From: Thermoplasmata archaeon
GTDB lineage: Archaea > Thermoplasmatota > Thermoplasmata > Lutacidiplasmatales > UBA184
Direction: 5' to 3'
Assembly (NCBI GenBank): GCA_021817605.1
Contig: JAKAUN010000005.1
Span: 38,248 to 102,247 of the forward strand
Length of the DNA: 64,000 nt
The position numbers and the translations under genes were made by a program. The notes beneath the pieces are model-generated. The model was not told the DNA's origin, searched no databases, and was given only the letters and a program-made list of their open reading frames with translations. Below, piece after piece: positions 1 to 64,000 of the stretch; positions within the stretch are counted from its first letter, which is position 1; the number at the start of each line of letters is the position of its first letter.

Positions 1-1179
1 CACTCCGCTGGCCGGGAGCCGGGTGGGAGGCAGGCCCGCGCGCGTGCGGTCGGCGCGGTCGGTGACGCGTCGCAGGGCCTCCGCGGCCGACGGGCTCGCC
101 GGAGCCGCTGCGGCAGGAGAGCTCAGGAGGTCGTCCGCGAGCGAGATCGCCTTCGAATAGAGACGGGCGATATGCGGAGCGCTACGCTCCGGGTGGCCCG
201 CGCGCACCTGGGCAAGGGCCGCCTCGGCCTCCTCGCGGAGCGGGGAGACGTCGACCCCGAGTTCGACCAGGTCGCGGATCTCCTCGGTGATCGCCCGCGG
301 GGTCGACGTGGGCGGCTCGGCCTCGCTCTCGGCTCCCGGCGGGACGAGCGTGACGAGGGGCTCGGGGATCTCCCGGGTCTCCCGCGATAGGGTGACGTCA
401 ACGTTGATGTCGAGGCCCCGCGAGCCGATCCGGTAGGGATGCATCCGGACGTCGTGCGGGCTTCCCCTCAGCTTCTCGACGCCGATGGCCCTCAGCGTGA
501 ACCCGTCGCGCTCCCAGCGGAACAGGCGGATCTCGCCGCGCGCGATCATCCGCTCGGGGGTCTCCGAGTTCTCGAGGGGCGACTCGACGGTGAGCAGCGT
601 GGTCGTGCGGAGGTCGGAGAGGAACCTCAGGAACGTCTGGGCGCCCAGGACCGGCTCGAAGCCTTTCATGCAGAAGTACTGGAGCGCGGTGAGCGAGTCG
701 ATCACCAGCCGGCTGTAGCCGTGATGGGCGACCTGCGTCCTCAGCATCTGCTCGAGCGCGGCGATCGTCACCTCGACGCTCGTGAACTCGGGGGTCTGGC
801 GCATCCCGTCGAGGACCGCGGCGAACGGGACAACGTCCCGGACCGAGGAGATGTCCTTGAACGGGATGCGCTCGTAGCGCATCACGTCCGGGATCGCATC
901 GAAGACATCGATCTGATCTAGCTCCGGACCGAGGGAGCGGTGGTTGATGCGGACCTCGTTCGGCGGATCCTCGAGCGTCACGTAGAGGACCCGCTCGCCC
1001 CGGCGGATCCCTTCGATGAGGAACTGGAGCGCAAGAGTCGTCTTGCCGGTACCGGAAGGGCCCGCGAGGAGGTACGGCCGACGGGACATGAGCCCCCCCT
1101 CGAGCATCTGGTCGAGGGCCGGGACCCCGAAAGGTACGCGGAACTCCTCGGCCGGCGGTCGGCTCTTCCGGTCGGGCAC
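1..1179 (-). CDS. KaiC/RAD55-like RecA-family ATPase, 3' end truncated by window edge
   Basis: My reverse-strand translation from GTG at 1179: MPDRKSRPPAEEFRVPFGVPALDQMLEGGLMSRRPYLLAGPSGTGKTTLALQFLIEGIRRGERVLYVTLED... Walker A GPSGTGKTT; open to base 1. Absent from the ORF track because no stop lies in the window. Confidence 0.85.
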   Translation of the reverse strand, partial: MPDRKSRPPAEEFRVPFGVPALDQMLEGGLMSRRPYLLAGPSGTGKTTLALQFLIEGIRRGERVLYVTLEDPPNEVRINHRSLGPELDQIDVFDAIPDVMRYERIPFKDISSVRDVVPFAAVLDGMRQTPEFTSVEVTIAALEQMLRTQVAHHGYSRLVIDSLTALQYFCMKGFEPVLGAQTFLRFLSDLRTTTLLTVESPLENSETPERMIARGEIRLFRWERDGFTLRAIGVEKLRGSPHDVRMHPYRIGSRGLDINVDVTLSRETREIPEPLVTLVPPGAESEAEPPTSTPRAITEEIRDLVELGVDVSPLREEAEAALAQVRAGHPERSAPHIARLYSKAISLADDLLSSPAAAAPASPSAAEALRRVTDRADRTRAGLPPTRLPASGV

Positions 1180-1291
1180 TCTTCCTCACGCGGCCCGGGG
1201 CAGACGCCCTCGCCGCTGTGTCCCGAATGACCCGGCGAGATTCATCAACCTATCCAAGCGTCCGCGGCCGGGGCGCAAGGGCTATCTCCGA

Positions 1292-2350
1292 ATGCCTTCC
1301 GCGGGCCTCGTGGTCGCCCGTCCGACCGAGGGACTCGACCGGATGAGGGCCCTCGCCGCCGAGATGCCCGTCGCTTTCGGCGACGGGTTCCGAACCGGAC
1401 GCGAGCTCGCCTTCGCCCTCCGCGAGCCCGCGCCGCGGCTCTACGCGGTCGGCATGGGCGCGTCGGGCATCGTCGCGGACTTCGCGCGGTCGCTCGTCGA
1501 CTCCGAAACGCGCAGCGAGCTCACGGTCGTGCGCGGCCCGGAGCTTCCGCACGCCGTCGATAGCCGAGCTCACGTCCTTCTCACGAGCTACTCGGGAAAC
1601 ACCTGGGAGACCGTCCGCGCCTACGACGCCGCCGGCCGCAGCGGCGCGGCGCGCACCGTCCTCGCCTCCGGCGGCGCCCTCGTGGCCAAGGCGGAGGCGG
1701 ACGGAGTACCGATCCTGAGGGTGCCTCCGGGCCTTCCCCCGCGCTCGGCGATCGGCCACCTCCTCGGCGGGATGATGGGCCTGTTGGACGGGCTCTTCCC
1801 GGAGTCGAACGACGCGCGGGTCGCTCGGGCCGTCGAGCGCGTTCGCGGCGACGTCGGCCGCCTCGGCTCCCCGCGAGGACCTGCAGCCGCCCTCGCGGAG
1901 GGGATCGGCGACCGACTGCCGTTCTTCTACGCCGAAGGGTCGTTCTCGCCCCTCGCCCGGCGCTGGGGGACCCAGGTCGAGGAGAACGCCAAGCGGCTCG
2001 CGGTATTCGACGAGATTCCCGAGCTGTTCCACAACGCCATCGTTGGCTGGGATGCCGTCACGAAGACCGAGGCGCAACGCTTCGTGGCCGTCCTCCTCGA
2101 GTGGTCGGGGGCCGACCCGACCGTCCGCAAGAGCCTCCGCTACCTCGAGCGACTGCTCCGGGCCCGCGGCGTGCGGACGCTCAAGGTCCCGCTCTCTCCT
2201 GAGGACCGGCTCGAGGCGCTGCTTGGCGGGATCGCTCTCGGCGACCTCGTGAGCCTCTTCCTCGCCCAGAGGCGGCATGTCGACCCGTTGCCGGTCGATG
2301 CGATCGGTCGGCTCAAGGCGGCCCTCGGCACGAAGTCGGGTGTCGCCTAG
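1292..2350 (+). CDS. SIS-domain bifunctional phosphoglucose/phosphomannose isomerase-like protein
   Basis: MPSAGLVVARPTEGLDRMRALAAEMP...YAVGMGASGIVADFARSL...VLLTSYSGNTWETV; SIS-domain SYSGNT motif; internal ATG preferred over the track start at 1016. Confidence 0.8.
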   Translation: MPSAGLVVARPTEGLDRMRALAAEMPVAFGDGFRTGRELAFALREPAPRLYAVGMGASGIVADFARSLVDSETRSELTVVRGPELPHAVDSRAHVLLTSYSGNTWETVRAYDAAGRSGAARTVLASGGALVAKAEADGVPILRVPPGLPPRSAIGHLLGGMMGLLDGLFPESNDARVARAVERVRGDVGRLGSPRGPAAALAEGIGDRLPFFYAEGSFSPLARRWGTQVEENAKRLAVFDEIPELFHNAIVGWDAVTKTEAQRFVAVLLEWSGADPTVRKSLRYLERLLRARGVRTLKVPLSPEDRLEALLGGIALGDLVSLFLAQRRHVDPLPVDAIGRLKAALGTKSGVA

Positions 2351-2987
2351 CGGCGTGGGGCACGGACCCGTCCTCGGACGGTTGCTGTCGAGCCGGTTCT
2401 TGGCCAGGACACGCAGGGGCGAGGGCTCGGGCAACTCCGCTTTCCCGGCAGGGAGAAGGGGGGTGCCGACCGGATGCTTTCCGATCACGCACGATCCGCG
2501 GAGACCCTGCGTCGCGGGCCGCAGGTAGCGGGCCAAAGGCTCCGCCCAAAGGAAGGGGGCCGGGCAGCCGTGCGGAGCGAGACCCGTGTCGATCGGCGTC
2601 GCGAGCAGATAGCGCTACGAGCGCGGGGTGCCACGCCGTACGAGCGTGCCCGTACTCGCGGACGGCTTCGATTTTCGGCGCTGGGTCATTGGCACCGGGC
2701 AGCGGCATTGGGGAATGGGCCCAGGGGGACGGAGGAAAGCGGGCCGGCACCTCGCGTAAATCCGCGCATCAGCGGATGCGTGCAAAGGCGCGACACGCGC
2801 TCCCTCCGAGACAACCACAACGACCTCTGCGATTCTGAGACACTGGACAAACTGCGCGATCGTTCCCCCAGGTATTCCCTGTTTCGGGCAAACGAATGGG
2901 CCCGGGAAATCCCTTGTGAATATGGTGCGTGAAAGACGTACTCATGGGATAGGCGGAATTCAATTACCCCTCCTAACTCCCCCCAGC

Positions 2988-3158
2988 ATGCCAGCCAAGA
3001 AACCCGGCGTGATGCTCGTGGAAGCTTCGACCGCGCGTATCGTAGTGGACCTGAAGGGCGGTAGGGTCATCGTGGAACCCGAGAGCGTCCGATTCCATCG
3101 GGCCGGACGCGGCCGGGGTCGGGCACTCCTGACCCCCGAAGAGTCGCGCTCGGGCTGA
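2988..3158 (+). CDS. small hypothetical protein (56 aa)
   Basis: ATG at 2988: MPAKKPGVMLVEASTARIVVDLKGGRVIVEPESVRFHRAGRGRGRALLTPEESRSG; followed by a strong inverted repeat. Confidence 0.35.
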   Translation: MPAKKPGVMLVEASTARIVVDLKGGRVIVEPESVRFHRAGRGRGRALLTPEESRSG

Positions 3159-3165
3159 GCGAACA

Positions 3166-3195
3166 GGCCCGGCGCGCGGGCCGACACGCCGGGCC
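3166..3195. terminator. GC-rich inverted repeat (9-bp perfect stem, 12-nt loop)
   Basis: ggcccggcg...cgccgggcc at 3166-3174 / 3187-3195; terminator role is inference. Confidence 0.4.
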
Positions 3196-3342
3196 CGGTC
3201 CTCCCCGGTCGCACCCGAGCTCCGCGGCAGGGGGCCTTCGGATCGTGGCGAGGCAGCGCCGACGCGCGTCGGCCCGGCAGCCGAACCACGCCGCATCGAC
3301 CCATGCTCCCAGACCGTAACCGCCGCGTCGGAAGGGGGTCTC

Positions 3343-3696
3343 CTACACGGCGTCCTTGACGAGCGCTCCGAAGGACGACTTTCGCCGGATCTTGCCGTGG
3401 TCGAGCTCGTAGATGTCGCAGTAGCGCACGTTGAACGAAGCGCCGTCCTTCTTGGTCACGCGAACGTTTCCTTCCGCGACGACCACATCGCCTTCCTCGG
3501 TCAGGCGGGTGAACGTCCCCTCAAGCACGTCGTCGCCGTAGTTCTCGAGGAAAGCGTCTTTCCCGCGTCGCACGGCGCCGGTCGCGGGCACCCCGTCGAC
3601 CCACTCCACCCATTCCACATCGTCGGTCAGCACCGCGCTGAGCTTCGACCGGTCGAGCGAGGCGAGGCCCTCGATGATCTGCTTGTTCCGGCTCAC
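3343..3696 (-). CDS. SnoaL/NTF2-like (ketosteroid isomerase-like) protein
   Basis: 117 aa: MSRNKQIIEGLASLDRSKLSAVLTDDVEWVEWVDGVPATGAVRRGKDAFLENYGDDV...; SnoaL-like pattern. Confidence 0.75.
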   Translation of the reverse strand: MSRNKQIIEGLASLDRSKLSAVLTDDVEWVEWVDGVPATGAVRRGKDAFLENYGDDVLEGTFTRLTEEGDVVVAEGNVRVTKKDGASFNVRYCDIYELDHGKIRRKSSFGALVKDAV

Positions 3697-3796
3697 AGGC
3701 GGCGAAGGGCCCTGCTGGGGATGATACTATGGCCCCTAGGAACCGATCGATGCCCGCCAAACGGCTAAGAGCGAGCACATCTCACCGCGAACGGGT

Positions 3797-3916
3797 GCTG
3801 AGGTAGCCTAGCTCGGCCAAGGCGCCAGATTCGAGATCTGGTGATGCGTATGCATCGCGGGAGTTCAAAGGGCGAGGCGGCGGAACGCCGCTCACCGGAG
3901 ACTCTCCCCCTCAGCG
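3797..3916 (+). tRNA. tRNA-Ser (anticodon CGA at 3832-3834) with putative intron about 3870-3902 in the T-loop
   Basis: Acceptor GCTGAGG (3797-3803) pairs with CCTCAGC (3909-3915); D-stem GCCT/AGGC; anticodon stem CCAGA/TCTGG with loop TTCGAGA; long variable arm GATGC-gtat-GCATC; T-stem GGGAG (3859-3863) pairs with CTCCC (3904-3908) only if about 33 nt are removed; discriminator G3916 as in archaeal tRNA-Ser. Confidence 0.8.
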
Positions 3917-3939
3917 CCTCCCGCCCGAGCATCGAGGTC

Positions 3940-4143
3940 GTGGTCGAGGTCGCCCGCGCGGGCCGTCCCGAGATACGCCGCGAGGAGGTTCTTCCAGGGA
4001 CGACGGTCCGGGAGCTGCTTCGGCGTATCGGACGTGCCCCGGAGGGCTGCGCCGTGCTCGTGGACGAGGTCTCCGTGCCGCTCGACCTTCCTCTCGAGCA
4101 CGCGGTGAGGCTGGTCGTGGTGCCTACCTTCTCGGGCGGATAG
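3940..4143 (+). CDS. ThiS/MoaD/SAMP-like ubiquitin-fold small modifier with C-terminal GG
   Basis: MVEVARAGRPEIRREEVLPGTTVRELLRRIGRAPEGCAVLVDEVSVPLDLPLEHAVRLVVVPTFSGG; GTG at 3940 downstream of the tRNA. Confidence 0.75.
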   Translation: MVEVARAGRPEIRREEVLPGTTVRELLRRIGRAPEGCAVLVDEVSVPLDLPLEHAVRLVVVPTFSGG

Positions 4144-4218
4144 GTAGGCGACCCTTGTTGCGTGAGGACACAACAGGTTAAGGTGCGGACACGGTCCCTT
4201 CCAGGGCGAAGGCGCGGG

Positions 4219-5478
4219 ATGAGAGCCGAATGCCCGGTCTGCGAGTCGGCCCTGGACGGGGCCGTCACGCACTGTCGCGGCTGCGGCTACCCGACCTCGC
4301 TCTCTGCGCGTCTGGGTGAGGGAAGTTCCCTCGCACCCGCCTCGACCCCGGCGGGGCCGGCCGTGTCGGGCCCGAATGCCCCGACCCCGGCTCCCTCGGG
4401 CGCGACCGCCGCCGTGGCTCTCGCCGAGACAACCGCGCGGGAGGTCCATCGCAAGGCGGAGGCTCTGGCTCGCCTCGGGGCGGACACCTCGCCCGTTGCC
4501 TCCTCGCTGTGCGAGGCGATGACTCAGGAGAGCACCGGGCAGATCGATCGGGCCGTGGAAATACTTCGGTCGGCGGACCAGGAGGCCGACGCGAGCCTGC
4601 GGAGCACGGTCCGGGCCCGTGTGGACCGCCTCAAGCAACGTCGTTCCAAGCTCACCGAGGCCGGCGTGGAGCTTCCCCCGGACCCGACGAGCGAGCGGCT
4701 CGAGGGTGCCCTGCCGTCCGACGACCCGGCGCAGGCTGCGGAGCTCCTTCGGGAGGGCGAAGAGAAGCTCGCGACCGTAGAGGGCCAGTGGCATGGCCTC
4801 GAGCAGGTCTTCCAGGAGGTCTCAGCGCTGCGCGCCCTCGCGTCGAAGCTGGGCCTCTCGGTCGAGGGCGTACCTTCTCGTGTGGAGGAGTCCAAGCGCC
4901 TCCTTGCTTCCGGCCAAGTGAGAGCCGATCGCGTCGCGCGGGTGGCCCGCGAGACGACCGAGGAGCTCGAGCTGCTGGGCCGGGCCCTCGCGCCGCATGC
5001 GGAGGCAGAGTTGGGCCGCCTCGGCGAGATGCTCAAGACCTCCCCGGACGACCCCGCCGAAAGAAATCGAGCGAGGGCGATCCGGGGGCGCGCCGCGCGA
5101 GACCTCGCTTCCGGTCACCTGGCCGACGTTTTGCGGGCGGTCGAAGAGCTGCGCGCGCTGCTCCCGGCGAAGGCTGCCGGCGAGGGCGGGGCGGTGTCCT
5201 CGGCTCCGACGGGGCCCGCTGCGGGCGTGGCGGAGCTGCCGTCCCCCGCAGCCTCGACGGCGGCACGCTCGGATGTCTCCGTTGACACCCTCCTGGCCAA
5301 GGCCCGGGGCTTCGCCGTGAAGGTCCGGTCACTACCCCCGGACAGCGAGGCCGGTCGCCAAGCCGCGGCCCAGATCAAGGAGGCGGCCGAACTGTTGCGT
5401 CAGGGCCGCCTGGTCGAGGCGGACCAGGCTCTTACCCGCCTTATGCGTACACTCGCCTCCCCCGGAGGGACGAACTGA
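4219..5478 (+). CDS. zinc-ribbon protein with long helical/coiled-coil region
   Basis: MRAECPVCESALDGAVTHCRGCGYPTSL (CxxC...CxxC) followed by Ala/Glu/Leu-rich helical repeats; the track start at 4162 is an upstream alternative. Confidence 0.7.
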   Translation: MRAECPVCESALDGAVTHCRGCGYPTSLSARLGEGSSLAPASTPAGPAVSGPNAPTPAPSGATAAVALAETTAREVHRKAEALARLGADTSPVASSLCEAMTQESTGQIDRAVEILRSADQEADASLRSTVRARVDRLKQRRSKLTEAGVELPPDPTSERLEGALPSDDPAQAAELLREGEEKLATVEGQWHGLEQVFQEVSALRALASKLGLSVEGVPSRVEESKRLLASGQVRADRVARVARETTEELELLGRALAPHAEAELGRLGEMLKTSPDDPAERNRARAIRGRAARDLASGHLADVLRAVEELRALLPAKAAGEGGAVSSAPTGPAAGVAELPSPAASTAARSDVSVDTLLAKARGFAVKVRSLPPDSEAGRQAAAQIKEAAELLRQGRLVEADQALTRLMRTLASPGGTN

Positions 5479-5480
5479 CG

Positions 5481-6983
5481 ATGCCGCAGGAATCGAGCCC
5501 CTTCCTCGGGCCACGGAAACGCCTCAACGAGATCCTCGCGCGCGCCGTCCCTCTCGAGCGCGACGGCTTCCCGTTCGGCTCGCTTCACCTGAGAAACCTG
5601 TTCGAGGAAGAGGCGCGCGCCGGCCAGCTCGAGAGTGCCGAGGCGGTCGTCGAGCGGGCGGGGGCCCTCCTGGCGCTCGCCGAGCACTCCTGGGCGCCGC
5701 TACGGCGGCTCCTCAGCGAGTTCGACGGGCTTCGCGACCTCGCCGAGGCCGCCGGCATGGACCTCGGCAAGGTCGATGCGCAGACAGGCAACCCTCGTGC
5801 CGTGCTCCTTCGTCCGCCGATCTCCGAGGCGACCCTCGAAGCGACCGAACGATCGGTCCAGGTCGGCCTCACCACGTTGCGCGAGGCGCTTCCACCCTAC
5901 CTCGTAGAGCAGGCGCGGAGCCTCGGCCGCTGGGCCCGCGAGGCCGAGGCCCGCGACGAGGAGATCGGCGAGATCGCCACCGAGGTGCGACGCGTCGTCC
6001 AGGGTCTCCACGACCTCGACCTAAGGTCGGCGGCGGGAGCCGTCGGAGCCGCTCGCAGGGCCATCGCGCGCCGCGCCGGGCCCACCGGCGTACCCTCCGT
6101 CCCCGTCCCTGAGGAGGAGGCGATCCTCCTCGAAGCGCACAGCCTCGCCCGTCGACTTCCGTGGCACGATCCCCTCTCTCGGGAGCATCGCTCCGGGCCC
6201 GGTGGCGGCCTCGACGGCTCCGGGGGAGAGGACGGAGAGGCGGGAGTCATCTCGCCCGAAGCGGAGGTCGATGCTCTCTGGGCCGAGGTCGATCGTCTGG
6301 TCCGCGAGCGGGAGCTTGCCGCGACAGGGCCCCTGCTCGCGGTCGCCGGCCCCTCCCTCACGGTCTCGCCCCCGGTAGAGATTCCCGCGATCGCCCAGGA
6401 GGCGAGCGCGCCCACCGACACCCACGGGAGCGAGGTGCCCCCGCTCGGCGACCCACCCGGTACTCCTGCGATGCCGGCGCCGCAGTTCCCGGCCCGGGCC
6501 GAGCCGGCCGTCGCGGACGGCCCATCTCCGCGGGAGGTTTCTCCTCCCGAGGAAGCGATCGGCGACCCCACGGGTCGCTGGCTGCCCGCAGGAGCCCTGC
6601 TCGAGGAGATCACGGTCTCCGCCGGGGCCCCTGAAGAGGCGACCGACGCCGACCCGCTTTCCGCCAGCTCCGCTGGCCTTTCCCTTCCCGCTGCCAAGGG
6701 GGAGTCGCTGGACGCGCCCCCGACGGCCGTCGCCGCGCCCTCGGAGCGAGCCCATCTTGCGGAGCCGTCGTCTCCGTCGGTCCCGGGGAGAGCCTCCCCC
6801 GCGAACGGCACGCCGAGAACCGTGGGCCTGGACCCGGACCGGGCACGGCCTCCTCGCTGGATGAGCCGGATCTCGATCTCCGCCGCCTACGTACCGCCGG
6901 AGCCCTACGCGCCCGGGACCCGCCGGGCGCCTCGGCCGCAGCGTCAGCGTCCTCGCCGCGCGCGCTCGAGGCACCGAAGGTAA
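5481..6983 (+). CDS. hypothetical helical-repeat protein with Pro/Ala-rich linker and basic tail
   Basis: 500 aa, starts 3 nt after the preceding stop; contains a motif shared with the upstream protein (W-x2-L...E-x3-LR-x-LA-x3-G). Confidence 0.65.
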   Translation: MPQESSPFLGPRKRLNEILARAVPLERDGFPFGSLHLRNLFEEEARAGQLESAEAVVERAGALLALAEHSWAPLRRLLSEFDGLRDLAEAAGMDLGKVDAQTGNPRAVLLRPPISEATLEATERSVQVGLTTLREALPPYLVEQARSLGRWAREAEARDEEIGEIATEVRRVVQGLHDLDLRSAAGAVGAARRAIARRAGPTGVPSVPVPEEEAILLEAHSLARRLPWHDPLSREHRSGPGGGLDGSGGEDGEAGVISPEAEVDALWAEVDRLVRERELAATGPLLAVAGPSLTVSPPVEIPAIAQEASAPTDTHGSEVPPLGDPPGTPAMPAPQFPARAEPAVADGPSPREVSPPEEAIGDPTGRWLPAGALLEEITVSAGAPEEATDADPLSASSAGLSLPAAKGESLDAPPTAVAAPSERAHLAEPSSPSVPGRASPANGTPRTVGLDPDRARPPRWMSRISISAAYVPPEPYAPGTRRAPRPQRQRPRRARSRHRR

Positions 6984-7005
6984 GGCTCATATACCTTCAG
7001 AAAAT

Positions 7006-7015
7006 GGTATATATT
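7006..7015 (+). promoter_or_regulatory. TATA box (ggtatatatt) preceded by an A-rich BRE-like stretch, upstream of gar1-tfb
   Basis: cagaaaatggtatatattac at 6998-7017; AT-rich island in high-GC context. Confidence 0.6.
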
Positions 7016-7050
7016 ACTTGACGCGAGCGCGCGGCCGCCCGCAGTCATCG

Positions 7051-7284
7051 GTGGCGGGCACCGTTGTAGGGTTCCCTCCCTCGGGTAACGTGACCGTGCG
7101 CTCGGAGACCGAACAGTTCCCGGGCGAAGGCTCGCCGGTGAACGATCCGCGCGGCGCTCCGCTCGGTCGGGTCGCGAGGGTCTTCGGTCCGGTCTCCCGA
7201 CCCTACTGGAGCGTCCGTCCTCGTCGTCAGATCTCGCCGGCGGAAGCGGCTGCGTTGCTGGGGAGGAGCCTTACCAGCGCATGA
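7051..7284 (+). CDS. gar1: H/ACA RNP component Gar1-like RNA-binding protein
   Basis: [57 protein letters not shown]; Gar1 fold pattern; immediately upstream of TFB, a common archaeal arrangement. Confidence 0.75.
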
Positions 7285-8267
7285 GCGGCAAGGGCCCGGC
7301 CCCTCCGGAGGATGGCGGACGGCTCCCCGAGCACCCCGTCCCGCGAGCCGAGGACATGGCCGTCGCCACGCGCTGCACGAGCTGCGGCTCTTCGCATCTG
7401 ACCCGCGACTACGAGCGAGGTGAGCTCGTCTGCGACGAGTGCGGCCTCGTCCTCGAGGACGCGATGATCGACCAGGGCCCGGAGTGGCGCGCCTTCGACG
7501 CCGAGCAGGGGGAGAAGCGCGCACGCACCGGCGCGCCGTCGACGCTCACGATCCACGACAAGGGACTCTCGACCGAGATCGGGTGGAAGAACCGCGACCC
7601 GTTCGGCAAGTCGATCCCCACGCGCAACCGCGCGCAGCTCTACCGCCTGCGCAAGTGGCAGCGACGCATCCGCGTCTCCAACGCGACGGAGCGCAACCTG
7701 GCCTTCGCGCTCGCCGAGCTCGACCGCATCGCCTCGGGCATGGCGCTCCCGCGCAACGTTCGGGAGACCGCCGCGATGATCTACCGCAAGGCGGTCAACA
7801 AGAACCTCATCCGCGGCCGCTCGATCGAAGGGGTCGTCGCCGCCTCCCTCTACGGCAGCTGCCGCCAGTGCAACGTCCCCCGGACCCTGGACGAGATCGC
7901 CTCGAAGTCGCGCATCGGTCGCAAGGAGATCGGGCGCACCTACCGCTTCATGACCCGCGAGCTGCGCCTTCGGCTCCTTCCCACGCGCCCGCAGGACTAC
8001 ATCCAGAGGTTCTGCTCCGAGCTCAAGCTCAAGGGCGAGATCCAGTCCCGCGCGAACGAGATCCTCAAGGAGGCGACCGAGCGCGAGCTCACCAGCGGGA
8101 GGGGCCCGACCGGCGTCGCCGCCGCAGCGATCTACATCGCCAGCGTCCAGTGCGCCGAGCGCCGCACGCAGCGCGAGGTCGCCGAGGTCGCGGGTGTCAC
8201 CGAAGTGACGATCCGCAACCGCTACAAGGAGCTCACGGACAAGCTCAAGCTGCGCGTGATGCTCTAG
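7281..8267 (+). CDS. tfb: transcription initiation factor IIB (TFB)
   Basis: N-terminal zinc ribbon [29 protein letters not shown] plus two cyclin-like repeats. Confidence 0.97.
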
Positions 8268-8274
8268 CGGGCCG

Positions 8275-8296
8275 CCGACGGGAGGCCTCCCGTCGG
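8275..8296. terminator. perfect 22-bp palindrome downstream of tfb
   Basis: ccgacgggaggcctcccgtcgg, 8 nt after the tfb stop; terminator role inferred. Confidence 0.45.
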
Positions 8297-8434
8297 GCGG
8301 CTTAAACGACGACGGCCTCACGGCTACGCCTTCGAGCGCAGGACCCACGGGGCGACGCTCGGCCCGATCTCCTCCGGGAAGTTCCGTTTTACCTCCCGCC
8401 ACGGTATTTTATCGTCGGTCGCTCTCCTCCGAAC

Positions 8435-9103
8435 GTGCCGGCCCCTCCCCTCTCGGTGGCGGTCCTCGTCTCGGGCGAGGGGACGACCTTAGACGGCCTC
8501 GCGGAGCTGGCGAGCGGGGGCGCCATGCCGGTGAGGATCGTCCTGGTCGCCTGCGACCGGCCGAACGCCCCGGCGATCGAGCGGGCGCGTCGCCGGGGGC
8601 TCCGTACGATCGTTCTGCCGTTCCGCGGGAGCGAGCCCTCCGAGTGGTCCCGTACGCTCAGCCACGAGCTCGAGTCTGCCGGAACCGATCTGGTCGTCCT
8701 CGCCGGGTTTCTTTCGGTGCTTCCGCCCACCTTCACGGAGCGGTGGACGGGACGTACGATCAACGTCCACCCGTCGCTGCTCCCCCGGTTCGGCGGGCCG
8801 GGACTCTACGGTGCCAAGGTCCATCGGGCGGTGCTCGACGCCGGCGCCACCGAGACCGGCGCGACCGTCCACGTCGTGACCCAGGACGTCGACCGCGGTC
8901 CGATCCTGGGCCAGGTGAGCCTGCCGGTCCGTCCTTCGGACACCCCCGAGTCGCTGCGCGAGCGGCTCCATCCCCACGAGGTCCGCCTGTTGGCGGAGGT
9001 GCTGGGCCGGTTCGCCGATGGGACGTTCCCGCTTCCTTACCCGGTCCCGGTCAGGGCCCCGGCCCCGCTCGGGGCCGGCCCCGCTGCCTCGGACCCTGCC
9101 TAG
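8435..9103 (+). CDS. purN: phosphoribosylglycinamide formyltransferase
   Basis: VAVLVSGEGTTLDGL...INVHPSLLPRFGGPGLYG...; NVHPSLLP formyltransferase motif; TATA-like tattttat about 30 nt upstream of GTG. Confidence 0.9.
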   Translation: MPAPPLSVAVLVSGEGTTLDGLAELASGGAMPVRIVLVACDRPNAPAIERARRRGLRTIVLPFRGSEPSEWSRTLSHELESAGTDLVVLAGFLSVLPPTFTERWTGRTINVHPSLLPRFGGPGLYGAKVHRAVLDAGATETGATVHVVTQDVDRGPILGQVSLPVRPSDTPESLRERLHPHEVRLLAEVLGRFADGTFPLPYPVPVRAPAPLGAGPAASDPA

Positions 9104-9564
9104 ACCGTCCGCGCGACGCCCGACCGGCCGCTCCCGGGGCGGTGGGACACGTCGGCGGTGCCGGTTTGGCTCAGGAGGTCCTCGAGGGGGACGGTGCGCG
9201 GCGGCAGCGCCACGCGCAGCCGGTGGCGGGTCGTCTTCGGGGGGAACGGCTCGCCCCGGGTCGCGCGGCGGACGACCTCCTCCTTGGCGATCGGCGGGCC
9301 GGGCCGCCACGGCTCGAGGTCAACCTCGTCGCTGTCGTAGTCGAAGACCCAGGCGGCCGCCCAGTGGGCGCCGAGACGACGCAACGCCTCGACCCGGTGG
9401 TGCCCGTTCAGGATCACGAGCGAGCCGCGAGCGACCCAGATCGGCTCGTCGAAGGAGCCCGAACGGCGCAGCCGTCGCACGAGCTGCTCGACCTTGCGCG
9501 GGTCGTACTCCTCGTGTCCCTTGAGGCGCTCGATCGGGACGAGCGCGAACTCGGGCGCGCTCAC
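9100..9564 (-). CDS. ParB/Srx-fold protein (SerK-like free-serine kinase or ParB-like nuclease domain)
   Basis: MSAPEFALVPIERLKGHEEYDPRKVEQLVRRLRRSGSFDEPIWVARGSLVILNGHHRVEALRRLGA; NGHHR motif; overlaps hcrB stop. Confidence 0.75.
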   Translation of the reverse strand: MSAPEFALVPIERLKGHEEYDPRKVEQLVRRLRRSGSFDEPIWVARGSLVILNGHHRVEALRRLGAHWAAAWVFDYDSDEVDLEPWRPGPPIAKEEVVRRATRGEPFPPKTTRHRLRVALPPRTVPLEDLLSQTGTADVSHRPGSGRSGVARTV

Positions 9565-10547
9565 GCCCCGGCTCCCGGGGGCCGGGCCTCGGCGAGGGCG
9601 CGACGGACGTAGACGGAAACCATGCGACGTCGGTAGTCGGGGAGCAGGAAGGTGTTGTGCACCGGCCGGACCGCGCGCGCCACCGCCTCCCCGAGAGCCC
9701 GCAGTTCCGCGTCGTCGAGCGCGCTTCCTTCGAGCGGCCCGGTGAGCTCGTCGAACCGGCGGGGGAAAGTCTCCGCGCCTCCGACGGCGAGCCGGAGCTC
9801 GGTTGCCCTGCCGTCCTGCCATCGTGCTGCGACCGCCACCCCGAGCTCGGGGAAGTCGAACGACGGACGGACGCGCAACTTGAGATAACGGCCGCGACGC
9901 CCCCGCGCCGAGCGGGGAAGGTGGACCGCCACGAGCAGCTCGCCGGGCGCGAGCGTGAGCCGTCGGATCCCGTCGCCCGAGGCGTCGTAGAGCTCGGCGA
10001 GCGGCACGCGACGCCGTCCGGAGGGGCCGGCGAGCTCGACCTCGGCGTCCGAGACGAGCAGCGCGGGGGCGAGGTCGCCGGAGAAGGTCGCGTAACAGCG
10101 CTCCTTCTGCGGGACGACGTGGCAACGGTCGCCGTCCGCCTTGAGGCAGAAGCCGAGGCTCGCGCGCCAGAAGTAGCTCTGGTTGAAGAAGAAGCACCGG
10201 GTCTCGACCAAGAGGTTGCCGCCGACCGTCCCGCTCGCGCGGACGAGGGGCGTCGCGACCGAGTCGAGCGCGTCCGAGAGCGCCGGGAACTCGCGTCGAA
10301 GATCGCTGTCGCGCTCGAGGTCGGCGAGACGCGCCATCGCCCCGAGGCGGTCGAGCGAGTGGCCCCCGAGCTCTCCGACCCGGTCGAGGGCGACCAGGTG
10401 GCCCTTGACATTGAGATGCATCTTGTAGTTCGGCAGGAGGTCGGTCCCCCCGGCCAGGTAGTCGAACCGGCCGGAGAGCTCGCGGACGAGGGCCATCGTC
10501 TCCTCCACGGAGCTCGGGCGGTGGAGCTCGAACGGGTCGAGGTGCAT
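9561..10547 (-). CDS. hcrB: 4-hydroxybenzoyl-CoA reductase beta (FAD, extra [4Fe-4S]) subunit
   Basis: CO-dehydrogenase FAD-binding domain plus insertion ETRC-x15-C-x7-C-x8-C (Cys 118/134/142/151). Confidence 0.88.
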   Translation of the reverse strand: MHLDPFELHRPSSVEETMALVRELSGRFDYLAGGTDLLPNYKMHLNVKGHLVALDRVGELGGHSLDRLGAMARLADLERDSDLRREFPALSDALDSVATPLVRASGTVGGNLLVETRCFFFNQSYFWRASLGFCLKADGDRCHVVPQKERCYATFSGDLAPALLVSDAEVELAGPSGRRRVPLAELYDASGDGIRRLTLAPGELLVAVHLPRSARGRRGRYLKLRVRPSFDFPELGVAVAARWQDGRATELRLAVGGAETFPRRFDELTGPLEGSALDDAELRALGEAVARAVRPVHNTFLLPDYRRRMVSVYVRRALAEARPPGAGA

Positions 10548-10550
10548 CGC

Positions 10551-12875
10551 CTAGTTCCCCTTCCAGCGCCGGCCTTCCTTCGTCCGCTGGTCGAGCGCAC
10601 GGAGCACCCGGTCCGGGGTGATCGGCAGTTCGGTGAAACGGCAGCCGATCGCGTCGTGGAGGGCGTTCGCGACCGCCGGTAGGATCGCGATGAGGGGGCC
10701 TTCGCCGGCCTCCTTCGCGCCGAACGGCCCCGCGGGGTCGTCCTCTCCGACCAGCAGGATCTCGACCTCGGGCATCTGTTGGGGCGTCGGGATCTTGTAC
10801 TCGAGCAGCGACGGGTTGAGGAGGCGCGAGCCGCGGTAGTTCATCGACTCGCCGAGGACCTGCCCGAGGCCCATGTGGACCGACCCCTCGATCTGGCCCT
10901 CGACCGCGAGGCGGTTGAGCGGGCGGCCGCAGTCGAACGCCGCCCAGACCTTCGGGACGCGGTACTCGCCCGTGTCGGTGTCGACCTCGACCTCCGCGAC
11001 GTAGGCGGCGAACGAGTAGGCCGGGGCCGTCCCGGCGCGCGCTCCCTTGAACTTCCCGCCGAGCGGCTTGGTCTGGAACGAGCCGCTCGCGCTGAGCGCG
11101 CCGGTCTCCTCCATCGCGGCGTGCACCGCCTCGAGGAAGCTCACGCCTCGGGAAGGGTCGGCGGCCCTCTCGACCCGCTCGTGGGCGACCCGCAGTTCCT
11201 CTGCGGGCAGCCCGAGTAGGCGCGAGGCGCCTTCCAAGAGCTTCGCGCGCAGATCGAGCGCCGCGGAGCGGGCGGCGTTGCCCATCATGAACGTCACGCG
11301 GCTAGAGTAGGAGCCGAGGTCGACCGGGCTCACGTCCGAGTCGACGCGCTGGACGTGGACCCGCTCAAGATCCACGCCGAGCACCTCGGCGACGATCGCG
11401 GCGAGAAGGGTGTTCGACCCCTGGCCGATGTCGGCCTGCATGGAGTGCACGGCGATCCCGCCGTCCATGTCGACCTTGAGGTGGACGGTCGACTGCGGCA
11501 TCTTCGGGGTGAAGTGGATCGGGCTGTTCGACCCGGAAATGTAGAAGCCGCAGCCCAACCCGACGCCGCGCCCGTAGGGGAGCTGGCGGAACTTTCCGTC
11601 CCAGCCGCTCTTCGCGCGCGCCGCGTCGAGGCAGGCGACGAAGGAGGTCGAGGTGATGCGGAACTCGTTGACCGTCGTGGAATGGGGCGGCAGCGCGTTG
11701 CGCGAGCGCAGCTCGAACGGGTCGATCCCGATCTCCTCGGCCAACCGATCGAGGGCGACCTCGACCGTGTAGCGGACGTTCGTCCCGCCGTGCGCCCGCA
11801 TCGCGCCGCTCGGCGGCTTCGTGGTGTAGACCCGCCGCCCGCGGTAGCGGAAGTTCGGGACCCGGTAAGGGCCCATCGCGAGCACGCCGTTGTAGTAGGT
11901 CGTCACCGTCCCGAAGGAGCTCCAGGCGCCGCCGTCGATCACGGCGGAAAGGTCGTAGGCGAGGATCTTGCCCTCGGCATCGGTCGCCACCCGTAGGTCG
12001 TTCTGCGTGGGGTGACGCCCGTGGTTGGTGAGGAAGACGTCCTCGCGGTCGAGGAGCATCTTCACCGGGCGGCCGGTCTCGAGGGCGAGCGCCGCGCAGA
12101 CGATCTCGTGAGGGAGGGGGTCGGACTTCCCCCCGAAGCCTCCGCCGACCTCGGGCTTGATCACCCGGATGCGGTGCATCGGCAGGCCGAGCACTTCGGA
12201 GAGGGTGCGGTGGAGATAGTGCGGCACCTGCGTCGCGCTCCAGACGGTGAGCCGTCCGTCGGGGGTCGCCTCCGCGACGGTCACGAGCGGCTCGGTGAAC
12301 GCATGGGTGACACCCGAGAACGTGCCGCGGACCCGGACCGTGTGGGCGGCGCGGGCGAAGGCGGCGTCCACATCCCCGAACTGCTGGACGACCTCCTTCT
12401 GGACGTTGGTCCCGGCGAGGCCGCGGGCGTGGATCGGCTCGGCGACCTTGCCCAGCCCGGTCTGCGGGTCGGGGTACTCCTCGAGCGGCTCGACGTCGAC
12501 CTTGATGAGGGCGAGGGCCCGCTCGGCGGTGAGCTCGTCGACCGCGGCGACCGCGGCGACGATGTCGCCCTGGTAGCGGGTCTTGCCGACGGCGAGCGCC
12601 GTCTCGTCGTGGGTGATCGGCAGCACCCCGAACGGGACCGGGTAGCGCTCTCCGGTGAGGACGGCGAGGACGCCGGGGAGCGCGCGGGCGGCCCGGGTGT
12701 CGATCGCTCGGAGCCTCGCGTGGGCCCACGGGCTCCGCAGGAGCCGGCCGACGAGCTGGCCGGGGCGCTGGATGTCGTCCGTGTACTCCGCGCGACCCGT
12801 CACCTTGAGGGGGCCCTCGACGTAGGGGATCCGCCCTCCGAGCAGCCGGTACGGCTCCTCGGGTCCCGAGGCCAT
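10551..12875 (-). CDS. hcrA: 4-hydroxybenzoyl-CoA reductase alpha (molybdopterin) subunit
   Basis: MASGPEEPYRLLGGRIPYVEGPLKVTGRAEYTDDI...; xanthine-oxidase-family large subunit, 774 aa from ATG 12875, which overlaps the gamma-subunit stop (ATGA). Confidence 0.85.
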   Translation of the reverse strand: MASGPEEPYRLLGGRIPYVEGPLKVTGRAEYTDDIQRPGQLVGRLLRSPWAHARLRAIDTRAARALPGVLAVLTGERYPVPFGVLPITHDETALAVGKTRYQGDIVAAVAAVDELTAERALALIKVDVEPLEEYPDPQTGLGKVAEPIHARGLAGTNVQKEVVQQFGDVDAAFARAAHTVRVRGTFSGVTHAFTEPLVTVAEATPDGRLTVWSATQVPHYLHRTLSEVLGLPMHRIRVIKPEVGGGFGGKSDPLPHEIVCAALALETGRPVKMLLDREDVFLTNHGRHPTQNDLRVATDAEGKILAYDLSAVIDGGAWSSFGTVTTYYNGVLAMGPYRVPNFRYRGRRVYTTKPPSGAMRAHGGTNVRYTVEVALDRLAEEIGIDPFELRSRNALPPHSTTVNEFRITSTSFVACLDAARAKSGWDGKFRQLPYGRGVGLGCGFYISGSNSPIHFTPKMPQSTVHLKVDMDGGIAVHSMQADIGQGSNTLLAAIVAEVLGVDLERVHVQRVDSDVSPVDLGSYSSRVTFMMGNAARSAALDLRAKLLEGASRLLGLPAEELRVAHERVERAADPSRGVSFLEAVHAAMEETGALSASGSFQTKPLGGKFKGARAGTAPAYSFAAYVAEVEVDTDTGEYRVPKVWAAFDCGRPLNRLAVEGQIEGSVHMGLGQVLGESMNYRGSRLLNPSLLEYKIPTPQQMPEVEILLVGEDDPAGPFGAKEAGEGPLIAILPAVANALHDAIGCRFTELPITPDRVLRALDQRTKEGRRWKGN

Positions 12876-13348
12876 CAGGCCCCCTCCCGCGCGGCCGCTT
12901 CGATCGCCCGGACGATCTTGAGATAGCCGGTGCACCGGCACAGGTTGCCCGAGATCGCCTCTTCGATCTCCGAACGGCTCGGGGAGGGATGCTCGCGCAA
13001 GAACGCGGTCGCGGTAAGTACGAAGCCGGGGGTGCAGAAGCCGCACTGGGTCGCTCCGTGCTCCACGAACGACCGCTGGACCGGGGAGAGGCCCTTCGCC
13101 GGGGTGACCCCTTCGATGGTCGTCACCTCCCGCCCCTCGACGAGGCGGGCAAGCGTGAGGCAGCTGAGCGTCGGCCTCCCGTCCAGCAACACGGTGCAGC
13201 AGCCGCAGGTGCCGAGGTCGCAGCCGCGCTTGGTGCCGGTGAGGCGGAGGTCCTCGCGGAGAAGGTCGAGCAGGATCCTCTCGTCGGCGCAGGCATGCGC
13301 CGCCGGCTGTCCGTTCAGCCGGAACCTAATCTCGTGGGGAGCCGACAC
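12875..13348 (-). CDS. hcrC: 4-hydroxybenzoyl-CoA reductase gamma (2x[2Fe-2S]) subunit
   Basis: 157 aa with GCDLGTCGCCTVLLDG, CGFCTPG and NLCRCTGY motifs. Confidence 0.88.
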   Translation of the reverse strand: MSAPHEIRFRLNGQPAAHACADERILLDLLREDLRLTGTKRGCDLGTCGCCTVLLDGRPTLSCLTLARLVEGREVTTIEGVTPAKGLSPVQRSFVEHGATQCGFCTPGFVLTATAFLREHPSPSRSEIEEAISGNLCRCTGYLKIVRAIEAAAREGA

Positions 13349-14171
13349 CTTCCTCCGCGGAGGCTCGCGCAGCAGTAGGTAAGCTCGACGGGGCTCGGCC
13401 CGGGTGGAGGTCGCGGACGATCTCGGCGACGATGCTCATCGCGATCTCCGCCGGCGTCTCGGCGCCGAGAGGGATCCCGACCGGCGACCGGACGCGGGCG
13501 AGTGCCTCGCGAGGGATCCCTCGGGCGCGCAACCCGGCGAAGATGTGCTCGCGCTTGGCGGCGGAGGCGATGAGGCCGATGGTGTTGGGGAACGAGCGGA
13601 TCGCCTGGAAGAGGACCTCGGCGTCCCTCTGAGCGTCGTAGCCGAGGAGCAGAAGATGGGTGAACTCGGTAGGGTCGAAGACCCGGAAGATCTCCGAGGG
13701 AGCGACCAGCTCCCGACGCTCCGCCTCCGCGAACCTCTCCCGACCCAGGTAGTCGGGCCGGTCGTCGGCCAGCGAGTAGTCGACCTCGACGGTCAGGAGC
13801 AACCGGGCGACCGCTTGGGCGACATGTCCCCCGCCCCAGAGCAGCACGTTGGGCCGGGCCGCCACGTACTCGAGAGCGATGTCGACCGACCCACCGCATA
13901 GGCTCGGGAGGCCGCCGGTCTTCCACGCCGCCAGGTCGAAGTGGAGCAGCTCGCCGTGACGCCGTTCGAGGGCCCGAAGAGAGGCGTGCTTGACCTCCTC
14001 CTCGAGGGAGGCCCCGCCGACGGTCCCCAGCGTCGTCCCGTCGTCCCGCACGAGGAGCGTCGCGCCCACCTTACCGGGGACCGAGCCCACGGAGCGTACG
14101 ACGCTCGCGCGCACGAACGCGCGGTGGCTCTCGAGCAGGCGGAGCGCCTCGCGGGCGGTCTGGCGGTCCAT
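13326..14171 (-). CDS. XdhC/CoxI-family molybdoenzyme maturation factor
   Basis: MDRQTAREALRLLESHRAFVRASVVRSVGSVPGKVGATLLVRDDGTTLGTVGGASLEEEV; GGGHVAQAVA Rossmann motif. Confidence 0.88.
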   Translation of the reverse strand: MDRQTAREALRLLESHRAFVRASVVRSVGSVPGKVGATLLVRDDGTTLGTVGGASLEEEVKHASLRALERRHGELLHFDLAAWKTGGLPSLCGGSVDIALEYVAARPNVLLWGGGHVAQAVARLLLTVEVDYSLADDRPDYLGRERFAEAERRELVAPSEIFRVFDPTEFTHLLLLGYDAQRDAEVLFQAIRSFPNTIGLIASAAKREHIFAGLRARGIPREALARVRSPVGIPLGAETPAEIAMSIVAEIVRDLHPGRAPSSLPTAARASAEEGVGSPRD

Positions 14172-14180
14172 CGGAGCGGC

Positions 14181-14795
14181 CTACTCCTCCTCGCTCGCCG
14201 CCCAGGCGTCATGCGCGGAGCGGTACTCCTCGGGCGTGTCGACGTTCGCCACCACCGCCGGGTCCTCCACGTCCAGGCGGCAGACCTGGGGTCCGAACTC
14301 GGGGAGGAGGGAACGGATCGGCGCGTCGGTCCTCAGGTTGAGGATCTCCTCGCGCACCCGGGGTCTCCAGAGGACCGGATGGCCACCCTCGCCCCGGTAG
14401 GTCGGGAGGAACCAGACCGCGAGGAGGTCGCGTTCGCGCGCGGCGAGGAGACGATCGATCGTCCGGGGAGCGACAAAAGGGTGGTCGACCGGCCAGAACA
14501 GGACGTCACGGTCCGCCGGCAGGGAGAGCAACCCGGCTTGGACGGAGGCGGTCCGACCCTCGTACCACCGCTCGGCGTCCACCGCGGTGACCGCAAGGTC
14601 GCGCAGCTCGTGGACGATCGGGGCGCGATGGGGGCCGACGACCACGACGACCGGGTCGAAGCCGTCGGCCAGGCAGATCTCCGCCATACGCCGCACCGAA
14701 GTGCGTTCTCCGACCCGAAGGAGCGCCTTCGGCTCCCCTCCGAACCGGGAGGAGGCTCCGGCGCTCAGGAGAAGGGCCGCCGTAGCCGACGTCAC
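14181..14795 (-). CDS. mocA: MobA-like NTP transferase, probable molybdenum cofactor cytidylyltransferase
   Basis: LLLSAGASSRFGGEPKALLRVGERTSVRRMAEI...VLFWPVDHPFVAPRTID. Confidence 0.82.
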   Translation of the reverse strand: MTSATAALLLSAGASSRFGGEPKALLRVGERTSVRRMAEICLADGFDPVVVVVGPHRAPIVHELRDLAVTAVDAERWYEGRTASVQAGLLSLPADRDVLFWPVDHPFVAPRTIDRLLAARERDLLAVWFLPTYRGEGGHPVLWRPRVREEILNLRTDAPIRSLLPEFGPQVCRLDVEDPAVVANVDTPEEYRSAHDAWAASEEE

Positions 14796-14909
14796 TGTTC
14801 CTGCTTGCCCCCTTCGCCCGACAGAGCCGTGGTCCTGTTAAATCAACGACCCGCCCGTCGGGGCGGCACCCGTCCTGCGGCGTTGAGGGCCCTGACGAAG
14901 GAGCGCGGG

Positions 14910-14918
14910 CTTTAATAG
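14910..14918 (+). promoter_or_regulatory. TATA-like element upstream of rps19e
   Basis: ctttaatag about 30 nt upstream of the S19e ATG at 14944. Confidence 0.5.
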
Positions 14919-14943
14919 GTGGACCAGGTGAGCGCGCCATCCA

Positions 14944-15399
14944 ATGACCCATCCGGAAGACGTCCCGGCCTCCGAGCTTCTGCCCCGGCTCGCGGCCGCG
15001 CTCAAGCAGCGCAACGCGGTCGCGCCGCCGTCCTGGGCCTCGTTCGTCAAGACCGGGGTCCACAAGCAGCGAGCTCCGATCGACCCGGACTGGTGGTACC
15101 TCCGCTCGGCGTCGGTCCTCCGGAAGATCTACCTCCTCGGCTCGGTCGGGGTCACCCGCCTGAGCTCCGAGTACGGCGGCAAGCGCGACCGCGGGAGCGC
15201 GCCCTACCATGCCCGCACCGGCTCGAGGTCGATCGCCCGAGAGATCATCCAGCAGCTCGAGAAGTCCGGCCTCCTCCAGCCTCACAAGGGCGGTGGACGT
15301 CGGGTGAGCCCTGAGGGCCAGAAGCTCCTGGACACGGAGAGCCGCGATCTGTTGAAATCGCTCAGCGCCTCCCGACCCGCGCTCGCCAAGTACCTTTAG
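14944..15399 (+). CDS. rps19e: ribosomal protein S19e
   Basis: ASFVKTGVHKQRAPIDPDWWYLRSASVLRKIYLLGSVGVTRLSSEYGGKRDRGS. Confidence 0.97.
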   Translation: MTHPEDVPASELLPRLAAALKQRNAVAPPSWASFVKTGVHKQRAPIDPDWWYLRSASVLRKIYLLGSVGVTRLSSEYGGKRDRGSAPYHARTGSRSIAREIIQQLEKSGLLQPHKGGGRRVSPEGQKLLDTESRDLLKSLSASRPALAKYL

Positions 15400-15428
15400 G
15401 GACGTGGCGGTCGGAGGGGAGCACCCCG

Positions 15429-15788
15429 GTGGCAATGCCCGACGACGCGGAACTCGCCGAGCTGCGTCGACGCAGGCTCCAGCAGCTGCAGGAGATGCAG
15501 ACCTCCGAGGCGCTCAATGCCCAGGCCTACGCCGCGCAGGAGGCCGAGGCCCGACGACGCGATGTCGAGCGGTCGGAGGTCCTCCGGCGCATCCTTACCT
15601 CCGAGGCTCGGGAGCGGCTCGGACGGATCCGGCTCGCCAAGCCGGACGTCGCCGCGTCGGTCGAGCAGCAGCTCATCGCCCTCGCGGCGAGCGGCCGGCT
15701 GCAGCGTGCGGTCGACGACCAGACCCTCCGGGCCCTCCTCGAACGGATCAACCCGGAGCGCCGTGAGATTCATATCACCCGGCGCTGA
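15429..15788 (+). CDS. PDCD5-like DNA-binding protein
   Basis: 119 aa; ELRRRRLQQLQEMQ...LTSEARERLGRIRLAKPDVAASVEQQLIALAASGRL; located between S19e and L39e. Confidence 0.93.
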   Translation: MAMPDDAELAELRRRRLQQLQEMQTSEALNAQAYAAQEAEARRRDVERSEVLRRILTSEARERLGRIRLAKPDVAASVEQQLIALAASGRLQRAVDDQTLRALLERINPERREIHITRR

Positions 15789-15802
15789 GGGGGGAAGAGA
15801 GC

Positions 15803-15961
15803 ATGGCGAATCGTAGGAAGAGCCACGCGCGCAAGATGCGCCTTCTGCGCGCCGTGAAGAGCAACCGCCGCGTGCCGGCATGGGTCGTCGAGCGGACGGA
15901 CCGCCGCGTGGTCCGCCACCCGAAGCGACGCAGCTGGAAGCGCGGTCACCTGCACCTATAG
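15803..15961 (+). CDS. rpl39e: ribosomal protein L39e (52 aa, below ORF-track cutoff)
   Basis: My translation: MANRRKSHARKMRLLRAVKSNRRVPAWVVERTDRRVVRHPKRRSWKRGHLHL*. Confidence 0.93.
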   Translation: MANRRKSHARKMRLLRAVKSNRRVPAWVVERTDRRVVRHPKRRSWKRGHLHL

Positions 15962-15976
15962 GAGACCCGAGGAACG

Positions 15977-16285
15977 ATGGCCCCGAAGGACCGGTCCCGA
16001 AAGCGCGAGGAGCTCGAGCGAGAGTACGTCATCCCGCTGCGTGCCAGCCAGCACCAGCCGTCGCGCCGCCGACGGGCCGGCCACGCGCTCGAGACGGTTC
16101 GACGGTTCGTCACGCGGCACATGCAGGGCGCTCCCGAGGACGTCTGGATCGACCCGAGGCTCAACGAGCACATCTGGGAGCGAGGGATCCAGCGGATCCC
16201 CTCCCGTGTCCGCGTGCGGGCGATCCGCTTCGAGGACGGCCTCATCGAGGTCGACCTGCTCGAATCCGAGCCCCGAAGCACGTAG
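15977..16285 (+). CDS. rpl31e: ribosomal protein L31e
   Basis: EREYVIPLRASQHQPSRRRRAGHALETVRRFVTRHM...VWIDPRLNEHIWERGIQRIPSRVRVRAIR. Confidence 0.95.
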   Translation: MAPKDRSRKREELEREYVIPLRASQHQPSRRRRAGHALETVRRFVTRHMQGAPEDVWIDPRLNEHIWERGIQRIPSRVRVRAIRFEDGLIEVDLLESEPRST

Positions 16286-16298
16286 GAGCGCCGAGCGC

Positions 16299-16964
16299 GT
16301 GCCGGTCGGTCGCACGCTCGTCAGCGGAAGCCCCTACCTCGGTGTCTTCCTGCGCGCCGGCGAGCGCCACGCGCTCGTGCCGCCGTCGCTGAGCGGCGCG
16401 GTGGGCCGGGAGGTCTCCCGCGTCCTCGGCGTCGATCTCGTGAGGACGACCGTCTGCGACAGCGAGATCGTCGGAGCGCTGGTCGCCGTCAACTCCCGCG
16501 GGGTGGTCGTCGGAGAGGGGGCCGACAGCAAGGAGCTGCGGGCCCTCGAGGCGATCGCTCCCGTGACCGTGGTGCCCCATCGGCAGAACGCCATGGGCAA
16601 CAACATCCTGGCCAACGATTTCGGCGCCCTCGTCCACCCGGAGATCTCCCACGAGGCGCTCCGCCAGATCGGCAAGGCCCTCGACGTTCCCGTCGAGACG
16701 GGGACCCTCGCCGGGCTCGGAACGGTCGGCATGGCCGGGGTCGCTACGAACAAGGGGGCGGTCGTCCATCCGAAGGCGACCGAGCGCGAGCTCCGCAAGG
16801 TCGAAGAGCTGCTTCGCGTCCCCGTGGGACGCTCGACGGCGAACTTCGGCGTACCCGTGGTCGGCGCCTGCCTGGCCGCCAACTCGACAGGGCTCCTGGT
16901 CGGTCGGCCCACGACGCCGGTGGAGATCGTGCACCTGCAGGAAGGGCTCGCCCTCCTCGAGTGA
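16299..16964 (+). CDS. eif6: translation initiation factor 6 (aIF6)
   Basis: GSPYLGVFLRAGERHALVPPSLS...NSRGVVVGEGADSKELRAL...NAMGNNILANDFGALVHPEI; GTG start at 16299. Confidence 0.95.
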   Translation: MPVGRTLVSGSPYLGVFLRAGERHALVPPSLSGAVGREVSRVLGVDLVRTTVCDSEIVGALVAVNSRGVVVGEGADSKELRALEAIAPVTVVPHRQNAMGNNILANDFGALVHPEISHEALRQIGKALDVPVETGTLAGLGTVGMAGVATNKGAVVHPKATERELRKVEELLRVPVGRSTANFGVPVVGACLAANSTGLLVGRPTTPVEIVHLQEGLALLE

Positions 16965-16997
16965 GCGGGCCCGACGCCCGCGTCGCGCCCCGGCGGC

Positions 16998-17222
16998 TCA
17001 GGTCCCGCGCTTTCTCTTGACGTAGCGCGTGGCGTAGCCTGCGATGCGGTTGGCGAGCTTCTTGTGGACGACGCCGAGCTTCCCGTCCACCATGACGCCG
17101 AGGTCGGTGAGCTCGAGGACCTTCTTGCGGTTCTGGGCGTAATCTCCGCCGAAGTCGTTCGGATGGTTGCGGATCAATTCGACCGCTACGCGCTTGATGT
17201 ACGTCTGGCGGATGTTGCCCAT
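16998..17222 (-). CDS. rps17e: ribosomal protein S17e
   Basis: MGNIRQTYIKRVAVELIRNHPNDFGGDYAQNRKKVLELTDLGVM...KKLANRIAGYATRYVKRKRGT. Confidence 0.92.
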   Translation of the reverse strand: MGNIRQTYIKRVAVELIRNHPNDFGGDYAQNRKKVLELTDLGVMVDGKLGVVHKKLANRIAGYATRYVKRKRGT

Positions 17223-17524
17223 GCGACCGGTTCCGACCGAGGAGGCCTCTATAACGGTTGCTTGGAGGCGCATCGGCTCGAGAGCGACGCCGGGGCAGGG
17301 GGTCCGCCGCGGCGGGAAGCTCGCGGAGACCCCGTCGCGGCGGGCGGCGGGCCGGCCCCCCCGGCCGCGGCGGCCGAAAGAGGGAGTCCCTCTCGAGTCG
17401 GAAGCAAAGTCACAAATACCCATCCAAAGGTTATTTTTGCTATGGACCGCGGTGCGACGGGGGCTCCGCGGCCGGACACAACGCCGGAGAGCTCCGCGCG
17501 CTAGGACGGGCACCGTTCGCACAC

Positions 17525-19036
17525 ATGGATCAGGCGTCGGTGGCCGAGGTCGGCACCAGTCTGCGCGAGCGTAACGTGCTCGTCCTCGACCTTTCTCGCA
17601 GCATGCTCGCCCCCCTCCCGGAGGACGACCCCCGGGCCGTCTCCCGCCAGAAGATCGAGGTGGCGCGCACCGCGGTATACCGCATCCTCCAGGACGCGAT
17701 GCGTAGCGGCGAGCCGTTCGGTCTGGTCACCTTCACGGAGAGCGCCCGCACGCCGGTGCCTCTCGCGACCGTCCACCGGGACAACCTCCCGGTCATCGAG
17801 AACATGGTCGGCCTCCTTACGCCGAACGGCCGATCGGCGATCTGGGACGCGCTGGGCGCTGCTGCCGACCTGCTGCGCGTCGGCGACGACGGCGTCCAGG
17901 GCCATCTCCTCCTCGTGACCGACGGATGGGACAACGCCTCCAAGCGCTTCGGTCTCACCGACCGCCCCGGAGGGCGTCTCAACGCCGGGGCGACCGACCT
18001 GGTCACGCAGCTATTGCCTCCGCAGAGCCAGCTCAGCCTCAGGATCGTGGGCATCGGGGACGGAGCCGAACGCGACAAGGGCGTGGACACCCGCGCGATG
18101 GGCCGCCTGCTCGAGCGGCTGGAGGCCCGCGGGCGGGAGATCGGCTGTCCCGGACCGTTCGTCTTCCAGGAGGTCCGAACGGGAACCCAGCTCTTCGCCC
18201 AGATGGTCCAGGCGTTCCTCGACATCAACTACCGCGAGGACCTGCCCCTCGAGGAGCTGCATCCGGACGAGCTCGCCGAAAGGGCGGCGCGTGCCGCGCG
18301 GGCGCTCAAGGAACCTCGCCAGCACACCACCGTCGGGCGACTGCATCTCACCCCGAGCGTCACCGCGGCCGGGACCGAGCCAGGGGCGTCGCTCTCCGCG
18401 CCGCTTCCTGCGGTCGAGGTGGGTGTCGTCCCGCTCGCCGGGGCGGCGCCATCCTACCTTCGCGATCGCTACGGACCCCTCGGCGAGATCATCGAGGCCT
18501 ACGCGGCCGGCCAGTACGACCAGGCGTTCCAGATCCTGATACGCGCGGAGAAGCTTCTCCCGCCGGTGACCCGCTATTACTGGGAGGCGCGGATCGAGTT
18601 CGCCTGGGGCCAGCCGGGCGAGGCGGCCCGCTCCCTCCTGAGGGCCTGGTCGGAGGCCGAGCGACTCCCCTCCGAGAGCCAGGCGCAGGTCTCGCGTCGC
18701 CTCGCGCTCCTCCAGGCGAAGATGCAGAACGACGGCGAGACCGAGACCCTCGTGAAGTTCCTCGACGACACCGAGCGCCGGATGGAGGGGATACGACCGG
18801 CGGTCAGGGAGCGGCTTCGCGATCTTCTCGGGAGCCTCATGGAGCTTCGCGGGACCTACCAGCTCACCCGCCTCGCCGGCGAAGGGGACCTCCAGGACGC
18901 GGCGCTCAAGCACGAGGGGGCGGTCGAGCGGGTCTTCGGGCGCCTGCAGGACGCCCGGCTCGAGCTCGCGGGCACCGGGGCCCGGATCGAGGGGCTTCTT
19001 GATTTCGTTGAGATCTGCTTGGCGGAGATGCGGTAA
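17525..19036 (+). CDS. von Willebrand factor A (MIDAS) domain protein with C-terminal helical region
   Basis: NVLVLDLSRSMLAPL (DxSxS MIDAS), GLVTFTESA, LLLVTDGWDN; ATG at 17525. Confidence 0.88.
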   Translation: MDQASVAEVGTSLRERNVLVLDLSRSMLAPLPEDDPRAVSRQKIEVARTAVYRILQDAMRSGEPFGLVTFTESARTPVPLATVHRDNLPVIENMVGLLTPNGRSAIWDALGAAADLLRVGDDGVQGHLLLVTDGWDNASKRFGLTDRPGGRLNAGATDLVTQLLPPQSQLSLRIVGIGDGAERDKGVDTRAMGRLLERLEARGREIGCPGPFVFQEVRTGTQLFAQMVQAFLDINYREDLPLEELHPDELAERAARAARALKEPRQHTTVGRLHLTPSVTAAGTEPGASLSAPLPAVEVGVVPLAGAAPSYLRDRYGPLGEIIEAYAAGQYDQAFQILIRAEKLLPPVTRYYWEARIEFAWGQPGEAARSLLRAWSEAERLPSESQAQVSRRLALLQAKMQNDGETETLVKFLDDTERRMEGIRPAVRERLRDLLGSLMELRGTYQLTRLAGEGDLQDAALKHEGAVERVFGRLQDARLELAGTGARIEGLLDFVEICLAEMR

Positions 19037-19050
19037 CGGAGGAAGTCAGG

Positions 19051-20220
19051 ATGGGCGCAGTGAAGGTCACGACCACACGGACGCGAAGGGCGAGCTCGAG
19101 CCGCAGGGAGAAGGCCCCGTCGGTCGACTCGACACGGATCGCGGTCGTGGGGATCCCGGCTTCGGGGAAGACGACGTACTTTCGGTTCCTCTCCGGGCAC
19201 TTCGGCCTCAACCTTCCCGTCACGTTCGTCCCGGGCCGGGAGAACGGCGGCGCCCTCCCTCTCTTCGGCGACCTCAACAGCGACGTGGTCCTCGAGGAGA
19301 CGACCTACGAGGCCACCGATCCCACCGACCCCGAGGAGGGCCTCGAAACGACCACCCGCTACTACGTCAACCGCCCGATGGAGGACCGCAAGAAGCTCTG
19401 GGTCGAGCTCGCCGCCGGCCGCGAGGACCAGGGGGTCCTGACGAAGTACCCTCTGCCGACCAAGTTCAACCAGTTCGTCGAGATGCGGATGCGCTTCCGG
19501 TACGGCTCTCCCGAGGAGCCGGGGGCCTCCAAGCCCATGGAGCTGCACACGGTCGACGAGGCCGGCGGCATCATCGCCGACTACTTCACCTACGACCGGC
19601 TCTGGCTCACGAGCCCGGAGGCGGAGGTCCCCGAGAGGTCCTGCCGGGTCATCCCGCACTTCGACGCGTGGCGGCCGGACCGCCAGGACCTCTGGCGACG
19701 CGGGCTCACCCTTCTCGGACGGTTCGTCCAGGGAGCGGACGCCATCCTGCTGCTCCTCTCTCCCGCGCTCGGCTCGCTGCGCGACCAGGCCCAGCAGGTG
19801 AACCTCGCCCGCGGGGTCTTCCGCTACGTGACCTCGCGGGGGCTCCCCCTCGTCGTCGCGGTCTCCAAGGCCGACCGACTCCACGAGTTCTACGGGGAGA
19901 TCGAGCGCACCGTGCGCGAGAGGAGCTTCCAGAGCAGCTTCGACCCGGTCGATTTCCTCCTCCGCCGCGACGGCGCGGGGATGGGGACGATCCTGGTCGC
20001 CCAGGAGGGACGCGGGATCTCCACGCGCGAGGACGTCTTCCTCATCTCGAGCGCGGTATCCACGGGCGAGGGCCACCCGATGTTCCTCTCCGAGTCCGGG
20101 GCCCCTGCTCCCGAGACCGGCACGCCGACCGCCGGCGTGCCCGTCATGGTGAACACGACCCTCCCTCTCGCCCGCGCCTGCGAGCGGGTCTTCAGCCGCC
20201 GCGCGACCAAGGAGAACTGA
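19051..20220 (+). CDS. TRAFAC-type P-loop GTPase (double-GTPase-like)
   Basis: IAVVGIPASGKTTYFRFLSGH (Walker A), LHTVDEAGG (G3-like), VAVSKADR (G4-like SKAD). Confidence 0.75.
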   Translation: MGAVKVTTTRTRRASSSRREKAPSVDSTRIAVVGIPASGKTTYFRFLSGHFGLNLPVTFVPGRENGGALPLFGDLNSDVVLEETTYEATDPTDPEEGLETTTRYYVNRPMEDRKKLWVELAAGREDQGVLTKYPLPTKFNQFVEMRMRFRYGSPEEPGASKPMELHTVDEAGGIIADYFTYDRLWLTSPEAEVPERSCRVIPHFDAWRPDRQDLWRRGLTLLGRFVQGADAILLLLSPALGSLRDQAQQVNLARGVFRYVTSRGLPLVVAVSKADRLHEFYGEIERTVRERSFQSSFDPVDFLLRRDGAGMGTILVAQEGRGISTREDVFLISSAVSTGEGHPMFLSESGAPAPETGTPTAGVPVMVNTTLPLARACERVFSRRATKEN

Positions 20221-20223
20221 GCC

Positions 20224-23200
20224 ATGGCGACCTCCGATCTCGGCCCCCTGCGCTCGATCTCGCCGGTCGCCTCCGTCTGGTGCCGCCAGGTCGACAACGA
20301 GGCGGAGAGCCCGGGCTACACGGCGATCCCGGACGAGTTCCCGGGCCGTCGGGAGACGATGGAGGCGATCCGGCTGGTCGGCAACCTCACGATCAACGCC
20401 TCCGACACGCACGACTACTGGGACCCGGACCCGAGCTCGACGCTCTCCTACTACCCGAACCTGTTCGTCTACCCGGCCGCCGGCGGACGCTACACCTGCG
20501 TGGGGAGGATGTTCCTCTCCACCGAGGACCGCCCGCGTCTCGGCATGAAGACGCTCGTCTTCGTCACCGACGACCTCACCCAGAGCGGCGCCTTCGGCGA
20601 GATGGTCCTGCGTGCCCTCGCCTCCCTGGACGGGCGGGCCGAGCGTCCCCGCTCCGAGCTCAAGGCCGACCCGTCGGTCTACCAGGCGGTCGGCGAGGGG
20701 TTCCTGTTCCACCGGGGGACGACCGAGCCCGTCGTCGCGGTCGCGAGCGAGCAGTGGGAGACGGTCGGTCAGACCGTCATGGAGATGATCCGCTCCATGC
20801 CTGCTTCGCTGGTCGCCCTCGGGGCGTTCCTCGTCTTTCCGTACTTCCTTCCGGCCGCCAAGGTCGACCTCCACCAGCTCACCGAGGAGATCCCCCTCGC
20901 GCTCGCGGTCATGCGCGTCCCGAGGCAGGAGGCCGAAGGGGAGCGCCACACCAAGCGCATGCAGAGCTGGGAGAGCCTCCCGGTGAGCGTGCGCGACCTT
21001 ACCCGGCCGCCGTCGGGGCGGTCGAAGGAGAGCCTTCCGCTCGTCCTGCAGTACGTGCGCGACGAGGAGGAGAATCGCGTCGCCGAGGTCGCGCGCCGTG
21101 TCGACCAGGTCGAGGGCCCGCGGCTCGCCGCGCATCTTTCCGATACGGAACACCAGCGCGGCCGCGAGCGCCGGCGCGAGATGTGGCGGATCGGCACCGC
21201 GATGGAGACCGCGGCGCTCCTCCTGAGCCGGCCGAAGGGCCGCTCCGTCAAGGTCTCGGCGGAGACCCAGAAGCGCGCCAACCAGTACCTGGAGGCCAAG
21301 CCGGGCGAGAGCCCGCTCCTCCCCGCCGCGCCCGCCGTCGGAGCCGCCCCGACGACGCCCTCGCCGCTCGGCTCCCCCGCTCCCCCCTCGCCGAGCCCCT
21401 CGCTCGCCTCCGCCTCGGCCTCCAACGCCTCGGGCACGACACCCCCGCCCTCCCCGGCGGCGTCGGCCACGGGGGACTCTTCGCGTCCGGCCGGCTCGAC
21501 CGGATCGCTCCCAACCGGCGTGCCGCAGTGGCTGCGGCCCACCGCCGGCATCACGCTTCCCCCCGAGGAGCGCAACCGCGTTCCCCTTCCGACCTCGGAC
21601 GACCCGTCGCGGAGTCCTCGTCCGGCCTCCCCCGCTACGGGCCCGTCGTCCGCCAGCCTTCTCGGCCGGCCCCCCGAGCCCGGGGCCCCGGCGGCGCCTT
21701 TGAGCCCTCCTGCGCGGCCCGCCGACGGTCCGATCGCCTGGCAGCCTTCCGCCAACGACCTCGATGCCCGCGTCGCGCGGGCGCTGCAGCAGGCCGAGGC
21801 CCGCTGGTCCGCCGAGCTCGACCGTCGGCTCCACGCGACCGTCGAGAGCCTCGCCCGCGAGCCGCTCTCCGAGCTCTCCGGACGCCTCTCCTCCCTCGAG
21901 CAGCGACCGATCCCGACCTCGGAGGAGATCGGAGCTGCGGTCGAGAGTCGGCTGCGCGGAGCGATGGATACGCGCCTTTCGGAGACCGACCGTCGTCTCA
22001 ACGAGACCGTGCTCCGTCCTCTCGAGACGCTCGTCCGCCGCCTCGAGGCCGTCGAGGGACGGAGCGTCCCGACCGCCGAGGCGATCCGCTCGGAGGTCGA
22101 GGGGCACCTGCTCGCCTCCCTCGAGCCGAAGCTCGCCGGGATCGACACCCGTCTCGCCGAGGCCTCCCGCGAGGCGGCCGAAGGATGGGCCGAGCGTCTG
22201 CGTCGGGAGCTCAAGGCGGCGATCGACGAGCTCTCCGCGCGCTCCGGAAAGGCGGAGGAGGAGCTTCGGACCTCGCTCGCGGCCCAGATCGACCTCGAAG
22301 TGCTCGAGGCCAAAGAGCAGGGCACGGCCCTCCGCGAGGAGCTCGAGGGCAGGATGCGCGAGCTGCTCGACCGGCACTTCGCCGAGGCGGAGCGGCGGCG
22401 CGCCCAGGAGACAAGAGAGCTCGAGCAGAAGGTCGGGCTCCTCGTCGACGGACGCGCCCAGGAGCTCGAAAAGCACCTTTCCAGCACGCTCACCGAGCGG
22501 ACCGAGAGGCTCACCGCGGCCTCCGACGACCGCATCTCGCATGTCGAGCGCCGCCTCGCCTCCGAGCGCGACGCCCGCCTTTCCGAGCTCACGGAGGCGC
22601 ATCGGGCCGCCCTCGGAGCGCTCCACCAGAGGACGCTCGCCTCCGTCGACCAGAGGCTCCGGGAGAGCCGCGCGGAGGAGGAGCAACGCTCCGTCACGCT
22701 CGCCGAGACGGTCCGCGGGGAGCTCGACGCGAGCCTCGAGCGCCGGCTCGCCTCCCCCGAGTTCGACGCCGGCCTCGCACACCGCATCCACCGGGCGGTC
22801 GACGCCGCTCGCGCCGAGCAGGGAGCCGAGATCGCCCAGGCGCTCTCCCAGGCCGAGAGCCGCATCGCGACGGCGCGGGAAGAGGCGGTCGGGCAGCTCC
22901 ACGCGGTCCAGAACCAGCTCGCGTCGCGGGAGAGCGACCTCGCCGCCATCGAGGAGACGCTGCGTGCCGAGATCGATGACCTCGACCGACGCCTCATGGT
23001 CGTCAACGACCACGTCCTGCCTCTCGTTCGCCAGACCTGGCTCAAGGTCTCCGAACAGGAGTTCGCCGCCCGGGCGAAGGTCACCGAGGCGCGCCTCGGC
23101 TCGGTGCGCCAGGAGCTCTCGGAGGAGATCCGGCGGGTCGAGGCCGACCTGCTCCAGCAGCAGTCCGATCTCCGCGACCGCCTGGAGGCCTCCGTCGCCA

Positions 23201-23466
23201 GCCACGGGAGGATCTGGCTCAACCTCTTGCGGCAGATCTCCCCCGACGGAGGAGGCGGGATACCCTCCGCCGCGAACCCCGCGTCGCACCGGTTCCCGCG
23301 CCGCTCCCGTCCGATGAGCGCGTCGCTGCCTTCCGCCGCCGAGAGCGAGGCGCTCCCGTCGGACGGAATGCCGTTCGCCGAGGATCCGCCGAACCCGATG
23401 GACCCCGAGCTCGGCCACGAGTTCGGGGCGAAGGACGCACGGCGGCGGCCGCTCCGGCGGGCGTGA
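20224..23466 (+). CDS. GTPase-associated (GAP1-N-like?) N-terminal domain, Pro-rich linker and about 500-aa coiled coil
   Basis: MATSDLGPLRSISPVASVWCRQVDNEAESPGYTAIPDEFPGRRETMEAIRLVGNL...; coiled coil from about 21760 to 23250; starts 4 nt after the GTPase stop. Confidence 0.7.
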   Translation: MATSDLGPLRSISPVASVWCRQVDNEAESPGYTAIPDEFPGRRETMEAIRLVGNLTINASDTHDYWDPDPSSTLSYYPNLFVYPAAGGRYTCVGRMFLSTEDRPRLGMKTLVFVTDDLTQSGAFGEMVLRALASLDGRAERPRSELKADPSVYQAVGEGFLFHRGTTEPVVAVASEQWETVGQTVMEMIRSMPASLVALGAFLVFPYFLPAAKVDLHQLTEEIPLALAVMRVPRQEAEGERHTKRMQSWESLPVSVRDLTRPPSGRSKESLPLVLQYVRDEEENRVAEVARRVDQVEGPRLAAHLSDTEHQRGRERRREMWRIGTAMETAALLLSRPKGRSVKVSAETQKRANQYLEAKPGESPLLPAAPAVGAAPTTPSPLGSPAPPSPSPSLASASASNASGTTPPPSPAASATGDSSRPAGSTGSLPTGVPQWLRPTAGITLPPEERNRVPLPTSDDPSRSPRPASPATGPSSASLLGRPPEPGAPAAPLSPPARPADGPIAWQPSANDLDARVARALQQAEARWSAELDRRLHATVESLAREPLSELSGRLSSLEQRPIPTSEEIGAAVESRLRGAMDTRLSETDRRLNETVLRPLETLVRRLEAVEGRSVPTAEAIRSEVEGHLLASLEPKLAGIDTRLAEASREAAEGWAERLRRELKAAIDELSARSGKAEEELRTSLAAQIDLEVLEAKEQGTALREELEGRMRELLDRHFAEAERRRAQETRELEQKVGLLVDGRAQELEKHLSSTLTERTERLTAASDDRISHVERRLASERDARLSELTEAHRAALGALHQRTLASVDQRLRESRAEEEQRSVTLAETVRGELDASLERRLASPEFDAGLAHRIHRAVDAARAEQGAEIAQALSQAESRIATAREEAVGQLHAVQNQLASRESDLAAIEETLRAEIDDLDRRLMVVNDHVLPLVRQTWLKVSEQEFAARAKVTEARLGSVRQELSEEIRRVEADLLQQQSDLRDRLEASVASHGRIWLNLLRQISPDGGGGIPSAANPASHRFPRRSRPMSASLPSAAESEALPSDGMPFAEDPPNPMDPELGHEFGAKDARRRPLRRA

Positions 23467-23518
23467 GGAGCCCCCTCCCCAGCCTGATAAGGCCGCCCTC
23501 GTTCGTGCTGGGGCCGCC

Positions 23519-23707
23519 ATGGACGTTTCCGACCACCGTCACTGCAAGGTCTGCGGCCGGACGACCGGCCCCAAGCAGGAGACCTGCTCGGCCGAGTGCG
23601 CTGCCAAGCGCGAGGAGCGCCTCAGGTCCGCACGCAACTACCGCTACATCCTCTACGCGACCATCGCCCTCGTCCTCATCCTCTTCCTCAGTGCCTACGT
23701 GAGGTAG
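23519..23707 (+). CDS. DUF2116-like zinc-ribbon protein with one C-terminal TM helix
   Basis: MDVSDHRHCKVCGRTTGPKQETCSAECAAKREERLRSARNYRYILYATIALVLILFLSAYVR. Confidence 0.75.
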   Translation: MDVSDHRHCKVCGRTTGPKQETCSAECAAKREERLRSARNYRYILYATIALVLILFLSAYVR

Positions 23708-23716
23708 GTCGCCTCC

Positions 23717-24532
23717 GTGCGCCCGTACCGCCACGTGGCCCTCGGCGGAACGTTCGACCGCCTGCACGTCGGCCACGACGCCCTTCTTCGGGCGGCCTTC
23801 TCCGCGGGGGAGACGGTCTTCATCGGTCTCACCACCGACGCCTACCTTGCCTCCCATCCGAAGGCCGGTCGGGGCTCCCTGCTCCCGTACCCGGAACGCG
23901 CGCGGCGGCTGAGGCGCTGGCTGCGGACGAACGCCTCCCGCCGTCGCTGGGAGATCGTCCCGCTCGAGGACCGCTTCGGCCGGGCGGTGGGCGAGGGGAT
24001 CGACGCGCTCGTCGTCTCCTCCGAGACCCGCGGGGGAGGCCGCGCGGTCAACGCCGAACGGCGGGACCGCGGCCTCGGGCCGCTCCCGCTCCTCGAGGTC
24101 CCCCTCGTCCTCGCGGACGACCTCCTGCCGGTGAGCTCCACGCGCATCCGCGACGGCACCCTCGGGCCCGGAGGCGAGCGCCTCGCCCCGATCCGGGTCG
24201 GCCTCGCGACGGAGGCTCCTGCCGACCTCCCGCCCCTCACGGAGGCGGTCCGACGCGCGTTTCGGCGGGCCGTGGTCGTGGCGCCGCGGCGACGAAGGGC
24301 GGCCTTGACGGGGGGCCCGGCCCGTAGCCGCGCGGCACGGCTCGCCCTCGGGGCCCTCCGTGACGCCGAGCTCGCGGTCGGCGTGGCCCGCGCGCGCCAG
24401 GGCGGATGGTGGGTCGCCGTTCGCACCGCGAGGGTAGGGCTCGCGGCGAGGCCGGTCGGCGGGGGGGAACCCCGCCTACTGACCCGCGGCGTGGTCCGGC
24501 TGCTCCGGCCCGCTCGGAAGAAACCGCTTTGA
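23717..24532 (+). CDS. coaD: archaeal phosphopantetheine adenylyltransferase fused to a degenerate DUF84-like domain
   Basis: HVALGGTFDRLHVGHDALLRAAF...VSSTRIRDGTLG then IRVGLATEAPADLPPLTEAVRRAF...ARSRAARLALGALRDAELAVGVARARQGGWWVAVRTARV. Confidence 0.8.
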   Translation: MRPYRHVALGGTFDRLHVGHDALLRAAFSAGETVFIGLTTDAYLASHPKAGRGSLLPYPERARRLRRWLRTNASRRRWEIVPLEDRFGRAVGEGIDALVVSSETRGGGRAVNAERRDRGLGPLPLLEVPLVLADDLLPVSSTRIRDGTLGPGGERLAPIRVGLATEAPADLPPLTEAVRRAFRRAVVVAPRRRRAALTGGPARSRAARLALGALRDAELAVGVARARQGGWWVAVRTARVGLAARPVGGGEPRLLTRGVVRLLRPARKKPL

Positions 24533-24557
24533 CGGGGAGAGCCCTCGCGTCGCTCGG

Positions 24558-24779
24558 ATGGAGACCTACCTCAGGGTGACCTTCGACAGCGAGGGTGCGA
24601 AGCCCTCCGAGGTCGCGGACCGGCTCGTCCACGCCGGCTTCGCAGCGACCCAGGGCAACTACGACTTCGTCTACGACTGGAGCGGGCCGGCGAGCCGGGC
24701 GCAGATCCGCGAGCTCTCGGACGAGGTCACGCGGCAGCTCAAGGGCTACCGGGTCCTCTTCGAGATCGAGACGGTCTGA
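24558..24779 (+). CDS. hypothetical small protein (73 aa)
   Basis: METYLRVTFDSEGAKPSEVADRLVHAGFAATQGNYDFVYDWSGPASRAQIRELSDEVTRQLKGYRVLFEIETV. Confidence 0.65.
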   Translation: METYLRVTFDSEGAKPSEVADRLVHAGFAATQGNYDFVYDWSGPASRAQIRELSDEVTRQLKGYRVLFEIETV

Positions 24780-24789
24780 CCGGCCGTCC

Positions 24790-25233
24790 CTACGAGGGCT
24801 CGGGAGGCGGAGCCCCCGGGGGGCGGAGACGCAGACGGACCTCCACCGGGATCCCTGCCTTCTCGAAGAGGACCCCGACCGGGCAGGTGCGCAACGTGAT
24901 CCGAAGGACGGTGGCGACGTCCTCCTCGGACGCCGCTGCGACGACGTCGACCGTCCCCCGGACGGCGGTGATCGTGGGCGTCCCCTTCGGCCGCGACGCA
25001 TCGAGCTCGACCTCGAGCCCGGAGAAGGCAAGCCGCCGCCGACGGGCGACCAGGGCGAAGATGGTGGTGATGCAGCCGGCGAGGGAGAGGACGCTGAGCT
25101 CAAGGGCGCTCGTTCCGGCATCGGTCCCGCCCTCCTCCGCGGTGAGGTCGACCCGCACTTCGTGACCGCGACCGTCGGAAAGCGCCGTGACGAACCCGGG
25201 GGCCCATCGGCCGCGGGCATGCAGCTCCGTCAT
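24790..25233 (-). CDS. OsmC-like family protein
   Basis: LTAEEGGTDAGTSALELSVLSLAGCITTIFALVARRRRL...; resolving-type Cys (LAGC) and TCPVG. Confidence 0.8.
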   Translation of the reverse strand: MTELHARGRWAPGFVTALSDGRGHEVRVDLTAEEGGTDAGTSALELSVLSLAGCITTIFALVARRRRLAFSGLEVELDASRPKGTPTITAVRGTVDVVAAASEEDVATVLRITLRTCPVGVLFEKAGIPVEVRLRLRPPGAPPPEPS

Positions 25234-25355
25234 GGCAGGAGACCTTCGTCTCCCGACCTCCTTCGGGTCAATAGCGTTGGCTCGCCGGACCCCTCCCGTG
25301 CCGAGGGGGAGCGTGGCACGCGGGCGGCCCGCTGGGCCACGAGACTTTTTATCGC

Positions 25356-25688
25356 GTGCCGGGCTCGAAGCGCTCGGTGCAGAGCTACCCCGTCCGTCCG
25401 AGCCACCGCCGCAACCTCGACCCCGCTGCGCTCGCGGCGATCGCGAAGAACCACTTCGACACGGTCAGCGTAGACGGCGCCGAGATGGTCGCCGCCCACG
25501 GGGCGATCGAGAAGCTCTCGGTCCGACCCGAGGGCCGGGAGCTTCGCCTGACGGTCACGATGCGGCCCAAGGTCGCGGACGAGGTCGCCCGCGAGACCAT
25601 CGCTCGCTACAACGCCTTCCTCGAGGAGACGACAGGCTACACCTCCAAGGAACGGGCCCGACGCCTTCGTAAGTCGGCCGGGGAGTGA
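25356..25688 (+). CDS. conserved archaeal protein (DUF5611-like)
   Basis: 110 aa MPGSKRSVQSYPVRPSHRRNLDPAALAAIAKNHFDTVSVDGAEMVAAHGAIEKLSV...; family name from memory only. Confidence 0.5.
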   Translation: MPGSKRSVQSYPVRPSHRRNLDPAALAAIAKNHFDTVSVDGAEMVAAHGAIEKLSVRPEGRELRLTVTMRPKVADEVARETIARYNAFLEETTGYTSKERARRLRKSAGE

Positions 25689-25703
25689 GCCGCCCGTCGG
25701 ACG

Positions 25704-27272
25704 ATGCTCGGGAGCGCCCCGACGGGCCGAGAGACCGAGCTCGAGCGCCTGAGGAGCCGGGTCGCGGCCTACTTTCCGGTCTACGAGACCCGGGTGGGTC
25801 CCCAGTCGCTCCTTCTCGCGATCCACGCCGATCGCGCGACGCTCGAGACCAAGTTCGACCAGCTGCGCCAGGAGCTCTGGACCCTAGGCTACGTCCCGAT
25901 CCTCCGACGTGAGCACGGCGAGGAGTTCGTCGAGGTCGTTCGTCGCCCGAAGCTCGGCGGCCGTCGCCCGTGGATCAACCTCGTCCTGCTCGCCGCCACC
26001 ATCGGCACGACGGCGTTCGCCGGGGCGATGATCTGGCTCGCCTACGTCGGGAGCCTCACGCTCGAGCCCACCGACTTCCTCTACGGGGCGCTCTATTTCG
26101 CCGGGCCGCTCATGGCGATCCTGGGGGTCCACGAGACCGCGCACTACGTGGTCGCCCGCCGACGCCATCTGGACGCCTCGCTCCCGTACTTCATCCCGAT
26201 CCCCCCGCCCTACCTCCTCGGGACCTTCGGCGCGTTCGTCAGCATGCGCGAGCCGTTCCCCGACCGCAAGACGCTCTTCGACGTCGGCGCCGCCGGTCCG
26301 CTCGCGGGCCTTGCCGTCGCGGTGCCCGTCGCGCTCGCGGGTCTCGCGCTCTCCGCCCACGCGCCGACGCTTCCTCTCACCTACTGCGGCCCGACCCTTC
26401 TCGGCCAGAACTACGGCAACCTCCTTCTCGGCCCCTCGGCGCTCTGGCTCGCGCTCTCGCTGTTCTTCCCGACGGGCCTCTCCAACCTCCATCCCCTTGC
26501 CCTCGCCGGATGGGTCGGCCTCCTCGTCACCGCGATCAACCTGCTCCCCGCCGGGACCCTGGACGGCGGCCACATCTTCCGCGCCCTCCTCGGCGAGCGC
26601 GCGCGCTACGTCTCCTACCTCGCGGCGATGCTCCTCTTCGCGCTCGGGATCTTCTACCTCGGCTGGCTCATCTTCGGCTTTCTCGTCCTGATCCTCGGCC
26701 TCCGCCACCCGCCCCCGCTCAACGACCTCACACCGCTTGATCTCAAGCGCTACGCGGTGGGGGCGCTCGTCGCGGGCGTGCTGGTGGGCGGCTTCGTGCT
26801 GGTCCCTATCGCCGCCCCCCTCGGCACGGTGGCGCTCAACGCGCCGTCCTCCACCCCGTGGAACCACCCTCCGCCTCCCGCCGCCGTCGGGGCGAACCTC
26901 TCGGTGGCCGTGGAGAACCGCGACCCGGTGACGCACGGCTTCTTCTTCCACCTCGAGATCACGAACGTGAGCGAACGCGTCGGCAGCACCACCAGCTACC
27001 TCACCGGGCCCGCCCTGGCCGCGTGGGAGGCCAACGCGAGCTGGACGTTCGTCCTGCCGGGTCGCGCCCCGATCGGGCCGGTGTCGGGCGGCTCGGCGCA
27101 GCTGCCCTCGGGCGAGTTCTACGCGATCAACGCGAGCTCCTCCGTCACCCTGGTCGTGGTGCTCACGGATACCCAGGCGGCGACCACCGCCGACGTGAGC
27201 CTCACGACCAGCGAGGTCTGCCCGCCTTCCGGCGGGGGTCACGCCTCGACCAGCTTCAACGTCCTCTTCTAG
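25704..27272 (+). CDS. site-2 protease family intramembrane metalloprotease with C-terminal extracytoplasmic domain
   Basis: GVHETAHYVVARRRH (HExxH), LPAGTLDGGHIFRALLG, multiple TM segments. Confidence 0.85.
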   Translation: MLGSAPTGRETELERLRSRVAAYFPVYETRVGPQSLLLAIHADRATLETKFDQLRQELWTLGYVPILRREHGEEFVEVVRRPKLGGRRPWINLVLLAATIGTTAFAGAMIWLAYVGSLTLEPTDFLYGALYFAGPLMAILGVHETAHYVVARRRHLDASLPYFIPIPPPYLLGTFGAFVSMREPFPDRKTLFDVGAAGPLAGLAVAVPVALAGLALSAHAPTLPLTYCGPTLLGQNYGNLLLGPSALWLALSLFFPTGLSNLHPLALAGWVGLLVTAINLLPAGTLDGGHIFRALLGERARYVSYLAAMLLFALGIFYLGWLIFGFLVLILGLRHPPPLNDLTPLDLKRYAVGALVAGVLVGGFVLVPIAAPLGTVALNAPSSTPWNHPPPPAAVGANLSVAVENRDPVTHGFFFHLEITNVSERVGSTTSYLTGPALAAWEANASWTFVLPGRAPIGPVSGGSAQLPSGEFYAINASSSVTLVVVLTDTQAATTADVSLTTSEVCPPSGGGHASTSFNVLF

Positions 27273-28282
27273 TCGGTCCGCCGCACGTAGCGGCGGAACT
27301 CCCGCGTCAGGCTCCGGTGCACCCGCACCGGCACGCGCACCTCCTCCGCCCAGGGAGGACCGACGCTTGGCGGCCCGCCGGGGACCACGATCGAGAGGAT
27401 CCCGTCGGGCGCGAGCTCTGCCTGCCAGCGGTCGAGGACCGCCCGGCAGAGAGCCACGGGCTCCTCGCCGCCGAGCCCGGAGGAGCGGCCGTAGGGCGGG
27501 TCGGTGAGGATTGCGTCGAACCCTCCCTCGGGGACCCGGAGGTCGACCGTCCGGGCATCCCCCTGGGCGAGTGCTTCGGCCTCGAGGCCGAGGTAAGCGA
27601 GGTTGGCCAAGGCACCGCGGACCATGCGCGCGTCGCGGTCGATCCCGAAGACCCTCGCGCCGAGAAGCGCCGCCTCGGCGAGCAGCGCGCCGGTCCCCAA
27701 AAACGGGTCGAGGACGGTGGCCCCAGGAACGATCCCCGCGAGGTTCGCCGCCGCCCGGGCGAGACGCGGAGGCAGCGAGACCGGGCGCTGGAAGGGAAGC
27801 CGCGGCATCGTGCGTGCCCCGAAGCTCGGGCGGTCGACGCTCGCGACCTCGACCAGCAGCGTCTCCGCGGTGTCCGGGCCCTCGGCGATCCAGAACCGCC
27901 GGGACGGCTCTTCGAGGTCGATGCTTCCCCCGGCGCCGACGAACGCCCGGCCGGCCTCCCGGACGGCCCGGTCGGCCGACCCCGAAGGGCGGCCTATGCG
28001 TCGGAACGCCGCGCTCCCGCCGTCGCGGCCGGCCCGTACCGCCGCCTGGAGCGCCGGCACCCCCGGCCCCGCGACGGGGAGCAGCACACGACGCGCGAGA
28101 GCCAGGCGGGAGGCGAGGTCGACCAGGACCGACCGCTGCGGCACGGCAACGGCCACGACCCCCTCGAGCGCGGCCGGCTCCCCGACGACGACCCTCCCGC
28201 CGAGAGCCTCCACCGCCGCCGCAAGCTCCGCCGCCGCGAGGCCGGGGGACTCGCCGGACGGCTCGACGTAGCCCAGGATCAT
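27269..28282 (-). CDS. THUMP/TrmG10-like tRNA (guanine-N2) methyltransferase
   Basis: TVLDPFLGTGALLAEAALLGARVFGIDRD...AILTDPPYGRSSG (N6/N2-MTase DPPY); ATG at 28282. Confidence 0.83.
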   Translation of the reverse strand: MILGYVEPSGESPGLAAAELAAAVEALGGRVVVGEPAALEGVVAVAVPQRSVLVDLASRLALARRVLLPVAGPGVPALQAAVRAGRDGGSAAFRRIGRPSGSADRAVREAGRAFVGAGGSIDLEEPSRRFWIAEGPDTAETLLVEVASVDRPSFGARTMPRLPFQRPVSLPPRLARAAANLAGIVPGATVLDPFLGTGALLAEAALLGARVFGIDRDARMVRGALANLAYLGLEAEALAQGDARTVDLRVPEGGFDAILTDPPYGRSSGLGGEEPVALCRAVLDRWQAELAPDGILSIVVPGGPPSVGPPWAEEVRVPVRVHRSLTREFRRYVRRTD

Positions 28283-28758
28283 CGGCTGCCGGTCTCCGCC
28301 TCCCATCGGGACAGCTGGCCGCGGATGCGCGCGGTGTGCGAGCCCTCCCAGTAGAGGTGCCCACAGATCGTGCAGGAGAACACCGCGAGGCCGCGCTCGA
28401 CCAGCCCCTTGGGGAGCCCGGCCTCCCGCCCCGGGTCGGTGCCGGGGAGGTAGGGGGCGAGGGGTCCGTTGCATGCGGAGCAGCGCTCGAAGCTCACGAC
28501 ATGCGGCAGTCCCGGCCAGGCGGCGCGGAGCTCGCGCCACTGTTCGTCGAGCCAGGGACTTCGCACGAGGAGGGCCCTCGGGCTCCGGGCGGCGAGCTGC
28601 CGATCCCGGGTGAGGATGCGGCGGTCCTCCCGTTCCGCCTGCTCGAGGATCTCACGGTCGGAGAGGCCTCGGACCTGGACGACGTCCAGGCCGACAAACC
28701 TCAGGTACCGCGCGAGGCGGGCGAGCATCTCGTCGACCAGCCAGCGGGGCCTCTCCAC
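28279..28758 (-). CDS. Mut7-C RNase (PIN-like + zinc ribbon) protein
   Basis: LVDEMLARLARYLRFVGLDVVQVRGLSDREIL...RILTRDRQLA...CSACNGPL...CTICGHLYWEGSH. Confidence 0.85.
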   Translation of the reverse strand: MERPRWLVDEMLARLARYLRFVGLDVVQVRGLSDREILEQAEREDRRILTRDRQLAARSPRALLVRSPWLDEQWRELRAAWPGLPHVVSFERCSACNGPLAPYLPGTDPGREAGLPKGLVERGLAVFSCTICGHLYWEGSHTARIRGQLSRWEAETGSR

Positions 28759-28801
28759 GCGCGGGGAACGGGCGGGCCCGGCAAAACGGTTCCCCCGTCC
28801 C

Positions 28802-28987
28802 TTACGGACCTTTCGAACCCCTGCACCCCGCGGCGACGGTCGGGGTGATGAACCCGACGCCCGCAGCGACGGCGAACGGGAAGCGAAAGGCGAAGCGGAG
28901 GAGCGGCCGCACGACCACTGCCCGACTGACACCCGGGAGCGCTGCGACGAGCCCGGCGGCGAATCCGGTGCGCACGAGACGGAGCAC
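28802..28987 (-). CDS. small hydrophobic hypothetical protein
   Basis: MLRLVRTGFAAGLVAALPGVSRAVVVRPLLRFAFRFPFAVAAGVGFITPTVAAGCRGSKGP; marginal. Confidence 0.3.
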   Translation of the reverse strand: MLRLVRTGFAAGLVAALPGVSRAVVVRPLLRFAFRFPFAVAAGVGFITPTVAAGCRGSKGP

Positions 28988-29117
28988 GACCGGAACGGGT
29001 CCACAGCCCGCGCTGCCCGCCCCGGTTCGAAGGCTCGCGTGTCGCAGGGAGGCCCCCCGACGGCGAGGATCGTAGGTCGGCGACCGACCCGGAGAGCTCG
29101 GGCTCGGACGGGACCCG

Positions 29118-32100
29118 CTACAGGAAGTCCGAGGCGAGCCCCTTCTTCGGGCCGCCGCGTCGGGCGAGGAGGTAGCCAGCCGCCCCGGCGGCCGCCGCTG
29201 CCCCTCCGATGGTCCCGTAGAGCACGTAGTTGGCGATGTTCCCGGTGAGCCCGAGGAACCCGACCGGCGGAGAGCTCGTCGACGAGAAGCTCACCGCGAT
29301 CCCCTTGTTCTTCCCCGCCACGGTGACCGCCGTCAGGAGCGGGTTCGCCGCGTAGCCGGAGGGGGCTCCGTAGAGGATCGAGTAGGTCCCGTTCGGTAGC
29401 TGGACCGAGGTCGTGGACGTGGTCGAGTTCGTAACGACGCTCGTGATCCCCGAGATGAGGACGATCCAGTTGTCGCCGGCAGGTAGCCCGGTCTCGTTGA
29501 TCGTGAGCTGGTAGGTCACCTGGGTGAAGGCGATCGTGACGGGGGCCGGGGAGCTTCCCGAGAGGACGAACGAGCCGCTGTTCGGGCTCGCCGTGTAGCC
29601 CTTGGCGGCGACCTTCCAGGTGTAGGTCGCGTTCGTGAGCGAGAGCGCGAGCGAGCTCGCGTTCGTGGTGTGCGGGCTGCCGCCGATCGTCACCGTCCAG
29701 GGGCTCCCTGCGATGAGCCCGGTCTCCTCAAAGCTCACCGCGTAGCTCACCGTCGAGAAGACGATGGCGACGGGAGCCGGAGACGCCCCCGCGATCGTGA
29801 ACTCCCCGGCGGAGGGCGTCGCGAGGAAACCGGCCGCCTTCACGACCCAGTTGTACGAGCCGTTCGGGAGGTGGAGCTCGATCGACGCCGAGGTCGAGAG
29901 GCTGGTCACGCCGTTGACGGTCACCGACCAGCCCGTCCCCGCGGGGAGTTTGGTCTGGTTGACCCACGCCACGTAGGTCACCTCGACGAAGGCCAGCGTG
30001 ACCGCGGGCGGGGCGCTACCGTTCACGGTGAGAGATCCGCTCGTTGCGCCCAGTCGGAAGTTGGCGGGGACCCCCACCTGGTAGGAGTAGCTGCCGTTCG
30101 GCTCGTCGAACGTGAGGCTCGCGCCGGTCGTCGTGACGGTCGACAAGCCCGAGGCCATCGATCCCAGGGTGACGCTCCAGTTCTGACCGGAGAGGCCGGT
30201 CGCATCGAACGTCACCTCGTAGAGGTTCACCGTGAAGGAGATCGTGAGGGCGACCGCGCCCGAGCTCACCTGGAAGCTGCCCGCCTTCGGCGCTCCGGTG
30301 AAGCCCGTGGCCGCGTCCGAGTAGCTGAACGAGCCGGCCGGCTCGGTGAAGTTGAGCGTGCGGGTCGTGCCGGTTTCGCGGAGCCCGTCGACCGTGACGT
30401 TCCAGGCGGTCCCTGGGGGAAGACCCACTTCCGTGAAGGAGACCGTGTAGAGGGGCTGGGTCACCAAGAACGTCGCGTTCGCCTGGTCGCCCGCAGGGTC
30501 CTTGGCGGTGAACGTCGAGGGGCCGGGGGTCACCGACGGGATGGGGAAGACGCAACTGAACGCGCCGGAGCGGTTGGTCGTCGGCGTGCAGACGGGGTTC
30601 GTGCTGTCCGACCAGCTGACCGTCACCGACGTGGAGCCAGGGAAGCCGGAGCCGACGAGGGTCACGTTCGTCCCCTCGGGGCCGGAGGTCGGCGAAACGA
30701 GGAGGGCCGGCACGACCGTGAAGGTCGTGGTGGCGACATCTCCGAGGGAGTCACGGACCGTGAACAGATACGACCCGATCGTGGCCGAGGTGAGGTTGAA
30801 GCTGCAGCGGAAGGCTCCTGTGGGGTCGGTGAGCCCGGTGCAGACGGTCCCGTCTTTCCAGCTGAGGGTGAACGTGCTCGTGGGTCCGAACCCCCCTCCC
30901 GTGAAGGTGAGCGGGGTGCCGATCGGGCCGCTGCTCGGGCTGACCGACAGGAAGGTCACGACGAACAGGGCGGCTGCCGTACCCCCCTTGGGGTCCGTCG
31001 CCGTGAAGAGATGGGGGCCACCCGAGGTTCCGAGGGGGATCGTGAAGGTGCAGATGAAGTTGCCCTGGGCGTCCGTGGTGCTGGAGCAGGCGCTGCCAAA
31101 CTGCCAGCTCACGGTGACGAGGGTGCTCGGCGCAAATCCGACCCCCGAGAACGTCGTATCGGTCCCGGCAGCGCCGAAGTCCGGCTTCGCGGAAAGTGCC
31201 GAGATGACCTGGAAGGGCGCCGAGGCATGATTCCCCGCGCCGTCGACGGCCGTGAAGTTCACGCTCCCTCCGGCCAGACCGACGGGCACGGCGAACGTGC
31301 AGGCAAAGGAGCCCGAAACGTTCGTCACGCCGCTGCATTCGCTCGCTACGGACCAGACGACCTGGATGGGGACCTGGCTCGCGAAGCCGGTCGCATGGAA
31401 GCTCAGGGTCGTGCCGACGCGTCCCGAGAGCGGGGCGAGAGTGAGCTTCGGCGTCACCCGGAACGTCCCGCTCGCAACGGGGGGACCACCTTCCGAGGCG
31501 ACGTAGACATGCCCACCCGCGGAGCTCGCCGGGACGATCATGCTGCACCGGAAGTCACCGGTCGCGCTGGTGGTGGTGCTGCAGACGGTGGCAGTCGAGC
31601 CGTTCACGGCCACGCCGATCCCGGCTTGGAAGCCACTACCGGTGAACGTGACCGGCGTTCCCACCGGTCCTGAGGCCGGCGAGGGCACGAGCGCGGGCAT
31701 CACGGCAAACGTCGCGTTGGCGGAATTGCCCGCGGCGTCCGTCGCGACCAGCAGGTGGCTCCCTTCGACGGTGTCGGGGACCTTGAAGGGACAGTCAAAC
31801 GCCCCGTGGGATCCTGTGGTCGTGGTGGCAGTGCAGAGCGTCGTCCCGTCCCAAGTGACCGTGAGGTCGGCCGAGGGGGCAAAGCCGGTCCCGGTGAGGT
31901 CGACCGACGCACCAACAGCCGCCTCGGTGACATTGAGCGTGAGCAGAGGGAGGAAACGGAAGACCGCGGTGGCAGTGAGCTTCGCAACCGTCGCCGTGAA
32001 CGTATAGTTGCCCGGGGATGGCGCGGGCAGTGGCCCCTTCGGCGTGCACGAGAACGTCCCGCTCGAGCTGGTCGTGTTGCTGCACGCCAGCCCACCCGTC

Positions 32101-35100
32101 CAGTTCACCTTGAGAGTTGTGTTCGCGGCGAACCCGCCCCCGAAGAACGTCACGGTCGTGTTCGACGGTCCGCTGCTCGGTGTGACGGTCAGGAACGTCA
32201 CGTCGAACGTCACCGAAGCACTGTCGCCCACGCCGTCGGAGGCGGTGAAGGCGTAGACCCCTCCCGCGGTTGTCGCGGGAATCTTGCCGGTGCAGCTGAA
32301 GCTCCCGGCGGAGGAAGAGGTATTGTAGCAGAAGGTGCCGGGGGCCCAGAGGACCGAGACGTTGGCCGACGGCGCGAAGCCGTTGCCCGTGAACGTCACC
32401 CTCGTCCCCGGAGGGCCACCGGAGGGGGTCACTCCGAGCCCGGCTGAGGCGGAGGTGAGCACGGTGAAGTCCGCCTCGGCCGAGTCGCCCGCCGGGTCCC
32501 GCGCCTGGAAGCTGTGCGCGCCGGCGGTCGCCGGAGGCATGACCACCGAGCACGCGAAGGACCCGAGGAGGCTGGTCGTCGTCGCACAGATCGATCCGCC
32601 GCTCCAGGTGACGGTGACCGTCGAGCCCCCGGCGAAACCCGAGCCGGTGATCGTGAAGTTCGAGCCCACCTCACCGCTGAGCGGGAATATGGAGAGCCCC
32701 GGCAGGACCGCGACCAACGCGCCGGCCGCGTCGCCGGCAGTATCGGTGGCCAGGAGACGGTGGATACCCGCGGTGCCCGAGGGCACGGTCACGTAGCAGG
32801 TGAACCCTCCGTAGGTCGAGACCTTCCCGCTGCAGAGAGCGGCCTGCGCCCAGGTCACGCTGTAGCTCGCCGCGGCAGCAAACCCGGTCCCGGTGAGGAC
32901 GAGCGGACTCCCCACCCCTGCCGAGGCCGTGCTGAGCGAAAGGTGCGGCATGACCGTGAAGGTCACGCTGCTGGTGATGTTCTCCCACTTGGTCGTGTTG
33001 CCCTGCTTGAACTTGCGGGCCTCGGACCCGAGGAAGGTGAGGTGGCCGGCCGGAGTGGGAGGGAGGGCCATGCCGCAGGAGAAGTCCCCTAGGGAATCCG
33101 AGGTCGCGCTGCAGCCGAACCCCCGGGACCACGTCACGTTGACGAGCGCGTTCGTGCCGAAGCCGGTCCCCGTGAAGGTGAGGATGCTGCCCACCGGACC
33201 GGCCGTGGGCGTCATCGTGAGCCGCGCCAGGACCTGGAAGCTCGCCGACGCCCGATCCCCCCCGCCGTCGAGGGCGCTGAAGCCGAGACGGCTCAGGTTG
33301 CCGTTCTCGGAAGGGGGAATGGCGTACGTGCAGTTGAACGTCCCGCCGAGGTCGGTGGTCCCGGAGCAGACGTTCCCTGCCACCGTCCCGAATGAGTAGG
33401 TGAAGCTGATCGAGGACGACGCGGCAAAGCCGGTGGCGCTCAGCTCGATCGTCGTGCTCACCGTGCCGAGGACTACCGGCAGAATCGTGAGCGCCGGGTT
33501 GACCCTGAGGGCCGACTCGGCGTAATTGGAGTTCCCGTCGATCGCCACGACGTTGTAGATCCCGACGGGGGTTGGGGGCAGGGCTACCGCACAGACGAAC
33601 ACGCCCGTGGTGCTCGTTGTCGTCTGACACGACGCCGAAGTCCCCCAGGTCACCTTCACGCTCGAGAGGGGCGCGAAGCCGTTTCCCGAGAACGTGACCG
33701 GCGAGCCGACGGTGCCTCCCGCAGAGGCTGACGGACTTACCGTTAGTTGCGGGACGACAAGGACGCTCGTGGAAGCCGTCACGGTCGTTCCTCCGCTCGT
33801 CACCGAGGCGACAACGAGGAGCGCACCGGCGTGTCGCCCCGAGACCGGGACAGGACAGGAAAAACCGCCGGTCGAGCCGGTGTTGTTGCCCGCGCATGTG
33901 AGTATGTTCCCGCCTACGGTGAGGACCAGCGGGGCGTCGGGGGCAAAGCCACCTCCTACCACGTTGATCGACATCCCGTTCGTCACGGCACTGGGGGTCG
34001 CCTCAAGGTAGGTGACGGTGAACGTGGCCTGCGCGGCGTGGGAGAGCGCGTCCGTCCCGGTGAAGAGATAGGACCCCCCAAGCGTCGTCGCGCTGATCGT
34101 GAAACTGCAGCGGAACCAGCCTGAGGCGTTCGTAAACTGGGCGCACGCCGTGCCGTTCGCCCAGGTCACCGTCACCCGGGAGTCCGCAGCGTAGCCGACA
34201 CCCGTGAAATGCACCGTGGTGCCGGGGGGACCGCCGATCGGCTGGGCCGTGAGGCTCGGGACGACGGTGAGGTTCTCGACCGCCGATCGACCCGCCGCGT
34301 CCTCGGCCCGGAACGAGTAGGAGCCGGCGGGCAGCAGCGGCGTCGTGAAGGAGAACGGCCCGAGCTGGCCGTTCGGTGTGGTGTTCCCGCTGGCCACGGT
34401 GCCGCGTAGCCAATGGACCGAGTACGCGGCATTCGGAGTGAACCCTCCGCCCTCGAAGTGCTCGGTCCCGTTGACCGTCGTCGTCAGCGGGGTCGCGTTG
34501 AGGTACGTCACCACGAAGGGGAACGGCGTCGCCCCGCTGGCGCCGGTCGTCGCAAAGAACGTGTAGTTTCCTCCGGGAACGGCGGAGGGGATGTGGTAGC
34601 TGCAGGAGAAGTTCCCGTTCGCCGTGCTCACCGTCGAGCATGCCGACGGAACGGACCAAGTGACGGCGACGGACGACGAGGCCGGAAAGCCGGTACCGCT
34701 GAAAGCGATCGTCGAGCCAGCGGGCCCATATCCCGGGCCGGTCGGGGAATAGCGCGGGGAGATGAGGAAGGTGGGGAGGACCTTGAACGGCGCAGAGGCG
34801 GTCACCTTGCTCGCGTCCGTTGCCGTAAGGTTGTGCGTGCCGTAGGGCGAGGGAGGGAGGGGGAAGCCGCAGGTAAAGCTCCCGAGATCGTTGGTGCCGA
34901 GGGTCGTGTCCGAGCAGACCACCGACCCGAGCCAGGTCACGGACACCGGAACCGGCAACGCGCCGCTCTGGGAGCCGCTTGCGGTGAAACCGTTCCCGGA
35001 GACGAGCACGACCGTTCCCACCGTTCCGGAGGTCGGGAGGTCGGCGAGGCTCGCCAAGACCGTGAAGCTGGTCACGGCCGTGTGACCCGGCGCATCCTTG

Positions 35101-35573
35101 CCGGTAAAGAAGTAGCTGCCTCCGCCGGTCGGAGGGATCGTGTACTTGCAGCTGAACGTGCCGGTGCTGCTCGTCTTCCCCGAGCAGGCCGTGAGCAGGC
35201 TGCCGGCGCTGTCGGTCCAAGTGATCGCGAACGTCGATCCGTGGGCGAATCCCGAGGCGCTGAACGCGACCGTCGTCCCGACCGGTCCCGAGACCGGGTT
35301 GGCCGAAAGCGTCCGGACCACTGCCAAGGGGAGCATCCCGGCCGAGGAGCCGGCGGAACTCGAGGAGGAAGCCGCGGATCCCCCCGGCCCTGCGATCCCG
35401 AGATAGGCCGTGCTTGCTGCGAGAGAAGGCGCGATCAGCGACGACAGGGTGACCAGGAGGACCAACAGGCTGACGACCCTCCGGGACGAGCCTCCCGCCC
35501 AGTGGCCAGCCCCCCGGCGTGGCCCCTCCACCGGACCCCCCGGCGCCACCCCCTGCCTCAAGACTGGGCGCAT
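29118..35573 (-). CDS. giant secreted/surface protein: about 19 Ig-like (IPT/TIG-like) repeats, about 5 beta repeats, C-terminal TM anchor
   Basis: Signal segment VVSLLVLLVTLSSLIAPSLAAS; repeated GPVGTxVTFTGxGFAPxxxVxVTWxxGxxC...GxFSCxFxIPP; C-terminal VLYGTIGGAAAAAGAAGYLLARRGG. Track start 35606, alternative ATG 35573. Confidence 0.88.
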   Translation of the reverse strand: MRPVLRQGVAPGGPVEGPRRGAGHWAGGSSRRVVSLLVLLVTLSSLIAPSLAASTAYLGIAGPGGSAASSSSSAGSSAGMLPLAVVRTLSANPVSGPVGTTVAFSASGFAHGSTFAITWTDSAGSLLTACSGKTSSTGTFSCKYTIPPTGGGSYFFTGKDAPGHTAVTSFTVLASLADLPTSGTVGTVVLVSGNGFTASGSQSGALPVPVSVTWLGSVVCSDTTLGTNDLGSFTCGFPLPPSPYGTHNLTATDASKVTASAPFKVLPTFLISPRYSPTGPGYGPAGSTIAFSGTGFPASSSVAVTWSVPSACSTVSTANGNFSCSYHIPSAVPGGNYTFFATTGASGATPFPFVVTYLNATPLTTTVNGTEHFEGGGFTPNAAYSVHWLRGTVASGNTTPNGQLGPFSFTTPLLPAGSYSFRAEDAAGRSAVENLTVVPSLTAQPIGGPPGTTVHFTGVGYAADSRVTVTWANGTACAQFTNASGWFRCSFTISATTLGGSYLFTGTDALSHAAQATFTVTYLEATPSAVTNGMSINVVGGGFAPDAPLVLTVGGNILTCAGNNTGSTGGFSCPVPVSGRHAGALLVVASVTSGGTTVTASTSVLVVPQLTVSPSASAGGTVGSPVTFSGNGFAPLSSVKVTWGTSASCQTTTSTTGVFVCAVALPPTPVGIYNVVAIDGNSNYAESALRVNPALTILPVVLGTVSTTIELSATGFAASSSISFTYSFGTVAGNVCSGTTDLGGTFNCTYAIPPSENGNLSRLGFSALDGGGDRASASFQVLARLTMTPTAGPVGSILTFTGTGFGTNALVNVTWSRGFGCSATSDSLGDFSCGMALPPTPAGHLTFLGSEARKFKQGNTTKWENITSSVTFTVMPHLSLSTASAGVGSPLVLTGTGFAAAASYSVTWAQAALCSGKVSTYGGFTCYVTVPSGTAGIHRLLATDTAGDAAGALVAVLPGLSIFPLSGEVGSNFTITGSGFAGGSTVTVTWSGGSICATTTSLLGSFACSVVMPPATAGAHSFQARDPAGDSAEADFTVLTSASAGLGVTPSGGPPGTRVTFTGNGFAPSANVSVLWAPGTFCYNTSSSAGSFSCTGKIPATTAGGVYAFTASDGVGDSASVTFDVTFLTVTPSSGPSNTTVTFFGGGFAANTTLKVNWTGGLACSNTTSSSGTFSCTPKGPLPAPSPGNYTFTATVAKLTATAVFRFLPLLTLNVTEAAVGASVDLTGTGFAPSADLTVTWDGTTLCTATTTTGSHGAFDCPFKVPDTVEGSHLLVATDAAGNSANATFAVMPALVPSPASGPVGTPVTFTGSGFQAGIGVAVNGSTATVCSTTTSATGDFRCSMIVPASSAGGHVYVASEGGPPVASGTFRVTPKLTLAPLSGRVGTTLSFHATGFASQVPIQVVWSVASECSGVTNVSGSFACTFAVPVGLAGGSVNFTAVDGAGNHASAPFQVISALSAKPDFGAAGTDTTFSGVGFAPSTLVTVSWQFGSACSSTTDAQGNFICTFTIPLGTSGGPHLFTATDPKGGTAAALFVVTFLSVSPSSGPIGTPLTFTGGGFGPTSTFTLSWKDGTVCTGLTDPTGAFRCSFNLTSATIGSYLFTVRDSLGDVATTTFTVVPALLVSPTSGPEGTNVTLVGSGFPGSTSVTVSWSDSTNPVCTPTTNRSGAFSCVFPIPSVTPGPSTFTAKDPAGDQANATFLVTQPLYTVSFTEVGLPPGTAWNVTVDGLRETGTTRTLNFTEPAGSFSYSDAATGFTGAPKAGSFQVSSGAVALTISFTVNLYEVTFDATGLSGQNWSVTLGSMASGLSTVTTTGASLTFDEPNGSYSYQVGVPANFRLGATSGSLTVNGSAPPAVTLAFVEVTYVAWVNQTKLPAGTGWSVTVNGVTSLSTSASIELHLPNGSYNWVVKAAGFLATPSAGEFTIAGASPAPVAIVFSTVSYAVSFEETGLIAGSPWTVTIGGSPHTTNASSLALSLTNATYTWKVAAKGYTASPNSGSFVLSGSSPAPVTIAFTQVTYQLTINETGLPAGDNWIVLISGITSVVTNSTTSTTSVQLPNGTYSILYGAPSGYAANPLLTAVTVAGKNKGIAVSFSSTSSPPVGFLGLTGNIANYVLYGTIGGAAAAAGAAGYLLARRGGPKKGLASDFL
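29520..35370 (-). repeat. tandem protein-coding repeats of about 80-95 aa, N-terminal Ig-like type then C-terminal GLPxGTxWxVTxxG type
   Basis: Manual alignment of the 2162-aa translation: about 19 N-terminal units and about 5 C-terminal units; boundaries approximate. Confidence 0.75.
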
Positions 35574-35675
35574 AGATGGGCACCCTCTATGAAGGTGTCG
35601 GAACACGCTCCCGTGTCGCAGGGCCGGGGGAGTGGGCTCCGAACGAGGCGAAGGCGAGGCGCCTCGCGGAGCGGT

Positions 35676-36104
35676 CTACTCGCTCAGAGACCGGTTCGCC
35701 GTCCGGAGCCGCTGGGCCATCTCTTGGAGGATCCCCTGGAGGACCTCGGGCTCGGACTTTGCGAACCCCCAGAACTCCCAGCGGGAGAGAACCGCACATT
35801 CGGTGGGGACGGTCGCGACGACGTCCGCGGAGCGGGGGTGCTCGTCGAGCAGCGTCATCTCTCCAAAGAACTGGCCCGGAGCGAGGCTCGCGAGGATCCG
35901 GGCGCCTTGCCGCACCTCGGCGGCGCCGCTAAGGATGACGTAGAAGGCGATCCCGGGCTCCCCCTGCTTCACGATGTTGGTCTTCGGAGGGTAGGAGATC
36001 ACCTTGGTCGACTTGGCCAGCCCCTTGAGCTGCCGCTCGCTCAGGGTGGAGAAGATCGGGGCGCGGCCGATCATGGCGGCGATGTCAACCGGGCTACGCG
36101 ACAC
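35676..36104 (-). CDS. cyclic nucleotide-binding (CRP/cNMP) domain protein without obvious HTH
   Basis: MSRSPVDIAAMIGRAPIFSTLSERQLKGLAKSTKVISYPPKTNIVKQGEPGIAFYVILSGAAEV...GQFFGEMTLLDEHPRSADVVA; GTG at 36104. Confidence 0.85.
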   Translation of the reverse strand: MSRSPVDIAAMIGRAPIFSTLSERQLKGLAKSTKVISYPPKTNIVKQGEPGIAFYVILSGAAEVRQGARILASLAPGQFFGEMTLLDEHPRSADVVATVPTECAVLSRWEFWGFAKSEPEVLQGILQEMAQRLRTANRSLSE

Positions 36105-36252
36105 TGGGGCGGACACGCGAGCCGCATCCCTCGTCCAAGATAAAGAGCTACCGGCGGGACCGAGGGGGGACGAGGGAGTCCGCCGAACACGGGGGTCCCG
36201 CCGACCCCGCCGGCAGCTGCCTGTGGCCCGGCGCGGCGGCGCCCCGCGCGCC

Positions 36253-37671
36253 TTAGTCCGGAAGTCGGCGAGAGCCGGCGCTCGCGGCGCTTCCCCCGAG
36301 CTCGGCGATCGCCTCACGCACCGAGCGGATTCCTTCGTCGGCAAGCGCCCGCGCTCGAGCGGGCTCGGCCGCCTCGGCGAAGACACGGAAGATCGGCTCG
36401 GTCCCCGACGGCCGCAGGAGAACCCAACCCCCGTCCCGGTAGACCTTGAGACCGTCGATCGTGACCAGGCGCTCGGCGCGCGAGCCGAGGGTGGCGACAA
36501 GGCGCTCGAGCACCGGGGCATGGAGCTCTCCCGGGCACGGTACGCTCTCTTTCACCATCGCGTAGCGCGGCACCCCCTCCACGAGCTCTCCGAGCGACCT
36601 ACCGGTCCGAGCCATGAGGTCGAGGACTCCCAGGAGGGTCATGGCGCCGTCCCGGGCGAGCTGGAACGAGGGGAGGATGAGGCCTCCGTTCTCCTCTCCT
36701 CCGAACACCGCGCCGGTGCGCTGCATCTCGCGGGTGACCGCCGGCGAGCCGACGCGCGTGTAGACCACGCTCCCTCCGAGCGGGCGGACGGCGTCCTCGA
36801 GCGCCTGGGAACCGGTGACCGGCGTGACGACCACCCCGCCACCCCGTCGCTCGACCGCGTCACGCGCGAGGAGGGTGAGTATCTGCTCTCCCGGGACGTA
36901 GGTGCCGTGGGAATCGACGAACGCGGCGCGGTCGGCGTCCCCGTCGTGCGCCACGCCGAGGTCGGCGCCGACCGAAGGAACGAGGCGGCAAAGCTCGGAG
37001 ACGTTCCTCTCCGTGGGCTCGCTCGGACGCCCCGGGAACGTTCCGTCCAGGTGGCCGTTGAGCGAGACGGTGCGGCATCCGAGCCGGTGCAGGAGAATCG
37101 GGCTGGTCACGACCGACGCGCCGTTGCCGCAGTCGAGCACCACGGTGAGCTTGCGGCCGGCGACACGGTCGCGGTCGACGCGAGCTAGCAGGCCGTCCAG
37201 GTACCGGTCCCGGGCCAGGGTATCCGGGATGATCTCCCCCACGTCGGCGTAGCGGACGGTCGTGCCGAGATCCCCCGCAACGGCCTGCTCGATGGCGAGC
37301 TCCACGTCGCGGGTCACCTCGAGCCCGTCGGCAGCGATGCACTTCACCCCGTTGAACTCGGGAGGGTTGTGCGAGGCCGTGAGGATGACGCCGAGGGCTG
37401 CCGAGAGACGGGGAACGTTGTACTGGATGGCCGGGGTCGGCAGCAGCCCGACCTCGAGGACGGTGTGCCCTGCGAGGGAGAGCGTTCCGCTCATGAGGCG
37501 CGCGAGCGCCGGGCTCGAGGTCCGGCCGTCCCAGCCGACCACTACCCGCGACCGGGGCGGAAGGACGCCTCCGATAGCCCGACCTACTCGGACGACGAAC
37601 GGCGCGGTCAGCTTCTCGCCGACGATCTCGCGAATACCGTTCGTTCCGAAGAGGCGGGGGGAAGCAGGCAT
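36253..37671 (-). CDS. glmM: phosphoglucosamine mutase / phosphohexomutase
   Basis: FGTNGIREIVGEKLTAPFVVRVGRAIGG...GVILTASHNPPEFNGVK...GVAHDGDADRAAFVD...RPSGTEPIFRVFAE. Confidence 0.9.
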   Translation of the reverse strand: MPASPRLFGTNGIREIVGEKLTAPFVVRVGRAIGGVLPPRSRVVVGWDGRTSSPALARLMSGTLSLAGHTVLEVGLLPTPAIQYNVPRLSAALGVILTASHNPPEFNGVKCIAADGLEVTRDVELAIEQAVAGDLGTTVRYADVGEIIPDTLARDRYLDGLLARVDRDRVAGRKLTVVLDCGNGASVVTSPILLHRLGCRTVSLNGHLDGTFPGRPSEPTERNVSELCRLVPSVGADLGVAHDGDADRAAFVDSHGTYVPGEQILTLLARDAVERRGGGVVVTPVTGSQALEDAVRPLGGSVVYTRVGSPAVTREMQRTGAVFGGEENGGLILPSFQLARDGAMTLLGVLDLMARTGRSLGELVEGVPRYAMVKESVPCPGELHAPVLERLVATLGSRAERLVTIDGLKVYRDGGWVLLRPSGTEPIFRVFAEAAEPARARALADEGIRSVREAIAELGGSAASAGSRRLPD

Positions 37672-37846
37672 CGGGTCGGAATCGATGCGGCTCCTATAAG
37701 GCCGTCAACCCGGGGGACGCGGGCGTCGGGCGGGCCTTCCCCTCCCCGAAGCGGGGTGGCGGGGCACGCCGGAGGTCCGCGTGCCCTCGGGGGGGTTCGT
37801 ACCCGGTGGCATAAATCGTGGCCGCGCTCTCGCTTCCGAGCGTACG

Positions 37847-39130
37847 TTGCCGGCCAGTTCTCCTCCTCTCGACGTGACGCTCGCCCGGTCGGTTGCCGGG
37901 GGGCCCGACGCCGAGGGCGAGGGGGAAGTCCCCGGCTCGCTCGCGATCCATTCCTTCGAGCTCAGCTTGCCACGGGTGACCCTGGACGATCTCGACCGGG
38001 CGTCCCGCCACCTCGACGAGGCTTGGCTCCGTGTCCGCAGCCTCTCGGACGACACCGAGGAGGTGGTGGTGCTTTCGACCTGCCATCGGGTCGAGCTCTA
38101 CGTCGTGCTCCGCTCGTCGCTCGGACTTAAGCGCTGGTCGGAGAGCCTGCCGGTCGACCGTGCCGCCTGGAAGCTCCGCTCGGGCCGGGAGGCGGTCCGC
38201 CACCTCTTCCGTGTGGCGGTGGGACTCGAGTCGATGGTCCCGGGAGAGGCCGATATCCGCCACCAGGTGCGTGCGGCGGGCCGGGGGGGCCTCTCGCGCT
38301 CTCCCCGCCCGATCCTTCGGGACCTCTTCGGTCGCGCGGCTCAGGCGGCGGACCTCCTCGCGCCACCGGGCAGCTCGGCGAGCTCGGTGGCGTCGCTCGC
38401 CGCCGAGAGGCTGGTCGCACGGCTCGGCCCCGCCCGTCCCCGGGTGGTCGTCCTCGGAGCCGGCATGGCCGGTAAGCGCGTCCTCGAGTCGCTTGGGCCG
38501 GCCGCGGAGCTCTGCGTCGTCTTCCACGACCGGCCTCCGCAACCCGCCCTCATCGCGAAGCTGGGAGCCCGAGCCGTTCCCCGGGAGCGGCTGGCCGAGG
38601 AACTCGAACAGGCCGACGCGCTCGTCTGCGCGAGCCGGGCCACGAGCTACTGCGTAGGTCCGGAGCATCTCCCGAAAGGGCGAAACCTGCTCGTGGTCGA
38701 TCTCGGGGTGCCCCGCAACGTCGACCCGTCCGTCCGGGCGATCCCGGGCCTCGAGCTCTGGGACCTCGAGGACCTGTGGAGGGCGAGGTCCCGCGGACCG
38801 GCGGGCTCCTCCCTCGATCTCGCCGCGCTCGAGGACCTCGTGGAGAGCTGCACGACGCATCTCGAGACGCTTCTTCTCGAGCCGTGGATCGCGACCCTCC
38901 GGCGTCGCGCGGAGGCGCTCCGGCGCGCCGAGCTCTCCCGGGCCCGATCCTTCCTGGGCCCGCTCGCTCCGGAGCAGGAGGCTGCGGTCGACCAGCTGAC
39001 CCGCAGGCTCGTCGCCCAGCTGCTCCTCGGCCCCTCCGAGCGCCTTCGCAACCTTCCTCTCGGGGCCGACGGGGACCAGCTGCGCCAGTTCGCCCTCGAG
39101 CTCCTCCGTCCGCGTCCGCCAGCATCGTGA
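37847..39130 (+). CDS. hemA: glutamyl-tRNA reductase
   Basis: VVLSTCHRVELYVVL...VVVLGAGMAGKRVLESL; TTG start proposed about 33 nt after TATA-like cataaat (37810-37816); track start 37781. Confidence 0.88.
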   Translation: MPASSPPLDVTLARSVAGGPDAEGEGEVPGSLAIHSFELSLPRVTLDDLDRASRHLDEAWLRVRSLSDDTEEVVVLSTCHRVELYVVLRSSLGLKRWSESLPVDRAAWKLRSGREAVRHLFRVAVGLESMVPGEADIRHQVRAAGRGGLSRSPRPILRDLFGRAAQAADLLAPPGSSASSVASLAAERLVARLGPARPRVVVLGAGMAGKRVLESLGPAAELCVVFHDRPPQPALIAKLGARAVPRERLAEELEQADALVCASRATSYCVGPEHLPKGRNLLVVDLGVPRNVDPSVRAIPGLELWDLEDLWRARSRGPAGSSLDLAALEDLVESCTTHLETLLLEPWIATLRRRAEALRRAELSRARSFLGPLAPEQEAAVDQLTRRLVAQLLLGPSERLRNLPLGADGDQLRQFALELLRPRPPAS

Positions 39131-40035
39131 CCCGAACCCTGCGGGTCGGCAGCCGACGCAGCACGCTCGCCCGCGCGCAGGCCGGTATCGTCTTCCGCGG
39201 CCTCGGACGACGCTACGCCGACCTCGATCTCAAACTCGTGACCATGGCCACAAGCGGCGATGCACGAGCGGTCCGGGGAAGCTCCCCGGATTTCACCGAT
39301 ACCCTCGACCGAGCCCTTCTCCGCGGCCGTATCGACCTCGCCGTCCACAGCGCGAAGGACCTGCCCGCGACGCTGGCCGAGGGCTTGCGGCTCGTGAGCT
39401 GCCCCCGGAGGGCGGACAACCGAGACTGCCTGGTCCTCCGGCGATCGCCCTCGGAGGGTCCCCTTGCCCACGGGGCGCGCGTCGGGTCGAGCAGCGTCCG
39501 TCGAAGGGCCCAGCTGCTCCGCTGGAGGAGCGACCTAAAGGTCGTCCAGCTGCGGGGGAACGTCGACTCTCGGCTCGCCCGGGTCGACGACGGGTCGGTC
39601 GACGCGGCGATCCTGGCGGTCGCCGGCCTCCTTCGGCTGGGAAGGGAGGACCGGATCACGACCGTACTGCCCCGTCGGGAGTTCCTTCCCGCGCCGGCTC
39701 AGGGAGCCCTCGCGGTGGTCGTGCGGAGCGACGATCGTGCTGCCGCGGCGATCGCCGCGTCCGTCGACCACAGAGCGACCTTCCAGGCCGTAGCGGCAGA
39801 GCGGGCGTTCGTCCGGGAGCTCGGGGGAGACTGCGATGTGCCGATCGGGGCCCACGCGACGGTGCGGGACGACACGCTCGTCCTCACCGGCGAGGTACTC
39901 TCCCCCGACGGAAGAAAACGGCTTCGCGGCATCACCCGCGGCCCCCGCCACAACCCGCTCCGACTCGGACGCACCCTCGGCCGGAGCCTCCTTGAGCAGG
40001 GGGCCCGCGAGCTCCTCCTCGGGCGGGGTCGGTAG
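39127..40035 (+). CDS. hemC: hydroxymethylbilane synthase (porphobilinogen deaminase)
   Basis: LRVGSRRSTLARAQAG...DLAVHSAKDLPATL...GSSSVRRRAQL...RGNVDSRLARV...LGGDCDVPIGAHA. Confidence 0.95.
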   Translation: MTRTLRVGSRRSTLARAQAGIVFRGLGRRYADLDLKLVTMATSGDARAVRGSSPDFTDTLDRALLRGRIDLAVHSAKDLPATLAEGLRLVSCPRRADNRDCLVLRRSPSEGPLAHGARVGSSSVRRRAQLLRWRSDLKVVQLRGNVDSRLARVDDGSVDAAILAVAGLLRLGREDRITTVLPRREFLPAPAQGALAVVVRSDDRAAAAIAASVDHRATFQAVAAERAFVRELGGDCDVPIGAHATVRDDTLVLTGEVLSPDGRKRLRGITRGPRHNPLRLGRTLGRSLLEQGARELLLGRGR

Positions 40036-40044
40036 AACGTCCCG

Positions 40045-40803
40045 ATGCCACCTCGTCGAGCCCGAGTCGTATTCCTGACCTCGGGAGAGGCCCTCCCCGA
40101 CGTGGGCCCGGCCCTCCGGCGGCTGGGAGTCGGAGTGCTTCGCCTCGCGGTTCTGCGACCGACGGCGAGGGAACCGTCCCGTTGGCTCAGCGGCACGCCA
40201 CGCCCCCCCCGGGTCGACGTCGTGCTGGCCACGAGCCGACATGCCGTCCTCCTTGGGCTCCTTCCCTGGAGCCGTCTCCCTCCCGGCCCCGTTCGGGGAG
40301 TCTCCTTCTGGGCAAGCGGGCCCGGAACTGCGAAGCTCCTGAGGGAGCACGGCTTCGGCCCCGTGCGCCGAGGCCCGGGGGTCGGGGCCGCGGGCATCCT
40401 CGCGGGGCTCGCCGGCACGCCCCAGCGGATCCTCTACCTGCGCTCGGATCTCGCCGGGCCGGGGCTCGCCCGTCAGCTGCGTCGGCAGGGGCATCACGTG
40501 ACCGAGAGGGTCGTCTACGACACGAGGACCGACCCCGGGTTGGTGCGTCGAAACCATGGCCTGCTCCGTCGAGCGGACCTCCTTGTCGTCACGAGCCCGT
40601 CGGCGTTCCTGGCGCTCCGCCGCGGTCTCGGGGCCACCGAGCTCCGTGGGCTCAGGGAAGCCGTCCCCGTCGTGGTCCTGGGGTCGCTTTCGGCTTCCGC
40701 CGCCCGGTCGGCCGGTTTCCGCCGGGTCGTCGTGGTCCCACCCACGACCCCGCAACGCTTTGCGCGACGTCTCGTGCGGGAACTCGCAGATGGCCGCCCG
40801 TAG
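40045..40803 (+). CDS. hemD: uroporphyrinogen-III synthase
   Basis: 252 aa between hemC and hemB; VVLATSRHAV...GPGTAKLLREHGF...VVTSPSAFLALRRGL. Confidence 0.82.
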   Translation: MPPRRARVVFLTSGEALPDVGPALRRLGVGVLRLAVLRPTAREPSRWLSGTPRPPRVDVVLATSRHAVLLGLLPWSRLPPGPVRGVSFWASGPGTAKLLREHGFGPVRRGPGVGAAGILAGLAGTPQRILYLRSDLAGPGLARQLRRQGHHVTERVVYDTRTDPGLVRRNHGLLRRADLLVVTSPSAFLALRRGLGATELRGLREAVPVVVLGSLSASAARSAGFRRVVVVPPTTPQRFARRLVRELADGRP

Positions 40804-41815
40804 ACCCCCCGGTCGCGAGGAGGAGAAGGCCTCCTCCCGGCTCCCTCGGCACCGTCCGCGGCGGCTCCGCCGCAGCCCTGCGCTGCGGGAGTGGGTGGCC
40901 GAGAGCGATCCCGAGCCACGTCGGCTCGTGCTCCCGGTCTTCGTCCGGCCCGGCAGCGGGCCTCCAACCCCGGTCGCGGGGTTCCCCGGCGTGAGCCTCT
41001 GGCCGATCGAGGCGCTGCCGAAGCTCGTCCGTGGCCTTTCCGACGACGGCGTTCGAGCGGTCCTCCTCTTCGGCACCGCCCGAAGGAAGGACACGTCGGG
41101 GAGCGAGGCCCGCTCGGCCGAAGGAGCGGTGCCTCGGGCCGTCACGAGCCTCAAGCGCCTCGACCCTTCGCTGGTCGTGGCGACGGACGTCTGCCTGTGC
41201 GCCTACACCTCGCACGGTCACTGCGGGGTACTCCGGGGCACGGCGGTCGACAACGACCGAACGATCGCCCTTCTCGGGACCGTGGCAGCTCTCCATGCCC
41301 ATGCCGGCGCCGACCTCGTCGCGCCGAGCGCGATGATGGACGGGCAGGTCGGAGCGATCCGGGCTGCGTTGGACGACGCGGGTGCCCTCGAGACGGCGAT
41401 CCTTGCCTACTCCTCCAAGCATGCCTCCGCCCTCTACGGACCCTTCCGCGCCACCGAAGGCTCGGCTCCGAGCTTCGGGGACCGCGCCAGCTACCAGATG
41501 GACTATAGGAACGGCCGCGAGGCGCTTGGGGAGATGGAGCTCGACCGGCGCGAGGGGGCGGACCTTCTCATGGTGAAGCCGGCGCTCACGAGCCTCGACC
41601 TGCTCGCCCGAGCCCGGGCTCGGTTCGATCTGCCGCTCGCAGCGTTCCAGGTGAGCGGGGAGTATGCCATGATCAAGGCGGCTGCCGACCGCGGGTTCCT
41701 GGACGAGCGCTTGGCCGTCCGGGAGACCTTGGGGGCGATACGTCGCGCCGGGGCGGACGTGATCGTGAGCTACTACGCCCGAGAGTTCGCGCGGTGGACC
41801 CGGGAGGGCGCATGA
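40790..41815 (+). CDS. hemB: porphobilinogen synthase (ALA dehydratase)
   Basis: RRLVLPVFVRPGSG...VATDVCLCAYTSHGHCGVL...DLVAPSAMMDGQVGAIR...AYSSKHASALYGPFR...YQMDYRNGREAL. Confidence 0.95.
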   Translation: MAARRPPGREEEKASSRLPRHRPRRLRRSPALREWVAESDPEPRRLVLPVFVRPGSGPPTPVAGFPGVSLWPIEALPKLVRGLSDDGVRAVLLFGTARRKDTSGSEARSAEGAVPRAVTSLKRLDPSLVVATDVCLCAYTSHGHCGVLRGTAVDNDRTIALLGTVAALHAHAGADLVAPSAMMDGQVGAIRAALDDAGALETAILAYSSKHASALYGPFRATEGSAPSFGDRASYQMDYRNGREALGEMELDRREGADLLMVKPALTSLDLLARARARFDLPLAAFQVSGEYAMIKAAADRGFLDERLAVRETLGAIRRAGADVIVSYYAREFARWTREGA

Positions 41816-42543
41816 GCGAAAGCGGCTCCCGCGGCTCGGAAGGAGCCCTCGAGGGCCCCCGGGACCTCGTCAAGTACACGTTCTACCGGCTGCGGCCGGA
41901 GTGGCGCCGGCTCTCCGAAGAGGACCGGTCGCGAGGGAAGCAGGCGCTGGCGGCGATCCTCGCCCGTCCTCCCGACGGCGTGACGTCGAGGACCTACTCC
42001 CTGGTCGGGCTCAAGGGGGACGCCGATCTTCTTCTCTGGGCGATCGCCGCCGAGATCCCTCCGCTCCAGGAGTTCCACGCCCGCGTGGCGGGCAGCCCGA
42101 TGGGAGGCTACCTCGACGTGAGCTACTCGTATCTCGGCATGGCCCGTCGGTCGGAGTACATGGGCGGGCACGCTCACGGCGGGGAGGGCTCGTCGACCAC
42201 CCGGCGCCCCCAAGGTAGGCCGTACCTGTTCGTCTATCCGTTCGTCAAGAAGAGGGAGTGGTACTCGCTCCCCTTCGAGGAACGCAGGCGCATGATGGGG
42301 GAGCATTTCCGGGTGGGACACCACTACCCGACCATCGATATCCACACCGGCTACTCCTTCGGGCTCGATGACCCGGAGTTCATCCTCGCCTTCGAAGCCG
42401 ACGAGCCGGGGCTCTTCCTCGATCTCGTCTACGAGCTGCGTTCGAGCGAGGCGAGCCGCTACACCGAGCTCGAGACGCCGATCTTCACCTGCCGACTCGT
42501 CGGGCCGGCCGAGGCGCTCGGCCTCGCTGACGGGATCCCGTGA
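41812..42543 (+). CDS. chlorite dismutase-family protein, HemQ/ChdC (coproheme decarboxylase)-like
   Basis: YTFYRLRPEWRRLSEEDR...DLLLWAIAAEIPPLQEFHARVAGSPMGGYLDVSYSYLGM...FVYPFVKKREWYSLPFEERRRMMGEHFRVG; ATG overlaps hemB stop. Confidence 0.88.
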   Translation: MSESGSRGSEGALEGPRDLVKYTFYRLRPEWRRLSEEDRSRGKQALAAILARPPDGVTSRTYSLVGLKGDADLLLWAIAAEIPPLQEFHARVAGSPMGGYLDVSYSYLGMARRSEYMGGHAHGGEGSSTTRRPQGRPYLFVYPFVKKREWYSLPFEERRRMMGEHFRVGHHYPTIDIHTGYSFGLDDPEFILAFEADEPGLFLDLVYELRSSEASRYTELETPIFTCRLVGPAEALGLADGIP

Positions 42544-43850
42544 GCCCTAAAGCCCCGGGTCCCGCGTCGCGCCGCCTCTGGCGGAACGCCCGGCGGCTCT
42601 TCGCCGGGGGCGTGAACAGCCCGGTCCGCTCCTTCCGCGCCGTCGGCGGCTCGCCGGTGTTCTTCGCCCGCGGGAGGGGAGCCTACCTCTTCGACGCGGA
42701 CGGGCGCCGCTACCTCGACCTCGTCGGCTCCTGGGGAGCGAACCTTCTGGGCAACGCGCCCCCCGAGGTCCTCCGTGCGGTACGGCGTGCCGCCGGGGAG
42801 GGACTCTCCTTCGGAGCGCCGACGGAGCGGGAGAACCTCCTCGCCGCGGCGCTGCGCACGAGCTGCCCCGAGCTCGAGCGGCTCAGGTTCGTGAGCTCCG
42901 GGACCGAGGCGGTGATGTCGGCGGTGCGCCTCGCACGCGGAGTCACCGGTCGCAGCAAGGTCGTCAAGTTCGAGGGGGGCTACCACGGCCACTCGGACGG
43001 ATTGCTCGCACGCGCGGGATCCGGACCGGCGACCCTGTCGGTGCCGGATTCGGCCGGGGTCCCCGGGCCGATCGCGCGCGAGACCCTCGTCGTGCCGTAC
43101 AACGACCCCGCGGCGCTTGCCGACCTCTTCGAGCGTCACGGAGAACAGATCGCGGCGGTCCTGATCGAGCCGATCGCGGCGAACATGGGGCTCGTCCCGC
43201 CCCGGCCAGGCTTTTTGAGGACCGTCACGAGCCTCGCCCACCGGCACGGGGCCCTCGTCCTCGCCGACGAGGTCATCACCGGATTTCGATTGCGCAAGGG
43301 GACCGTTCACCGTAGCCTCGGGCTCGCGGCCGACCTTGTGACACTCGGCAAGGTCATCGGCGGCGGGATGGCGGTCGCCGCGTACGGGGGGCGACGCAAG
43401 TTCATGGACCTTCTCGCCCCCGTCGGCGACGTCTACCAGGCCGGAACGCTCTCGGGAAATCCGCTCGGCATGGCGGCAGGACTCGCCGTCCTCGAAGCGC
43501 TCACCCCGGCGACCTACCGTCAGCTGGAGCGCGTTGGCGCCGACCTCGCAGAAAGGCTGGAGGCACGCGCCGAGCAGGAGCGCGTCGTCCCGTTCCACCT
43601 GACGCGACGCGGCTCGCTGCTGGGCGTCTTCTTCGCCCAGGGACCGGTGCGGAACTTCGAGGAGGCACGTCGCTCGGACCGGGCGCGCTACGCCCGTTTC
43701 TTCCATGCGGCGCTGGACGGTGGCGTCTACCTGCCTCCGTCACCGCTCGAGACGACGTTCCTCTCGGCGGCGATGGTCTCGGGAGACCTCGACCGCGCCG
43801 AACCGGCCCTGACGGCCGCTCTTCGAAAAGCGCGAGCGAGGGACCCGTGA
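42540..43850 (+). CDS. hemL: glutamate-1-semialdehyde 2,1-aminomutase
   Basis: FAGGVNSPVRSFRAVGGSPVFFARGRGAYLFDADGRRYLDLVGSWG...KFEGGYHGHSDGLL...LVLADEVITGFR. Confidence 0.95.
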   Translation: MSPKAPGPASRRLWRNARRLFAGGVNSPVRSFRAVGGSPVFFARGRGAYLFDADGRRYLDLVGSWGANLLGNAPPEVLRAVRRAAGEGLSFGAPTERENLLAAALRTSCPELERLRFVSSGTEAVMSAVRLARGVTGRSKVVKFEGGYHGHSDGLLARAGSGPATLSVPDSAGVPGPIARETLVVPYNDPAALADLFERHGEQIAAVLIEPIAANMGLVPPRPGFLRTVTSLAHRHGALVLADEVITGFRLRKGTVHRSLGLAADLVTLGKVIGGGMAVAAYGGRRKFMDLLAPVGDVYQAGTLSGNPLGMAAGLAVLEALTPATYRQLERVGADLAERLEARAEQERVVPFHLTRRGSLLGVFFAQGPVRNFEEARRSDRARYARFFHAALDGGVYLPPSPLETTFLSAAMVSGDLDRAEPALTAALRKARARDP

Positions 43851-44881
43851 GGCGTCCGCGGCTCGTCCAGGCCCTGCGGGGCGAGACCCCCGACACGACC
43901 CCGATCTGGCTGATGCGTCAGGCCGGCCGGCACCTCCCCGGCTACCGCGCGTTGCGGGAGCGCCACTCGCTGCTCGAGATCGCGACCGACCCCGAGCTCG
44001 CCGCCCGGGCGACCTTGGAGCCGGTGAGGACCTACGATGTCGACGCCGCGGTCGTCTTCGCCGACATCGCTCTTCCGTTCGGTGCCCTGGGCGTCGACTT
44101 CGCCCTGGTCCCTCAGGTAGGTCCGGTCGTGGAGCGGCCGATCCGCACGCGGGCGGATGTCGAGGGCCTGGCCCGCCCGGACGTCCGCGGAACCCTGGGA
44201 TACGTCGCGCGGACGATCGAGCGGTTCCTCGAGCTCGAGACCGAGCGGCCCCTCGTGGGGTTCTCCGGCGCGCCGTTCACCCTCGCCTCCTATCTGGTCG
44301 AGGGACGACCGAGCCGCGAGCTGGTCGCCACCCGACGCCTCGTCTACAGCGAGCCGGAGACCTTCGACCGGCTCGTCGACCGCCTGGTCGACCTCGCGGT
44401 CGACTACCTCACGATGCAGGCGCGCGCGGGGGCCTCGGCCCTGCAGCTGTTCGACACCTGGGTGGGGAACCTCAGCGCCGCCCGTTTCCGGCGGCACCTG
44501 CGCGCGCCGCTCGGCCGCCTGTTCGACGCGCTCCGCCCCCTCGGGCTTCCGACGATCTACTTCTCGCTGGGCTCCTCCCACCTCCTCGAGGAGTTCCGCG
44601 GCCTCGGCGCGGAGGCGATCTCGGTCGACTGGCGCGAGCCGCTCGGCCGCGTCCGGTCGAGGCTCGGCGACGGCCTGGCCCTCCAGGGAAACCTCGATCC
44701 CGGAGCCCTCCTCGCCTCTCCCGAGGTCCTCCGTTCGGAAGCCCAGGCGGTCCTCGACCAGCTGCCCGATCGCCGGGGACATGTCTTCAACCTCGGTCAC
44801 GGCGTCCTTCCCGAGACCGAGCCGTCGCGGGTCGCAGAGCTCGTGGAGTTCGTGCACGCCCATGGCTCGGCCCGGCGCTGA
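43847..44881 (+). CDS. hemE: uroporphyrinogen decarboxylase
   Basis: PIWLMRQAGRHLPGYRALRERHSLLEIATDPELAA...VVFADIALPFGALGVDF...GFSGAPFTLASYLVEG...NLGHGVLPET. Confidence 0.95.
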   Translation: MRRPRLVQALRGETPDTTPIWLMRQAGRHLPGYRALRERHSLLEIATDPELAARATLEPVRTYDVDAAVVFADIALPFGALGVDFALVPQVGPVVERPIRTRADVEGLARPDVRGTLGYVARTIERFLELETERPLVGFSGAPFTLASYLVEGRPSRELVATRRLVYSEPETFDRLVDRLVDLAVDYLTMQARAGASALQLFDTWVGNLSAARFRRHLRAPLGRLFDALRPLGLPTIYFSLGSSHLLEEFRGLGAEAISVDWREPLGRVRSRLGDGLALQGNLDPGALLASPEVLRSEAQAVLDQLPDRRGHVFNLGHGVLPETEPSRVAELVEFVHAHGSARR

Positions 44882-45009
44882 GCCTCCTGGCGAAGACCCG
44901 AAAGCACGAACCGCGCGGAAGAAAGGGGAGCGCGACGGCGGGGCCCGCTTAGACCCCTAACCCGTCAAGGTGCAGGGGGGTGATTCCCGTCGGGATTGTC
45001 TAATGGGAG

Positions 45010-46179
45010 GTGATACGCCGCGCGATGGCGCGCTGGCGCAGGTCCTATTGGACCCAGCTAGGGATGACCGCGTCGCTCGCCGCGCTCCTGGCACTCCCGC
45101 TGGTGAGCGTGGCTGGCGCGGCCGCGCCCACGACCACGACGAGCCAGGGAGCGATCGTCGGAGGGGACGGGATCGGAACACCGATGTTCACGACCGTCGC
45201 CTCCGGCAGCGCACCGGACAACCCCGTGACCCTCCCGCACTGGAGCTCGTCGTTCACCTACCAGGGAACGACGTATCCGTTCACGATGGTGGGGTCGGCC
45301 CCGGCCCTCGGCTCCGCGACGACGACGATCCCCACCGTGATCGTCCCGCTCAGCTTCACGTTCTCCAACGGCGTCACCCTGGACGGAACGAGCCAGGTCG
45401 CGCCGACCGTCGCCTCGCCGATCTTCCAGAACGCGAGCTTCTCGAGCGGCACGACGCAGTTCGGCGACGCGATGCAGCGCGCGGAGTTCTGGAACTACGT
45501 GAGCACGGTGAGCCCGGGCTACCACGTCCTCCTCGGCGCCCCGACGGTCCTGGCGACCCAGAGCTACAGTGTCCCGTCCAACCTCGGGGTGGAGTTCACC
45601 GGCTCGGTCTCCGGCGCGCCGATCGGTCTCCTCAGCTACCAGGGGTTCAACCAAAAGGTCGGCAACCTCCTCGTCTCGCTTCACATCAGCCCGGGCACGA
45701 TCCCGATCTTCCTGACCTTCGACACGTTCCTCTACCTCCAGAGCGTCTCGGTCTGCTGCGTGCTCGGCTACCACGGCGCGACCACGTCGCTCAACGGCCA
45801 GGGGATGCAGCAGGTCAACACCTACCTCTACGCCGCCTACAGCGAGCCGGGGATCTTCGGGGCCCTCCCGGGCTACCCGTCCATCCAGGACATCTCGGCG
45901 CTCAGCCACGAGGTCGCCGAACTGATGAACGACCCGTTCGTCGGCAACGTCGTCCCGGCGTGGAGCGTTCCGGCCGAGCCGCAGTACGGCTGCAGCAACC
46001 TCCTCGAGGTCGGCGACCCGCTGGTGGACTACGACTACACCGTCAACATGCACGGCGTGAAGTACCATCCCCAGGACATCGCCTTCGCCCCGTGGTTCGA
46101 GAAGTCGCCGACATCGTTCTCGATCAACGGTCAGTACACCTACCTGGGAACGTACCCGACCTACGCCCCGGGCTGCTGA
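45010..46179 (+). CDS. secreted protein with metalloprotease-like SHEVAELMNDP motif
   Basis: Signal peptide LGMTASLAALLALPLVSVAGAAA; ISALSHEVAELMNDPFVGNVVPAW. Confidence 0.65.
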   Translation: MIRRAMARWRRSYWTQLGMTASLAALLALPLVSVAGAAAPTTTTSQGAIVGGDGIGTPMFTTVASGSAPDNPVTLPHWSSSFTYQGTTYPFTMVGSAPALGSATTTIPTVIVPLSFTFSNGVTLDGTSQVAPTVASPIFQNASFSSGTTQFGDAMQRAEFWNYVSTVSPGYHVLLGAPTVLATQSYSVPSNLGVEFTGSVSGAPIGLLSYQGFNQKVGNLLVSLHISPGTIPIFLTFDTFLYLQSVSVCCVLGYHGATTSLNGQGMQQVNTYLYAAYSEPGIFGALPGYPSIQDISALSHEVAELMNDPFVGNVVPAWSVPAEPQYGCSNLLEVGDPLVDYDYTVNMHGVKYHPQDIAFAPWFEKSPTSFSINGQYTYLGTYPTYAPGC

Positions 46180-46435
46180 GGGAGCCTGACGAACCGATCA
46201 ACGAACCCGCCGCGCCGTGGGGGCGGCCGTACGGCCGAGCCCCGCGGCGCAACCTCTTCCTAGCCTCGGAGCCGTTGCCGCCGGCGAGCGTGCGCGCTCC
46301 AGCGTAGCGCCCCGGAGGGCATTCTTTCCCTGCCCGGCTCCGGACGGAGCGAAGGGGATGTCCTGCCCGAGGAGCGCGCTTCGGAACCAAGGTTCAAATA
46401 CGAAACCCGCGCCGAAAACAGTTGGAAACCGGCCT

Positions 46436-48472
46436 ATGCAAGGTCTCTTCGGTGGTACGGATCGGCGGGCGTGGCGAGCGATCCTTGGAACGACCCTTCT
46501 TCTCGGCGTGGCGGCAAGCGGCCTCCTCCTCTTCCCGGCGGCACCGGCGTCGGCGACGCCGTGGCCTGGCCCCGAGCCCGGCCCCACGAACCTCATCTTC
46601 TATCTCCACAACTCCACGAGCCCGATCATCGTCGGGGCCACCCCCTACCTCGAGGTTCTCTCGACGGCCAACGACACCGTCGCGCCGTGGGCCGTTACCG
46701 GCGGGCTCTCGGTCGGCAAGCACTACGATTCCGTAGCCTTCGTCGCGACACCCCAGCTCACCGCGCCCCTGGTCCTCAACGGGTCGGTGGCGGCGAGCGT
46801 TTACATGAACCAGACCGGCAGCTCCCTTACCGGAGGGACCGTCCTCCTCTCCGTCTACGCGGTCACTCCGAGCGGAGTCAAGACGCTCCTGGGATCGGGA
46901 TCGGTCGGAACCGTGGCCCTGGGTGCAGGCGGCTCGGTCCCTGCGCGCGCCCAGCTAGTGGGCCCCAATCTCACGGGCGCGACCGTACCCGCGGGCGACT
47001 CGATCGATGTGACCATCACCGTGTCGGGCAACACCGCGACCTACTACGGGATCTGGTGGGGGAACGTGAACGGAACGACCTACGAGAGCCAGGTCTCCCT
47101 CCCCGCGACCACCTACCTCACCGTCGGGACGCCCAAGGTCGTCAACTCGACCGGCGCACCCGAGTTCGACCTCTCTGCCTCCTCGTTGAACAAGACCGTC
47201 ACGGTCTCGGCTGTGGTCTCCGACCCGCTTGGCGCCTACGACTTCAGCAGCTGGCCGGTCTTCTTCACCATCTTCAACGCGACCGGCGTGGCGATCTACG
47301 GGCCGGTGAGCATGACCGCGGAGCCTGCCCCGCCCGCATCGGGCGCGCCGAACAGCACCTACTACGCCTCCTTCAACTACTCCGGTCTCGCCCCGGGAGT
47401 CTATTCCTTCAACGTCAGCGCTTCGGACAACACCAATCACAACGTCGGGAACCAGAATACCCTGCCGGCGTTCTATGGGCGGCTGGCCTCGAGCGCGGTG
47501 ACGGTGGATGTCGGGCTCCCACCGGTCCCCGTCACCGTCAAGGTCGTGGACGACCGCTCGGTGGCGCTCAAAGGCGCCGTGGTCCGCGCCATGGTGGGCA
47601 GCGTGCTCATCTCCACGAACACGACCGATGCTGCGGGTGAAGCGAACTTCTCCCTGCCGAACGACACGAGCTACAACTTCACCGTCTACTGGCAGGGCAT
47701 CCGAGCAGGCAACTTCACCGAGCTCGTCAACGCCTCCGGCCTCGTCTTCCAGCTCTCGGCGACGGTCCTCTACCCCACGTTCCTGTTGGAGACCTCGGAC
47801 GGCCTCCCCGTTCCCTACGCGCTGGTGAGCATCGTCCATCCCAACGGCACGACCCTTCCGCTCGTCGTGTCGAACGCGAAAGGGGAGTTCACGCTCGCCC
47901 AGGTCCCCGCAGGCGACTACACGTTCACGGTGATCTACGACGACGTCGTCGTCCTCGGGTCGCACCCGGTGCCGGCGCTCTCCGACGCGAGTCCAATCCC
48001 CGTCACGGTCACGGGGGTCTACCCGCTCACGGTGACGACCAGCACCTCGGGTGGCTCGGCGCTCTCGGGGATCTTCGTCACGGTCATCAGCAGCGCGACC
48101 GGCGCCACGATCGCCTCCGGGGTCACGAACAGCTCCGGAGCGCTCAGCTTCCTCGTGCCGGTCGGGACCTACGAGGTCGTCGGCGACTGGAGCACCACCT
48201 ACTACCTCACGCCCGTCCAGCAGACGGTGACCGAGCAGGTGAGCGTCACCGGCGTGACGAGCACGAGCCTCCAGTTCACCAAGGCGTTCCCGTCGTTCAC
48301 CCAGACCAACGAGTTCTACCTCGTGCTCGCCTTCGCGGCCCTCGGGATCGTCATCGTCGTGCTCGCCCTGCTCCTGGTGCGGAGCCGCAGGAAGCAGAAG
48401 GTTCCCCCGCTCACTCCGGCGCCGGCAATCTCCCCGCCAGAGGCGACGAAGGAGCCCGAGACCAAGTCGTAG
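46436..48472 (+). CDS. secreted/surface protein with carboxypeptidase-regulatory-like beta domains and C-terminal TM anchor
   Basis: Signal peptide ILGTTLLLGVAASGLLLFPAAPASA; many NxT/S sites; C-terminal FYLVLAFAALGIVIVVLALLLVRSRRKQK. Confidence 0.8.
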   Translation: MQGLFGGTDRRAWRAILGTTLLLGVAASGLLLFPAAPASATPWPGPEPGPTNLIFYLHNSTSPIIVGATPYLEVLSTANDTVAPWAVTGGLSVGKHYDSVAFVATPQLTAPLVLNGSVAASVYMNQTGSSLTGGTVLLSVYAVTPSGVKTLLGSGSVGTVALGAGGSVPARAQLVGPNLTGATVPAGDSIDVTITVSGNTATYYGIWWGNVNGTTYESQVSLPATTYLTVGTPKVVNSTGAPEFDLSASSLNKTVTVSAVVSDPLGAYDFSSWPVFFTIFNATGVAIYGPVSMTAEPAPPASGAPNSTYYASFNYSGLAPGVYSFNVSASDNTNHNVGNQNTLPAFYGRLASSAVTVDVGLPPVPVTVKVVDDRSVALKGAVVRAMVGSVLISTNTTDAAGEANFSLPNDTSYNFTVYWQGIRAGNFTELVNASGLVFQLSATVLYPTFLLETSDGLPVPYALVSIVHPNGTTLPLVVSNAKGEFTLAQVPAGDYTFTVIYDDVVVLGSHPVPALSDASPIPVTVTGVYPLTVTTSTSGGSALSGIFVTVISSATGATIASGVTNSSGALSFLVPVGTYEVVGDWSTTYYLTPVQQTVTEQVSVTGVTSTSLQFTKAFPSFTQTNEFYLVLAFAALGIVIVVLALLLVRSRRKQKVPPLTPAPAISPPEATKEPETKS

Positions 48473-48595
48473 GGAGCCGGTCGGCTGCCCTCAGTCGAAC
48501 CCTTTCCCCCTTCTCGCCAACGGCCGGCACCGAGCCGGAGCCGGTCGGACCCCTCCGCTCTCGACGGCAGACGGCGCTCGCCCTGTCGGGTCCGT

Positions 48596-49333
48596 TCAGG
48601 AGGGAAGCAGGTCGGCGAAGACGAACCCGTCGCGCTCGACCACCTCGCCGACGGTGACCTCCACCGGCGCCCGGAAGGACGGGGCGTGCGTGACGAACGT
48701 GTGGAACTCGCCGTTCTCCCCGCAGGGGTCGACTCCCGGGGGCAGGGTGGCGAGGAACTCGGCGTCGAAGAGCCGGCCCGCGCGGTCCCGGGGAAGCAGG
48801 CGGGGGTCGACGCAGGAGAGCCGGGCGCGCAGGCCCTCGGCGATCATCCTTCGGGCGAGCCGGTCGGTGGGCTCTTTCCAGAGCGGGAAGACCGCCTCCA
48901 TCCCCGCCTCGGCCATGCGGGCGACGCGGTAGCGACGGATCTCCTCGAGGAACAGATCACCGAAGACCACGTGGCGCACCCCCTCGGCCCTCGCCCGCGC
49001 GAGCACGCGGGCCATCTCCTGCTCGTAGCGCTCGTTGGGGCAGGGATAGGGTAGAAGGACCTTCACCAGCGGAAGCCCGAGCGCGGCGGCTTGGCGGTCG
49101 AGCAGCTCCTCCCGCACCCCGTGCATCGAGACGCGTCCGAAGGTCTCGGTGAGGGTGGTGAGCAGCGCCCGGACGACAAAACGGCCCGAACGCCGGACGG
49201 CCTCGAGGGCGAAGGCGGAGTCCTTTCCGCTGCTCCAGGAGAGCCAGGCAGGAAGCGGCGGGCCCTCCGAAGGCGCACCACGGGGGATTATGGGCACGCC
49301 CGCCACGCCGTCCCGCCACGCCCGCCGGTCCAT
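48596..49333 (-). CDS. Dph6-like ATP-binding protein (diphthine-ammonia ligase family)
   Basis: LSWSSGKDSAFALEAVRRSGRFVVRALLTTLTETFGRVSMHGV...VVFGDLFLEEIRRYR...CGENGEFHTFV. Confidence 0.85.
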   Translation of the reverse strand: MDRRAWRDGVAGVPIIPRGAPSEGPPLPAWLSWSSGKDSAFALEAVRRSGRFVVRALLTTLTETFGRVSMHGVREELLDRQAAALGLPLVKVLLPYPCPNERYEQEMARVLARARAEGVRHVVFGDLFLEEIRRYRVARMAEAGMEAVFPLWKEPTDRLARRMIAEGLRARLSCVDPRLLPRDRAGRLFDAEFLATLPPGVDPCGENGEFHTFVTHAPSFRAPVEVTVGEVVERDGFVFADLLPS

Positions 49334-49358
49334 GAGGGCTGCGGCGCTTCGGGAGGGC

Positions 49359-50474
49359 TCAGGCGGCAGGAGACGGGCGAGCGAGGACCGGGTGGCCGCC
49401 CGTGCGCGCGACGGTCTCGGGCTCGACGGAGCGGTTGATCGTGATCTCGTTGACGACCCCGAGCATCTCCATCGCCGTCCCGAGGCTCGAGAGGATCTTT
49501 TGCAGCCGTGCCGCCCCGACCTTGTCGCGGCTACGCCCTATGAGCGCGGCGGAGAGCTTCTCCTCCTGCTCGATCCACCCCTCGATCTGGGTGAGCGCCT
49601 CGTGCGCCTCCGACGCGGAGACCTCGCGGAACGCGGTCATCGTCCGCACGAGCACCGCGTCGAACGCCTCGAGCTGGGCGACCAGCTCCTCGGCGTCCTT
49701 TCCTCCAGGGAGGTCGGGCTCGAGCTCGATGGCGATCGTCGCCACGAGGTCGCCGGCGACCTCGAGCATCTTGACGACCACCCGGTAGCCGAGCTGGTAG
49801 TGGTGGCTCGGCACGCCGATGTCGCGAGCGACCTGGAAGTCGTTGGAGGCGAGAAGGATCTGCCGCGCGATGAGCAGGTAGAACCGGTCGATCTCCTCCT
49901 CGACCTGGGCGACCTGGCGCAGGAGCGCGGGGTTGGAGCGGTGGAGAGCGCGCTCGCACAGCTCGACCTCCATGCGGACCATCCGGACGACGCGGTCGAG
50001 CAGGCTCGGAAGGCGGTGCTTGGTGGGATCCAAGAACACCTGGACCTCGAGGCGACGGCCCTCGTCCTCGATGAGGCTCATCCCGAGCACGCGCTGGGCG
50101 ATGCGGGCGACCTCTTCGCGCAGGCTGACGGGGAACTCCTCCGGGGAGGTGAGCACGATGCGGTCCTGGCCGGTGATGTAGGCTCCGACCAGGAGTCGGG
50201 CGACCAGCGACGGCGCCAGGTCGGTGGCGTCCAGGCTGAGCGTGCGGGAGCCGCCGTCCGCGAGCTGTCCGGCGAGCGAGACCTCGAGCCGGCCCTCGCC
50301 GAGGTCCTGGAACCGGACGAGCGAGCCGGAGCGAACGTTGAACGCCTGGGTCCACGCCTTGGGCAGCGTCACCGCGAGGGAGGAGAGCCCCGTACGCTGA
50401 ACGCTGCGGACGGCCGCTCGCCCGCTCTCCGGCTCCTCCGGGCGGGTCGGAACGTCGGGCATCGCACCCTCCAT
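49359..50474 (-). CDS. AbrB-N / PhoU-domain regulatory protein
   Basis: VRSVQRTGLSSLAVTLPKAWTQAFNVRSGSLVRFQDLGEGRLEV (SpoVT-AbrB-like) plus PhoU-like helices. Confidence 0.82.
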   Translation of the reverse strand: MEGAMPDVPTRPEEPESGRAAVRSVQRTGLSSLAVTLPKAWTQAFNVRSGSLVRFQDLGEGRLEVSLAGQLADGGSRTLSLDATDLAPSLVARLLVGAYITGQDRIVLTSPEEFPVSLREEVARIAQRVLGMSLIEDEGRRLEVQVFLDPTKHRLPSLLDRVVRMVRMEVELCERALHRSNPALLRQVAQVEEEIDRFYLLIARQILLASNDFQVARDIGVPSHHYQLGYRVVVKMLEVAGDLVATIAIELEPDLPGGKDAEELVAQLEAFDAVLVRTMTAFREVSASEAHEALTQIEGWIEQEEKLSAALIGRSRDKVGAARLQKILSSLGTAMEMLGVVNEITINRSVEPETVARTGGHPVLARPSPAA

Positions 50475-50702
50475 GCGGCTCTCCTGAGAATAAGGAGCCC
50501 GTCAATTCCAGTTGATTTCGGCACCTCGTCCTCGCCGTGTCTCCTTACTCTTCTGACCGTCATGAGGAGAGCGATTTCCCCCGCTCCGGCCTTTACGACC
50601 CAGGGGAGAACCCGATGACTACCGAAGCGAACGACGCCGAAACGACCTCGCCGAGCCGCCGTAAAGGAGAGGCGTAGCGCCGCGACGCCGAAGAGGAAGA
50701 TC

Positions 50703-51455
50703 ATGTTTTTCATCGATAACCTTGCCTTCACGGAAGCGTTGCTCTTCTTCGCGGCCGCGTTGCTCACCTACGTGGGACTGACGACCTGGTGGGCGATGCG
50801 CCAGAACGAGCCGGACAAGGTGCAGGCCTCCCTCAAGGGCGCCGCGCTGCCGATCGGTGCTGTCGGTTTCACCGCGGTGACGCTCGGCCTCTGGGAAGAG
50901 ATGGTCTGGCCGTACCCGAGCGTGATGGGCCAGTACGACATCATGTTCAACGATGTCACGCTCATCTTCGGGATCGTCCTCATCGCCCTCGCCGCGACGG
51001 CCTATCTCGGGCTCCGACTCCAGTACGTCGGTGTTCTCGCCTTCATGGCCGGGGTCGTCACCCTCCTCTACGGGTGGACCGCCTACGGCTACGGCTACAC
51101 CAAGGAGCCGTTCCAGATGCTCCTGCTCTACGCGGGCTTCTCCATGGCGGGGATCCTCTCCCTGCCGGCGACGATCATCACCGACTACTACCTCGGCACG
51201 GTCGCCAAGAGCCCGACCGCCTGGCGCACCACGGCCCCCGCGACCTCGCGGCTGGCCCGGTTCGGCACCCGCGGGGTCCAAGGGTTCAGCGGCGGCTCGC
51301 GCCCGGAGGGGAGCGGCTCGACGCTGCGCTACCGCGTGCCGATGTACCTCCACATCATCCTGCTGCTCTTCCCGGTGTTCATGGCGCTCGCCGGGGTGGC
51401 AGCCTGGGGCTACCTGGGAACGACGGTGCCCGCCCACCTCAAGAGCCCGCCGTAG
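50703..51455 (+). CDS. DUF981-type multi-TM membrane protein
   Basis: MFFIDNLAFTEALLFFAAALLTYVGLTTWWAMRQNEPDKVQASLKGAALPIGAVGF...; several hydrophobic helices. Confidence 0.75.
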   Translation: MFFIDNLAFTEALLFFAAALLTYVGLTTWWAMRQNEPDKVQASLKGAALPIGAVGFTAVTLGLWEEMVWPYPSVMGQYDIMFNDVTLIFGIVLIALAATAYLGLRLQYVGVLAFMAGVVTLLYGWTAYGYGYTKEPFQMLLLYAGFSMAGILSLPATIITDYYLGTVAKSPTAWRTTAPATSRLARFGTRGVQGFSGGSRPEGSGSTLRYRVPMYLHIILLLFPVFMALAGVAAWGYLGTTVPAHLKSPP

Positions 51456-51612
51456 GGCTGCCCGCAGGCTAGCCGCCTCCGGCGGCAAACCCGAACCCCT
51501 TCCTACCCTTCTTCTTCTCAGCCGGTGGCTTGACGGGAACCGCGTACGGTCTTGGTACGTCGCGGCACGCGATCGCCCCGGCCAGAATGCGGACACAGAG
51601 GCCGGGCCGAGC

Positions 51613-52635
51613 CTACGGGAGGAGGACCGTCCTCAGGCCCTCTCCCTGCCGCAGCGCGCGTAGCCCCTCCTGAAAGCGGAGGAGGGGAAGGCGCTGGGTG
51701 ACGACCGGGTCGAGGCGGACCTTGCCGCGTCGGACCAGATCGATGACCTTGGGATAGCTGGCGGGAGGGCAGCCGAGCGACCCGAGCACGGTGTACTCGA
51801 AGAACATCGCCCGATTCGCCGGCAGCGCCGCCGGGTTGGCGCTGTAGCCGACCAGGCAGAGCCGACCGCCACGACGCAGCGCCGAGAAGCCGAGGGCGAT
51901 CGTCTCGGGTCGGCCCACGACCTCGAAGGCGACGTCCGCTCCCTCGCCGAAGTGCTTCCGCAGCTCCCGCGCCGGGTTCTCGACCTTGGCGACGTTGATC
52001 GTCGCCTCGGCTCCGAGCTCGCGGGAGATCGCGAGCTTCTCCTCCGAGACGTCGAGCGCCACGACCTCGGCTCCCGCCGCGGCGGCGAACTGGACGACGT
52101 TGATCCCCACCCCTCCGCACCCGATCACCGCCACCCGCTCCCCCGGGCGGACCTGGGCCCGCTCGACCACGGCATGGTAGGGAGTCGTGAGCGCGTCGGC
52201 GATCACCGCCCCGCTGATCGGGTCGATCCCGGGAGGGAGGGGTACGAGGTCCTTCGCCGGGACGCAGAGGTACTTGGCGAAGCCGCCGTCGATGTGGTTG
52301 CCGGGCATCTTCGCGTCGGGGCAGAGGTTCTCTCGACCGCCCCGGCAGTAGCCGCAGCGTCCGCACGGCAAGAGCGCCGGAACGAGCACCTGTTGCCCGA
52401 CGGGGGGCGAAGCGGCCCCCTCCCCGAGAGCGTCGACCACCCCGGAGATCTCGTGGCCGAGCACCAGCGGCGGGCTCTTCGCCGTCGCGACCCCGTGGTC
52501 GAGGTAATGGAGGTCCGTGTGACAGAGCCCGCACGCCGACACCTCGACCCGCGCCTCGCCGGCGGCGGGCTCGGGCCGCGGGAGCTCCTTAGCCTCGAGG
52601 GGGCCCCCGACCGCGGTGAGCACGAGCGCCTGCAT
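51613..52635 (-). CDS. had: 6-hydroxycyclohex-1-ene-1-carbonyl-CoA dehydrogenase-like zinc alcohol dehydrogenase
   Basis: GLCHTDLHYLDHGVATAKSPPLVLGHEISGVV...LLPCGRCGYCRGGRENLCPDAKMPGNHIDGGFAKYL; operon context. Confidence 0.82.
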   Translation of the reverse strand: MQALVLTAVGGPLEAKELPRPEPAAGEARVEVSACGLCHTDLHYLDHGVATAKSPPLVLGHEISGVVDALGEGAASPPVGQQVLVPALLPCGRCGYCRGGRENLCPDAKMPGNHIDGGFAKYLCVPAKDLVPLPPGIDPISGAVIADALTTPYHAVVERAQVRPGERVAVIGCGGVGINVVQFAAAAGAEVVALDVSEEKLAISRELGAEATINVAKVENPARELRKHFGEGADVAFEVVGRPETIALGFSALRRGGRLCLVGYSANPAALPANRAMFFEYTVLGSLGCPPASYPKVIDLVRRGKVRLDPVVTQRLPLLRFQEGLRALRQGEGLRTVLLP

Positions 52636-52639
52636 CGGC

Positions 52640-53413
52640 TCACCCGCTCGGCGTCGGCCAGACCGGCGCGCGCTTCTCGAGGAACGCCCGAAGGCCTTCC
52701 TCGGCGTCCGGGAGCTGGACGATCTCCTTGAGGTAGCCGGCTTCCGCCTTCGAAAGCTCCTGCCACGGGAACGGATCGGCTGCCTGCCAGAGCCGCTTCA
52801 TGATCGTAAGGGTCTCGTGCCGGTGCGAGGAGAACGCGCGCACGACGCCGTCGAGCTCACCCTCGAGCTCGGCGTCCGGCACGCTTCGCGAGACGAGACC
52901 GAGGAGGGCAGCGCGCTCGGCCGAGAGGGTCCGGCCGGTGAAGAGGATCTCGGCGGCGGCCTTCGGACCGACCTGCCGGGAGAGGGCGGCAAGGGCCACC
53001 GGGGGAAAGACCCCGAGGCGGACCTCGGGCTGGCCGAACGTCGCCGAGGCCGAAGCGAGGGCCATGTCGCACGGCAGCAGTAGCTCGAGCCCCCCGCCGA
53101 GGCAGGGGCCCTCGACGACGGCGAGGGTGGGGACGGGCACCTCCCAGATCGCCCGGAGAAGGTCGTGGAAGGCGGCGAACATCGGGGAGAGCTTCGCTCC
53201 CATGTGGTCGGCGACCGAGAGCCCGGCGCTCCAGGCGCCGTAGCCGCCCCGCAGGACGAGAAGGTTCGCGTGACGGATCTCCTCTCCGCGTAGCGCCTCG
53301 GCGACCCGCTCGAGGAGGTCGTGGTCGAAGACGTTGAGCGGCGGCCGTCGCCAGCTCAGGGTCCGAGCTGCGCCGTGGTGCTCGAGACGGACGGTGCCTG
53401 CGGTCGTGGCCAT
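52640..53413 (-). CDS. dch: cyclohexa-1,5-diene-1-carbonyl-CoA hydratase-like crotonase
   Basis: RRPPLNVFDHDLLERVAEALR...GYGAWSAGLSVADHMGAKLSPMFAAFHDLLRAIWEVPVPTLAVVEGPCLGGGLELLLPCDMALAS. Confidence 0.83.
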   Translation of the reverse strand: MATTAGTVRLEHHGAARTLSWRRPPLNVFDHDLLERVAEALRGEEIRHANLLVLRGGYGAWSAGLSVADHMGAKLSPMFAAFHDLLRAIWEVPVPTLAVVEGPCLGGGLELLLPCDMALASASATFGQPEVRLGVFPPVALAALSRQVGPKAAAEILFTGRTLSAERAALLGLVSRSVPDAELEGELDGVVRAFSSHRHETLTIMKRLWQAADPFPWQELSKAEAGYLKEIVQLPDAEEGLRAFLEKRAPVWPTPSG

Positions 53414-53424
53414 CGTTGCGTCTC

Positions 53425-54660
53425 CTAGTCGAACATGATCGACTCGACGAACGTCTCGAGCTGCAGGCGCGCCTGCTCGTAGGCGGTCGAGCGCTCCTCG
53501 AACTCAAGATGGAGGTAGGGGACCTTGCGGCGGTCGAGCGCCTGGCGGTAGAGAACGACGTCCTCGAGGGCCGGCTCGCAGAACTTCGCGGTGAGGAACA
53601 CGACCCCCTTGGCTCCGGTCGCGTCCAGACGGGAGAGGATCGCCTCGCCCTTGGTCGTCGGCGTCGCCCGGACGCCGATGTCCATCCGCGAGTCGACGTA
53701 GGCGCGGGCGAGGCGCTCGAGCGCGCTGCCGCCGGGCGGGACGGAAGGATACCAGCGATGCGCCTGGAGGAGGTCGTCGTCGACGACCTCGCAGCCGACC
53801 TGCTCGAGCAGGTCGAGGAGCTCGAGCGTCGGTTGCTCGCAGAAAGGGCCGACCAGAAGGACCTTGATCGCGTCGCGGGCCGGGCGCGCGCGGTGCTCGA
53901 GCTCGGAGGCGGCGCGCTCGAGCATCGCTACGTGGAGCTCGCGCGGCACCAATCCTCCGAGACGGCGCAGGACGTACGACTCGCTGAGCGAGAGGGACGG
54001 GCGCTCTCCCTGCTTGGCCGAGAGGAGGCGGCGGATGCCGGCCCGCTGGAGGTCGAACAGCTCGATCGAGCTCGCGAGGGCCTCCTCGGTCAGCGGCGAG
54101 CCGCCCGCCGCCCGGAACCGTTCGGCCAGCCGCGAGTACTCGTGGACGAGGAACGGGAGCGCCGCCGGGGTGTGGAAGTTCTGCGGAAGATGCAGCATGA
54201 ACGTCTCCCGGCCCGGGACCAGTCGGGGGAAGATCCCCTCGAGGTTGCGGGAGACGTCGCAGATGTACGGGAAGACGACGGCCCTGAACGCCTCGAGCCC
54301 GCCGGTGAGCCCGAGCTCGAGGGTCGATTTGCTGATCGAGCAGAGGAACGAGCCGAGCGCGGCGTCCGCGTGGTTGATCTCGAGGTTCTCCCCGCCGCCG
54401 TGCAGCGCGACGGGGACCAGCCCCATCGCGTGGGCGATCTCCTGAGGCGTGTAGACCGGAAAGCAGCCGACGACCCCCCGGCCCGCACGTGCGAGGGCGC
54501 GCGCGGTCGGATAGGTCGGATCGCTCAGCACCTCGCGGCCAAGCCGGACCATCTCCTCGATCGTCGCGGCGCGCGCGAACTCGCCCAGGTCCTCCGAGAG
54601 CTCGACCGACGGCGTGGCCGCCGGTTCGGGAAGGTTCCCCAAGGAGAGGAGGCCGCCCAC
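53425..54660 (-). CDS. bcrC: benzoyl-CoA reductase subunit C-like (HgdB/BcrC family)
   Basis: 411 aa; VVGCFPVYTPQEIAHAMGLVPVALHGGG...FLCSISKSTLELGL...FPYICDVSRNLEGIF...VLLVGPFCEQPTLELLDLLEQVGCEVVDDDL. Confidence 0.85.
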   Translation of the reverse strand: MGGLLSLGNLPEPAATPSVELSEDLGEFARAATIEEMVRLGREVLSDPTYPTARALARAGRGVVGCFPVYTPQEIAHAMGLVPVALHGGGENLEINHADAALGSFLCSISKSTLELGLTGGLEAFRAVVFPYICDVSRNLEGIFPRLVPGRETFMLHLPQNFHTPAALPFLVHEYSRLAERFRAAGGSPLTEEALASSIELFDLQRAGIRRLLSAKQGERPSLSLSESYVLRRLGGLVPRELHVAMLERAASELEHRARPARDAIKVLLVGPFCEQPTLELLDLLEQVGCEVVDDDLLQAHRWYPSVPPGGSALERLARAYVDSRMDIGVRATPTTKGEAILSRLDATGAKGVVFLTAKFCEPALEDVVLYRQALDRRKVPYLHLEFEERSTAYEQARLQLETFVESIMFD

Positions 54661-54664
54661 GGGC

Positions 54665-55492
54665 TCACCCCACCGCCCCGACGAGCGGAGCCACCGACGC
54701 GGCCGGCCCGGCCTTCGTAAGGCGGGTATAGCCGAGGACCGCCGCCCCGATCGCCGCGGCGTAGGGTCCGTGGACGTTCGCGTTCACCGGCAGCTTGACC
54801 GTCTGCTCGAGGGCGCGGACCATCGCCTCGCATCCGACCAGCCCTCCGACCAGGGTGACCTCGGGCTCGATCCCGACGTAGCGCATCAGGGCATGTCCGC
54901 GCTGGGCGAGGGAGAGCAGCACCCCCATGAGGATGTCCGGCAGCGCGACGCCCTCGGAGATGTTGTTGATGATCTCGGTCTCGGCGAGCACCGCGCAGAC
55001 GCTCGAGATCGTCTTCGGGCTGCGGGCGGAGAGCGCCTTCGCCGAGATCTCCTCCAGAGGCACCTGGAGGTACTTCGAGCAGCGCTCGACGAACCGCCCG
55101 GCGCCGGCGGCGCACTTCTCGTTCATCTTGAAGCGGCCGACCTTCCCGGCGGGCGTCACCGCGATCGAGCGGGACGACTGGGCCCCGATGTCGACGACGT
55201 GGCGCGTGCCGGGGAAGAGGAAGACCGCGCCGCGGGCCGAGGCGGTGATGTCGCTCAGCTGGAGATGGCGCTCGGGGTAGGCGTAGCGGCCGAAGCCGGT
55301 GGTGGCGAGGTAGCGGACCTCTCCGGGGAGGACGTTCGCCTCCTCCACGAGACGCTCTACGATCTGATGGCCGATCGCGGCCGGCTGCCCTCGGGTCGGC
55401 AGCCTCGCCTCGGCAAGGAGACGCACCCCGTCCTCGAGGAGGGCCCCCTTGGTCGACCCCGAGCCGAGGTCGAGCCCCACGGTGATCGTCAC
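54665..55492 (-). CDS. bcrD: benzoyl-CoA reductase ATPase subunit (BcrD/BzdP-like, BadF/BcrA family)
   Basis: GTG at 55492: MTITVGLDLGSGSTKGALLEDG...VVDIGAQSSRSIAV...MNEKCAAGAGRFVERCSKYL (cluster-binding Cys). Confidence 0.85.
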   Translation of the reverse strand: MTITVGLDLGSGSTKGALLEDGVRLLAEARLPTRGQPAAIGHQIVERLVEEANVLPGEVRYLATTGFGRYAYPERHLQLSDITASARGAVFLFPGTRHVVDIGAQSSRSIAVTPAGKVGRFKMNEKCAAGAGRFVERCSKYLQVPLEEISAKALSARSPKTISSVCAVLAETEIINNISEGVALPDILMGVLLSLAQRGHALMRYVGIEPEVTLVGGLVGCEAMVRALEQTVKLPVNANVHGPYAAAIGAAVLGYTRLTKAGPAASVAPLVGAVG

Positions 55493-56286
55493 GAGCCCCC
55501 CGTCGCGGGCCGGGAGAGCCTCTCGGCGCCGAACAGCGCGGCGCCGACGGCGCCGAGGTACTGCGAGAGCGGGCTCACGTTCACGTGGAGCCCGACCTTG
55601 CGCTCGAGCGCCCGGACCATCCCTTCGTTGCGGGAGACCCCGCCGGTGAACGTCACCTCGGGGGCGACCCCGACCCTCTGCATGAGGGAGAACGAGCGGC
55701 TCGCGATGGAGGCGTGGAGGCCGGCGAGGACGTCCTTCGGGTCCTTTCCCCGGGCGACGTAGCTCGTCACCTCCGACTCGGCGAAGACCGTGCAGGTGCT
55801 CGTGACCTTGAGCGGGTGGCGCGCCTCGAGCGAGAGCGCTCCGATCTCCGCGACGTCGTAGCCGAGAGCCCCCGCGCAGACGTCCAGGAAGCGGCCGGTT
55901 CCCGCGGCGCACTTGTCGTTCATGGCGAAGTCGATCACCTCGCCGCGCTCGCCGACACGGATCGCCTTGGTGTCCTGCCCTCCGATGTCGACCACGAGAC
56001 GGGTTCCCGGAAAGAGGAAGTGCGCGCCGCGGGCGTGGCAGCCGATCTCGGTGACGGCCTCCTGGCCGAAGGTCACTTTGAAGCGGCCGTAGCCGGTGCC
56101 GGTGACGAAACGGATCTCCGAACGGTCCCGATGCGCGTCCCCAAGCGCCTGCTCGAGGGCCTTTTCGGCGTCACGGACGAGCTCGACGCCGACCGGGGCG
56201 AGCGATTTCCCCACGACATTTCCGTCGTCGAGGAGGACGCACTTGGCCGTCGTCGAGCCGATGTCGACTCCCGCGACCAGCGTCAT
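55489..56286 (-). CDS. bcrA: benzoyl-CoA reductase ATPase subunit (BcrA/BzdQ-like)
   Basis: ATG at 56286: MTLVAGVDIGSTTAKCVLLDDG...VVDIGGQDTKAIRV...MNDKCAAGTGRFLDVCAGALG. Confidence 0.87.
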   Translation of the reverse strand: MTLVAGVDIGSTTAKCVLLDDGNVVGKSLAPVGVELVRDAEKALEQALGDAHRDRSEIRFVTGTGYGRFKVTFGQEAVTEIGCHARGAHFLFPGTRLVVDIGGQDTKAIRVGERGEVIDFAMNDKCAAGTGRFLDVCAGALGYDVAEIGALSLEARHPLKVTSTCTVFAESEVTSYVARGKDPKDVLAGLHASIASRSFSLMQRVGVAPEVTFTGGVSRNEGMVRALERKVGLHVNVSPLSQYLGAVGAALFGAERLSRPATGGS

Positions 56287-57551
56287 GGGGTCCCCCCGGC
56301 GGCCGGGGAGGCCGGCTTGAGCGACTCGAAGAAGGCGTCCATGCGGTTCTTGATCTGCGCCGGGGCGAAGTAGCGAGGGTCCTCGTGGTCGGACTCGAGG
56401 TAGAGCGTCGGGATGCCGCGCTCGTGGAGGAGCCAATCGCGCAGGTCCCCCTGCCCCGCCGTGAACGAGCGGCACGACTTGATCCCGTGGATCACCACCG
56501 CGTCGGCGGCGTAGTCGCGAACGTAGGAGGCGATGAGCTCGCGGCGCAGCGGCCATGCCTCGTTGACGTAGGCTCCGACGGAGTACTCCGCGATGCTCTC
56601 GAGAGGACGGGACGGGTCGTGGAGGAACCCCTGGTCGAAGAGCCCGCCGACCTTCGGATAGGTCGCCGCGACCGAGACCGCGCCCCAGCGTCTGAAGAAG
56701 TCCCAGAACGTCCGGTAGCTCGGGTACGGCGGCACCCCCTCGACGACGACGCGGAACTTCTCCTCGGGGACCGGATACTGGCCTTCGCGCACGCGCGCCG
56801 CCACCTCCTCGTTGACGAGGGCGTAGAACTCCGCGGCCTCGGGCGTGCCGCGCAGCACGTTGATCGGGAACATGTAGAAGACCGCCTCGAAGTAGGCCTC
56901 GATCGGCGACGGCCTCTGGCGCCCTGCGTGGAGGTAGTCGACCCACCCCTCCTCGGCGCGACGCGACGCGCCGAGGGTCCGGACGAGCTCGGCACGGTCG
57001 AAGGAGCGGCCCGTGGTCCTCTCGAGCAGCGCGATGAGCTCCTCGAGCTGGGCGGTGACGTAGGCGATCTCCTCCTTGCGGGGCGTCGGCTCGCGGAGGT
57101 AGGGGACGTCCAGCATGAACAGCGGGACGCCGTAGCGCTCGGCGAGCGCCTCCCACCACTTCACGTAGACATAGCAGCCCGAGAAGCTACAGACGAGCAG
57201 GTCGGGCGGAGGGATCTTGCCGAACGGGGTGAGGCCGCCGAGCTCCTGGAGGCCGAGGTCGTTCTTGACGTAGCCGCAGACGTCCAGGCCGTAGCCCTGC
57301 GCCTCGGCGTTGAGGATGTTGGGGAGCGAGGCATGCTTGATCGCGCAGTTGAGCGCCACGATCTCGGGAAAGACGAGCTCGTAGCCGAAGGATCGGACGA
57401 TCTCGGCGAGGTTGCCGCCCACCAGCATGTAGGCGACCGGCTTTCTCCCGGAGTCGGTGCGTGCGAGCTCTTGGTAGTAGGCGTCCGTGAGCTCGCGCTG
57501 CCGGTCGCGGGCCTGGGTCAGCGCCGGGGAGGGAGCCGGTCGCTCGGCCAT
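56283..57551 (-). CDS. bcrB: benzoyl-CoA reductase subunit B-like (HgdB/BcrB family)
   Basis: 422 aa; PVAYMLVGGNLAEIVRSFGYELVFPEIVALNCAIKHASLPNILNAEAQGYGLDVCGYVKNDLG...LLVCSFSGCYVYVKWWE. Confidence 0.86.
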   Translation of the reverse strand: MAERPAPSPALTQARDRQRELTDAYYQELARTDSGRKPVAYMLVGGNLAEIVRSFGYELVFPEIVALNCAIKHASLPNILNAEAQGYGLDVCGYVKNDLGLQELGGLTPFGKIPPPDLLVCSFSGCYVYVKWWEALAERYGVPLFMLDVPYLREPTPRKEEIAYVTAQLEELIALLERTTGRSFDRAELVRTLGASRRAEEGWVDYLHAGRQRPSPIEAYFEAVFYMFPINVLRGTPEAAEFYALVNEEVAARVREGQYPVPEEKFRVVVEGVPPYPSYRTFWDFFRRWGAVSVAATYPKVGGLFDQGFLHDPSRPLESIAEYSVGAYVNEAWPLRRELIASYVRDYAADAVVIHGIKSCRSFTAGQGDLRDWLLHERGIPTLYLESDHEDPRYFAPAQIKNRMDAFFESLKPASPAAGGTP

Positions 57552-57566
57552 CGCCCCTCCCTCCGA

Positions 57567-58694
57567 CTAGGCCCCCGGCGGGGAGGGCGTCGTCAGGAGC
57601 TCGCCGCAGCGGCCGCAGTAGCGGAACGCCTCGGGAAGGCCGTCCTGGCCGCAGGACGGGCACGAGCGCACGGGAGCTCCGTGGAGGAAGCCGACCTCCT
57701 GGCCGTCCGCGAGGCGGCGGCGCATCTCGGAGATCCGAGGAGGCCGCTTGTCGACGAAGGAGTGCATTCCCTCGTACGGCTCGGCGGTAGCGAAGTGGAG
57801 GGTGAGCCACTCCTGAGCGTGGCCGACCGTCTGGTTCCAGGCGAGCTCCTTCCAGAAGTTCGCCTGGGCCTTCGTGTAGCGCAGGCACTCCGGGAACATC
57901 TCAAGGAGCCGCCCGGAGAGCCGGTCGACCGCCGTGTCCAGCTCGGAGAGGTCGACCCGGTGATTGCGCTCCTCCTTCTGGGCCCAGCGGATCGCCTCGG
58001 CCGAGGGAGCGGAGAGCCACGTGCCGTCGTGCCGCACCGACGGAGCGACCTCGGAGACGAGCCCCCAGTCGAGCGCCTCGGCGGCGCCGACCCGCTCGTT
58101 GAGGAAGAGCATCCGACGGGCGCGGCGATCGCCGACCGTGAGCGGGAGCCACTGGGTCGCGCCGCCGGCGGCGACCGACCCGACCCCCACCCCGACCTGC
58201 CCGATCACCGCGTGCTCGGCGGCGACGGAGAGGTCGCAGGCGAGGTGGAGCTCGTTGCCTCCGCCGATCGCCATGCCGTTGACCCGCGCGATGGTCGGCT
58301 TGCCGACCCGCAGGATCGACTCGACGACCTCGCGGAAGAGCTGCATGTACTTCCAGTAGTCGCGCGGCCGCCGGACGAACCGCTCGGCGTACTCCTTGAC
58401 GTCGCCGCCGGTGCAGAACGCCCGCGAACCGCTGCCGGTGAGCACCACCACGCCCACGGAGTCGTCCAGGGCGGCGTCACGGAACCGCTCCTTGAGATGC
58501 GCGAGGGTCGCCGTGGTGTAGGCGTTGAGCGCGGCGGGGCGGTCGATCGTGATGCGCGCGACCCCGTCCTTCTTTTCGTAGCGCACGTCCTCCACCGAGC
58601 TCCCCGCGACGCCGTCCCGCGGGTGGAGGGGGTCGTCGGCGGCTGGGGGGGAACGCGCCATCGTAGTAGGACGGGCCCGACTCGACATGTCCAA
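57567..58694 (-). CDS. oah: 6-oxocyclohex-1-ene-1-carbonyl-CoA hydrolase-like, with C-terminal zinc-ribbon extension
   Basis: DYWKYMQLFREVVESILRVGKPTIARVNGMAIGGGNELHLACDLSVA...GGATQWLPLTVGDRRARRM...LLEMFPECL; C-terminus CPSCGQDGLPEAFRYCGRCGELL; alternative ATG 58661. Confidence 0.83.
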   Translation of the reverse strand: MDMSSRARPTTMARSPPAADDPLHPRDGVAGSSVEDVRYEKKDGVARITIDRPAALNAYTTATLAHLKERFRDAALDDSVGVVVLTGSGSRAFCTGGDVKEYAERFVRRPRDYWKYMQLFREVVESILRVGKPTIARVNGMAIGGGNELHLACDLSVAAEHAVIGQVGVGVGSVAAGGATQWLPLTVGDRRARRMLFLNERVGAAEALDWGLVSEVAPSVRHDGTWLSAPSAEAIRWAQKEERNHRVDLSELDTAVDRLSGRLLEMFPECLRYTKAQANFWKELAWNQTVGHAQEWLTLHFATAEPYEGMHSFVDKRPPRISEMRRRLADGQEVGFLHGAPVRSCPSCGQDGLPEAFRYCGRCGELLTTPSPPGA

Positions 58695-58828
58695 CGGGTT
58701 CGGGATGCTCGGCCAGAAGGATGTGGTTTCGACCTGACCGGTAAGGGTTTCCAGCGGCCCGGCCGGGAGCCGGGGGTCTCGGGCTCGGCCGGCAAGGCGA
58801 TAACCTTCGCGTCGGTGCCGGGCCGCCC

Positions 58829-59653
58829 ATGAACCTCGAGGTCGAGAGAGAAGGGCCCGTGACGCTCCTCACGCTCAACCGCCCCGAGCATCTCAACGCT
58901 ATCGACCCGGAGACGCACCGGGCCCTGGTCGATGCGTGGAGGCAGTTCGCCGAGGACCCCGGGCTACGCGTCGCCGTCCTTACCGGCAAGGGCTCCCGGG
59001 CGTTCTCGGCAGGGATTGACGTCCACCGCCTCGACGAGTTCTACCGCGAAAGCCGACCGGGCGAGCGTCTATGGCGCTGGCTGCGCGAGCCCGGGCTCGG
59101 AGGGATCACGCGCAACCTGGACCCGGGCAAGCCGATCGTCGCGGCGATCGACGGCTACTGCCTCGGCGGCGGCCTCGAGCTCGCGCTGGCCTGCGACCTC
59201 AGGATCGCCACGCCCCGCTCGACCTTCGGCCTTCCCGAGGTCCGCTGGGGGATCATCCCAGGCCAGGGGGGGACCCAGCGCCTTCCCCGTGCGGTGCCTC
59301 TCGCGGTGGCCTCCGAGATGATCCTCACCGGCCGCGCGATCCCGGCACGACGGGCGCTCGAGGTCGGGCTGATCAACCGCGTAGTGCCCGCGCGGCGGCT
59401 GCGGGCCGAGGCGCTTCGTCTCGCCCGCGAGATCGCGGGCCATCCCCCCGAAGCCGTGCGACGCGCGCGTCGGGCGCTGCGCGAGGGCCTCGGGCTCCCG
59501 CTGGACGCCGCGCTCCGTCTTGAGCAGCGCCTTGCCGATCCCCTTCGGAACCCGGGCAAGTTCCCCGGGGGCAAAGGCGGCAGCAAGCCCCGGACCGCGG
59601 TCCGGGGTCGCCTTCGCGGGGACCGGCGACGCGGCACACCCTCCCGCGGCTGA
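58829..59653 (+). CDS. enoyl-CoA hydratase/isomerase family protein
   Basis: MNLEVEREGPVTLLTLNRPEHLNAIDPETHRAL...VAAIDGYCLGGGLELALACDLRIATPRSTFGLPEVRWGIIPGQGGTQRLPR. Confidence 0.92.
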   Translation: MNLEVEREGPVTLLTLNRPEHLNAIDPETHRALVDAWRQFAEDPGLRVAVLTGKGSRAFSAGIDVHRLDEFYRESRPGERLWRWLREPGLGGITRNLDPGKPIVAAIDGYCLGGGLELALACDLRIATPRSTFGLPEVRWGIIPGQGGTQRLPRAVPLAVASEMILTGRAIPARRALEVGLINRVVPARRLRAEALRLAREIAGHPPEAVRRARRALREGLGLPLDAALRLEQRLADPLRNPGKFPGGKGGSKPRTAVRGRLRGDRRRGTPSRG

Positions 59654-59681
59654 GCTTCCCACGTCGGCGTCGCGCGCCGGC

Positions 59682-60449
59682 TCAGAGCGTGGAGAGCGCC
59701 GGGTCGAGCATCTTCGCCTCGGCACGCCGAAGGAGCTCGGCGGTCGCCGAGCGGCTGATCCCAAGGATGCGGGAGATCTCGTGGAGGTTGGTGCGGCGGG
59801 GGAAGGCGTAGAACCCGAGACGATAGGCGGTCTCGATGGCGGCCGACTGCCGGGTGGTGAGGGCGCGGGTCGGGCGATACTTGCGTGCGCGGTAGACGGT
59901 AGGCGTCTCGCCGCCCGAGGCGTCCCGCAGGGAGGCGACGAGCCGGCCGACCCTCGGGCTTCTCGGAAGCAGGAGGTTCCAGCGGTCTCGACGCCCGCCC
60001 TCAGCGCTCGGAAGGTACCGGCAGGAGGTGCAGACAGCTCCGGTCTTCAACACCATACCGCACGCCGGCGGCAGCGCGGAGACGACGCGGACGACGCGGC
60101 GGGACGGAGCGAGCGGGACGACGGTGACCTCCTTGACCTTCGAAGGACCGAGGAGGTAGCGCTCGACCGCCTCGAGGTCTCCCGGCGAGCCGACCAGCTC
60201 GACGACCTGCAAGAGGCGGCTCGGGGTGCGCACCATCGGTCGGCAGACCTGGATCTTCGCACGGACCGGCCAGCGGGTCGTCACCTCGCGGAGCCATTGG
60301 ACCTCGTTGCCCGCGGAGACCTCGACCTCGATGAGGGGGAGCCCGGAGAGAGCGTCCGAGCCGGACCGGGGCCGCGCAGAGGCGGCCCGGGCGGAACGGG
60401 CAACGGCCCCCATCGTCATCGCGGCCTTCGCGACGGTCCGGGGCCTCAT
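59682..60449 (-). CDS. bacterio-opsin-activator-type (HTH_10) transcriptional regulator
   Basis: C-terminal LTTRQSAAIETAYRLGFYAFPRRTNLHEISRILGISRSATAELLRRAEAKML; ATG at 60449. Confidence 0.88.
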   Translation of the reverse strand: MRPRTVAKAAMTMGAVARSARAASARPRSGSDALSGLPLIEVEVSAGNEVQWLREVTTRWPVRAKIQVCRPMVRTPSRLLQVVELVGSPGDLEAVERYLLGPSKVKEVTVVPLAPSRRVVRVVSALPPACGMVLKTGAVCTSCRYLPSAEGGRRDRWNLLLPRSPRVGRLVASLRDASGGETPTVYRARKYRPTRALTTRQSAAIETAYRLGFYAFPRRTNLHEISRILGISRSATAELLRRAEAKMLDPALSTL

Positions 60450-60563
60450 TAATTCGTCCTCCGCCACCCTAGCACGACCGGGTCGGGCCCACGGGCCCTG
60501 CCCGGACCGTTCTGCCCCCTGGCCGACAGCTCGCACCGTCGTGGTCGGGCGTGTCGGCTCCCG

Positions 60564-61277
60564 TCAGGGAGTCCGACCGCGCCGGGCCTTCGCCCGGCGC
60601 AGGCGCTCGGCGTGGGCCCGGAGCATTTTGCGGGTCTGCTCCTGGTCGATGCGAAGGATGCGACCGAGCTCCCGGATCGGCTGGCGATGCTGGTCCACGC
60701 GCAGGTCGGACCAGCGGTCGCCCCAGGCCAAGTCGAACCACGGTTCCCGGTGGACGACCAGGAGGGCCGCCGACTCGATCCCGCGTCGGTCGCCTCCCTT
60801 GCGATAGCCGGCCTCGAGCGTGCGAAGGAGCCGGCTCGCCAGCGGCCCGCGGCTCCCCTCGAAGGTGCGAGCCATCGCATGCACGACCTCCTCGCTCGCG
60901 ACGAGGTTCCCCTGGCAGGTGAACCCCTCCCCGGCGAGGTGGGTCGCGCTCTCAAGGCACTTCGCCCCGGTCCAAGCGGCGCTGCGGCCCCGTCGGTCCA
61001 CGACCCCGAGCTGGCGGTGGTCGCGTTTCGGGTCCGCCCGTGTGAGCTTGCGCACGACCTCGGCGGCAGAGAGCCCGCGGCGCAGCAGGGCGAGGCCTTC
61101 CGGCCCGTAGTTGTAGTTCGTGTCGGCCTGGGTCGCGAGCGCCCCGACCTTCCACCCCGCCCAGGGCACGACCGCCCCGACGCTCAACGGTTTGGTCGAG
61201 ACGGCCACGCCCCAGTAGCCGGTATCGAGGTCGCACGCTACGATCGAGAACGTGCCGTATTCGTTGCGTCCGTACAT
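60564..61277 (-). CDS. DUF1028 family (Ntn-hydrolase-like) protein
   Basis: MYGRNEYGTFSIVACDLDTGYWGVAVSTKPLSVGAVVPWAGWKVGALATQADTNYNYGPEGLALLRRGLSA; ATG at 61277. Confidence 0.88.
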   Translation of the reverse strand: MYGRNEYGTFSIVACDLDTGYWGVAVSTKPLSVGAVVPWAGWKVGALATQADTNYNYGPEGLALLRRGLSAAEVVRKLTRADPKRDHRQLGVVDRRGRSAAWTGAKCLESATHLAGEGFTCQGNLVASEEVVHAMARTFEGSRGPLASRLLRTLEAGYRKGGDRRGIESAALLVVHREPWFDLAWGDRWSDLRVDQHRQPIRELGRILRIDQEQTRKMLRAHAERLRRAKARRGRTP

Positions 61278-61501
61278 GCGCGTCGGTGGCTTCAGCGGCC
61301 CTCGCCAGATGAACTCTCGGGCCCGGCGGGTGCATCGGGAGGCGCCCTCCAGCGCCGGGAAGGGCCGGGAAGCCGAGAGCACACGCTCCGGTTTCCTCAG
61401 CCGCCGGGCAGGACCCGGCTGGGGCCGCGGAGGGGAGCTACGCTGGCCCCCTCCGCGGTAAGGAAAGTGTTTCCCGAGGAAGCGCTGCTGCCTTCCCCGC
61501 T

Positions 61502-61861
61502 TCAGTTTCGACCGGGACTTTTGGAGGTCGCCTCTCCTCCCTTCGCGTGGCCGCGCATATCGCTCCCGTGGACGTGCTCGTGCCCTAGGCACTTCCCTTG
61601 GTCTCGGTGCTGGCCGTGGTCGCACGAAGTCGGCGCGGAGGACGACGGCCCGGACGGAGGCACGGGAGTCGTGGTCGTCGGCGGTTGGAGGCTCGAGCCG
61701 CTCGCGTGGTGCACGGAATCCCCGCCCCCCGATCGCGGAGGGGCGGCCGGACCTTGCACCGACTGCCCGTGGGCCCCTTGGGTCAACACCGCCGCTAGGA
61801 TGACGAGCGCGGGCAGAACCGCGGCAGCGGTGGCGATGGCTCGCTTCGCCATTCGCTTCAT
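61502..61861 (-). CDS. small secreted His/Cys-rich protein
   Basis: MKRMAKRAIATAAAVLPALVILAAVLTQGAHG signal peptide, then CDHGQHRDQGKCLGHEHVHGSDMRGHAKGGE. Confidence 0.6.
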   Translation of the reverse strand: MKRMAKRAIATAAAVLPALVILAAVLTQGAHGQSVQGPAAPPRSGGGDSVHHASGSSLQPPTTTTPVPPSGPSSSAPTSCDHGQHRDQGKCLGHEHVHGSDMRGHAKGGEATSKSPGRN

Positions 61862-62032
61862 AGTGTGCCTCGACGGGCCGGGAAAACCGTCAAAAATCTG
61901 CCGATGCATCGGCACGCCTCCTGACGACGTATAGCAAGAGGGAGCCGCAAGGAGCCGGACCGAGCCGAGGCCCCCCTCCCGGATCCACGATACGGTCGGC
62001 GGGGCTCTCCGAGCGGGCCCGGGCTGGCCACC

Positions 62033-62824
62033 CTACGGCCGGTGGCGGGGCATTCGCCACGCGTCCACGACAAGATGCAGCGGGATCGCCTCGATCCACT
62101 CCTTGGCGACACGCCGCCCAACGAACTCCTCCGTCGGCCGCGGCTCGGCAAGGTTGACGATGGCCCAGCCTGCTTCCCGCAGCGCGGCGGCATACCACGA
62201 GAGGGGGCGGTGGTAGCCCGTGGTGCGTGCGATTACCTTCCCCGCGGCGTCCATCCACGGGAAGACGTCGCTGTGCGGCTCCCGGTAGGCGGTGACCTTG
62301 CGGCAGATCGTCTGAGGCTCGCCCACCCCGGCGGGGGCCTCAAGGCACCACGACGAGCGCGTGTCGACATCGAAGCACGGGTGGCTTATGCTGAAGACGA
62401 ACCGCCCCTCGTCGCGCACGACGCGGCCCACTTCGCCAATCGCCTCCTTGGCCTTGGGGATGTTCATGAGCGACATGTTGGCGAAGGCGACGTCGAAGCT
62501 CCCGTCACCCAGACCGTGGAGGTCCGAAGCATCCCGCTCGAGGTAGGTGATCCCCAGCGGCTCGTCGGCTTCCCGAGCAAGGGCGCGACGGATCAGCGCC
62601 GAGGCGACATCGATCCCTACGACGTGAGCCCCCCGACGGGCGAGCCGGCGCGAGAGGTAGCCGTTGCCGCAACCGACGTCGAGCAACCGGGTCCCTCGGG
62701 AGAGGTCCCCGAGCGCACCGAGGAGGCCGGGATCGATGAGGGTTCGGTGCCAGAGATCCCCTTCGTCTCCCTGCTTGAGGTCGTACCAGCTCCCGAATCC
62801 GTTGACCTCGGAGTCCGCGCTCAT
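62033..62824 (-). CDS. class I SAM-dependent methyltransferase
   Basis: GTRLLDVGCGNGYLSRRLARRGAHVVGIDVASALIRRA...GDGSFDVAFANMSLMNIPKAKEAIGEVGRVVRDEGRFVFSISHPCF. Confidence 0.92.
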   Translation of the reverse strand: MSADSEVNGFGSWYDLKQGDEGDLWHRTLIDPGLLGALGDLSRGTRLLDVGCGNGYLSRRLARRGAHVVGIDVASALIRRALAREADEPLGITYLERDASDLHGLGDGSFDVAFANMSLMNIPKAKEAIGEVGRVVRDEGRFVFSISHPCFDVDTRSSWCLEAPAGVGEPQTICRKVTAYREPHSDVFPWMDAAGKVIARTTGYHRPLSWYAAALREAGWAIVNLAEPRPTEEFVGRRVAKEWIEAIPLHLVVDAWRMPRHRP

Positions 62825-63820
62825 CTGCGACCGAGCTCCGCCGGTGGGGGCGGGCTCTTAGGCTTGGCGCGAGACTGACCGCGGACCCACTACGGCCAGG
62901 CCACGCGATGCCACCCGCCGATTTGCGCCGAGCCTGGCCCTCCCGTACTCGCAGGAGGAGGGTTGAGACCGAAAGTGGTCGGTCCGTCACCCCCAATCCA
63001 GGGCCGCATCGTAAGCTACCTCACCGGGGCGCTCCGGGCGCGCTTGGCCCTGGCCGACGCGTGAGCAGAACGATCGCGACACCCACCACGACGCCGACGG
63101 CCACAACTCCGCCGGGGGGACAGCTCCAGACGGAACCTCCGTGGCCAGCCGAGGCTGCGAAGCACGCCGGCCCGGTGGATGGGCCGGGCGGCTGGGCGAT
63201 GGCCGTCGGGGGGCTTATCGCGGAGGCCGTGACCTTCGCGGCCGAGACCCCTACGGCCTCCTCGGGACTCGGGTTCCCGAGAAAGACGCGTGTCGGGCAA
63301 GCCGCGTTGTGTCCCGTCGAGACGGCGTTGTCGTCGGATGCTAGAGTAGACGCTCGCGGCACGCTCGCCCTCGCCGTTGCGGCGACCGCCATGTCGCCGG
63401 CGGCGACCGCCGACCCGCGCGTCCCGCACCGCCGGCGCGACAGCGGCCGATTCGTTCGAGGACCCGAGGGCCTCCAGGCTGAGGTACATCGACGGTCGTC
63501 TGGCCGCGACCAGCCTCACGCGCTGTCGGCTCCGTCTTCCGCAGCCGACCGGAATGGGGCCGGCAGGCTGCCCACCGCCACACCGCCAGCCCCGGCCCCC
63601 GAGAGCGCCGCGGCGCCACGGTCGCGGGACAGCGCTTTGGGGGGCGGGGGGCCTGGGCTACGGCATGACGATCTCGGACAAGCCGGCCCGGGAGCTCCCT
63701 GATGCCGCTGCGGACGGGCCCGCCGGGGCCTGATAGGAGAATCTATTAGAACCCATGCACCCGTACCCTCCTCGTGAACCCGTAGCCATTCAGGCTTGTG
63801 CCACGCGTGAGTGATTCTGT

Positions 63821-64000
63821 TCAGCCAATTGTCGAGGGGATTCTCATCAGACCTGGGCCGGGATTCCCGGAGAGCGCCTGCTTGAGAATCTCGACAAACA
63901 CGATCCCCCGTTTCTGGCACGTCCGATAGACCGTCAGCAACCGCTCGAGCACCCACGCGCCGAGCCACGACCGTCGGCCGCCGCTGATCTTGCGGTAGAG
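63821..64000 (-). mobile_element. IS66-like transposase C-terminus, truncated by window edge
   Basis: Reverse-strand translation LYRKISGGRRSWLGAWVLERLLTVYRTCQKRGIVFVEILKQALSGNPGPGLMRIPSTIG* matches the C-terminal (RKISGGxRS) pattern of IS66-family transposases; local drop in GC. Confidence 0.65.

Follow-up and report, generated by a model that had tools for sequence, protein, structure and literature searches.

We analysed a window of 64,000 nt, which corresponds to positions 38248-102247 of contig C5 in a Thermoplasmatota genome of 1.75 Mb and 16 contigs (estimated as 100% complete and 0.14% contaminated). Its minus strand carries, from 58688 down to 51613, seven ORFs with no sizeable gap between neighbours, all present in the co-directional order proposed in the initial annotation: oah (57567-58688); bcrB (56283-57551), for the active-site [4Fe-4S] subunit of a class I benzoyl-CoA reductase; bcrA (55489-56286), for a short-form ATPase/activase subunit; bcrD (54665-55492), for a second, divergent ATPase/activase subunit; bcrC (53425-54660), for the second FeS subunit of the reductase; dch (52640-53413), for cyclohexa-1,5-diene-1-carbonyl-CoA hydratase; and had (51613-52635). 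The span first given, 51613-58694, stands apart from the start of oah, which is most likely ATG 58688 (373 aa) rather than TTG 58694, because homologues align from there. The junctions had also been described as mostly stop-start overlaps; two of the six do overlap, each by 4 nt (bcrB/bcrA and bcrA/bcrD), whereas the other four are gaps of 15, 4, 11 and 4 nt, a spacing still typical of a single transcription unit.

The operon is conserved. Ten further genomes of the genus encode BcrB homologues with 71-86% identity, and a synteny check in other Thermoplasmatota recovered all seven genes in this order in at least 15 assemblies, among them MAGs with loci L034, L035, L036, L037, L040, L048, L050, L051, L061 and L062 and a genome of another class, G061. 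Given this recurrence, and E-values against the expected families from 2e-38 (Dch) to 4e-100 (BcrB), chance resemblance is excluded. Oah (E 1e-60 or better) is found in 14 of the 23 family genomes listed in the phylum sample and not in the other nine. A divergent Thermoplasmata locus, L053, has the order oah-C-B-A-D-dch-had, and two other Thermoplasmata genomes (G052, locus L031; G053, locus L033) hold BZD-type class I reductase gene sets, which brings the number of class I types in the phylum to two or more.

Next to oah, a divergently transcribed crotonase (enoyl-CoA hydratase; 58829-59653, plus strand; PF00378, E 4e-54), found beside oah in many loci of the same family, is a plausible β-oxidation helper. 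It is followed by a Bat-type HTH_10 protein (59682-60449, minus strand; PF04967, 59.8 bits), a candidate regulator, with a homologue close to the operon in 10 loci. On the operon's other side lies a gene for a DUF981 membrane protein (50703-51455, plus strand).

The reductase and its activases

For the five proteins with pathway-specific NCBIfam models (Oah, BcrB, BcrC, Dch and Had), the correct model ranked first. The margin was large for BcrB (TIGR02260, 335 bits, versus 158 for HadB and 106 for BzdO) and moderate for BcrC over HadC (TIGR02263, 231 bits, versus 187; BzdN, 70). Against the Thauera-type equivalogs (TIGR02259-02263, TIGR03189, TIGR03200, TIGR03201) all operon proteins scored under the curated cut-off, and hence we regard the operon as a divergent lineage rather than filing it as Thauera type, with an exact substrate that homology does not fix. 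Top PDB matches were MbdO (9g87) for BcrB, MbdN (9g87_B) for BcrC and MbdQ (9gai_D) for BcrA; the closest solved structures overall are thus subunits of the Mbd 3-methylbenzoyl-CoA reductase.

The active site of BzdO has the cluster ligands Cys95, Cys128 and Cys380, and Glu65 (PMC11971306), with which C92, C126, C360 and E63 of BcrB align, respectively; at the position of the catalytic His131 of BzdO there is Tyr in BcrB and Phe in MbdO. The BcrB signatures VCGYVK and IKSCRSF have counterparts in Thauera-type proteins (VCTYVK/IKSCNSF) and in MbdO (ICGYVK/VKSCRTV), and those positions differ in HadB (LCAYAR/NRSCKLM) and BzdO (LCSYMR/NRGCEGL). In BcrC, the cysteines of FCEQP and GCEVVDDD (GCxVxDDD) are common to the Thauera and Mbd types and missing in HadC and BzdN, and 19 homologues all keep C107, C134, C274 and C361, with C290 kept in nearly all of them. 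BcrC also contains a HadC-like GCFPVY motif.

BcrA, with matches to PF01869 and TIGR00241, has the cluster motifs KCAAGTGRF and STCTVFAESE; at 265 aa, compared to about 436 aa in the Thauera type, it is without the N-terminal extension of the latter. BcrD scored 180 bits with TIGR00241 and 160 bits with TIGR02261. Both proteins are above the cut-off of the general activase model TIGR00241 and below those of the BcrD, BcrA and BzdQ models, and they occupy separate clades in the activase tree. With the bridging-cluster cysteine motifs KCAAG and TCT/VCA in this pair, the operon has the two different ATPase/activase subunits that mark a class I BCR.

Reference sequences for the trees comprised Thauera-type loci with BcrB above cut-off (from Burkholderiales and a planctomycete), Mbd-like Burkholderiales loci, and MbdNO, BzdNO and HadBC from the PDB, with distant single-activase dehydratase systems and BadI, from plasmids, as outgroups. 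In the single-gene trees, BcrB and BcrC both fell inside the BCR/MBR group. In the concatenated tree they belonged to a 100/100 clade of 23 rows that includes the Thauera-type and Mbd-type reductases and leaves out HadBC, BzdNO and the single-activase dehydratases; uniting the Thermoplasmata lineage with HadBC was rejected (p-AU 4e-5). The clustering with 2-hydroxyacyl-CoA dehydratases that the initial annotation had named as fatal to its reading is therefore not what the subunits show. The reductase is not of the BZD type (BzdNOPQ) either: it lies in a separate clade, and the double-cubane ligands of BzdN (Cys36/73/100/263/293/327), tried as a template for BcrC, are incomplete, the Cys36, Cys263 and Cys293 positions being non-Cys.

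Sequences from Thermoplasmata cluster in one clade of the BCR/MBR group (100/100), next to which (89/88) stand the divergent Thermoplasmata locus L053, Planctomycetota and Zixibacteria; between Thauera and Mbd types as nearer sister, the support of 82/78, with p 0.29 for the alternative, gives no decision. Judged against this reference set, the BcrBC of Thermoplasmata are a new branch, separate from each of the characterised types (BCR, MBR and BZD). The plasmid systems L139 (Azoarcus KH32C), L141 (Rhodococcus ruber) and L140 (Rhodobacteraceae QY30), with two HGD-D-type subunits, a single activase and neighbouring genes for a CaiB-type CoA-transferase, a ligase or an acyl-CoA dehydrogenase, form a clade of their own within the BCR/HAD family.

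Ring-opening enzymes

Oah scored best with TIGR03200 (205 bits, a moderate margin over MenB at 170; BadI, 162) and grouped with Thauera-type Oah at 97/92, apart from BadI and MenB, the Thauera branch being long. It has the glutamate of GGGNE, as in Thauera-type Oah (GGG(N/Q)E), where BadI and MenB have GGGNV or GGGHV, and it shares a C-terminal extension with the Thauera type, so that a placement with generic hydratases, which the initial annotation had also named as a refutation, does not hold for Oah. An additional zinc-ribbon-like tail (C343-C346/C358-C361) has cysteines that are invariant in 14 homologues of the same Oah clade and missing from Thauera-type Oah. This zinc-ribbon clade also occurs in Gemmatimonadota (L041, L042, L045, L049, L060), in operons of the form oah-dch-bcrC-bcrB-activases(-had) with an Mbd-type reductase, a pairing which suggests that reductase and ring-opening module have been exchanged independently.

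For Dch the margin was small (TIGR03189, 132 bits, versus 123 for a generic hydratase), and its probable identity rests on this and on the LGVFPP motif (LGVFxP) and EEGLRAFLEKR tail common to Thauera-type Dch; the Dch rows came together at 93/88 in a tree with just one generic hydratase. Had showed a large margin (TIGR03201, 264 bits, versus 181 for the next family) and has the motifs CGLCHTDL, PGN..GGFA and ADALTTPYHAV (ADAxTTPYxAV), the zinc-site motif among them, as in Thauera-type Had. The assignment leans on the margin and motifs because the Had tree is weakly resolved: most of its branches are not firm, and a single Thauera row is very long.

Genomic context and interpretation

The window also holds a 4-hydroxybenzoyl-CoA-reductase (HCR)-like trio on the minus strand at 9561-13348 (beta, 9561-10547; alpha, 10551-12875; gamma, 12875-13348), with TIGR03195/03194/03193 as best matches. 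These HCR-specific models ranked first (809 bits versus 498 for the next in alpha), yet under their curated cut-offs; in beta, four cysteines align with the extra-cluster region of PDB 1rm6_B, and the two features together point to an HCR-like enzyme. XdhC-like and MobA-like maturation genes accompany the trio (9561-14687, minus strand). It may be a benzoyl-CoA feeder but is no proof of one, since members of the family that are without bcr carry it just as often (14 of 14 Oah-positive and eight of nine Oah-negative among those listed). In the phylum as a whole, 151 of 392 genomes have a homologue of beta, and most of these belong to two families outside the host's class.

Elsewhere, the genome encodes six acyl-CoA dehydrogenases, among which no glutaryl-CoA dehydrogenase could be singled out, three 3-hydroxyacyl-CoA dehydrogenases and three 2-oxoacid:ferredoxin oxidoreductases; from these gene counts, downstream β-oxidation and ferredoxin reduction are plausible. 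There is no ferredoxin gene inside the operon. No dedicated benzoate-CoA ligase was found among the three AMP-binding ligases that searches of the genome gave: two were scanned and scored below cut-off, and the third reads as acetyl-CoA-synthetase-like. Free benzoate may therefore not be the substrate.

Altogether, HMMs, trees and synteny support the complete class I benzoyl-CoA reductase with Dch, Had and Oah that had been proposed for this genome, and we give a probability of roughly 87% to its reading as a functional-looking operon for the class I (ATP-dependent) form of the central anaerobic benzoyl-CoA pathway. If it is expressed and active as its sequence predicts, reduced ferredoxin, probably generated by the 2-oxoacid:ferredoxin oxidoreductases, would deliver electrons to the BcrAD ATPase pair, and ATP hydrolysis would push them through the FeS clusters of BcrC to the three-cysteine active-site cluster of BcrB, where benzoyl-CoA would be reduced to cyclohexa-1,5-diene-1-carbonyl-CoA. 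Dch would then add water to the dienoyl-CoA, Had would oxidise the alcohol with NAD+, and Oah would hydrate and cleave the ring to 3-hydroxypimelyl-CoA, to be finished by ordinary β-oxidation enzymes.

The host is unusual company for an oxygen-sensitive enzyme, and this speaks against the benzoyl-CoA pathway reading: the genome has subunit I of an aa3-type haem-copper oxidase, and the oxidase family model matches in 75 of 81 family genomes and in 13 of the 14 Oah-positive ones of the phylum sample. The co-occurrence suggests facultative use of the pathway or its use in anoxic niches. Also counting against the reading are the pathway-specific scores under cut-off, the Tyr at the His131 position of BzdO (where MbdO has no His either), and the want of a ferredoxin gene in the operon and of an above-cut-off benzoate-CoA ligase in the genome.

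The alternative that survives best, albeit at long odds, is that the reductase acts on another aryl-CoA, such as a methyl- or hydroxy-substituted benzoyl-CoA: its nearest solved relatives belong to the 3-methylbenzoyl-CoA reductase MbdONPQ, it branches apart from the Thauera type, and none of the pathway scores reaches its equivalog cut-off. However, the operon itself includes homologues of the Dch, Had and Oah of the unsubstituted pathway, a planctomycete contig pairs the same Oah clade with above-cut-off Thauera-type Bcr, and the Mbd top match is partly a sampling effect, because the PDB matches had no Thauera-type structure. Far less probable is that BcrABCD is a 2-hydroxyacyl-CoA dehydratase and the adjoining crotonases and dehydrogenase are generic amino-acid fermentation genes. 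The superfamily is indeed identical (PF06050, PF01869) and GCFPVY recalls HadC, but the topology test, the two activases instead of one, the BCR/MBR kind of signatures in BcrB (VCGYVK/IKSCRSF) and BcrC (FCEQP/GCxVxDDD) and the pathway-specific Oah and Had largely refute it. Least credible of all is a bacterial contaminant or chimera: the closest non-archaeal relatives are in Planctomycetota and Zixibacteria, but archaeal genes such as that for TFB lie on the contig, GC content is 70.8% in the operon versus 70.7% in the window, the genome is clean and the order recurs in many independent Thermoplasmatota assemblies, another class included, and these indirect checks make MAG chimerism very unlikely.

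Keeping to the benzoyl-CoA pathway, we advance as a speculation, well short of an even bet, that the operon represents a further class I type beside BCR, MBR and BZD, in facultatively aerobic archaea that would respire oxygen, dearomatise benzoyl-CoA when anoxic and possibly be fed by 4-hydroxybenzoyl-CoA instead of benzoate. Where earlier reports of bcr in Thermoplasmatota are scattered records of presence or absence, the operon is a concrete unit of seven genes, conserved and with its catalytic residues intact, and it makes anaerobic aromatic degradation by an uncultured archaeal family directly testable. As a branch of its own, the enzyme can also serve in comparisons of the ways in which class I reductases attain very low redox potentials, and its sensitivity to oxygen makes one ask how it is put to use where an oxygen-reducing terminal oxidase is nearly always kept. 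Three features deserve to be followed up: the separate branch of the reductase, the tail on Oah and the aerobic look of the host.

Comparison with known systems

The initial annotation took Ferroglobus as the known archaeal case, a premise that is outdated, since class I bcr has been reported in Thermoplasmatota, Bathyarchaeota and Asgard archaea (PMC9239135, PMC6472368, PMC8163825). In their available text, one study gives bcrABCD for Ca. Yaplasmales (RBG-16-68-12), Thermoplasmata MAGs (PMC9239135), and another finds oah, dch and had along with bcr in a set of MAGs, Thermoplasmata and Bathyarchaeota among them (PMC6472368). The likeness to our operon is thus in class I bcrABCD and, in the latter study, also in dch, had and oah; what that text reports is gene presence, and it describes neither the order of the operon nor where its proteins fall in trees, nor the tail of Oah, nor an oxidase in the same genomes. 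For Lutacidiplasmatales, whose described GC content and size the host resembles (70.7% GC), benzo- or aromatic terms are absent from the main text of the paper on that order (PMC9287336). Hermodarchaeota (Asgard archaea) have a class I benzoyl-CoA gene cluster (PMC8163825) that is alike in being an archaeal bcr with dch and had, but they belong to another phylum, and their cluster has a ferredoxin and regulators and is reported to be near Chloroflexi BCR.

Among characterised systems, the Thauera type (BCR; bcrCBAD with dch, had and oah) matches all seven functions, with BcrB and BcrC signature motifs of the same kind, the Oah C-terminal extension and the Dch and Had signatures. It differs from the window operon in gene order (oah-B-A-D-C-dch-had in the window), in the extended BcrA and the ferredoxin that the window operon is without, and in the tail added on the window Oah; BcrC is 34% identical to a Thauera-type BcrC (L052), and scores are under the TIGRFAM cut-offs. 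MbdONPQ (MBR; PDB 9g87, 9gai) provides the closest solved structures, with short activases and the same cluster cysteines, but the window reductase is a separate, well-supported clade, and the Mbd-like Burkholderiales loci sampled (L122, L123), unlike our operon, are without dch and oah alongside. The operon is a genuine, complete and conserved one in an archaeal genome, of a kind already known, in this phylum too, to which the BcrBC branch, the Oah tail, the HCR-like trio in the same window and the oxidase-bearing host family are the new points.
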